Of a stretch of 33,753 nucleotides of DNA, positions 1 to 33,753 are shown piece after piece. Below the pieces are notes generated by a model, which made no database searches, was not told the DNA's origin, and saw nothing but the letters and a program-made list of their open reading frames with translations. The position numbers and the translations under genes were made by a program. The stretch spans positions 1 to 33,753 of IMG/VR virus record IMGVR_UViG_3300042922_000557, one strand, 5' to 3'. Origin of the DNA: a virus. How positions within the stretch are numbered: position 1 is the stretch's first letter; every line of letters starts with the position of its first letter.

Positions 1-63
1 ATGCAGCGAAGCTCAGAAACGACGCTTTTCAGTAGCAATAGCAGTACCCGTAGTAACCAGTAA
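1..63 (+). CDS. cpxP: CpxP, C-terminal 20 codons (host gene, partial)
   Basis: The window opens in frame with codons reading MQRSSETTLFSSNSSTRSNQ and then TAA at 61-63. This serine/asparagine-rich tail resembles the end of enterobacterial CpxP, the periplasmic Cpx-pathway inhibitor and chaperone (E. coli CpxP, from memory, ends in SSSNSRSQ). The call is strengthened by what follows: the next 60 bases look like CpxQ, which is made from the cpxP 3'UTR. The 5' part of the gene lies outside the window. It is chromosomal host DNA flanking the prophage on the attL side. Confidence 0.8.
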   Translation: MQRSSETTLFSSNSSTRSNQ

Positions 64-85
64 ACCCTGTTTTCCTTGCCATAGA

Positions 86-127
86 CACCATCCCTGTCTT
101 CCCCCACATGATGTGGGGGTTTTTTTT
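86..127. other. attL core (42-bp direct repeat)
   Basis: A 42-bp stretch, CACCATCCCTGTCTTC through the terminator hairpin and T8, is repeated exactly at 33712-33753 in the same orientation. The two copies bracket int and the whole phage gene set, as expected of the core duplicated by tyrosine-recombinase integration. To the left is host cpxP; to the right is the phage arm. From memory, the P2 relative WPhi also integrates in the cpxP-fieF intergenic region. Confidence 0.88.
101..127 (+). terminator. Rho-independent terminator of cpxP/CpxQ, within attL
   Basis: CCCCCACAT (101-109) pairs with ATGTGGGGG (111-119), in practice a 7-bp stem around a 5-nt loop, followed by eight T (120-127). It ends cpxP/CpxQ transcription just before the convergent int gene. 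An identical copy lies at the right end of the window within attR. Confidence 0.85.
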
Positions 128-163
128 ATCAGGTACTTAGAAAAAATCCCTTATAAATCAACC

Positions 164-196
164 CTTCTTGCAACAGCCATAAGCAGCTACAAGAAG
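164..196. other. Inverted repeat between attL and int
   Basis: CTTCTTG (164-170) and CAAGAAG (190-196) form a perfect 7-bp inverted repeat with a 19-nt centre. It lies just beyond the int stop codon. It could end leftward int transcription or take part in the attachment-site nucleoprotein complex. There is no tight U-run on the leftward side, so a terminator role is uncertain. Confidence 0.3.
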
Positions 197-212
197 GATA
201 TAGCGTTACGGG

Positions 213-232
213 TGTAGACAAGATGTAGACAA
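213..232 (+). repeat. Paired integrase arm-type repeats, left arm
   Basis: TGTAGACAA occurs at 213-221 and again at 224-232, an exact 11-bp step. A similar pair, CGTAGTCAA and TGTAGACGA, also 11 bp apart and in the same orientation, lies at 33643-33662 near attR. P2-type integrases bind such tandem arm sites on both sides of the core. Function is inferred from position and spacing. Confidence 0.55.
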
Positions 233-237
233 CATTG

Positions 238-1218
238 TCACACCGCCAACCCGCCGCCGAGAGGGTTTAACGTTACTGCGTGTTGCAGGTAATCAGGTGC
301 AAGGTGAGCATAAACCATCGTCTGTTGTATGCTGGCGTGCCCCAGAATTTGCTGTAACGCAATAATGTTCCCCCCGTTCATCATGAACCAGCTTGCAAAT
401 GTATGCCGAAGCACATGCGTGGCCTGCCCGCGTGGTAAATCGGGCTTAACCTGTCTGAGCCGTTCGCAGAAGTTTTCATAGTCAACTTTGAACAGTGGCC
501 CGGTGTCGCTGGTTTTGATCTCTTTCTCCAGTTCTTCCGATATCGGAACCGTGCGCTTTTTCCCGTTTTTGGTCTTAAGAAACGTCACACGCCCGTGATT
601 TACCTGCTCGCCTCGCAGCGTGCTACCTTCGCCCCAGCGTGCGCCGGTGCTTAGGCATAACAGTGCTACGCGTCGATCGTCGCCGGTCAGAGTATCCAGC
701 AATCTGCTGATCTCTGATTTGGCGAGGTAGGTCATGGCTGGCGGTGCTTCTTTCAGTGGTTCCAGACCCTTGCAGGGGTTTTCCTTCCTGAACTCTTCCA
801 GCTTTATCAACGTGCTGAACATCCCGGACAAGCGGTAAATATCCCGGTTGATCGTTGCTGCGCTGATACCGTCTTCCAGCCGTTGGCTTCGATGCTGTGC
901 AATCATTCGCTTGTTCAGTCGGTTAACGGCTGGATCACCCAGCGCCCTGATTGTTTTATTCAGATGCCGTTTTTCAATCTCGCCATTTTCCTGAGTCTGT
1001 CCATACAGCAGCCACCAGGTATCTAACAACTCGCTTAAGGTGCGGCGGTCAACGCTCGCGCCCAGCCATTCTTTTTTATCGGCGTTGGCTAATACATAAC
1101 GCTCAAAAAGAACTGCCTCTTGTTTCTTCTCAAATCGCCTGCGAATACGTTTTCCGTTACGTCCGCGCGGCCATACGTCTACTTCATATTGACCACCTTC
1201 GAGCTTCTTAATCGACAT
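238..1218 (-). CDS. int: Tyrosine-recombinase integrase
   Basis: This 326-residue protein catalyses integration and excision between attP and attB; P2 Int is about 337 residues. An N-terminal arm-binding region (about 1-60) precedes a SAM-like core-binding domain (about 60-155) and the catalytic domain. The catalytic set is visible: R194 (in TGARWGE), H268 and R271 (in HVLRHTF), H294 (in LGHAS) and nucleophile Y303 (in MVYAHL). The ATG at 1218 is preceded by GGAGGG with a 7-nt gap. It lies next to attL and is transcribed toward it, the standard P2 arrangement. Its specificity for the CpxQ 3' end is inferred from the att repeat. Confidence 0.95.
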   Translation of the reverse strand: MSIKKLEGGQYEVDVWPRGRNGKRIRRRFEKKQEAVLFERYVLANADKKEWLGASVDRRTLSELLDTWWLLYGQTQENGEIEKRHLNKTIRALGDPAVNRLNKRMIAQHRSQRLEDGISAATINRDIYRLSGMFSTLIKLEEFRKENPCKGLEPLKEAPPAMTYLAKSEISRLLDTLTGDDRRVALLCLSTGARWGEGSTLRGEQVNHGRVTFLKTKNGKKRTVPISEELEKEIKTSDTGPLFKVDYENFCERLRQVKPDLPRGQATHVLRHTFASWFMMNGGNIIALQQILGHASIQQTMVYAHLAPDYLQHAVTLNPLGGGLAV

Positions 1219-1287
1219 AAGAAAGCCCTCCGGCGTTTACTTCTCCATCTTGGTAACAGATGGTGAAAATGTAATGTTTATAAATAG

Positions 1288-1587
1288 TTAACCAGTTTGT
1301 TTCTCGGAGTGGCCTGATTCCGTTGACTCTGGCCCAATGTGTGCGAGAGCCGGTGCGATTTGACCAGCTTGCGGGGCGGTCTTATCAGTCATTAGCCAAA
1401 GTGTGTACTTTTCAAATAGTGGGTGTTGGGTGAGTTTCATTAGTGTTGTCCAGCCTGGTTCGTTATATCCCCCCTCTAATTTTTTCAATGTACTAATGGG
1501 TATCTCCATGATTTTGCAAAATTGATTCTGGCTGAGTCCTTCAGCAGTTCGAATCGCCTTTATTTTTTCAGATACGATCATTGACAT
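1288..1587 (-). CDS. C: Immunity repressor C (P2 C-like)
   Basis: The protein is 99 residues, the same length as P2 C as I remember it, with an N-terminal helix-turn-helix (about 18-42, LSQNQFCKIMEIPISTLKKL). Its C-terminal half contains KYTLWLMTDKTAPQAGQIAP and ALAHIGPE, strongly resembling the end of P2 C. It should bind as a dimer upstream and shut off early lytic transcription. Downstream on the same strand is int. The region just upstream (1587-1649) holds operator-like inverted repeats, one overlapping the start codon, which suggests autoregulation. The start has only a weak Shine-Dalgarno; MIV two codons later is an alternative. Confidence 0.9.
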   Translation of the reverse strand: MSMIVSEKIKAIRTAEGLSQNQFCKIMEIPISTLKKLEGGYNEPGWTTLMKLTQHPLFEKYTLWLMTDKTAPQAGQIAPALAHIGPESTESGHSEKQTG

Positions 1588-1649
1588 GGTTCCGACTTGT
1601 GATCTAGCATTTACTCAACTGGTTCATATCTCGGAACCAGTTGAACCAG
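1587..1649. promoter_or_regulatory. Operator-like repeats upstream of the C repressor
   Basis: AACTGGTTC (1617-1625) and GAACCAGTT (1634-1642) form a perfect 9-bp inverted repeat with an 8-bp spacer. A further half-site, GAACCAG, follows at 1643-1649. TGGTTCCGA (1587-1595, overlapping the repressor ATG) and TCGGAACCA (1631-1639) form a second inverted repeat. The cluster sits where P2-type phages place the early operators between divergent Pc and Pe. I could not fix the -10/-35 elements with confidence. Confidence 0.6.
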
Positions 1650-1720
1650 ACTTATGACCGCCAATTTAGGCAGTTATAAGCCGAAATAAGCGCCTAGCGC
1701 TAATGCGGAGATTAGCACAA

Positions 1721-1870
1721 ATGAGTGGAAGACTTGAGCGGGGCAACAGAAGTGACGGAATCCATGTTGCTGAATTCCGCCGTAGTTATTTCCGGAATGG
1801 ACGTTATGCAGGGACGGTTAAAACTAGTGGCTCCGTTTCGGGGCCAGTGAAGCAGCAAGTTCAGCTTTAG
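1721..1870 (+). CDS. Possible 49-residue early protein, unknown function
   Basis: An ATG at 1721 opens a 49-codon frame ending in TAG at 1868-1870. The product is basic and begins MSGRLERGNRSDGIHVAEFR. GGAG at 1707-1710 lies 10 nt upstream, inside the loop of a hairpin formed by GCTAAT (1699-1704) and ATTAGC (1711-1716). That placement suggests an exposed ribosome site. It is the first rightward frame after the operator cluster, where an early leader gene would be expected. It overlaps the 3' end of the opposite-strand gene by 47 bp. I do not recognise the family and it may not be a gene. Confidence 0.35.
   Translation: MSGRLERGNRSDGIHVAEFRRSYFRNGRYAGTVKTSGSVSGPVKQQVQL
1816..1846 (-). terminator. 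Terminator of the small leftward gene
   Basis: Read leftward, TGGCCCCG (1846-1839) pairs with CGGAGCCA (1835-1828), with one G-U pair, around a 3-nt AAA loop. The TAG stop (1824-1826) and a TTTT run (1823-1820) follow. The hairpin therefore overlaps the last codons and probably uncouples this gene from the C repressor downstream. Confidence 0.5.
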
Positions 1871-2060
1871 CAATGTATTGCTGGAGGAAGGTTACGGTGT
1901 CTTTTGCTTGCTCAACGGTTAAACCAGTAAACAACTCGCCTGCTTCGGGCAGTTTTGTCGGTGTAGCTAAGTGGTAGTGGAAGCGTAAGCAAGCCAGGTC
2001 ATTAGCAACGAGGTATTCAAGTTCAGCAGGAATGTAGATAGGTACTTCTTTCTGAGACAT
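1824..2060 (-). CDS. Small leftward protein of unknown function between C and cox
   Basis: The protein has 78 residues and begins MSQKEVPIYIPAELEYLV. It is acidic in the middle, with a likely C-terminal helix (TVEQAKDTVTFLQQYIAKAE). The ATG at 2060 has a strong Shine-Dalgarno (AAAGGAGATC) 5-7 nt upstream, so the longer frame starting at 2102 is unlikely. It is transcribed toward the repressor but has its own terminator overlapping its stop. That makes it a separate unit, antisense to any early transcript running from the operator region to cox. P2 has no gene here. I do not recognise the family; it could be a lysogeny-expressed moron or a regulator of the switch. Confidence 0.75.
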   Translation of the reverse strand: MSQKEVPIYIPAELEYLVANDLACLRFHYHLATPTKLPEAGELFTGLTVEQAKDTVTFLQQYIAKAELAASLAPKRSH

Positions 2061-2071
2061 AAAGATCTCCT

Positions 2072-2129
2072 TTCTGGTTGTGTGGAAACTCCAGAATACC
2101 ACGCGCCGGGCGTGGCTAAAAATCCCGGC
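2072..2129 (+). promoter_or_regulatory. Structured cox leader with overlapping hairpins / possible pseudoknot
   Basis: Four pairings overlap in the leader just upstream of cox. They are TTCTGG 2072-2077 with CCAGAA 2091-2096; GTGG 2082-2085 with CCAC 2099-2102; CCACGC 2099-2104 with GCGTGG 2110-2115; and GCCGG 2105-2109 with CCGGC 2125-2129. The last two together have H-type pseudoknot topology: the whole loop of one stem pairs downstream across an A-rich 9-nt linker (2116-2124). Some pairings are mutually exclusive, as in an attenuator or antisense target. The role is inferred. Confidence 0.45.
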
Positions 2130-2156
2130 ATATCTTCAATGAGAGGTGATAACGCT

Positions 2157-2438
2157 ATGACAGACAAAGAGTTAGAGGGGTTCATTGAAGTGCGTCACGC
2201 TGTTGACGCGGTTCCATACCCAAAATTTGCAGAATTGATCGGTAAGAAACCCGCCACGGTTAAGAGCATGATTGAAGACGGTAAGTTGCCGATCATCCCG
2301 TGGAAGAACCCGGAAAGCCTGGGCGCCCGCGCTGAGAACTGGATCTATATTCCTGAGTTCAACCGCGCAATGCGTGACGCCTATTACAACCGTCCGAGAG
2401 AACAGCGCGACGCCTGGTTGTTGTGGATCGGTCTTTGA
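2157..2438 (+). CDS. cox: Cox-like excisionase / early repressor
   Basis: The protein has 93 residues; P2 Cox is about 91. The central part (AVPYPKFAELIGKKPATVKS, then MIEDGKLPIIPW) and the end (YYNRPREQRDAWLLWIGL) align well with P2 Cox as I remember it. It contains a winged-helix/MerR-like DNA-binding segment at about 21-47. Cox represses the lysogenic promoter, directs Int to excise and blocks integration. I chose the ATG at 2157 (MTDKEL) because AGAGG lies 10 nt upstream and the length fits the family. The upstream in-frame codons belong to the structured leader. Confidence 0.88.
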   Translation: MTDKELEGFIEVRHAVDAVPYPKFAELIGKKPATVKSMIEDGKLPIIPWKNPESLGARAENWIYIPEFNRAMRDAYYNRPREQRDAWLLWIGL

Positions 2439-2448
2439 GGTTATCGCG

Positions 2449-2652
2449 ATGAGCCAGAAAACAGCCAACCACGAAAACCGGGTGCGTGAATGCAACGACA
2501 TTCTGGACACCCATTTAAAAGATATGCAAACGGGCTTCATGATTCGCACCAATAGCGGCGAATTTATGATCAGGGATAAAAAGCTGATTAAGAAAATAAC
2601 CAAAGACGTGGCCCGCCATGTTGATGGTGAATTGCTTAAGCTGGGAATGTGA
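2449..2652 (+). CDS. Small early protein, unknown function
   Basis: The 67-residue product begins MSQKTANHENRVRECNDIL and ends DGELLKLGM; it is charged and probably helical, with no membrane segment. GAGG at 2437-2440 lies 8 nt before the ATG at 2449. It follows cox by 10 bp in the early operon, the position of orf78 in P2. I do not recognise the family. Confidence 0.72.
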   Translation: MSQKTANHENRVRECNDILDTHLKDMQTGFMIRTNSGEFMIRDKKLIKKITKDVARHVDGELLKLGM

Positions 2653-2662
2653 GGGGGCTTTT

Positions 2663-2869
2663 GTGGCTGTGCAATTAATACAGTTAAGTCGTCACTCATA
2701 TTTATATCGTGGCTTCACTATTCAAAAATGTCCGCGTAATCCTTTTACGTCTAAGCACTCTTATCGTATTTCCAGCAATGGCGATTATTACGGGCGTGAC
2801 TTTGCTTTAGCGGAAGCCATGCGCACGGTTGATCAGATGTATAAGCAAGGGGGCAGCAATGCACGATGA
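2663..2869 (+). CDS. Small early protein, unknown function (GTG start)
   Basis: The product is about 68 residues and contains HSYLYRGFTIQKCPRN and YRISSNGDYYGRDFALAEAM. The second stretch looks like a small beta-rich fold followed by a helix. GAGGGGG at 2651-2657 sits 5 nt before GTG 2663, favouring that start over an ATG at 2618, which would overlap the previous gene heavily. The last 11 bases overlap the next gene, so the two are likely coupled. No family recognised. Confidence 0.65.
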   Translation: MAVQLIQLSRHSYLYRGFTIQKCPRNPFTSKHSYRISSNGDYYGRDFALAEAMRTVDQMYKQGGSNAR

Positions 2870-3089
2870 AGGCCCATCACTGGCAAGCCTGCTTAAGCAC
2901 GGGTGCCAGGTTACACACTTCAAAAACTCACGCGGCTGGCTGGAAACACCAGACGGGCAATTCTTTAAACCTGAGCCTAGCAAGGTTCAATTTATTAAGG
3001 GAATGAGTAAGCCCTTTGTTTATACGAAGAAGATAAACAAAGGATTGCTTTTTAACCTTGTTAATTCTTTGAGAGATTTAATCGGCTAA
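2859..3089 (+). CDS. Probable Fil-like (filamentation) early phage protein
   Basis: The 76-residue protein begins MHDEGPSLASLLKHGCQV and has a central GWLETPDGQFFKPEPSKV followed by a basic C-terminus. The pattern PSLASLL, then W..PDG..F.P, then a PFVY segment resembles the Fil family of phage 186, whose member causes host filamentation. AGGGGG at 2848-2853 lies 5 nt upstream of the ATG at 2859. It overlaps the previous gene by 11 bp. The family call is from memory of the motif. Confidence 0.55.
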   Translation: MHDEGPSLASLLKHGCQVTHFKNSRGWLETPDGQFFKPEPSKVQFIKGMSKPFVYTKKINKGLLFNLVNSLRDLIG

Positions 3090-3116
3090 CAACGCCAGTT
3101 AAATAGTAATTAAAAA

Positions 3117-3148
3117 ACAGTCTTCACTGTCGTCACTTAATTAAGTGA
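3117..3148. promoter_or_regulatory. Two adjacent hairpins in the gap before the TerB-like gene
   Basis: ACAGT-CTTC-ACTGT (3117-3130) is followed after two bases by the perfect 16-bp palindrome TCACTTAA/TTAAGTGA (3133-3148). They occupy the only sizeable gap in this early operon. They could be an operator, an mRNA processing site or a partial attenuator. There is no U-run, so a simple terminator is unlikely. Confidence 0.35.
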
Positions 3149-3183
3149 TGGCGCTTTCACTCATCCTAAAAAGGATAAATAGC

Positions 3184-3618
3184 ATGTTTAATAAACTGTT
3201 TGGAAAAAAAGTAGCAGCGGCAAAAGTTGAACTTAAGAAAGTGGAAAATCGCGATCTTATGGAAGCTATTGTCGGCGGTTGTCTTTTGGTATCTGCCGCC
3301 GATGGCGAGATCGAAAAAGAAGAAACCAGCAAGCTGGATCAGCTTATCCGCTCTAACCCGCGCCTTGCGCATTTCGGCAATGAAATCACATCCACCATCA
3401 ACCGCTATACGGAACAGCTTGAAGCTGGCTTCCGCGTTGGCCGCATGAACATTTTGCGCGAAATCGACGACATCAAAAACGATCCGAACGAAGCCGAAGA
3501 AGTCTTCGTCAACATGCTGACTATCGCCGAAGCGGACGGCCAGATCGAACCAGAAGAACAGAAGGTGCTGGAAGAGGTCGGGCGCCGTCTGGGGCTGCGT
3601 GTTGAGGATTATCTCTGA
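3184..3618 (+). CDS. TerB-fold protein
   Basis: This 144-residue cytoplasmic protein is all-helical and acidic. Two similar segments, SAADGEIEKEE (about 37-47) and AEADGQIEPEE (about 115-125), are the acidic metal-binding-like motifs typical of TerB/DjlA N-terminal domains. Such proteins occur in many prophages and have been linked to tellurite resistance, stress or phage defence. The ATG at 3184 has AAGGA 8 nt upstream; an in-frame ATG at 3145 lacks such a site. Its stop overlaps the start of the small membrane protein that follows, implying a functional pair. Role in this phage unknown. Confidence 0.75.
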   Translation: MFNKLFGKKVAAAKVELKKVENRDLMEAIVGGCLLVSAADGEIEKEETSKLDQLIRSNPRLAHFGNEITSTINRYTEQLEAGFRVGRMNILREIDDIKNDPNEAEEVFVNMLTIAEADGQIEPEEQKVLEEVGRRLGLRVEDYL

Positions 3619-3800
3619 TGCTGCGCGTGCTGGATTCACTACGTCCGGCGCTGGCCCTGCTGTTGGCCTTCATGGTCGTAGCAGTGGATTTCACCAGCTA
3701 CCTGCTTTCGGTGATTGGCGACGCCTTCTTCGTTGGCGCTCTTCTTCTCCTTGTCTGGCCTGCCCTCAAGTCAGCTAACCAATCAGCGGATCACCAGTAA
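3618..3800 (+). CDS. Small hydrophobic membrane protein paired with TerB-like gene
   Basis: The 60-residue protein has hydrophobic segments at about 11-30 (ALALLLAFMVVAVDFTSYLL) and 34-49 (GDAFFVGALLLLVWPA), predicting two membrane helices and a short polar tail. The ATG at 3618 overlaps the preceding TGA by one base, so it should be translationally coupled to the TerB-like protein and may anchor it at the inner membrane. No family recognised. Too small and wrongly placed for the phage holin. Confidence 0.68.
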   Translation: MLRVLDSLRPALALLLAFMVVAVDFTSYLLSVIGDAFFVGALLLLVWPALKSANQSADHQ

Positions 3801-3803
3801 CAG

Positions 3804-3825
3804 ATTGCCGGGGAGACCCGGCAAT
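3804..3825 (+). promoter_or_regulatory. Strong intergenic hairpin
   Basis: ATTGCCGGG (3804-3812) pairs with CCCGGCAAT (3817-3825) around a GAGA tetraloop, then only TTCTG follows. It is a very stable stem without a proper U-run. It may stabilise upstream mRNA or act as a weak terminator within the early operon. Confidence 0.5.
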
Positions 3826-3842
3826 TTCTGAGGCTTCGAATC

Positions 3843-4055
3843 ATGACTAAACGCGATCAATATAACTTCATCCTGCACGTTCTCTTACCTGCCGTTGAGC
3901 GTGAAGGGCTGACGATTAAAACCCGCCGCGATGGTGAGTTAACCCTTTCTTCTGACGATCCCTCTGTTTCCTGCTTTATCGACGATATGCGTCAGCGCCT
4001 TACCACAGCGTTGCAGCGTCCGGCTATTCCATCTTCCCCTTACGGAGTCCTGTAA
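3843..4055 (+). CDS. Small early protein, unknown function
   Basis: The 70-residue protein starts MTKRDQYNFILHVLLPAVER and contains a short beta segment (GLTIKTRRDGELTLSS) and a helix (CFIDDMRQRLTTAL). TGAGG lies about 10 nt before the ATG, and the stop is one base before the dam ATG. It is probably a P2-like early-region protein; family not recognised. Confidence 0.72.
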   Translation: MTKRDQYNFILHVLLPAVEREGLTIKTRRDGELTLSSDDPSVSCFIDDMRQRLTTALQRPAIPSSPYGVL

Positions 4056-4056
4056 A

Positions 4057-5010
4057 ATGATCCGCCCGTTCATCAAATGGGCAGGGGGTAAAACCCGTGT
4101 CCTCCCTGACCTGCTGCCGCATCTTCCTAAAGCCGATTGCCTGATCGAACCGTTCGTAGGCGGCGCATCGATATTTCTGGCGACTGAATACCGCCGCTAT
4201 GTGCTGGCTGATATCAACCCGGATCTTATTAACCTGTATCGGGAAGTCACCCGTTACCCGGACTTAGTGATCGATGCGGCCCGCGAACTGTTCAACAGTA
4301 AGAACAGCCCGCAGGGATACAACGAAGTCCGCGCCGCGTTCAATAAGCAGGTGGGTACGGTAAAAAGCGGTGGGTTGCGTTATGGCGCTGAAATGGCGTG
4401 CATCATGCGCGCTGCTCAATTCCTGTATCTGAATCGCCACGGTTATAACGGCTTATGCCGATACAGCCGGAAGACCGGCTTTAACGTGCCGTTTGGCAAG
4501 TATAAGAGCGTCTACTTTCCTGAAAATGAAATCCGCCTGTTTGCCGAAAAGGCCAACGATACAAAGGCAATATTTCTTTGCGCGCCGTTCCAGCGTTCTC
4601 TACAGGTCGTTACGGGTGGCGATGTTCTCGTTTACTGCGATCCGCCTTACCTGCCTGAAAGCAAAACAGCCGATTTTACCCAATACCACACCGAACCATT
4701 CACGGAAGACAACCACCGCCAGTTAGTCCAGGCACTGCTGGAAGTTAACCGTAAGCATGGCGTCAAGGTCGTCATTTCCAACAGCGACACCGAAGCCACC
4801 CGCGCGATTTATCAACCCTTCAAGATGCACGAAATCAGCGTGCAACGTTCCGTCAGCACTGACAAAGACAACCGCCAGAAGGCCAAAGAAGTGATCGGCG
4901 TGCTGCCTGTCTGCGACTGCTGCGGGCGTCATGGTGGTGGCTATTGCCCGGACTGCGGCCCATGCGCTGGCTATTCCGCCGACTTTGGAGATCACGCCGA
5001 TGCCTTCTAA
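4057..5010 (+). CDS. dam: Dam-type DNA adenine-N6 methyltransferase
   Basis: The 317-residue protein has the Dam/DpnM family order. PFIKWAGGK (4-12) is the N-terminal AdoMet-contact motif, IEPFVGGASIFL is motif I, and CDPPY (D195-P-P-Y198) is the catalytic motif IV. It should methylate adenine, probably in GATC, although the target cannot be read from sequence. Phage Dam may protect DNA from host restriction or alter methylation-controlled genes. Beyond the usual end there is a Cys-rich tail with C286, C288, C289, C297, C300 and C303, which looks like a small zinc-binding element. GGAG lies 9 nt before the ATG. Confidence 0.92.
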   Translation: MIRPFIKWAGGKTRVLPDLLPHLPKADCLIEPFVGGASIFLATEYRRYVLADINPDLINLYREVTRYPDLVIDAARELFNSKNSPQGYNEVRAAFNKQVGTVKSGGLRYGAEMACIMRAAQFLYLNRHGYNGLCRYSRKTGFNVPFGKYKSVYFPENEIRLFAEKANDTKAIFLCAPFQRSLQVVTGGDVLVYCDPPYLPESKTADFTQYHTEPFTEDNHRQLVQALLEVNRKHGVKVVISNSDTEATRAIYQPFKMHEISVQRSVSTDKDNRQKAKEVIGVLPVCDCCGRHGGGYCPDCGPCAGYSADFGDHADAF

Positions 5011-5194
5011 CTCACATGAATTTAATCAAGGTGCGCTGCACGCGCTGAACGAAATCAAATTGATAGCGCTGGCGTTAGCCACGCACGTGGGCGTGATGAA
5101 TGGGCAGGAAGAGGCGCAGGCGATAAAGGCTACTCTCGACGGGATTGTAGATCCGCTTATCACGAAATACCGCAAAGCGGAGGGGCAGCAGTGA
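5000..5194 (+). CDS. Small early protein between the two methyltransferases
   Basis: The 64-residue protein begins MPSNSHEFNQGALHALNEIK and looks helical (IKLIALALATHVGVMNGQEE). GGAG at 4987-4990 is 9 nt before the ATG at 5000. It overlaps the end of dam by 11 bp and the GTG of the next gene by 4 bp, so all three are coupled. No family recognised. Confidence 0.72.
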   Translation: MPSNSHEFNQGALHALNEIKLIALALATHVGVMNGQEEAQAIKATLDGIVDPLITKYRKAEGQQ

Positions 5195-6300
5195 CCGCCT
5201 ACTACAACGAAATCGATCCCTTCGCCGCGCAATGGCTGCGCAACCTGATCGACGCTGGGCACATCGCCCCGGGCGTCGTTGACACTCGCTCAATTGAGGA
5301 AGTAACCGCAAATGACCTTAAAGGATTCACGCAATGCCACTTCTTTGCCGGGATCGGCGTGTGGTCTTACGCCCTGCGCCGCGCAGGATGGCCCGATGAT
5401 CGCCCGGTCTGGACAGGTTCATGCCCCTGCCAGCCTTTCAGCGCCTGCGGAAAGCGACAGGGATTTGACGATCCCCGCCATCATTGGCCCTCATGGGTTC
5501 ACCTTATTAAGGAGTGCGCGCCTCACGTTGTCTTTGGGGAACAGGTTGCAAGCAAAGACGGCCTCGCATGGCTCGACGCTGTACAGGCTGATCTGGAAAA
5601 CGCGGATTATGCCTTCGCAGGTTTCGATCTCTGCGCTGCGGGCTTCGGTGCCCCGCACATCCGCCAGCGCCTCTTCTGGGTGGCCGACGCCGACAGCGAA
5701 TTCATGGAAGCATCCATCGAATGCGGGCAGGGAGGGAGGATTGAACTTGCAGACAGCGGCAGTCTTATCGGGGTGGACTACGCCAAGTGCGAGCGACGGA
5801 ACGCGGGGTGGAACCGGGATTACTCCGGGCATGTCCGGCAGCAGTCTGGCGCAATTAGTGAAGCTGGCAGGTTGGCCGATACCAGTAGCGACGGACGGGA
5901 AGGGCGGTTATCAGGGCGGGAGAGTTCGCAACGGGAAGTTATCAACGGATCGGCTGGATGTAACGGCGCAGCTTGCGGGATGGCCCACGCCGAACACCTG
6001 CAACGACAGAAACCCGCGTCAGCAGGATGCCTTGATGAATTACCGGGAAAACGGAACCAAGATTCAGAAGCGATTGCAGGATTTGGCGGCAATAGCGGAA
6101 CCAATGCGGTTAACGGTTTCTGGGGATCTGCTGACTGGCTTTTCTGCCGGGATGGAAAGTGGAGGCCAGTTAAACCCGGAATTAGCCCTTTGGTTGATGG
6201 GGTTGCCGGACGGGTGGGCCAGCTGCGCGCCTACGGTAATGCCATCGTTGCGCCGGTCGCGGAAGCGTTCATAGCTGCATATCTGGATTGTGCGCAATGA
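5191..6300 (+). CDS. C5-cytosine DNA methyltransferase
   Basis: The 369-residue protein (GTG start, overlapping the previous TGA) has the C5-MTase motif series. Motif I is FFAGIG (51-56), motif IV SCPCQPFS with catalytic C80, motif VI GEQV with E117 (usually ENV), motif VIII IRQRLFW (Q159-R-L), and motif X RAYGNAIV (N350). It should methylate cytosine at C5; the target is unknown. Between motifs VIII and X the reading is Gly/Ser/Asp-rich with repeated ADADS, ADTSS and AHAEH elements typical of this phage subfamily. The +1 frame is open across the same stretch (separate entry). It overlaps gene A by 4 bp. Confidence 0.88.
   Translation: MTAYYNEIDPFAAQWLRNLIDAGHIAPGVVDTRSIEEVTANDLKGFTQCHFFAGIGVWSYALRRAGWPDDRPVWTGSCPCQPFSACGKRQGFDDPRHHWPSWVHLIKECAPHVVFGEQVASKDGLAWLDAVQADLENADYAFAGFDLCAAGFGAPHIRQRLFWVADADSEFMEASIECGQGGRIELADSGSLIGVDYAKCERRNAGWNRDYSGHVRQQSGAISEAGRLADTSSDGREGRLSGRESSQREVINGSAGCNGAACGMAHAEHLQRQKPASAGCLDELPGKRNQDSEAIAGFGGNSGTNAVNGFWGSADWLFCRDGKWRPVKPGISPLVDGVAGRVGQLRAYGNAIVAPVAEAFIAAYLDCAQ
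5678..6274 (+). other. Second coding-like frame inside the cytosine methyltransferase gene
   Basis: The +1 frame is open from at least 5312 to 6274. From about 5678 it reads four spaced units of the type GW(P/T)xP: GWPTPTANSW, GWTTPSASDG, GWPIPVATDG and GWPTPNTCND. It ends with GGQLNPELALWLMGLPDGW, which resembles C5-MTase motif IX (RLQGFPDxW), then a basic tail. I remember very similar peptides annotated in other phage genomes, as well as the main-frame version. Possible explanations are overprinting or a frameshift product. No clear slippery site was identified and no ribosome site is obvious for a separate start. Confidence 0.4.
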
Positions 6301-8681
6301 CCACGGCAACCCGTGGCCGTCGCGCCCCTTCTCCACCTCCACCGTATCCGGGTAGCACCGACAATGCTATCCCTTACGCTTATGGCGGGAACAAACCATA
6401 CCAGCCGGTTGGCGTTGATGTAGCGCCGGGGCTGGATGGTTTCGACTATCTCACGCCGGACGGCACGCGTAAGCATATTGCGTTCAGTGAACTGGTAGCG
6501 GAGGACGAAAAGCCGGAACGCAGTAAGCTGCTGCGTCGCCGTCTGGCTTCTCTTCCGCAGTATGTCCGCCGCCACTTTGCCGCGAAGCTTGATGCGCTGG
6601 ATGCGAAAGACCGCAAAGCAGCAGATCACTGGCTGCTTAACACCTTTGAGCGCCACGTATTAGCGCGTATTGATGGCGTGAACAGTGTTTACCAGCCTGA
6701 TACTGTGATGCCCGGCATTCTGCTGCCAATTCGCGATCAGCTTTTCCGTATGCTCTGGGCAGGGAAAAAAGAGTTAAAAAGACTGGCTTATACGCTTGCC
6801 GATATCTTTACGAGCGAGTTTATACGCGAGTCCGATCACCAGTTGGCGCGCACCGGCGATCCTGAGTTCGCGGCGCTTTCTGGCTATGGACGTATTGCGT
6901 CGCTGGCGGTGCATCTGAAAACGCCGATCCCCGGTTGGACAGCGTATTGCAATGAAGAACTTGAAGCGGAGGACGCGTTACGCGCGGTTCTTCGTCTTGA
7001 GTCACCGCAGTGGTGGTTAAACCGCCTGCGCCGTATCCATGCCCGATGGCGTGAGCATTTGATGATCGCAGCGGGATACGTCCAGAAAAAATCCTCCCCA
7101 TACAGTAGCGCCCCTTGCCTTACGGAATGGCTGGCCCAGAAAAAGGCTAATCGTGAATACCTTAAGGCTATGGAACTGGAAGACCAGGACACGGGCGAGC
7201 GTATTTCACTGATCGATAAAGTCGCCGGCAGCGTTGCCAATCCGGCCAACCGTCGCCGCGAACTCATGACGAGGATGCGCGGATTTGAAGAACTGGCGAA
7301 GCTGGAAGGGTTGGCCGGTGACTTCTATACGCTGACAGCGCCTTCCCGTTACCACTCCATGCAGCATAACGGGCGCCGCAATAATAAATACTGTGGCGCG
7401 TCGCCACGCGAGACGCAGCAATATCTTTGCAAAGTTTGGGCGAGAACTCGCGCCGCGTGGAAGCGTGCCGGAATACGCGTCTTTGGTTTTCGTGTCGTTG
7501 AGCCGCACCATGATGCAACGCCGCACTGGCACTTACTGTTGTTTATGCATCCATGCGATATCGATCAGGCCCGCGATATTTTTTGCTATCACGCCCGGCG
7601 TGAAGATTCAGCAGAGTTAAAAGGCTCGGAGGCCATGAACCGGGCGCGTTTTCACGTTGAACCGATTGATCCGGCTAAAGGGTCTGCAACGGGATACATC
7701 GCGAAATACATTTCGAAGAATATCGACGGCTTCGCGCTGGATGGAGAAAAGGACGACGAAACCGGGGAAGACCTGAAGGAAATGTCCAGGCGCGTTAGCG
7801 CGTGGGCGTCGCGCTGGGCAATTCGCCAGTTTCAGCAGATCGGCGGTGCGCCGGTCACGGTATATCGCGAACTTCGCCGCCTGGGCAATCGTGAACTTGT
7901 TTTACACCCTGAACTGGAAACCGCACGGCAAGCCGCTGATGCAGGCGAGTGGGATAACTACGTATTAGCCCAGGGTGGCCCGTTGGTTGAGCGCGATAAT
8001 CTGCGTATCCGTCTGAACTATGAAACCACTGAAAACGGCAACGCCTACGGCGATGACGTCCAGCGAATCACCGGTATCTATTGCCCGATTACGGGCAATG
8101 ACTCTTTGATCTTCACCCGCACCACTCAATACAAAATCGTGCCGAAGCGCCAGAGCGCTGACGGTTTGGCCGTTGACGTTGGTTTTTCAGGCGGCATCGC
8201 CGCCCCTCGGAGTTCTGTCAATAACTGTACGCGGGATCCCGCGGCAGGTGCTGACGGTCTTGAACATGCCGATCATGAAGTGAGTGAGACGGTGAATTTT
8301 GATGCGCTTTCCCGGCAGGGAAAGAGGGAACTGGCGCAGAGGTTGAAAGAGGACTTGAAGCGAACTCGTAAGAAACTGTCACATCAACGGCAAGAAGGGT
8401 CTGGGCTGTCAATCAAAGAGAAACATATTCATGAGCTTCTTTCTTTACGCGGAGTTGATGCAAGCGCTGCAATGGTCAGATCGCTAATTGCTGGTTCATC
8501 TTTAGCCTGTGGGGATCAGGTAATGAGCGTAAGCAATGGGAAGTTAAAATCAAGTAGTCGCGCTGGTGCAGGAATAGGCATGCTGCCGACACAAGTGAAG
8601 GAGATAAAAGATAAAACTGTAGAACTTATCAATCGTTGGAAACGAGTATTGGCAGTATGTTCGAGTAAACTTACTGGATAG
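6297..8681 (+). CDS. A: Replication gene A protein (rolling-circle HUH endonuclease)
   Basis: The 794-residue protein matches the P2 A family (P2 A about 761). It nicks the phage origin, which in P2 lies within the A gene, and stays covalently attached during rolling-circle replication. The metal-binding HUH motif is PHW with H410 and H412 (ATPHWHLLLF). The catalytic tyrosine pair is Y467 and Y471 (GYIAKYISKN), equivalent to the P2 pair at 450/454. The ATG at 6297 overlaps the previous TGA (ATGA) and has no good Shine-Dalgarno, so translation is probably coupled. The final 100 residues look more AT-rich and divergent than the rest. P2's separate B (helicase loader) is not visible here. Confidence 0.93.
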   Translation: MTTATRGRRAPSPPPPYPGSTDNAIPYAYGGNKPYQPVGVDVAPGLDGFDYLTPDGTRKHIAFSELVAEDEKPERSKLLRRRLASLPQYVRRHFAAKLDALDAKDRKAADHWLLNTFERHVLARIDGVNSVYQPDTVMPGILLPIRDQLFRMLWAGKKELKRLAYTLADIFTSEFIRESDHQLARTGDPEFAALSGYGRIASLAVHLKTPIPGWTAYCNEELEAEDALRAVLRLESPQWWLNRLRRIHARWREHLMIAAGYVQKKSSPYSSAPCLTEWLAQKKANREYLKAMELEDQDTGERISLIDKVAGSVANPANRRRELMTRMRGFEELAKLEGLAGDFYTLTAPSRYHSMQHNGRRNNKYCGASPRETQQYLCKVWARTRAAWKRAGIRVFGFRVVEPHHDATPHWHLLLFMHPCDIDQARDIFCYHARREDSAELKGSEAMNRARFHVEPIDPAKGSATGYIAKYISKNIDGFALDGEKDDETGEDLKEMSRRVSAWASRWAIRQFQQIGGAPVTVYRELRRLGNRELVLHPELETARQAADAGEWDNYVLAQGGPLVERDNLRIRLNYETTENGNAYGDDVQRITGIYCPITGNDSLIFTRTTQYKIVPKRQSADGLAVDVGFSGGIAAPRSSVNNCTRDPAAGADGLEHADHEVSETVNFDALSRQGKRELAQRLKEDLKRTRKKLSHQRQEGSGLSIKEKHIHELLSLRGVDASAAMVRSLIAGSSLACGDQVMSVSNGKLKSSSRAGAGIGMLPTQVKEIKDKTVELINRWKRVLAVCSSKLTG

Positions 8682-8725
8682 ATTTTATGCTGATTATCCA
8701 TACAGTAAAAAAGTGAGGATACTCT

Positions 8726-8754
8726 TTGAATAACGTTATTCAGAGTGGTAAGAT
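8726..8754 (+). promoter_or_regulatory. Sigma70-like promoter with internal palindrome, upstream of the ATPase/protease cassette
   Basis: TTGAAT (8726-8731) and TAAGAT (8749-8754) are 17 bp apart. A perfect 14-bp palindrome, GAATAAC/GTTATTC (8728-8741), overlaps the -35 and spacer, where a bound repressor would block RNA polymerase. A leader of about 60 nt follows. This gives the cassette its own promoter independent of gene A. Confidence 0.55.
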
Positions 8755-8783
8755 TAGGCATTAATTTTCATTAACATAGTTAC

Positions 8784-8799
8784 CAACTTATGTAAGTTG
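8784..8799 (+). promoter_or_regulatory. Palindrome in the cassette leader
   Basis: CAACTTA (8784-8790) and TAAGTTG (8793-8799) form a 16-bp near-continuous palindrome about 20 bp before the ATPase start codon. In RNA it would be a 6-bp stem with a 4-nt loop just upstream of the GGGGG ribosome site. It could be a second operator or a translational control element. Confidence 0.4.
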
Positions 8800-8818
8800 A
8801 TGTTTTATTGGGGGTTTT

Positions 8819-9901
8819 ATGGTAAATGTGCGGGAGGATGAACTTTTCAAACTCATCGAGCAAGGCATCAAAGGCAACGCAAATGCATTTACACTCCTAT
8901 GCAGAAAGATGATTAACAACATCCGTAAAAATGATGAGACCTTAGCTTCTAAGCTGGCTTCGTTAGTTGCTGAGGGAACAGTATTGCGTGGGGCATCTAG
9001 TAATGCTCCTATGCCTGTGGATGGAGACTCCAGACGAAACCTTTTGCAGGAAACATCTGTCAACGCAATTGTTGAAGAACCTGTATGGAATTCGGATATC
9101 TCAAAGAAGCTGGAGTCAATTGTTAACGAAAGAGAGAATGCAGTTTCTTTGTTCAAAGCCGGTCTTGAACCTGTAAAAACGGTTTTACTTTCTGGCCCGC
9201 CAGGCGTAGGCAAAACAATGTCCGCACATTGGCTTGCTGCAAAGTTAAATTTACCTCTTTTAACATTGGATCTCTCATCTGTAATGAGTTCTCTTTTGGG
9301 AAAAACAGGCAATAATATTAAATCCGTTATGGATTATGCCAAAGAGAAACCATGTGTCCTTTTGCTTGATGAATTTGATGCTGTTGCAAAAAGACGTGAT
9401 GATGACAGGGACGTTGGAGAATTAAAACGTTTAGTTACTGTACTCCTACAGACCATAGATGAATGGCCAGCGACCTCGCTTCTTGTTGCTGCGACTAATC
9501 ACCCTGATATCTTAGATCCGGCTGTTTGGCGTCGATTTGAGCATATCCTTAAATTTAATATGCCATCAGTAGAACTGATAGATAGATATTTAGTTAATCA
9601 TGATATTGAGCCTGAATTATCTAAAAAACTTGCACCATTATTAGATGGCATGTCCTTTGCCATTATTAACCGTATTTTGAATTTCTCCAAAAAGAATGAA
9701 GTGCTTAGAAATGTTCCATTTGAAAGTTCATTAATAGAGGCCGTAGTTACGGAGAGGGTTTCATTGGATGATTTTAGTGATAATGATCTCAATATAATTA
9801 AATATCATTTTGACGGTATTTCAAATAGGAAGATAGCTGAATTAGTTGGTGTTTCACATCCAACAATCGCGAATAAATTACAAAAGTGGGGGGTTAAATG
9901 A
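8819..9901 (+). CDS. ietA: AAA+ ATPase of an IetAS-like anti-phage cassette
   Basis: The 360-residue protein has an N-terminal helical region (about 1-90) and a classical AAA+ module. Walker A is GPPGVGKT (126-133), Walker B VLLLDEFD (D184, E185), sensor-1 N227 (AATNH), and the arginine-finger region WRRFE (R238/R239). A C-terminal helix-turn-helix (about 330-358, ISNRKIAELVGVSHPTIANK) is joined on. It overlaps the following subtilisin-like protease gene by 4 bp. The pair, an ATPase plus S8 protease, is the IetAS architecture reported among defence systems by Gao and colleagues in 2020; identity to that family is inferred from architecture. GGGGG sits 5 nt before the ATG. Visibly AT-richer than flanking phage genes, indicating separate acquisition. 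Confidence 0.72.
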   Translation: MVNVREDELFKLIEQGIKGNANAFTLLCRKMINNIRKNDETLASKLASLVAEGTVLRGASSNAPMPVDGDSRRNLLQETSVNAIVEEPVWNSDISKKLESIVNERENAVSLFKAGLEPVKTVLLSGPPGVGKTMSAHWLAAKLNLPLLTLDLSSVMSSLLGKTGNNIKSVMDYAKEKPCVLLLDEFDAVAKRRDDDRDVGELKRLVTVLLQTIDEWPATSLLVAATNHPDILDPAVWRRFEHILKFNMPSVELIDRYLVNHDIEPELSKKLAPLLDGMSFAIINRILNFSKKNEVLRNVPFESSLIEAVVTERVSLDDFSDNDLNIIKYHFDGISNRKIAELVGVSHPTIANKLQKWGVK

Positions 9902-12102
9902 TGGAAAGGAACTTACTTTTAGGTAACGGTCATGTTCTAACAAAAAAGGAACCTTTACCTAAAGGAAGGGATGGTAAGCGCTATCCCTATACTCTTGAAG
10001 AAGTAAGGGAGCATTTAAACCCCGAGATTGATACTTTACTCTCACGCTTTCGCAGTTTGGATGATGCGGCTAAGCCAAGGGGTGAGAGTGTATTCAATTT
10101 AACTTTACACCCAGCGTTTTTAGGTAAAAGCTACTTTCCTGAAGGGTTGCTTAGAGCGACAGGTTTACGGGATGTCGGTAGCCGTCAGGTAATCATTCGC
10201 CCACGGAAAGCGGCGCGTCAGTGCGATCAGAATAAGGACTTAGTAACGGCGCAACTGTTTGTCAGCGGTGATGATGATGCCGTTATAAGATTTAAGGAAA
10301 TTTTAAATTCCCCTACAGCTCCGAAGGGCGTACAAAAGGATTTGATCGAAATTGAAAGTGTTAGCTTTTTTGAAGGAAAAGAGAGAGCACGCAATTTTGA
10401 GCATGCGAAAAGTGATTTGATAAAATTTGAAGTGGTTCTTCATGCTGGGGTTGAAGACGATGATATCGTTAAAGCCTATATTAAATATGCGGCACAATAT
10501 GGCGTCTCTGTTGATTACAAAAGTAAAATTCAAGTTGGTGGGCTGACTTTCATCGTTGCACACGCACGACCTGAAGATATGAAAAAAACCCTCGATTTTT
10601 CATTAATCCGCGTTGTGCGGCCGATGCCGTCTCTAAGGTGTACTCAGCCGAACATTGTCAGAAAGTTATCTAATATAGTTACACCGGAGTTCCCTAATTC
10701 TAAAGCTGTTCTTGAATCCGAACGTATTGCAATTTTTGACGGTGGCTTGGGGACAGCTGACTTAAGTAATTGGGTTACGGAATACGTGTATCCAGACACC
10801 AAAGAGACAAGCGGATTATTATTGCAGCACGGTAATGAAGTAACATCAACTTTCTTATTCGGACGTGTCGAGGAAAATGCACCTTCTTTTGAAAGACCGT
10901 TTATGAATGTTGATCATTATAGAGTTCTTTCACCAACATCAGGTGACAATGGCGATTGGGATTTGTTTGATGTCCTTAAGAAAATTCAGTCCGTTCTTGA
11001 TAGTGGTGACTATAAGTTCGCTAATCTAAGTATTGGTCCTCATCTTCCAATTGGCGATGATGAGGTTCATGCATGGACTGCTGTTTTAGACCAAATCTGT
11101 GCTAAGCATGGGATATTACTTACTGTTGCTGTTGGGAATGATGGTCATGAGGACGGTGATGCAGCGAGAATACAACCTCCTTCCGATATGGTAAACGCGC
11201 TAGCGATTGGTGCTGCTGATCGTAGCGGTGAAAAATGGGGGCGGGCACCATATAGCTGTATTGGCCCTGGCAGAAGCCCCGGATTCGTTAAACCTGATGG
11301 TGTTATTTTTGGTGGAAGCGACGACGAGCCTTTTTACACTTACAACCCGCTGCTTGGTTCTATAGTCGGAGTTCAAGGAACCAGTTATGCCTCTCCATTA
11401 GCATTGAGAACGGCCGCTGGAGTTGCGGCTCTATCAGGAACCCCATTGAACACCATTGCATTGAAAGCGTTGCTTGTTCATCATGCTGAAACATCAAGAA
11501 AATATTCGCGTGAACATATCGGTTGGGGACGGTTTAGTGAAGATCCTAACGTTTTAATCGATTGTGCGAATGATACTGCTACAGTAATTTACTATGGTTC
11601 ATTAGCAAAAAATAAATATTTAAGGGCACCGATCCCATTCCCCGATGTTCCCTTTGACGAAGCATTTGAGCTTACCGCTACTTTATGCATTCAAACCCCA
11701 GTTGATCCTGAACATTCAGTAAACTATACAAGGGCCGGTATGCAGGTAACTTTCCGTCCAAGATTCGGCCTTGACGATGCCGATACTGATGATTTCTTTG
11801 GTCAAAAAAGCCAGTATAAGACCGAAAGGGAGTGTAGGAGTGAAGGTCATAAGTGGGAAACTTGCTTGCACAGAAGCAAAAAATTCAGTGCTGATACATT
11901 ATTAAGCGATCCAGTTTTTGATATACGGTATCACGCCCGAGATTCTTCGCGCCATGTTAAGGGGGTTTCAGCCCCTGATATGCAATATGCGATGGTAATA
12001 AGCGTAAGGGTAAAAGACTTTGATTTATATAATGTTATTCGCCAGCGATATACAATTCTAAATCCTATTCAACTGCGCACACAGATTTCTCTCGACACGT
12101 AA
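9898..12102 (+). CDS. ietS: Subtilisin-like (S8) serine protease of an IetAS-like cassette
   Basis: The 734-residue protein has an uncharacterised N-terminal region (about 1-270). The S8 peptidase domain follows, with catalytic D281 (IFDGGL), H311 (LQHGNEV), oxyanion N in AVGNDGHEDGD and nucleophile S496 (QGTSYASP). A C-terminal region (about 560-734) contains two Cys within RECRSEGHKWETCLH. No signal peptide is visible, so it should act in the cytoplasm, presumably gated by the partner ATPase. The start ATGATG follows a GGGGGG ribosome site and overlaps the ATPase stop. It sits between A and the packaging genes, the slot that holds tin and old in P2. What it cleaves cannot be read from sequence. 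Confidence 0.75.
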   Translation: MMERNLLLGNGHVLTKKEPLPKGRDGKRYPYTLEEVREHLNPEIDTLLSRFRSLDDAAKPRGESVFNLTLHPAFLGKSYFPEGLLRATGLRDVGSRQVIIRPRKAARQCDQNKDLVTAQLFVSGDDDAVIRFKEILNSPTAPKGVQKDLIEIESVSFFEGKERARNFEHAKSDLIKFEVVLHAGVEDDDIVKAYIKYAAQYGVSVDYKSKIQVGGLTFIVAHARPEDMKKTLDFSLIRVVRPMPSLRCTQPNIVRKLSNIVTPEFPNSKAVLESERIAIFDGGLGTADLSNWVTEYVYPDTKETSGLLLQHGNEVTSTFLFGRVEENAPSFERPFMNVDHYRVLSPTSGDNGDWDLFDVLKKIQSVLDSGDYKFANLSIGPHLPIGDDEVHAWTAVLDQICAKHGILLTVAVGNDGHEDGDAARIQPPSDMVNALAIGAADRSGEKWGRAPYSCIGPGRSPGFVKPDGVIFGGSDDEPFYTYNPLLGSIVGVQGTSYASPLALRTAAGVAALSGTPLNTIALKALLVHHAETSRKYSREHIGWGRFSEDPNVLIDCANDTATVIYYGSLAKNKYLRAPIPFPDVPFDEAFELTATLCIQTPVDPEHSVNYTRAGMQVTFRPRFGLDDADTDDFFGQKSQYKTERECRSEGHKWETCLHRSKKFSADTLLSDPVFDIRYHARDSSRHVKGVSAPDMQYAMVISVRVKDFDLYNVIRQRYTILNPIQLRTQISLDT

Positions 12103-12109
12103 TTTTCAT

Positions 12110-12131
12110 GGCCGCGAAAGCGGCCTTTTTT
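12110..12131 (+). terminator. Terminator after the ATPase/protease cassette
   Basis: GGCCGC (12110-12115), a GAAA tetraloop and GCGGCC (12120-12125) are followed by six T. It begins 8 bp after the protease stop. It isolates the cassette from the cos/late region. Confidence 0.92.
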
Positions 12132-12154
12132 CTGTAAATTTTTATGAATTTATA

Positions 12155-12179
12155 TGCACGATAGTGCACAAATTTGCAC
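12155..12179. repeat. Three TGCAC repeats at exact 10-bp spacing
   Basis: TGCAC occurs at 12155-12159, 12165-12169 and 12175-12179, one helical turn apart, with another copy at 12247-12251. The first two also form TGCAC/GTGCA dyads. Phased repeats beside the presumed cos are consistent with a small-terminase (gpM) or architectural protein binding site. Function inferred. Confidence 0.45.
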
Positions 12180-12518
12180 AATTTTTTTGAGGCTATTTAT
12201 ACCCTTTCCGCCCTGTGGCGGCGCGGTCTGACCCCGGATCGGGAAATGCACAAAAAACGAAGCAAATGTCGTGCGCAGGTGACGGGGGAACAGCCCACGC
12301 GACAGGGGGTAGGGAGGGGGTGCCTTTAATTGCCATTCCTCGGCCTTTTCCGCCTTCTCCGCGCGTTTTCTCGCTTCCGGCTGTGTGCGGGGTAAATTGC
12401 AGAATGCACCTGCCAGAATGGCGCTCATGAGCTTTGAGTGAGGGGGCGTTAAAGGTTGTGCTGAGTGGTGCTCAGGTGGTGGCCGGTCATGCGAGGATTG
12501 AAAATTACTGAAGGAGAA

Positions 12519-12539
12519 CCGCCGCAGGATGTGCGGCGG
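12519..12539 (-). terminator. Terminator-like hairpin after Q
   Basis: CCGCCGCA (12519-12526) and TGCGGCGG (12532-12539) form an 8-bp stem just beyond the Q stop codon on the leftward strand. It is followed leftward by a moderately T-rich stretch (TTCTCCTTCAGTAATTTT). It probably ends the P-Q late transcript. Confidence 0.6.
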
Positions 12540-12549
12540 GTGGATCGGG

Positions 12550-13608
12550 TCACTCGTCTTTGAGTAGAGCGTAGGGATTAAAGCGGATCACTTCCTGACC
12601 GAGCCAGTCATTGACGCCTTTCATTGCTTCCATCACTGGCAACATTTCGTTGATGGCAAAGACGCGCGCTGCTTTCTCAACATCACCGAGCGATCCGTTG
12701 CCTTCCGGCATTGCGCCCATGAGTTGCGGCGGGATGCGGTGAGCGTCGCGCAGATCGTTGCGCGTTGCTGATTTGATGTTAAGAAACTCATCCTTTGCCG
12801 ATATCTGGCTGAACGGCAACAGTTGCACACCGTCTTTGCCGCCGCCCGGCGCGTGGATCAGCACGTTTTTGAAGGAGCCTTTCCCTCTGGCCTGTGACAG
12901 CGTCTTCTGCACCACCTTTATGCTTTCCTGATCTACTTTCTCCGAGCCGACATAGAGGATGCACCCAGCGTGAGAGCCATTGTCATAGTAGAGTTTGCGG
13001 AACCTGTCGGCGGAATGTGACAGGCTGGCGGACAGTAGCGCCCCCATGTATTCCGGCATACCATAGATTTCCTGGTGAATATCCGGGTTCATAATGTGGC
13101 AGACCTCGCCCGTCCTGAACTCGTATTCATCTTTCCACTGCCGGATAAACCAGTAGGTTTCAAGATCGCTTCCCCGCCGCGTGTTCAGTGCCGGAACATG
13201 CTTAAGTTTAAGCGGCTCTCCCAGACGATTAGACCGACGCTCAAGATAGGCATTGCCGAATACAAACCAGTCCAGCGCAAACGCAGAGAAGGCCTGTCGT
13301 GAGAGTAGCGGATGAGGGATATAGCACCCGGTCAGCACATTGCGTTTGAAGTAAAGCGCCGACTGGTGCAGCGGGGATTGTGCGAACGCACGGGTTAACC
13401 CTTTCCAGTCTATTGGCGTCTCGTAGTACCGGCCGTTATCGACGCAACACATACTGTCCAGCAGATCGTAGCCGTCTGTTACCGAATATGGCCCGTCAAA
13501 CGTGAAGGCGCTGAGCGCCGGATCGCTTCTGAGCGCATCGGAGATATCAGGCTGTCCGGCACTGCCATTGCTGGCAGTGTGTTTGTTTTTGTAGGTGCGC
13601 TTCTTCAT
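12550..13608 (-). CDS. Q: Portal protein (GpQ)
   Basis: The 352-residue protein (P2 Q about 344) forms the dodecameric portal at the capsid vertex through which DNA is packaged. Visible family features include the N-terminal segment from FTFDGPYSVTDGYDLLDSM, a central QEIYGMPEYMGALLSASLS region, and HRIPPQLMGAMPEGNGSLGD near the C-terminus. Its ATG overlaps the P stop by one base, so P and Q form a leftward operon starting at the P/O divergent late promoter. A hairpin terminator follows. Confidence 0.92.
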   Translation of the reverse strand: MKKRTYKNKHTASNGSAGQPDISDALRSDPALSAFTFDGPYSVTDGYDLLDSMCCVDNGRYYETPIDWKGLTRAFAQSPLHQSALYFKRNVLTGCYIPHPLLSRQAFSAFALDWFVFGNAYLERRSNRLGEPLKLKHVPALNTRRGSDLETYWFIRQWKDEYEFRTGEVCHIMNPDIHQEIYGMPEYMGALLSASLSHSADRFRKLYYDNGSHAGCILYVGSEKVDQESIKVVQKTLSQARGKGSFKNVLIHAPGGGKDGVQLLPFSQISAKDEFLNIKSATRNDLRDAHRIPPQLMGAMPEGNGSLGDVEKAARVFAINEMLPVMEAMKGVNDWLGQEVIRFNPYALLKDE

Positions 13609-15338
13609 CAGAACTCCATAGCAAACCCGCCGCTGCCACTCTCCTGGCCCAGCGGTTCGTTAATAATGGCGAGCATATTCGCCCAGGCTAAATCGCCGTG
13701 GCTGACGCCGCGCGATCGGTCTGTGTCATAGGTGATGAATCCGCCCGGCGTCTTTACCTTACGAACAGAGTTAAATGCGTTGATCAGGGCGCGCTCGCTG
13801 CGGTCATATTCCCAGCGCCCGGCGCGGATCAGCTGTAGCATTTTCAGCACCAGGGCGCGCTTTGACGTCATTGACATGGTGTAGGGCATCGCCATCGGGA
13901 AAAACTTCTTCACTATCTGGTAAACGGCCTCACCGTTACCGCCCGTCACGTCGATGCCGACATGCTGCACGTTGTATTTGAAGGTGAAGTTTTCGATAAC
14001 TTTTGCCTGTTCTTCAAACTCAAGGCCGCGTACCTGTTCCGTTTCTACCGTGCGGAATTTACCGCCCGGCACCAGTGGCGGCACTACAACGCAAATTGCC
14101 CCGCTGTCACCGTTGCCGCTGCTGCCGTTGGCGTCATAGCCGATCCATACCGGACGATTACCCATTGGTCTGGATGCAAAAGGCTTCCAGTCCGGCCATT
14201 CATCGTAACCATCTGCGCCGCAGCCAATCAGTGCGTTAAGGTTGAAGGCTGACTCGCCATCGCGAACGAACTCGCACATGTACAGGTTGCGGAATTCATC
14301 CTCGCTGTTTTCATCCTGAATCTCTTCAAGATCGGTGTACTCCCAGCCGTGGTCTATCACATCCTTCAGGGTGACAATCTGACGCCAGGTTTTATCCGGG
14401 CACAACAGCCCGCTGTTCAGCGTTTTCCAGCCCACATCAAATGCTTTGCGCTGTGCCTTCGGGCGTTTTTCATTCCAGCGATCGCCCGTCCAGAACGGGT
14501 AAGCCTCATGGGTTTCACCTGACGGCGTGGAAAAGTAGGTACGCGTCAGCCCCTTCAGCGTTGCCATTGCACCCGCAACCTTTCGTAGGTTGGTGAAGTT
14601 GCTGACCCAGAAGAATTCATCGAACTTCAGGTTGCCCGTATATGACTGTGCCGTCGCTGCGGACGTGCCGAGGAAATGCAGCTCTGCGCCGTTACTCAGT
14701 ACGATTTTGTCGCCGCCCTTAAGCTCAACGTCTACTTCTTCCGCTACCTTCTGAATGAATCCCCTGAACTGGTGAGCCTGTCGGCGGGATGCGGACAGAA
14801 ATATCTGGTTGCGCTGGTACGGATGTTTCACATCATCGCGCAGTGCATCCAACAACGCCTCGCGTGCAAAGTACCAGGTTGCGCCAATCTGGCGGGACTT
14901 CAGTATCATGCGGTTTCGGTGGTGGCGTTGCTCATACCAGCCGCGTTGATGCCACGAAAGCGAATCAAGTATTTTCTCCCGCAGCGCGACGATCTGTTCT
15001 TCGGTGAAGTGATTTTTCAGCTTGCGCTTGCGCGGCTTTTTGCCCGTGCCAGCCCCTGCCGGTTGTCCGTCAGACAGTTTTTTCAGTTGCCGGGTCAGCA
15101 GATCAATCTCCTTGAAGTCTCCCCCGGTCTTGTCTTTCTTGTCCGTAAGCTGGATGAGGCGGGCATCCATAGACTGACTGACCCGCTGAACGGGCGGCGT
15201 TTCATCCCATTCATCGCGTTTCTTCCAGGCGTAAATTGTGTTCTGATTAATCCCCATCAGGCGCGCGATCTCCGCTGGCGGGTAGCCCTGCCAGTAAAGT
15301 TGTTTTGCCCTCTGACGTACAAAAGCGTCCTGTATCAT
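13608..15338 (-). CDS. P: Terminase large (ATPase) subunit (GpP)
   Basis: The 576-residue protein (P2 P about 590) packages DNA with GpM. An N-terminal helix-turn-helix (about 18-42, PPAEIARLMGINQNTIYAWK) is characteristic. The ATPase region has a deviant Walker A, KSRQIGATWYFA, and the C-terminal nuclease domain includes GYDANGSSGNGDSGA and HVGIDVTGGNGEAVY with acidic residues. The ATG at 15338 has GGAGGG immediately upstream. A long opposite-strand frame inside it (14676-15437) is a shadow. Confidence 0.94.
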   Translation of the reverse strand: MIQDAFVRQRAKQLYWQGYPPAEIARLMGINQNTIYAWKKRDEWDETPPVQRVSQSMDARLIQLTDKKDKTGGDFKEIDLLTRQLKKLSDGQPAGAGTGKKPRKRKLKNHFTEEQIVALREKILDSLSWHQRGWYEQRHHRNRMILKSRQIGATWYFAREALLDALRDDVKHPYQRNQIFLSASRRQAHQFRGFIQKVAEEVDVELKGGDKIVLSNGAELHFLGTSAATAQSYTGNLKFDEFFWVSNFTNLRKVAGAMATLKGLTRTYFSTPSGETHEAYPFWTGDRWNEKRPKAQRKAFDVGWKTLNSGLLCPDKTWRQIVTLKDVIDHGWEYTDLEEIQDENSEDEFRNLYMCEFVRDGESAFNLNALIGCGADGYDEWPDWKPFASRPMGNRPVWIGYDANGSSGNGDSGAICVVVPPLVPGGKFRTVETEQVRGLEFEEQAKVIENFTFKYNVQHVGIDVTGGNGEAVYQIVKKFFPMAMPYTMSMTSKRALVLKMLQLIRAGRWEYDRSERALINAFNSVRKVKTPGGFITYDTDRSRGVSHGDLAWANMLAIINEPLGQESGSGGFAMEF

Positions 15339-15363
15339 CTGCCCTCCACCGTTTATGGAGTGA

Positions 15364-15463
15364 AGATTACCCCGCGCGCGATCCCGCTTTCGCCCTCTTT
15401 ATGGTCTGGCCCTCCTCCGACAACAAAACCTCGTTGAGACAGCAAGTTACGCTCTGCCATCAT
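15364..15463. promoter_or_regulatory. Divergent late promoters for P and O with a shared Ogr-like site
   Basis: TCT (15405-15407), 12 bases, ACA (15420-15422), close to the Ogr/Delta consensus TGT-N12-ACA, lies in GGTCTGGCC-N6-CGACAACAAAA. The same motif occurs between FI and D. Ogr sites lie about 55 bp before the transcript start. That spacing places a -10 TAATCT (15369-15364, leftward) for P and CATCAT (15458-15463) for O. One activator site can therefore serve both directions. Confidence 0.65.
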
Positions 15464-15497
15464 GGACGTACAGAAACCACTCAACAGGATTATCGAC

Positions 15498-16334
15498 ATG
15501 GCTAGCGCAGCAAAACCAGCCCGTAAGAAATTCCGCGTTGCTGTCTCTGGTGCCACCGTTGACGGGCGTGAAATTCGCCCTGAGCACCTTCGTGATGCAG
15601 CAGCAAACTACAGCCCGGAGGTGTACGGCGCACGCGTCAACGTGGAGCACTACCTTTCGCCGTTCCCCGGCAGTGATTTCGGCGCAATGGGGGATGTGAC
15701 AGCACTCAGTGCTGAAGATATCAGCGAAGGCCCGCTCGCCGGACGCACCGCGCTTTACGCCGAAATTGAACCTTCTGAGCGCATGAAGAAGCTGACGGAA
15801 GAAGGTAAGAAAATTTACTCCAGCATTGAGCTGCACCCGCAGTTCGCGCTAAACGGCAAGGCTTATGTCATGGGGCTGGCAATGACAGATACCCCGGCGA
15901 GCCTCGGCACCGAGCGCCTGAAGTTTGCCGCGCAGCAGCGTCAGCAGGTTATGTCCTTCAACAATCAGCAGGGTGAAGCCCCGCTGTTCACCGATGCCAT
16001 TGAGGCAGAAATCATCGAACTGGCTGAGCAGCGCAGTGATGAAGGTAAGCAGTGGTTCGGGCGCGTCATGGGGATCATCGGCAAAGGCCGTAAATCTGAC
16101 GGCGAGCAGTTCAGCCAGGTGCGTGACGCCGTGGAGAACGTCGCCCAATCCCATGCCGATCTGCTGGACAGCTTCAACGACCTGAGCCGCGCCCGCGAAC
16201 AGGACAGCCAGGCCATCCAGAAGCTGACCTCCGATCTTGCCGCGCTGACCAGCAAGCTGGGCAGCACAGACGCCAATTTCAGCCAGCGGGAACCCGCGAG
16301 CGGTGGCGCTAACGCGCAACTGGCTGATTACTGA
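15498..16334 (+). CDS. O: Capsid scaffold / maturation protease (GpO)
   Basis: The 278-residue protein (P2 O about 284) scaffolds procapsid assembly and then cleaves capsid proteins and itself. Residues D22 (TVDGRE), H51 (NVEHYL) and S109 (YSSIEL) correspond to the P2 O triad. The C-terminal third is a helical/coiled-coil scaffold domain (QVRDAVENVAQSHADLLDSF). I place the start at ATG 15498 (MASAAKP), with AGGA 9 nt upstream. The in-frame ATG at 15462 would lie at or before the predicted transcript start and lacks a ribosome site. Confidence 0.92.
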   Translation: MASAAKPARKKFRVAVSGATVDGREIRPEHLRDAAANYSPEVYGARVNVEHYLSPFPGSDFGAMGDVTALSAEDISEGPLAGRTALYAEIEPSERMKKLTEEGKKIYSSIELHPQFALNGKAYVMGLAMTDTPASLGTERLKFAAQQRQQVMSFNNQQGEAPLFTDAIEAEIIELAEQRSDEGKQWFGRVMGIIGKGRKSDGEQFSQVRDAVENVAQSHADLLDSFNDLSRAREQDSQAIQKLTSDLAALTSKLGSTDANFSQREPASGGANAQLADY

Positions 16335-16357
16335 TATTCATAAAGAGAGCAGAGAAC

Positions 16358-17407
16358 ATGGATAACAATACCCGCCAGCTATTTGATCAGTACATCGCCC
16401 GGCAGGCACAGCTCAACGGCGTTTCCACCGCCGCTATTGCTGCAAAATTCGCTGTAGACCCGACGCGTCAGCAGCGCCTGGAGCAGGCCGCACAGGAAAA
16501 TGATTCCTTCCTGAGCAAAATTAACGTGTTTGGCGTCAACCAACAGATCGGCCAGAAAGTCCTGATCGGCAGTAAAGGCCCGATGGCTGGCGTAAACAAC
16601 AGCGTCACCAGCCGTCGCAATCCTAGCTCTAATCATTCAATGGAGCCGTTCGACTACATGTGCCGCAAGGTCAACTATGACTACGGCATCAGCTATGAAC
16701 AGCTTGATGCGTGGGCGCATATGCCGGAGTTCCAGCCGCTGATCAGCAAGGCAATGGCCCGCCAGATGTCGCTTGACCGCATCATGATTGGCTTTAACGG
16801 CGTTAAGTACAGCGATCCGTCCGACCGTGCCGCCAACCCGCTGTTGCAGGACTGTGGCATTGGCTGGCTGGAAAAAATCCGCCAGGAAGCGCCGCACCGC
16901 GTCATTTCCAATGTGACGATCACTGCGCGTGATGAAGATAACAAGGTTGTGGCAAAAGGCACTTACGGCAATATTGGCGCTGCGGTGTACGACGCCAAAA
17001 ACAGCCTGATGGATGAATGGCACAAGCGTAACCCGGATAACGTGGTGATTCTGGCAGGCGACCTGCTGACGAGCAGCAATTTCTCGGCTATCAACGCGTT
17101 AAGCCAGACCAACCCGAATACCGAAATGCTGGCCGGTCAGTTGATTGTTGCGCAGGAGCGCGTAGGCAACATGCCGACCTTTATCGCGCCTTACTTCCCT
17201 GTGAATGGCGTGCTGATCACACCATTCAAAAACCTGTCGGTGTACTACCAGCGCGGCGGTCTGCGCCGGACGATCAAAGAAGAGCCGGAATATAACCGTG
17301 TCGCAACGTATCAGTCTTCAAACGATGACTTCGTCATTGAAGACTACGGCAATGTTGCGTTCATTGACGGCATTCAGTTCGCCCAGGCCGAACAGGCTGG
17401 CGAGTGA
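16358..17407 (+). CDS. N: Major capsid protein precursor (GpN)
   Basis: The 349-residue protein (P2 N about 357) is the HK97-fold shell subunit, cleaved by GpO during maturation. It begins MDNNTRQLFDQYIARQAQLN, and family-typical stretches include MEPFDYMCRKVNYDYGISYE and MIGFNGVKYS. AGAGAGCAGAG precedes the ATG. A 20-bp palindrome separates it from M. Confidence 0.95.
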   Translation: MDNNTRQLFDQYIARQAQLNGVSTAAIAAKFAVDPTRQQRLEQAAQENDSFLSKINVFGVNQQIGQKVLIGSKGPMAGVNNSVTSRRNPSSNHSMEPFDYMCRKVNYDYGISYEQLDAWAHMPEFQPLISKAMARQMSLDRIMIGFNGVKYSDPSDRAANPLLQDCGIGWLEKIRQEAPHRVISNVTITARDEDNKVVAKGTYGNIGAAVYDAKNSLMDEWHKRNPDNVVILAGDLLTSSNFSAINALSQTNPNTEMLAGQLIVAQERVGNMPTFIAPYFPVNGVLITPFKNLSVYYQRGGLRRTIKEEPEYNRVATYQSSNDDFVIEDYGNVAFIDGIQFAQAEQAGE

Positions 17408-17414
17408 CAGACGC

Positions 17415-17434
17415 GGCGGGGGAATTCCCCCGCC
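17415..17434 (+). promoter_or_regulatory. Perfect 20-bp palindrome between N and M
   Basis: GGCGGGGG-AATT-CCCCCGCC forms an 8-bp all-GC stem with a 4-nt loop, starting 8 bp after the N stop. No U-run follows. It could protect the abundant capsid mRNA from 3' decay or cause partial termination, keeping the terminase subunit below the level of capsid protein. Confidence 0.6.
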
Positions 17435-17453
17435 ATTACGGGGAGAAGTGACG

Positions 17454-18311
17454 ATGTTAACACCGGCACAACGACATTTTCAGAAGGTCATGGCAGAACG
17501 CCGGGGCCAGGCGGATGAAGAATCCGATATCCAGCGCACCGCGCATGAGCAGATTCTGCATCGCCTTCGTATGGACTTGTCCCGCCTTAGCGGGGTGCAG
17601 TCCGAAGAAACCAAAGCTGAAATGAAAAAATCCATGTTGCCTGAATATGAGGGATGGATTGAAGGCACGCTCGACGGCGACAGCGGGCGGCAGGATGAAG
17701 TCATTACCCGGATGATGGTCTGGGCGATTGACTGCCGTGACTATGCGCTTGCGTTGAGGCTGGGGCGCTATGTGGTACGCCACGGGCTGACGCTGCCGGA
17801 TAACTTCAACCGCACGGCAGCAACCTTCCTGACTGAAGAAGTGAGCAAGCCACTGTTGACGCTGGCGGCCGCTGATGCCGACGCTGATTTATCGTCTGGT
17901 GTCGCCGTGCTTGACGAAGTGGCGGAAATTGTCGCTGACAGTGATATGCCGGATGTGGTGCGCGCCAAGTTGTGCAAGGCCCGTGCACTTGCCCGCCGTG
18001 GTGCGACTGATATCACGAGCAAAGCGGAAGCGCTGGCGCTGTTCCGTGAGGCGCTGACGCGCAATCCTAATGCCGGGGTGAAGAAAGAGATCGCCACGCT
18101 TGCCCGTGAGGTTAAGAAGCTGTCTGCGGATGACGGCACGGGTGAAGGCGACGCGGCCAGCACCGATAAAACTGACGGTACTGCAGAGCCTGCCCCTGAA
18201 AAGGCCACCATCGCCAGCGCAGCGGCTAAAGCGACTGTGCGTAAAGCCAGGACACCTGCGGCGACAGGCAAAGCGACAAAGCGCAAGCCTGCCAGCCAGA
18301 AAAAGAATTAA
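17454..18311 (+). CDS. M: Terminase small (endonuclease) subunit (GpM), with long basic tail
   Basis: The protein is 285 residues; P2 M is about 247. The family body runs from MLTPAQRHFQKVMAERRG through EYEGWIEGTLDGDSGRQDEV and MMVWAIDCRDYALALRLGRY. GpM recognises cos and cuts with GpP. The extra C-terminal part (about 225-285) is Ala/Lys/Thr-rich, with an acidic spacer (DDGTGEGDAASTDKTDG) and then a histone-H1-like basic end (ATGKATKRKPASQKKN) that could bind DNA nonspecifically. I chose ATG 17454, preceded by GGGGAGAAG, over the frame that begins inside N. Confidence 0.92.
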   Translation: MLTPAQRHFQKVMAERRGQADEESDIQRTAHEQILHRLRMDLSRLSGVQSEETKAEMKKSMLPEYEGWIEGTLDGDSGRQDEVITRMMVWAIDCRDYALALRLGRYVVRHGLTLPDNFNRTAATFLTEEVSKPLLTLAAADADADLSSGVAVLDEVAEIVADSDMPDVVRAKLCKARALARRGATDITSKAEALALFREALTRNPNAGVKKEIATLAREVKKLSADDGTGEGDAASTDKTDGTAEPAPEKATIASAAAKATVRKARTPAATGKATKRKPASQKKN

Positions 18312-18330
18312 CGACTTCGGCCCCGTCCGA

Positions 18331-18390
18331 CAGGCGGCGTGGGTGGATATCTGCCCGTATACGGTCTTTTAACCACCCGCCCACCGCCTG
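18331..18390 (+). promoter_or_regulatory. Long stem-loop between M and L
   Basis: CAGGCGG...TGGGTGG (18331-18346) pairs with CCACCCGCCCACCGCCTG (18373-18390) with a small bulge. The loop contains the palindrome CCGTATACGG (18354-18363) and TTTT. This fills the whole M-L gap and probably modulates RNA stability or partial termination in the late operon. Confidence 0.5.
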
Positions 18391-18409
18391 ATTTATGGGA
18401 GATAAGTGC

Positions 18410-18934
18410 ATGAGCAGCCTTGTGGCAAATAAGCGCGTGTTGCCTGCCGACAGCGATACGCCCGATGTTGATGATGGTGATGCCACCGTCAGCGCCGGGG
18501 ACTTCTGGCCGGTGATCAAACTGGCCGATCTCCGTCTGGCTGCACGCATCACGGGTGGGATCACCACGTCAAGGCTGATGCACGTCACCACTGAAGCGGT
18601 AGCCCATGTTACCGCGCAGTTGCTGGACTGGCGCGCCGGTCAGGTCAGTGCAGGCTTTCTCACGCTGGAAGATGTGCCCTCAGTCCTGCCGTCAGGTGAA
18701 ACGGAAAAGCTGGTTATCAACGGTGAAAACGTGAAGGTGTACCGCTTCCGGCGTGCGGTTTATTCGATTGCCAGGGCGCTGGTACTTGAAGGTTATCGCG
18801 ATGTTGACACCACGGCGAAAGGCGACAAAGACGCCGCCGCGCTTGACCTGCAACGGGATGATCTCTGGCGGGATGCCCGCTGGAGTATCGCTGACATTCG
18901 CGACACCCCGCGACTCTATGCGGAGCTTTGCTGA
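18410..18934 (+). CDS. L: Head completion protein (GpL)
   Basis: The 174-residue protein (P2 L about 169) is added to the filled head for tail attachment. Family-like segments are AGDFWPVIKLADLRLAARI and LVLEGYRDVDTTAKGD, with the C-terminal WRDARWSIADIRDTPRLYAE. The ATG at 18410 has GGGAG 8 nt upstream. The stop overlaps the X start. Confidence 0.93.
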   Translation: MSSLVANKRVLPADSDTPDVDDGDATVSAGDFWPVIKLADLRLAARITGGITTSRLMHVTTEAVAHVTAQLLDWRAGQVSAGFLTLEDVPSVLPSGETEKLVINGENVKVYRFRRAVYSIARALVLEGYRDVDTTAKGDKDAAALDLQRDDLWRDARWSIADIRDTPRLYAELC

Positions 18935-19134
18935 TGAAAGTGAAGGCATTGCAGGGGGATACGGTGGATTTGCTTTGCTGGCGTCACTACGGCACCACGC
19001 AGGGCGTGACCGAAAAAGTGTTATCTGCCAATCCCGGACTGAGCCAGCAGGTTTTTCTTGATGCCGGTCAGGAGATTGAACTGCCGGAAATCGCGAGCAA
19101 AGCGCAGCGGGAGATGGTGCAGCTTTGGGATTGA
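18934..19134 (+). CDS. X: Tail protein X (LysM-like)
   Basis: The 66-residue protein (P2 X about 67) has a LysM-like fold signature, GDTVDLLCWRHYGTT then VLSANPGL and AGQEIELPEI. It is an essential tail component in P2. The ATG overlaps the L stop by one base. Confidence 0.93.
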   Translation: MKVKALQGDTVDLLCWRHYGTTQGVTEKVLSANPGLSQQVFLDAGQEIELPEIASKAQREMVQLWD

Positions 19135-19143
19135 GAGGTTGCC

Positions 19144-19476
19144 ATGAGCGACGTACCTACGGGGATGTTGGAACAAACAATGAAATGGATTGCTACATAT
19201 CTGCCGACGCTCTACGCGGCAGGTGCAGCGTTGAGCATATCGGCGCTGATGAGTCTGTATGACGGCCAGTCAATGCTGAAAACCGCCACCGGTTCACTGG
19301 TCTGCGGGATTGTCACGCTGGCGGTTGCCGGATCGCTTGAATATCTGGGCCTGCCATCCAATGCCGTCACCTTCGTGGGGGCGTCAATCGGATTCATGGG
19401 GGCTGACAAGGTACGCAACAAAGTGACCGGCTTTATTGAAGCACGTATCGGAGGGGCGAAAAGTGGAAATGAGTAA
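19144..19476 (+). CDS. Y: Holin (GpY-like)
   Basis: The 110-residue protein has three predicted membrane helices (about 19-39, 49-67 and 70-88) and a charged C-terminus, a class I holin layout. P2 Y is about 93 residues and sits at the same position. It times lysis by opening the inner membrane to the endolysin. AGAGG lies 6 nt before the ATG. Its end overlaps the endolysin start. Confidence 0.85.
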   Translation: MSDVPTGMLEQTMKWIATYLPTLYAAGAALSISALMSLYDGQSMLKTATGSLVCGIVTLAVAGSLEYLGLPSNAVTFVGASIGFMGADKVRNKVTGFIEARIGGAKSGNE

Positions 19477-19903
19477 TAACGGGATGGCCCTGCTTAAAAG
19501 CTTTGAGGGCTGCGAGCTTACCGCCTATCAGGATGCGGTAGGTGTCTGGACTATCGGCTATGGCTGGACTCAGCCCGTTAACGGCGTGCCGGTCGGTAAG
19601 GGTATGACCATCACTCAGGCAACCGCAGACAGCCTGCTGAGCAGCGGCTTGGTGCAGTATGAAAAAGGCGTGACAGGTCTTGTGAAGGTCGCTGTTAATC
19701 AAAACCAGTTTGATGCTCTCGTTGATTTTGCCTACAACCTGGGCGTTAACGCTCTGGCGGGTTCCACACTGCTGAAAAAACTGAATGTTGGAGATTTTGC
19801 GGGCGCAGCGGATGAGTTTCCGAAGTGGAACAAGGCAGGCGGCAGGGTTCTTAATGGTCTGGTTAGACGCCGTGCCGCTGAGCGCTTGCTGTTCCTGTCA
19901 TGA
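19463..19903 (+). CDS. Endolysin, GH24 muramidase
   Basis: The 146-residue enzyme cleaves peptidoglycan glycan strands. The GH24 catalytic spacing is present: E15 (KSFEGC), D24 (YQDAVG) and T30 (WTIGYG), that is E-8aa-D-5aa-T. GTG 19463 has GGAGGGG 6 nt upstream; ATG 19469 is possible but has 12-nt spacing. No N-terminal signal-anchor is seen, so export depends on the holin. P2 K, as remembered, belongs to a different lysozyme family, so this is a module swap. It overlaps the spanin gene by 4 bp. Confidence 0.88.
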   Translation: MEMSNNGMALLKSFEGCELTAYQDAVGVWTIGYGWTQPVNGVPVGKGMTITQATADSLLSSGLVQYEKGVTGLVKVAVNQNQFDALVDFAYNLGVNALAGSTLLKKLNVGDFAGAADEFPKWNKAGGRVLNGLVRRRAAERLLFLS

Positions 19904-20436
19904 GCTGGTTACTGTCCCGCTGGAAACCTGTGCTGATCACGGTGCTCTGTGGTCTGGCTGTCTGGTGGTTCAGCCATCAGCGCTATATAGCCGGGTACAG
20001 TGACGCCAGCGCAGAGTGGGCGCTGAAATGGAAACAGCGTGATGTTGACGATGCTACAGAACTGGCTAAGCGTCAGGTAGAGGCCAGGGAAGAAGAACAA
20101 CGCCGACAGGGTGAAGTTGATGAGATCAGAAAACAAGCCCGCCAGCAGCTTGCTGGCGTCCAGGCTGATGCCGATCGTGCCCGTGCTGCTTCTCGTGGGC
20201 TGCACGACAGGGCCGATAAACTCGCCAGGCAACTGGCAGAACGTGAACGCGCCTGCGGTGCCGGTACTACCGGCAGAGGCGAGACAGAAACCAGCGGAGC
20301 CGTATTGCTCGCCGACCTGTTCCGCCGCGCTGACGAGCGAGCGGGAGAGCTGGCAAGAGAGGCTGATGAGGCAAGAGCCAGAGGACTGGCCTGTGAAGCC
20401 GCATACGGTTCAATAGCGACTCCGCTTAAGAGGTAG
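19900..20436 (+). CDS. lysB: Inner-membrane spanin (Rz/LysB-like)
   Basis: The 178-residue protein has an N-terminal membrane anchor (about 9-26, PVLITVLCGLAVWWFSHQ) and a long charged coiled coil (about 45-175) rich in Glu, Arg and Ala. With the outer-membrane lipoprotein nested in its gene it spans the periplasm and fuses the membranes after the wall is cut. The ATG at 19900 overlaps the endolysin TGA. Confidence 0.87.
   Translation: MSWLLSRWKPVLITVLCGLAVWWFSHQRYIAGYSDASAEWALKWKQRDVDDATELAKRQVEAREEEQRRQGEVDEIRKQARQQLAGVQADADRARAASRGLHDRADKLARQLAERERACGAGTTGRGETETSGAVLLADLFRRADERAGELAREADEARARGLACEAAYGSIATPLKR
20120..20416 (+). CDS. lysC: Outer-membrane spanin lipoprotein (Rz1/LysC-like), nested
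   Basis: In the +1 frame entirely inside the i-spanin gene is a 98-residue protein. It has a signal peptide and lipobox LLLVGC (C28), then a Pro-rich segment (APAVPVLPAEARQKPAEP), typical of Rz1-type o-spanins. The ATG at 20120 gives a 27-residue signal; GTG 20111 or ATG 20168 are alternatives. Fully embedded genes like lambda Rz/Rz1 are a known spanin architecture; in P2 lysC only partly overlaps lysB as I recall. Confidence 0.8.
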   Translation: MRSENKPASSLLASRLMPIVPVLLLVGCTTGPINSPGNWQNVNAPAVPVLPAEARQKPAEPYCSPTCSAALTSERESWQERLMRQEPEDWPVKPHTVQ

Positions 20437-20440
20437 CGCC

Positions 20441-20911
20441 ATGTTAAAAGCTGATTCACTACGCGAGACCCTGACCAGCGCTAACAAATGGTGCAGGGCC
20501 AACCCTGAAGCCTTCACCGTTTTTGTGGAAGAAGGGAACATCGAGACGACCGGCGAAACACCATCGTTTATGTACCGTTATACCCTGGTGCTGTTTGTGA
20601 TGAATTTTGCCGGTGATATTGATGATTTCACGTTGCCGTTAATGGCATGGCTCTGGCACAACCAGCCCGATCTGCTGCTGAACCCGGAGAAAAACAGGAA
20701 CATTAAATTTACGACCCTTATCAACAACGACGATACCGCCGACATTCTGTTTGAAATGCCGCTGCGCGAGCGCGTGAAGGTCACTCTGGATGCAAACGGC
20801 ATTCCCCGCGCGGAGCATTTGCCGGAACCGAAACCGCGCATCCCGTCAGCGGACGGCGACTGGAGCGTCATCTTTGAGGACGTGACGTGGGAGGCAGACG
20901 CACATGAGTAA
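20441..20911 (+). CDS. R: Tail completion protein R
   Basis: The 156-residue protein (P2 R about 155) starts MLKADSLRETLTSANKWCRA. It contains the family segment FVMNFAGDIDDFTLPLMAWL then WHNQPDLL. It is needed to finish the tail for head joining. GAGG precedes the ATG by 8 nt; the end overlaps S by 8 bp. Confidence 0.93.
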   Translation: MLKADSLRETLTSANKWCRANPEAFTVFVEEGNIETTGETPSFMYRYTLVLFVMNFAGDIDDFTLPLMAWLWHNQPDLLLNPEKNRNIKFTTLINNDDTADILFEMPLRERVKVTLDANGIPRAEHLPEPKPRIPSADGDWSVIFEDVTWEADAHE

Positions 20912-21542
20912 CGATCTCTTCCGTGAGCTGGATCAGGTCTTCAGCGACATACTGGCGGGCACCTCTCAGGCCGGACGTGTTCGCACCGCCCGCGCGGTTG
21001 GTCAGGCACTAAGAAAGAGCCAGCAACAGCGCATCAAAGCGCAGCAAAACCCGGAAGGTTCGCCATACCCTGCCCGCCGTCGCCGGGGGCTGCGCTCTCA
21101 GCAGGGCATTGTGTTTGTCTGGCAGGGAGAGATCCGCCGCCTCAAAAACTGGCACGGTGGCCGGGGAAAATACGGACGAACGATTACCGGCTTTGATGAA
21201 GAGCGCAACGATATTCGCACCTTTTACCGCAGCGACATTGAGCGTTACATCGAGATCAATACGCGCTCAGTGCGCCGCAGCACTGCGAAGAAGGTGCCGA
21301 TGTTTCAGCGGTTGCGCAGCTATCGCTTTCTCAAAATGCGCGCTGATGCAGGCGGCACATCCGTGGGTTATGACGGCGTGGCGGCACGCATTGCGCGTGT
21401 GCACCAGTACGGCCAGCGTGATCAGGTCGGGCCGGGTGCCTTTGCTAAATATCCGGTGCGTGAGCTATTGGGCTTTACCGCTGGCGATGAACAGATGATT
21501 ACGGAACAGGTGGTTAACAGCCTGGGGAGTGCAGCACGATGA
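20904..21542 (+). CDS. S: Tail completion protein S
   Basis: The 212-residue basic protein has the phage virion-morphogenesis features QQNPEGSPYPARRRRGLRSQ, GRTITGFDEERNDIRTFYR and VGYDGVAARIARVHQYGQRD. P2 S is shorter (about 150); the longer form occurs in other P2-like phages. Its last 4 bp overlap V. No Ogr-type late promoter was found near the S/V junction, so V-G are probably read from the O promoter. Confidence 0.92.
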   Translation: MSNDLFRELDQVFSDILAGTSQAGRVRTARAVGQALRKSQQQRIKAQQNPEGSPYPARRRRGLRSQQGIVFVWQGEIRRLKNWHGGRGKYGRTITGFDEERNDIRTFYRSDIERYIEINTRSVRRSTAKKVPMFQRLRSYRFLKMRADAGGTSVGYDGVAARIARVHQYGQRDQVGPGAFAKYPVRELLGFTAGDEQMITEQVVNSLGSAAR

Positions 21543-22120
21543 GCGCTGAACTGATCCGCCTGCTGGAAAATCTCCTCCGCGTCGGCGTTGTTATTGCCGT
21601 TGATGAAGAGAGCTGGCGCGTGCGCGTGCAAAGTGGCGAACTCCAGACCGACTGGCTGCGCTGGAATACCACACGCGCCGGGGCATTCAGTATCTGGGTG
21701 CCGCCTTCCGTGGGTGAGCAGGTCTGGCTGGGCTGTATTGGTGGCAACCCTGAAACGGCGGTCATTATCGGCAGTCTCTACAGCAACGATCAGCCAGCAC
21801 CGGGCAGCAGCCTGAAAGAGATTGTGCTGACAGCGCCAGACGGTGCCACTTTCCGCTATGACGCAGAAGCCAGCGCGCTGGAAGCGCAGGGCATGAAGAC
21901 AGCACATATCAAAGCCTCTGCCAGCGTCACGCTTGAAACACCGATTGTAGAATGCACCGACCATCTGAGAGCGCGGACGTTCGAACTGTCGGAGGGCGGC
22001 ACGATGAAGGGCAATGTTACCCATTCTGGCGGATCGCTTACGTCTAACGGGGTGACGGTTCATTCGCACGTACATGGTGGTGTGCAGGGTGGCAGCAGCA
22101 ACACCGGGGGGCCGAAATGA
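21539..22120 (+). CDS. V: Baseplate spike protein (GpV)
   Basis: The 193-residue protein (P2 V about 211) has an OB-fold N-terminal part (VAVDEESWRVRVQSG), a beta-helical middle and a C-terminal apex. In VHSHVHGGVQGG the HxH pattern binds iron in P2 V. It is the membrane-piercing tip of the contractile tail. Confidence 0.93.
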   Translation: MSAELIRLLENLLRVGVVIAVDEESWRVRVQSGELQTDWLRWNTTRAGAFSIWVPPSVGEQVWLGCIGGNPETAVIIGSLYSNDQPAPGSSLKEIVLTAPDGATFRYDAEASALEAQGMKTAHIKASASVTLETPIVECTDHLRARTFELSEGGTMKGNVTHSGGSLTSNGVTVHSHVHGGVQGGSSNTGGPK

Positions 22121-22485
22121 CAGTCCGTTATATTGGCATGAACCCGGACGGCACGGGCCAGCTTACCGATACCGATCATCTGTGGAATTCAGTACGCGAC
22201 ATACTGACTACGCCGCTGGCAAGCCGGGTGATGCGGCGGGATTATGGCAGCATGATCCCCGATCTGCTGGATGAACCGCAAAACGAAGTGACGCGCCTGC
22301 AATGTATGAGTGCGGCGGTGATCGCCCTGACGATGTGGGAGCCGCGTATTGCCCTGAACGGCATCAATATTAGTTATTCAAAGGATGGCGCTGTCACCGC
22401 TGAACTGGTCGGCATTATCACCGAAACCATGCAGACGGCAGGCAGTGCGCTGACGCTCAGGAGTGGCAGCAATGGCAACAGTTGA
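22117..22485 (+). CDS. W: Baseplate assembly protein W
   Basis: The 122-residue protein (P2 W about 115) is the T4 gp25-like baseplate wedge component, with the conserved segment SRVMRRDYGSMIPDLLDEPQ. It overlaps V by 4 bp and J by 14 bp. Confidence 0.94.
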   Translation: MTVRYIGMNPDGTGQLTDTDHLWNSVRDILTTPLASRVMRRDYGSMIPDLLDEPQNEVTRLQCMSAAVIALTMWEPRIALNGINISYSKDGAVTAELVGIITETMQTAGSALTLRSGSNGNS

Positions 22486-23368
22486 TTTATCGCAGCTACC
22501 GCAGCCGCAAATTATCGAAGTGCTGGACTTTGAAGTCATTCTCAGCGAGGTCAAAGCTGTCATGCTGGCGGCATTCCCGCAGGAACAGCAGGCTTCTGTT
22601 GCCGCCGCGCTGGAGCTGGAATCCGAACCGCTGAACGTGATCGCCCAGGTGGTTGCCTACCGTGAAATGATGCTCAGGCAGCGGATTAATGACGGTGCGG
22701 CGGCGTGCATGTTGAGCCATGCCGTATCGTCCGATCTTGATAATCTCGCGGGCAACCTGAACACCGAACGCCTGATCATCACCCCGGAGACGGCAACTAC
22801 TGACGCGGTAACGGAAAGTGATACCGCACTGCGTTTGCGGGCGCAGGCTGCGTTTGAAGGGCTTAGCGTGGCAGGGCCAACTGGCGCATATGAATATTTT
22901 GCCAAAAGTGCCAGCGGCAAAGTGGCGGACGCCAAAGCGATCAGCCCGTCGCCTGCCGTGGTGGTGGTCTCTGTGCTGTCTACCGAAGGCGATGGCACCG
23001 CCAGCGCGGAACTGCTGGCGACGGTGGATAAGGCACTGTCTGCTGACGATAAGCGCCCCGTTGCCGATCGTCTGACCGTTCAGGCGGCAGAGATCGTGAA
23101 TTATCAGATCAATGCGCTGCTGTATTTCTACCCCGGCCCTGAGTCTGAACCTATCCATACCGCTGCGCAGGACGCGCTTCAATCCTGGCTGAATCAACAG
23201 GGCAAGATTGGGCGTGACGTTGCCCGCTCAGCCATTATGGCGGCGCTGCATGTTCAGGGCGTGCAGAGGGTGGAGCTGCTGGAGCCTGCCAGCGATATTG
23301 TGATCGCCGATACGCAGGCGGCGCGGTGTGAGTCATTCACGATTGAGACCGGGGGCACCGATGAATAA
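22472..23368 (+). CDS. J: Baseplate assembly protein J
   Basis: The 298-residue protein (P2 J about 302) starts MATVDLSQLPQPQIIEVLDF, closely like P2 J, and contains the baseplate-J segment ALRLRAQAAFEGLSVAGPTG. It forms the wedge ring with W. AGGAG lies 8 nt upstream of ATG 22472. Confidence 0.94.
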   Translation: MATVDLSQLPQPQIIEVLDFEVILSEVKAVMLAAFPQEQQASVAAALELESEPLNVIAQVVAYREMMLRQRINDGAAACMLSHAVSSDLDNLAGNLNTERLIITPETATTDAVTESDTALRLRAQAAFEGLSVAGPTGAYEYFAKSASGKVADAKAISPSPAVVVVSVLSTEGDGTASAELLATVDKALSADDKRPVADRLTVQAAEIVNYQINALLYFYPGPESEPIHTAAQDALQSWLNQQGKIGRDVARSAIMAALHVQGVQRVELLEPASDIVIADTQAARCESFTIETGGTDE

Positions 23369-23975
23369 CAACATGCTGCCGCCTTCGGCCAGCGGCTTTA
23401 TGCGCAGTACGGAGACGGTGACGGAACGGCTTACCGATATTCCTGTTGATCTGCGTAAGCTGTGGAATCCGGACGAATGCCCCGCTGATCTTCTGCCTTA
23501 TCTCGCCTGGGCGTTGTCCGTCGATCGGTGGGATAAAAACTGGTCAGAACAGACTAAACGGCAGGTGATTAAAGCCTCATGGCTGGTTCACCGTCAGAAG
23601 GGCACCATTTCCGCTTTGCGCCGCGTCGTTGAACCTTTCGGCTTTCTGCTGCGAGTGATCGAATGGTGGCAGGGCGGCGAAGAACCGGGAACATTCAAGC
23701 TTGAAATCGGTATTCAGGAACAGGGGATTACGGAGGAAACCTATCTTGAGCTTGAGCGCCTTATTGACGATGCCAAACCGAGAAGCCGCCACCTTACAGG
23801 CCTGTCTCTTTCGCTTCAGTCGCAGGGCTATATCGAAGCCGGGGCGGGATGTTATATCGGCGATACGCTGACCGTTTATCCCTATTTTCCTGAAACCATA
23901 TCCGTGGGCGGTGGCGACTACACCGGCGCGGCAGTCCATTTAATTGATACCGTGGAGATCGCAAGTGGCGACTAA
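23361..23975 (+). CDS. I: Tail protein I (baseplate)
   Basis: The 204-residue protein (P2 I about 176) carries the family stretch LPYLAWALSVDRWDKNWSE and the RQVIKASWLVHRQKGT segment. It probably connects the tail fibres to the baseplate. ATG 23361 overlaps J by 8 bp, and its end overlaps the H start by 11 bp. Confidence 0.93.
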   Translation: MNNNMLPPSASGFMRSTETVTERLTDIPVDLRKLWNPDECPADLLPYLAWALSVDRWDKNWSEQTKRQVIKASWLVHRQKGTISALRRVVEPFGFLLRVIEWWQGGEEPGTFKLEIGIQEQGITEETYLELERLIDDAKPRSRHLTGLSLSLQSQGYIEAGAGCYIGDTLTVYPYFPETISVGGGDYTGAAVHLIDTVEIASGD

Positions 23976-24996
23976 ATATTTTGCCCTATTAACCAATATC
24001 GGGGCGGCAAAACTGGCAAACGCCACGGCATTGGGTGCGCAGGTTGAGATCACCCAGATGGCCGTGGGCGATGGCAATGGCGCGCTGCCGACACCGAACC
24101 CGGCACAAACAGCACTGGTTCATGAGCGGCGTCGCAAGCCGCTTAATAGCCTGAGCGTTGACCCGAATAACGATAGCCAGATTATTGCCGAGCAGGTGAT
24201 CCCTGAAAACGAGGGCGGGTGGTGGATCCGTGAAATCGGTTTATTCGATAAAGACGGCGATATGATTGCCGTAGCCAACTGTGCGGAAACGTATAAACCG
24301 CAGTTACAGGAGGGCAGCGGGCGTGTACAGGTTGTGCGCATGATACTGATTGTCAGCAGCACCGAAGCGGTAACGCTGAAAATCGATCCGTCCGTGGTGC
24401 TGGCAACCCGTAAATATGTTGATGATGCCGTAATTGAAGTTAAGGCATATGCAGATGATGTGATGAAAAAGCATGTTGATGCAGCTAACCCGCATAAACA
24501 ATACCCGTTGATTGCCAATGCACTTAAAGAAATGGCTGACGCCGGATTGATAGATCAGGTGTTCGCAAATCTTGCTTTGGGAACTGCTGCAAAAAAGGAT
24601 ACAGGAGTTGAGGCCGGACAAATTCCCGATATGTCAGAGTTTACATTAGATAGCAGCGTTCCAGCGGGGAGTGCTACAGGATATATAAAGATCAACATTG
24701 CAGGCATAAGAATAATTGCGGGAACTGTCAGTATTCCGTTCTCTAATGCCAGCACGGTGCCAGCCGGTACTGCTGTTACAGGAGTGTTTACTTTGCCATC
24801 CGCTTTTCCTTCTCGATTACTTACGGTTGTGGGATGCGGTGGGGATATGGCAGCTAATAACTCTGGTTATTTTTCTTGCGCTTCTAATGGAAACGGCGGT
24901 GATGGCCGTACGAAATTCTCCTGGACGTATAGGGCTATTGGCAACAATTTGTCCAATGGCGGTACTTTTGCAAATTTCATCGCAATAGGTATTTAA
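23965..24996 (+). CDS. H: Tail fibre protein (short GpH)
   Basis: The 343-residue protein has a P2-H-like N-terminal baseplate-binding domain from MATKYFALLTNIGAAKLANA through GGWWIREIGLFDKDGDMIAV to about residue 170. A new C-terminal part follows (about 215-343, with ATGYIKINIAGIRIIAGTVS and a GGTFANFIAIGI end), resembling gp53-like fibre tips. P2 H is about 669, so this fibre is much shorter. Start is GTG 23965 with GGAG 8 nt upstream. The 3' half is visibly AT-richer, indicating replacement of the receptor-binding end by recombination. Confidence 0.9.
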   Translation: MATKYFALLTNIGAAKLANATALGAQVEITQMAVGDGNGALPTPNPAQTALVHERRRKPLNSLSVDPNNDSQIIAEQVIPENEGGWWIREIGLFDKDGDMIAVANCAETYKPQLQEGSGRVQVVRMILIVSSTEAVTLKIDPSVVLATRKYVDDAVIEVKAYADDVMKKHVDAANPHKQYPLIANALKEMADAGLIDQVFANLALGTAAKKDTGVEAGQIPDMSEFTLDSSVPAGSATGYIKINIAGIRIIAGTVSIPFSNASTVPAGTAVTGVFTLPSAFPSRLLTVVGCGGDMAANNSGYFSCASNGNGGDGRTKFSWTYRAIGNNLSNGGTFANFIAIGI

Positions 24997-24997
24997 A

Positions 24998-25402
24998 ATG
25001 AAAATTTGGTTTAGCGCTGAGTTAGACGCGTTTTTTCAAAGTGACTGGTTTGAAGAGCAACCAGCCGGTACTGTGGAAATTACAGAAAGTGAATTTGAAG
25101 AGTTAATGCAAAAGCAATCCTCTGGTTTACTGATTTCTCATAATGAGAATGGATATCCTGTTGCAATAGAGCCACCACCACCAACTAAAGAAGAGGCTGT
25201 TAGTTATGCAGAACAGCAAAAGACGGCGCTACTTTTGGAAGCGCAGGAAGTGATCAGTCTTTGGCAGACGGAGCTACAGTTGGGCATTATCAGCGATGAA
25301 GATAAAGCCAAACTGATCGTCTGGATTAACTACATCAAAGCCGTGCAGGTGGTGGAAACGTCGAAAGCGCCGGATATCACCTGGCCGGAAAAGCCGGAAT
25401 AA
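24998..25402 (+). CDS. G: Tail fibre assembly protein (GpG-like)
   Basis: The 134-residue protein starts one base after the fibre stop. It has the fibre-assembly-chaperone layout: an N-terminal beta part, a Pro stretch (IEPPPPTKEEAVSYAEQQK), a helical segment (LLLEAQEVISLWQTELQLGI) and an Ile/Trp-rich end (WINYIKAVQVVETSKAPDIT). The first half shares the AT-rich composition of the fibre tip and probably moved with it. Confidence 0.88.
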   Translation: MKIWFSAELDAFFQSDWFEEQPAGTVEITESEFEELMQKQSSGLLISHNENGYPVAIEPPPPTKEEAVSYAEQQKTALLLEAQEVISLWQTELQLGIISDEDKAKLIVWINYIKAVQVVETSKAPDITWPEKPE

Positions 25403-25511
25403 ATTTTTATTCCGGCACGCACCGCCAGTTTTAACCGTGCTGGCCATACGTATCGAGTACAGTCATTTTTAACGGTGCTGCAGCACTGCCAGTTATGGCG
25501 GTGTGTTCCGG
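25393..25511. repeat. Hairpin and long imperfect inverted repeat between G and U
   Basis: GCCGGAATAA (25393-25402, including the G stop) and TTATTCCGGC (25407-25416) form a perfect 10-bp hairpin. CCGGCACGCACCGCCA (about 25412-25427) is an imperfect inverted copy of TGGCGGTGTGTTCCGG (about 25496-25511), with a GTGCTGCAGCAC palindrome between them. This lies at one edge of the reversed tail block. It may be bidirectional transcription punctuation or a recombination scar. Confidence 0.45.
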
Positions 25512-25518
25512 AAGATGG

Positions 25519-25545
25519 AGCGGGCAAATGCCCGCTTTAGTTTTA
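25519..25545. terminator. Terminator between convergent G and U
   Basis: AGCGGGC (25519-25525), AAAT loop and GCCCGCT (25530-25536) are followed by TTAGTTTTAT on the plus strand. It closes the O-to-G late transcript just before the stop of the leftward U gene. Confidence 0.75.
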
Positions 25546-25555
25546 TGTGGTGCTG

Positions 25556-26044
25556 TCAGAACAGGCCCGATAGCGTACTATTGGCAGAGTTATAGGCTGA
25601 TGTGGCTTTATCCTTCAGCCCTGAGAGTAAATCGCCAACAGACGACGCTTGCAGGCGTTCGCGTAAATCTTCATCACAGCGCTGGAAGCTGATCGAAAAC
25701 TCTATTTTTTTCGCCTTTCCGTAGCGGTCAAACTCTGTATGCGTGGCCTGTAGCCCGGTCAGCACGTACATGCCGTAAATCTGTCCCGCACCGCTGATTA
25801 AAGGCCACGGTCGCCCGGTGTATGCCTGCGTTGCGAGAACGGTTAGAGATACGTCGCCGCCCGTAATTTCAGGGTAAAGCACCCCGTCAAGGTTGATCTG
25901 CGTTTCACCAGCGCCGATGTACTGCCATTTTGCCGATCGGTTGATGCGGTCATTCTTCACATGACGCCAGTTCAGTGAGTGCCGCAGCTGCTGGTAAGGC
26001 AGTGTCTTCAGTTCAAAAACGAACATCCCGTATATCATCATCAT
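25556..26044 (-). CDS. U: Tail protein U
   Basis: The 162-residue protein (P2 U about 159) begins MMMIYGMFVFELKTLPYQQL. It carries the conserved DGVLYPEITGGDVSLTVLAT and GAGQIYGMYVLTGL. GGGAGG lies 8 nt before the first of three consecutive ATGs. It is the last gene of the leftward FI-FII-E-T-U block. Confidence 0.94.
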   Translation of the reverse strand: MMMIYGMFVFELKTLPYQQLRHSLNWRHVKNDRINRSAKWQYIGAGETQINLDGVLYPEITGGDVSLTVLATQAYTGRPWPLISGAGQIYGMYVLTGLQATHTEFDRYGKAKKIEFSISFQRCDEDLRERLQASSVGDLLSGLKDKATSAYNSANSTLSGLF

Positions 26045-26059
26045 AATGTTGCCTCCCCC

Positions 26060-29026
26060 TTAATCTCTGTCTTTGAAGCTGCCACGGTTGAGCCGTTCAC
26101 GGCGGGCTAGTTCGGCACTTACGGCGTCGGCGGCAATCCGGCCAATTTCGCGCGCGTCCTGCCGGTCGACGCCGTGCAGATGTACGTGGATTTCGCCCGT
26201 AAAGCCTCCAGTGGCAACCGGTATACTGCTGGCGTTGCGGCTGACTGGCAGAAGTTCCGCTTGTTTAACGGGAAGCGATGCAGCCACCACTGCGGGGCGT
26301 GCGCTTAACCCGTTGTTCCTGACCGTGCTGGCCAGTTGCGATTCCTTCCATTCCCCACGAACGGCCAGCGCACGCGGCAGGTTTTTAAACACGATATCGC
26401 CGGGGCCGATCTTCTTCGTGTTATCGGCAGTCGCTTTGGTGTTGCTGTCGATATTCTGCAACCGGCGCATAGTGCCGTTATCGCCGGTCAGCGGTGAGGT
26501 GGGTTGCGGTGCTCCGGGCGGAACGTTTTTCACCTCAACTTTTTTCGGTGCAACCTTGGCAATATCACCCTGAAGAAAAGCTATTTTGTCCTGAAGAACG
26601 GCCATACGCTGCGCGTCTTCGATCTTCTTCCTGGCTTTTTCGGCTTCATCAGGCAGAACGCCGAGCTTTTTGAGTATCCATGCCAGCGTATCCAGCAGCA
26701 TTTTCGCAGGCGTAAGAACAAGCTGGAGCGCACCGCCCAGAACGTTGCCGAACACCTCACCGGCGCTGGCGCATTTATCCAGTGTTTCCTTGCTGGACTC
26801 CATCGGGGAAAGCAGAGATTTGAACCAGTTAAAGACCTGGCTAATACCGTTGCTCATTGCATCAAAGATGGGGCTGAACTGCGCGAAGGTCTCGCGTAAT
26901 GGGGCCAGTCTTTCCATGATGCCGGTAAATACACCTGCAAAAAATGCTTTAAGAGGCTCCCAATACCGCCAGATCAGCACTCCGGCAGCAACAAATGCCG
27001 CCACTATCAGGCCGATCGGACTAAACAGCAGCGACAACGCTGTACCCAGCATAGACACCGCAGCAGTGATCATGCTCCATATGGCCGGTAAGCCTGTCAG
27101 GCGGAGGGCGAGCATCCCGATGTTTTTAGTCAGTGCACCCAGCGCGGCACCAGGTGCAAGAAATGCCCCCATCAGTGCGCCGCGCATAGCGGGTAGGATG
27201 GTTGAAACTCCCCACATTTTCCCTGCTAACGAGCCGAGAACTGGCCCCCATCCGCGCACGCTTGCCATTGCCGGGCCGGAAGCCGTGCCGAGCGTTCGCA
27301 GAGCGGCAACTGTTCCGGTTATGCCCCTGCCCCCTGTCAGCAGGGTGAAACCTAGCTGGAGTTTAGCCAGCGGCCCCATCAGCAGTCCGATCGCCAGCGA
27401 TGTGCCGCCAATGGCGGCGGTCAATGCCAGAACGCTGCCACCGACAACCAGCAGGGATTGGGCGAGCTTCGGATTTTCCTTCGCCCACTGCGTCATATTC
27501 CCCACAACGTCACTCAGTCCCTGAGTCAGGGCGCGAAGCTGATTATCGACGAGATCGTTAATCTGGATACGGAAACCTTCCCAGGCGCTGTCCAGATTTT
27601 TGAGATCGCCATCAAGGTTATCCGCCATTATTTTGGCGGCTTTCTGTGCCTCACCTTTGGAGTTTTTCAGTTCACCCAGCAGCTTCTGAAGTTCGCCGCT
27701 CCCGGCCGACATAACCAGAGCCTGGAATGACTTTGACGCCTCTTCACCGGCAATATCTTTGAAAAATGAGAGCTTATCGGTATCCCCATACTTGCTAATC
27801 TTTTTATAGAGATCGGTTAGAACCACTTCAGCAGGGCGCATTTTCCCCGTTGCGTCAGCGACTTCTACGCCCAATTCTTTAAGCGCGGTTTTTGCCCTGC
27901 CGGTTGGCGCGGCAAGGCGTGAAAATGTGGCCTGCAAACCTGTACCGGCGATACTCCCGCGCAGGCCTACGTTCGCCATTACGCCGATCATGGCTGTTGT
28001 CTGTTCAACACTGACGCCAAGATTAGAAAGACCTGTCCCGGCGTACTTCATCGCCTCACCGATATTTTGCAGATCGGTGTTGGTGCGGGTGAACGCCCCA
28101 GTTAGTACGTCACTGACGCGATCCATTTCTTTGGGATCGAGACGGAACTGAGACAGAATATTTGAGCTGATATCGGCGCTTTCGCCTAAATCCATACCAC
28201 CGGCCAGCGCCATATTGAGCACGCCGGGCAGTGCGGCCTGAATGGCCTGCGGAGTGAAACCGGCCATAGCGAGAAACGCCTGACCGCTGGCGGCGTCAGT
28301 CGTGGTGAACTGCGTTTCAGCGCCCAGCTTTTTGGCCTGCTCACGAAGTGCGGAAAAGTCAACGGAGCTTTTATCTATGCGGGTTAGCGCCTGCACGCGG
28401 GACATTTCCCGATCAAACCCAACGGCGGGGGATAAGAAGCGTCCCGCTGCGTAACCGGCAGCAGTGGCCCCGGCAACGGCCATCGTGCCGCCGCCGCGAA
28501 GTTTGCCTGCCGTTTGCTGCATCTGGTCGTAGCGCGCACGTGCCTGCGTGACAGCGGCAAGCTGTCGCCGTTCCCGCTCCAGCGTCTGGTTGTACTGTTC
28601 GGTTCGACGTATCGCGCTCTGAATGGTGCGATCGCTGCCGACTAGCGAAACGCCGTGGCTGCGCAGCGCCTGTGAGGCAGCACGCAGCTTAACCATTTCC
28701 TGCGTGCGTGCAGAGTTAAGGCGCTCCAGCTTTGCGGCCAGTGCTGCCATATGTGCTTTTTGCTTGTCTGTAAGCTGTGTACCTTCCCGCTGCGCCTGAT
28801 TCAGCCCTTCAAGCGTCCGGCTGGCTTCGTCAATTTTGCGGGAGGTCTTTTGCACGCTGTCGCGCAGACGGTTGAACGTGCGGGACTGGCTGTCCAGATC
28901 TTTAATGCTGGATTGCGTTTTTTTGAGGGATTCTGACAAACCGCCCGCACTTTGGCGGGCGGCATTGACCGGGCGGGTAAGTTTATCGATCGCGCTGAAC
29001 GCGACGCGGATATTAAGGCTTTTCAC
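26060..29026 (-). CDS. T: Tail tape-measure protein (GpT)
   Basis: The protein is about 988 residues; P2 T is about 815. Its length sets tail length, so a longer tail than P2 is predicted. A long N-terminal coiled-coil/basic region (about 1-200) precedes the TP901-type core (AVGFDREMSRVQALTR to TTAMIGVMANVGLRGS). Several hydrophobic stretches follow around 525-710 (e.g. SLLVVGGSVLALTAAIGG). The start is uncertain: GTG 29026 (MKSLNIRVAF) has GGAG at 9 nt and matches the family beginning. GTG 29032 and 29062 are alternatives. It overlaps the E' reading by about 14 bp. Confidence 0.93.
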   Translation of the reverse strand: MKSLNIRVAFSAIDKLTRPVNAARQSAGGLSESLKKTQSSIKDLDSQSRTFNRLRDSVQKTSRKIDEASRTLEGLNQAQREGTQLTDKQKAHMAALAAKLERLNSARTQEMVKLRAASQALRSHGVSLVGSDRTIQSAIRRTEQYNQTLERERRQLAAVTQARARYDQMQQTAGKLRGGGTMAVAGATAAGYAAGRFLSPAVGFDREMSRVQALTRIDKSSVDFSALREQAKKLGAETQFTTTDAASGQAFLAMAGFTPQAIQAALPGVLNMALAGGMDLGESADISSNILSQFRLDPKEMDRVSDVLTGAFTRTNTDLQNIGEAMKYAGTGLSNLGVSVEQTTAMIGVMANVGLRGSIAGTGLQATFSRLAAPTGRAKTALKELGVEVADATGKMRPAEVVLTDLYKKISKYGDTDKLSFFKDIAGEEASKSFQALVMSAGSGELQKLLGELKNSKGEAQKAAKIMADNLDGDLKNLDSAWEGFRIQINDLVDNQLRALTQGLSDVVGNMTQWAKENPKLAQSLLVVGGSVLALTAAIGGTSLAIGLLMGPLAKLQLGFTLLTGGRGITGTVAALRTLGTASGPAMASVRGWGPVLGSLAGKMWGVSTILPAMRGALMGAFLAPGAALGALTKNIGMLALRLTGLPAIWSMITAAVSMLGTALSLLFSPIGLIVAAFVAAGVLIWRYWEPLKAFFAGVFTGIMERLAPLRETFAQFSPIFDAMSNGISQVFNWFKSLLSPMESSKETLDKCASAGEVFGNVLGGALQLVLTPAKMLLDTLAWILKKLGVLPDEAEKARKKIEDAQRMAVLQDKIAFLQGDIAKVAPKKVEVKNVPPGAPQPTSPLTGDNGTMRRLQNIDSNTKATADNTKKIGPGDIVFKNLPRALAVRGEWKESQLASTVRNNGLSARPAVVAASLPVKQAELLPVSRNASSIPVATGGFTGEIHVHLHGVDRQDAREIGRIAADAVSAELARRERLNRGSFKDRD

Positions 29027-29491
29027 TGTCACTGGCTCCACTTCGGACAGCCGCCCGCTCACGCCAGGCTATGACTTCGCCCAGCTCCATCGTGAAGACT
29101 TCAGAGGGCGGCCAGTTGAAAACAACCGCGATATCAGCGACCAGATCGTCGATCAGGTCGAACCGCAGGAGTGTTACTGATTCTCCGTCTCCGCCTCGCT
29201 CGATGCTCCAGACCCCGCAGGCGTCAAAAAAGGGACGAGCGCTTCTGACAGGCTGACAAAATCGCGGGTATCCATTTCGTTGATTTCGGTCTGCTTGAGG
29301 CGTGGTGACGTGACACGGGTCAGCAGTACCGCCACCGAATCCACATCCATATTCATCACGTTAACCAGCTTCAGCCCGCGCAGGGAGCCAGCCTGTTTGA
29401 TCTCATCCGTGATCGTTACCTGAGTAATTTTCTCATCGCCGCGAACAACGGGTTTTGCCAAAGTAATGGTGTTATCGTTTTTTTTGCTCAT
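29013..29491 (-). CDS. Tail assembly chaperone GpE+E' (-1 frameshift fusion)
   Basis: After -1 slippage at 29225-29231 translation continues to TAA 29013-29015, giving about 159 residues. The E' part ends with a GpE-family signature, VVFNWPPSEVFTMELGEVIA then WRERAAVRSG. No ATG, GTG or TTG with a ribosome site is obvious for separate translation of E', which supports the frameshift. As in lambda G/GT and P2 E/E+E', the minor fusion probably loads tube protein onto the tape measure. Confidence 0.85.
29174..29491 (-). CDS. E: Tail protein E
   Basis: The 105-residue protein begins MSKKNDNTITLAKPVVRGDE. It contains the tail-assembly-chaperone-like segment SLRGLKLVNVMNMDVDSVAV and ends acidic. 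GGAG lies 9 nt before ATG 29491; the earlier in-frame ATG at 29527 lacks a good site. The P2 homologue is about 91 residues. Near its end is the slippery heptamer for the -1 frameshift. Confidence 0.92.
   Translation of the reverse strand: MSKKNDNTITLAKPVVRGDEKITQVTITDEIKQAGSLRGLKLVNVMNMDVDSVAVLLTRVTSPRLKQTEINEMDTRDFVSLSEALVPFLTPAGSGASSEAETENQ
29225..29231 (-). other. Programmed -1 ribosomal frameshift site (T_TTT_TTG)
   Basis: On the leftward strand, the zero-frame codons CCT-TTT-TTG contain the heptamer T_TTT_TTG, of the X_XXY_YYZ type known for P2 E. The -1 frame then stays open for 70 codons and encodes the E' signature. Confidence 0.88.
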
Positions 29492-29539
29492 TGTTGAATA
29501 CTCCGGGCGGCACGGGTATGCCGCCACTTATCAGGTTAA

Positions 29540-30055
29540 TCAGTTACCCATTCCCAGCGCAGACGTAATGCGGTCAGGGTAGATATTCTTGCCGTCTTTC
29601 TTGTAGATGAAGTTCAGCAGATCAAACTCAAACAGCGGCTTATCGTCGATGGTGAGTTTGTAATAAGTGTTCTTCATCGTGTAGCTGACGGAGGTGTCTT
29701 CTCCCTGCTTGCTTTCGCCGCCGTCCATTTCGGTGATGCGGCCGCGCAGTTCGACCTCTACCAGCAGGCTTTCACCATCGGTGTAATACTCACCGGCGAA
29801 GCGGAAGCGGGTCTCGTCGATATCGCCGCAGTAGTTCAGCAGAAGTGACTGAACCAGACCGCCAACCACCATCGTGGTATCAAGTGCGCCACTGTCCAGA
29901 CCGAGATCCACAGCAGCGGAGCCAATCATCCCGCCGCCCTGAAAGTCTTCAGTCTTACGGGTGAGTTTTGGCAGTGTCACGGAAGAGACTTTGCCAATGC
30001 AGTTGCTGCCGTTCACAAAGCAGGTGAACAGGCGCAGTTTGTGAGGAACCGCCAT
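29540..30055 (-). CDS. FII: Major tail tube protein (GpFII)
   Basis: The 171-residue protein (P2 FII about 172) begins MAVPHKLRLFTCFVNGSNCI. It contains QGGGMIGSAAVDLGLDSGAL and YYTDGESLLVEVELRGRITE, typical of the contractile-tail tube family. It starts immediately after the FI stop. Confidence 0.95.
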   Translation of the reverse strand: MAVPHKLRLFTCFVNGSNCIGKVSSVTLPKLTRKTEDFQGGGMIGSAAVDLGLDSGALDTTMVVGGLVQSLLLNYCGDIDETRFRFAGEYYTDGESLLVEVELRGRITEMDGGESKQGEDTSVSYTMKNTYYKLTIDDKPLFEFDLLNFIYKKDGKNIYPDRITSALGMGN

Positions 30056-31237
30056 TTATGCACCTCCCAGCGAAGAGAACGCCGATTCAAAGTATTCATC
30101 GGTGAAGGTCTGGTACATCGTCAGATCCTCCATCGGTGGAACGGGCGTGTATTTATAGCGAATGCGCACCTGACCCTGTCGAAGCCCGGTTGTCGGGTTA
30201 TCCAGGATATCAAACCAGCATTCAGCGCCGATTAGCCGTCCCTGCGTCACCAGCGAGCTGAGTTTCCCGCTGATACCGCTCACCACGTCCTTGACGTTCG
30301 CTGGGGTAAGCGGTTCGTCAATGGCCTCAAACTGCGCTTCCGCAATGCTGTCAGCCAGAATCTGGGCGGTACGGGTATAAACCTCAAAGATGTAATCTTT
30401 GGTATCCGTGACGCGGTTTCCCCAGAACCGGAATCCGTTACGCTTGATGAGCGTCGTGATCTCCTTGTTGTTCAGTTCGTTTGCGTCGCTGTCTTCTGCC
30501 TGAAGCGACCAGAAAACATCCTGAGAAATACCCAGCACGTTGTTGACTGATACGTTGGAAAGCGATTTATGCCAGCCCTGATTGTTGTCAATCAGCGCAC
30601 GCAGGCCGCAGGCATACGCCGGGGCCGGGAAGATTTCGTTTTCTCCGGTCAGCGGGTTGTAGGCGATGAAATCAGGCCAGATAAGCATAAGTTCGCGGTA
30701 GGCGAAGGTTGCGCGGTAGGTGATAGCTTCCGCCATCGTCTTGCAGCCGTAACAACTGGCATAGACAAACGCGCGCAGGTTCTGCGCAATGACGCACAGC
30801 GCAGAGGTCACTTCTTCCGTGTCGTAGCCTGGTGCTGCCAAAATGCGCGGACGATAGCCGACCTTCTGTTCAGCCGTCAGAAATGCGTACATGCCGGTAT
30901 AGCTGCCGTCTTCTGCCGTGCCGCCCATGATAAGTTGTGCCTGCGTTTTACCGCCTTCTTCTTCCGTAGCTGCTGCTACGCGCACAACGATTACCTTCGG
31001 GCTGGTCTGGTCAGCGATGGCTTTAAGCGTTTTGTACAGGGAGCCGGTTTTACCCGCCTTACCCAGCACGTTGTTAACCCGTGTCACTAACACGGGGGTA
31101 TTCAGGGGAAAGGCTTCCGCATCGGCATCATCCGCCACGGCGACGACCCCAATGACATTCGATTCAATGTCATTGATAGCCGCCACAAGGTCGGTATTCT
31201 CCCGGATGCGGGCACCATGAAAGCGATCTTCCGCCAT
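30056..31237 (-). CDS. FI: Major tail sheath protein (GpFI)
   Basis: About 393 residues from ATG 31237; P2 FI is about 396. Sheath signatures include VADDADAEAFPLNTPVLVTR, LRAFVYASCYGCKTMAEAIT and RNGFRFWGNRVTDTKDYIFE. The open frame extends to ATG 31282 (MGDYHCE). I favour 31237 (MAEDRFHGARI) because it aligns with the P2 start (MSDYHHGVQV). The late-promoter spacing also places the transcript start near 31264, inside the longer version. The gene is leftward, opposite to P2. Confidence 0.94.
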   Translation of the reverse strand: MAEDRFHGARIRENTDLVAAINDIESNVIGVVAVADDADAEAFPLNTPVLVTRVNNVLGKAGKTGSLYKTLKAIADQTSPKVIVVRVAAATEEEGGKTQAQLIMGGTAEDGSYTGMYAFLTAEQKVGYRPRILAAPGYDTEEVTSALCVIAQNLRAFVYASCYGCKTMAEAITYRATFAYRELMLIWPDFIAYNPLTGENEIFPAPAYACGLRALIDNNQGWHKSLSNVSVNNVLGISQDVFWSLQAEDSDANELNNKEITTLIKRNGFRFWGNRVTDTKDYIFEVYTRTAQILADSIAEAQFEAIDEPLTPANVKDVVSGISGKLSSLVTQGRLIGAECWFDILDNPTTGLRQGQVRIRYKYTPVPPMEDLTMYQTFTDEYFESAFSSLGGA

Positions 31238-31270
31238 AGTTTCCACCATTACGTTATTGAGTTCGCAGTG

Positions 31271-31369
31271 ATAATCCCCCATGTCTGACCGCCACTCACG
31301 CTATTGCGGGTCTGGCCGGACGGCGACAACAAAAACCGATTTGGTCTCTCCCGCGCGCGTGGGATCCTT
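31271..31369. promoter_or_regulatory. Divergent late promoters for FI and D with an Ogr-like site
   Basis: TCT (31311-31313), 12 bases, ACA (31326-31328) lies in GGTCTGGCC-N6-CGACAACAAAA, matching the P/O copy. At the same offset (about 46-47 bp from the centre) are GATTAT (31276-31271, leftward) as the FI -10 and a weak GATCCT-like element near 31363-31368 for D. Predicted starts are near 31264 for FI and 31375 for D. Confidence 0.65.
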
Positions 31370-31390
31370 CGCCGGAAGAAGGGGGAAAGC

Positions 31391-32527
31391 ATGGCACTTA
31401 CAGACCTGACCAAATCACTTAATGACGCCGTCAGCAGTTATAACGATTCACTTACCGAAGCGGTAAAAAGTCCGGGATTCAGTATTACGATGGGCGGCAA
31501 GGTACTGACGCAGCTGGATGATCGGATCATGTCGCTGTCACTGACGGATAACAGGGGCTTTGATGCTGATCAGCTATCTATTTCCATTGATGATAGTGAC
31601 GGTATGGTTGCACTACCGCCGCGCGGGGCCGAGCTTGCCGTATCATTTGGCTGGCTGGGTGAACCGCTGGTTTACAAGGGGCTGTACACGGTTGACGAGG
31701 TATCCCACGAAGGCCCGGCAGATACCATTGGCGTTACTGCCCGCAGCGCTGATTTTCGTGAAGAGTTCAACGTAAAACGAGAAGTCTCATGGCATGACGT
31801 GACCGTAGAGCGAGTTGTGTCGGCAATAGCGCACCGCTATGGACTGAAGGCGCAGATCAGTGAAATGCTCATGGATATTGAGATTGATCACGCCGACCAG
31901 ACGCAGGAAAGCGATATGTCGTTCCTTACCCGCATGGCGGACATGCTGGGTGCAATTGCCACCGTCAAGAACGGCAGTCTTCTGTTTATCCTGCCGGGTG
32001 GTGGTGTGACCGCTGACGGGAAGGCGCTACCCTCTGCCAGTATTGACCGCACAAGTGGCGACCGGCATCGCTTCCGTATCGCCGATCGGGATGCATATAC
32101 CGGTGTTCGGGCTTACTGGCTGGATCTGAATTTTGGCAAAAAGAAAAAGGTCAGCGTTAAGCGCCGCAAGCCTGCAAAACCCAAAAAAGAGAAGAGCAGC
32201 AGCCGTGAGGGCGATTACATGGAGGGCGCAGACGGTAACGTTTATGTGCTGCGCAAAACCTACCAAAATGAAGAGGCGGCGAAACGTGCGGCAGCGGCAA
32301 AGTGGCAACAGCTTCAGCGTGGCGCAGCAGAGTTTTCAATCACCCTGGCGCGTGGCCGCGCTGAGCTTTACCCCGAAATGCACGTGACGGTTAGCGGCTT
32401 TAAGGATGAAATAGACAATCAGGACTGGATCATTGCGCGTGCTGAGCACGTCATAGACGACAGCGGTTTTACCACCCGGCTGGAGCTGGAAGCAAAAATA
32501 CCTGACTGGATAGCGGAAACTGAATAA
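31391..32527 (+). CDS. D: Tail protein D (late control protein D)
   Basis: The 378-residue protein (P2 D about 387) is the gp27-like baseplate hub. Family stretches are SITMGGKVLTQLDDRIMSLS, FDADQLSISIDDSDG and FGWLGEPLVYKGLYTVDEVS. ATG 31391 has a GGGGGA site 5 nt upstream; an upstream in-frame ATG (31304) precedes the predicted transcript start. Here D is separated from U and diverges from FI, unlike P2 where it ends the F operon. Confidence 0.94.
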   Translation: MALTDLTKSLNDAVSSYNDSLTEAVKSPGFSITMGGKVLTQLDDRIMSLSLTDNRGFDADQLSISIDDSDGMVALPPRGAELAVSFGWLGEPLVYKGLYTVDEVSHEGPADTIGVTARSADFREEFNVKREVSWHDVTVERVVSAIAHRYGLKAQISEMLMDIEIDHADQTQESDMSFLTRMADMLGAIATVKNGSLLFILPGGGVTADGKALPSASIDRTSGDRHRFRIADRDAYTGVRAYWLDLNFGKKKKVSVKRRKPAKPKKEKSSSREGDYMEGADGNVYVLRKTYQNEEAAKRAAAAKWQQLQRGAAEFSITLARGRAELYPEMHVTVSGFKDEIDNQDWIIARAEHVIDDSGFTTRLELEAKIPDWIAETE

Positions 32528-32566
32528 AATGAAATGGAGTTCAACTCCCACAGGGGAGCCATCATT

Positions 32567-32815
32567 ATGTTCAGATGTCCATTTTGCGGCGCTATGGCCC
32601 GCACCCGTACCAGCCGTAAAATAACCGATATGACGATCCGTCAATATCACCAGTGTCAGAATCTGGAATGTAGCCGGTCATTCACCACGCTAAACAGCGT
32701 GGAAAGGGAAGTAACAAAACGCGCAGGTGTTGCACCGCTACCGCCTGACTTCATCCCTCGCGATGCCTTCCCGGCGTCCCACTATGGAAGGGATCAGTTA
32801 AATCTTGCGTTATAA
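32567..32815 (+). CDS. ogr: Late transcription activator Ogr/Delta
   Basis: The 82-residue zinc-finger protein has Cys at 4, 7, 30 and 35 (CPFC and CQNLEC), the CX2C-X22-CX4C pattern of Ogr/Delta. It contacts the alpha subunit of RNA polymerase and activates late promoters carrying TGT-N12-ACA-type sites, here the P/O and FI/D sites. ATG 32567 has GGGGAG upstream. The gene has its own space 39 bp after D and is followed by a strong terminator. Confidence 0.95.
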   Translation: MFRCPFCGAMARTRTSRKITDMTIRQYHQCQNLECSRSFTTLNSVEREVTKRAGVAPLPPDFIPRDAFPASHYGRDQLNLAL

Positions 32816-32820
32816 AAGAA

Positions 32821-32844
32821 CCCCGCGATTATCGCGGGGTTTTG
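32821..32844. terminator. Bidirectional terminator after ogr
   Basis: CCCCGCGA (32821-32828) pairs with TCGCGGGG (32832-32839), with flanking AA and TTTTGTTTT, so it can stop ogr rightward and the convergent moron leftward. Confidence 0.92.
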
Positions 32845-32846
32845 TT

Positions 32847-33539
32847 TTATCGTAAGTATTCGACAATATGGCCGGTTTTCAAATCGACTTTAGCGGATAA
32901 CTGGTTTTTTACCGTTGCGCCATAACTATTGGCACCTTGAAAAGTGGTTGTGACAATGGCGTAAGGTGCTGCACCATCAAGGATAAACCTATACTTAGTT
33001 TCTAAGTGTTTGAAAGATGATGGATCGTTCATGTCGTCTTTTATTGCAGCAATAAGCGGTTGGTATGAGCTATCAAACAATCTGACATTACTTCTGAAAA
33101 CGTCAAAATCTACCATCTTGGCTAAAGAAGACGGATCCTTCTGATAATCTTGCTTACACCAATCAAGTGCCTCGGAAGCCTTGATATCATCATTTTTCGT
33201 ATATGAGTGCTGGCTAATACATTTGTAAAAATCGGTTGATGTGCTTAGAGATAAGCCAGCTTGAGATAAATAGCTTTCAATAATTTTAGAGCGTTCATCT
33301 TTATCTAAGCTTCGCCATTGCTTGAGTGAGGTGTTTTTGTAGTTAGACGATGTATCATTTGGTGCCTTTGGTATATAAGAGCACGCCTTTGGAATCACCC
33401 CCAAAATTACTATGAGAACAGCCAGGGCAGCTAAAGGGTGCCACCATCGATCCCCTGGTTTTTTAACATCACAATACGGGCATTTTTTTTCTTTACGAGC
33501 GACTTCACTCCCGCACTTCCTGCATGTAGTCATTGTCAT
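32847..33539 (-). CDS. Zinc-ribbon membrane-anchored moron, unknown function
   Basis: The 230-residue protein has an N-terminal zinc ribbon (C6, C9, C20, C23), a single membrane helix (about 35-50, PLAALAVLIVILGVIP) and a 175-residue polar, probably periplasmic, domain with two Cys (YKCISQHS, LDWCKQDY). AAAGGAG lies 8 nt before ATG 33539. It is AT-richer than the late genes, leftward and sealed by terminators on both sides. It lies beside attR, so it is a likely lysogenic-conversion gene expressed from the prophage. No family recognised beyond the zinc ribbon. Confidence 0.78.
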   Translation of the reverse strand: MTMTTCRKCGSEVARKEKKCPYCDVKKPGDRWWHPLAALAVLIVILGVIPKACSYIPKAPNDTSSNYKNTSLKQWRSLDKDERSKIIESYLSQAGLSLSTSTDFYKCISQHSYTKNDDIKASEALDWCKQDYQKDPSSLAKMVDFDVFRSNVRLFDSSYQPLIAAIKDDMNDPSSFKHLETKYRFILDGAAPYAIVTTTFQGANSYGATVKNQLSAKVDLKTGHIVEYLR

Positions 33540-33604
33540 CTATGACGCTCCTTTAGTTTGTGCAAATTCACACCAGTAAAAAAGTCGTCACCATCAAATC
33601 AAGG

Positions 33605-33635
33605 AAAGCCCTGCATTGCAAATACAGGGCTTTTT
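33605..33635 (+). terminator. Terminator upstream of the right attachment arm
   Basis: AAAGCCCTG (33605-33613) pairs with CAGGGCTTT (33625-33633), ending in a T run to 33635. The leftward reading also has AAAGCCCTG followed by TTTCC. It shields attR from phage transcription. Confidence 0.75.
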
Positions 33636-33642
33636 GTCGAAG

Positions 33643-33662
33643 CGTAGTCAAAATGTAGACGA
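33643..33662 (+). repeat. Paired integrase arm-type repeats, right arm
   Basis: CGTAGTCAA (33643-33651) and TGTAGACGA (33654-33662) are 11 bp apart in the same orientation as the TGTAGACAA pair near attL. They are probably the P-arm Int sites. Confidence 0.5.
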
Positions 33663-33711
33663 AGATTGAAATAAATCCTTTTATTCCATTGTGTTACTGG
33701 CCGGATTCCTT

Positions 33712-33753
33712 CACCATCCCTGTCTTCCCCCACATGATGTGGGGGTTTTTTTT
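33712..33753. other. attR core (second copy of the 42-bp repeat)
   Basis: This is an exact copy of 86-127, ending with the hairpin and eight T at the last base of the window. Host DNA should follow. It lacks the CpxQ 5' third (bases 70-85 equivalent), which is replaced by phage sequence ending GGATTCCTT. Confidence 0.88.

Follow-up and report, generated by a model that had tools for sequence, protein, structure and literature searches.

A P2-like prophage in the CpxQ small RNA gene, with a terminator that is probably phage-derived

Known integration sites at the 3′ ends of RNA genes

In phages that restore the 3′ ends of tRNA and tmRNA genes, the att core is located at the 3′ end of the RNA gene and the missing end is supplied by the phage. 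The CpxQ site described here is similar in both respects, although the RNA concerned is not a folded tRNA but an sRNA that lies, with its terminator, in the 3′ UTR of a protein-coding mRNA.

A few sRNA genes are known to be used in a comparable way. For instance, PhiW104 integrates at ryeA/ryeB in Salmonella, and its att site is formed by the last 23 bp of the sRNA gene (Balbontin et al. 2008, as reported in PMC7380047). As in the CpxQ phage, the att site is at the terminator end of the sRNA gene; by contrast, RyeB stands free as an sRNA and has an antisense partner, the expression of which changes, whereas CpxQ is cut from the 3′ UTR of an mRNA. The 27-nt core of P2 corresponds exactly to the last 27 nt of CyaR, another Hfq-dependent sRNA, but its orientation relative to int is opposite to that in the CpxQ phage, and the two integrases are only 52% identical. 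Finally, the rybB ncRNA is a phage insertion site (PMC3032704), and a P2/186-like element located there retains, like the CpxQ phage, a complete sRNA at attL. Unlike at CpxQ, however, the shared stretch is only 14 nt long (ATGGGTTTTTTGTT) and forms the extreme 3′ end of RybB; the terminator stem of RybB remains its own, and the integrase is 42% identical. The CpxQ case is well supported and is of the same kind as these three, which were chosen because they were already known and thus illustrate a pattern, not a rate.

The CpxQ site itself has been described under other names. WPhi1 sits at cpxP-fieF in E. coli W (PMC3032704), and the Salmonella Pullorum prophage phiSPU4 occupies the same site, given as yiiP-cpxP (PMC6449608). 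The attP sequences of WPhi, of Enterobacter phage phiT5282H and of Salmonella phage SEN4 have the same core as the DNA analysed here, except that SEN4 lacks one G and has an additional T. WPhi (Peduovirus) therefore shares with our element both the host site and the 42-nt attP core, and their integrases are 67.5% identical; nevertheless, ours is a different P2-like phage, in another enterobacterium. In the attP of phage Chuche, no CpxQ, CyaR or RybB core was seen by eye. The literature searched contained no report of the overlap between the cpxP-fieF phage site and CpxQ, and no publication that joins CpxQ, CyaR and RybB to P2-like att sites as such. Thus, the site is already known, while its overlap with CpxQ and the swap of terminators appear not to have been described previously.

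The att repeat, CpxQ and the class of the element

The window, that is, the whole stretch of DNA analysed, corresponds to a provirus record in IMG/VR; it has 33,753 bases, the last of which is the end of the second copy of a repeat. This exact 42-nt pair is the sole direct repeat of at least 25 nt in the window, and about 3e-17 such pairs would be expected by chance in 33.7 kb by simple counting. The features that surround its two copies are as follows.

1..63, plus strand: 3′ end of the host gene cpxP (final 20 codons with the stop); the homologous cpxP end is seen in L086 and L087, two relatives whose site is uninterrupted, and in the arrangement of K-12
70..127, plus strand: CpxQ sRNA, complete, at attL; 57/58 nt identical to K-12 cpxQ, with hairpin and T8
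70..85, plus strand: 5′ part of CpxQ that comes from the host only and is not included in the att core; seen at attL and replaced by phage sequence at attR
86..127, plus strand: attL copy of the 42-bp repeat, CpxQ nt 17-58, found by repeat search
101..127, plus strand: CpxQ intrinsic terminator (from folding and relatives), which is probably phage-derived in the lysogen, as judged from relatives
33712..33753, plus strand: second copy of the repeat (42 bp, attR), CpxQ nt 17-58; preceded by the phage left arm, without cpxP and without the 5′ seed

A preliminary description of this DNA had placed a prophage in the CpxQ gene, with an att core that coincides with the distal part of the sRNA and its terminator, an intact cpxP-CpxQ unit at attL and a truncated copy at attR; on each of these points it proved correct. 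CpxQ starts 7 nt past the cpxP stop and ends at 127, well beyond the start of the repeat at 86, and it has the features of the 58-nt cpxP 3′ UTR with terminator that is annotated in K-12 (b4716, NC_000913.3 4106330-4106387). The sole mismatch to this reference is one loop base, ATGATG in the window versus ATGCTG in K-12, and the fold consists of a hairpin at 101-119 followed by T8. The host-only segment 70..85 includes the 5′ seed, known as R1. At attR, the first 16 nt of CpxQ are replaced by the phage sequence GGCCGGATTCCTT.

The identity of CpxQ is further clarified by Rfam, whose scan of the window produced a single match, Hrs1 (RF02628), on the minus strand at 54-127, and did not match CpxQ itself. 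A match of this kind might be taken as an antisense RNA, a candidate that was rejected because the source paper locates hrs1 between cpxP and fieF and on their strand (PMC4070566). Consequently, Hrs1 and CpxQ are the same RNA, and the strand of the Rfam model appears to be reversed. CpxQ accumulates in an Hfq-dependent manner and is released by RNase E (PMC9438474), and Erwinia Hrs1 falls to 14-21% in an hfq mutant (PMC4070566).

The prophage genes that indicate the class of the element, and the terminator that follows the last of them, are these.

238..1218, minus strand: tyrosine integrase of 326 aa (phrog_1/PF00589), 67.5% identical to WPhi Int and 52% to P2 Int
1288..1587, minus strand: C-type immunity repressor (phrog_147)
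6288..8681, plus strand: P2 A-like replication nicking protein (phrog_91)
32534..32815, plus strand: Ogr-like late activator (phrog_603)
32817..32843, plus strand: predicted terminator after ogr, which would shield attR from late transcription

As all four Peduoviridae markers, P2-type integrase, C repressor, A nickase and Ogr, are present, the element is, by its gene content, a P2-like temperate phage (Peduoviridae). The gene order, attL-int-C ... D-ogr-attR, was also found when the open reading frames were compared with the EcPF16 and JNE120442 prophages. In addition, the prophage carries at 8819-12102 an AAA ATPase and a subtilase that match the IetA/IetS anti-phage defence (PADLOC E 1.9e-88 and 1.4e-41). 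Between ogr and attR there is a minus-strand gene (32847-33539) with a match to phrog_3403 and none in Pfam or PADLOC, and near it, at 33633-33605, a minus-strand site that resembles a terminator.

Empty sites, frequency and the place of strand exchange

The uninterrupted site is found in the two genomes closest to the host flank of the window (L086 and L087; 127 nt compared), where a 98% match to window positions 1-127, with cpxP before it, is followed directly by fieF. The comparison with an empty attB that the preliminary description had proposed thus shows the expected arrangement; as the record comprises only the provirus and ends at 33753, fieF beyond attR is known from these relatives. 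In E. coli, where 5,426 complete genomes were surveyed and the locus was present in 5,375, the site is uninterrupted in 4545/5375 and interrupted in 830/5375 (~15%), the latter number being an upper limit for prophages. Among the cases examined, the interruptions are chiefly P2-like prophages, and a WPhi-type left arm is joined to the core in 784 E. coli genomes. The rybB locus is interrupted, whatever the insert, in 1,185/5,372 E. coli, which is likewise an upper limit: at rybB of strain UCPROB-001, the insert proved to be small and non-P2. At CpxQ, the corresponding case is E. coli GN02461, where the interruption turned out to be IS200C (positions 1-757 of locus L190), inserted right at the CpxQ T-run and leaving CpxQ complete.

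Other arrangements were also observed at this site. In E. coli K_EC180, a P2-like prophage has had most of its structural genes deleted, with both att junctions and CpxQ intact. Tandem prophage pairs occur in Kosakonia oryziphila (L077/L082) and Trabulsiella guamensis (L079/L083), where the right arm of a further WPhi-like phage comes after the second core. A further genome (G286, locus L236) has two complete copies of CpxQ separated by about 4.1 kb (953 and 5081 on the reverse complement). A cpxP-like tail accompanies both copies, and phage tail-fibre-like ORFs lie between and after them; this may be either a duplication or an effect of the assembly.

As the two core copies of the window are identical, the origin of its CpxQ 3′ end from the phage is judged from related lysogens. 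One marker in these is the terminator loop, which is GCTG in K-12-type hosts and GATG in the phage. In lysogen ESY002, GATG is found at attL and GCTG at attR. More generally, the GCTG loop is on the fieF side in 1087 of the 1088 GCTG genomes and is beside the tested phage right arm in none of them, which places the exchange 5′ of core nt 26. Two different hairpins, both fully paired, are found in Rosenbergiella metrosideri: CCCCTCA/TGAGGGG at attL and CCCCGCA/TGCGGGG at attR. The attL of T. guamensis has CACCATCCCTGT followed by an unrelated hairpin, ATCCCCGAATGATTCGGGGAT, with a T-run of its own, while the left-arm junction of the phage, which is on another contig, has the sequence CGCCATCCCTGTC (CGCC); in a Serratia remnant, too, this second position is C on the phage side. 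From these observations we infer the following interval.

88..97, plus strand: interval of strand exchange, core nt 3-12, CCATCCCTGT, from the markers that related lysogens have at core nt 2, 13 and 26

Exchange would thus take place within core nt 3-12 provided that the markers were not mutated later, with a left boundary given by two sites, T. guamensis (junctions on different contigs) and the Serratia remnant. With this segregation of markers, the sRNA 3′ end in the related lysogens is phage-derived, and CpxQ 3′ of about core nt 12, terminator included, would be phage DNA in the lysogen. Of the 42 nt, the integrase probably needs a much shorter core.

Phage-borne terminators and alternative readings

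The terminators carried by the phages were compared at 76 sites with a phage right arm, some of which are counted in more than one locus. Among these there are 18 distinct versions of core plus hairpin, all of which fold into a hairpin before the T-run, and one of these phage-borne terminators is unrelated to any host version seen. In the small set of five versions that are in register, 100% of the cells are paired and two pairs are changed on both sides, a covariation score reached by 1 of 500 shuffles, in a control that ignores relatedness. Hairpins that are paired yet variable support the view that the phage replaces the CpxQ 3′ end. Host hairpins also vary across the family, while CCTTGCCATAGACACCATCCCTGT is invariant among the matches listed, in a search whose pattern itself required it; it is exact in 173/295 genomes, small endosymbiont genomes included. 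A constant CCTTGCCATAGACACCATCCCTGT beside variable host hairpins would explain where the exchange region is located. Because host hairpins vary, some of the phage-borne ones may be of host origin; some are in fact identical to host hairpins, and homologous recombination could have brought them in. The preliminary description had also likened this integration to the restoration of tRNA 3′ ends, which the phage-derived CpxQ terminator in related lysogens bears out, and it had proposed selection to preserve CpxQ. The latter idea is partly upheld: retained pairing is consistent with selection to keep the CpxQ 3′ end working, and covariation among the phage-borne terminators argues for it, but part of the variation may have been captured from different hosts.

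The geometry of the insertion, the empty sites, the segregation of markers and the paired phage-borne hairpins can all be seen in the sequences themselves. In the mechanism that best accounts for them, the tyrosine integrase would insert the P2-like phage into CpxQ, in the 3′ UTR of cpxP, with exchange in the invariant part of the sRNA. The upstream part of CpxQ would remain connected with cpxP and the cpxP promoter, and a new hairpin and T-run would come with the phage right arm, so that a complete CpxQ with a phage-derived terminator is restored, presumably made at a normal level, with selection likely maintaining the phage-borne hairpin. As CCATCCCTGT is constant among hosts whose CpxQ hairpins vary, the site could serve a phage with its own terminator in many genera, with no loss of the sRNA. 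We give this reading, together with an attR copy that is most likely silent, a probability of roughly 0.88.

It is possible, though doubtful, that the site is used merely as a conserved intergenic terminator with a dyad that suits the integrase, the intact CpxQ being an unselected by-product. Any core at the 3′ end of a gene would leave that gene complete, the opposite orientation of the P2 core at CyaR suggests that terminator dyads as such may suit integrases, and IS200C has entered the same T-run in GN02461. Against this, the exchange maps to the seed-side sequence and not to the dyad, and the phage-borne hairpins remain paired while they vary, even to the point of being unrelated to the host versions seen.

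Two other readings concern transcription of the junctions. The int gene is directed at CpxQ, its stop is 110 nt away, and on its strand a terminator-like site was not found between int and CpxQ; an int transcript could thus run on through these 110 nt and yield an antisense RNA that lowers CpxQ. This seems quite improbable, as the inverted repeat CCTTCTTG/CAAGAAGG in the same interval could end such a transcript. A decoy or regulator transcribed from the phage side, with the second seed only, was rejected as very improbable: the attR/attP copy does keep CACCATCCCTGT, the hairpin and the T-run, but a terminator lies after ogr in the window and likewise in P2 (annotated) and WPhi (by sequence), no convincing promoter was found in the window between that terminator and attR, and the attR fold is no better than that of shuffled sequence (z -0.48). 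The attR copy, which has neither cpxP nor the RNase E site, starts only at CpxQ nt 17 and is located behind phage terminators, is most likely silent.

In the Cpx response to inner-membrane stress, CpxQ forms the non-coding arm. If an interruption of the site is present in about 15% of E. coli, mostly by prophages that replace the 3′ end, lysogeny would touch a core regulator, and CpxQ in these strains would be part phage. The use of one integrase across many genera would also be explained, as only the invariant seed-side sequence is needed and the phage brings its own terminator. This natural series of terminator swaps on one sRNA would be useful for the study of the requirements of Hfq and of termination. 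More tentatively, the 3′ ends of Hfq-dependent sRNAs (CpxQ, CyaR and RybB) may have been taken up repeatedly as sites by P2-like integrases, in which case lysogeny would re-terminate core stress sRNAs: for CpxQ, approximately 1 in 7 E. coli strains would have a phage-encoded 3′ end, and the level of the sRNA or its Hfq binding may change.
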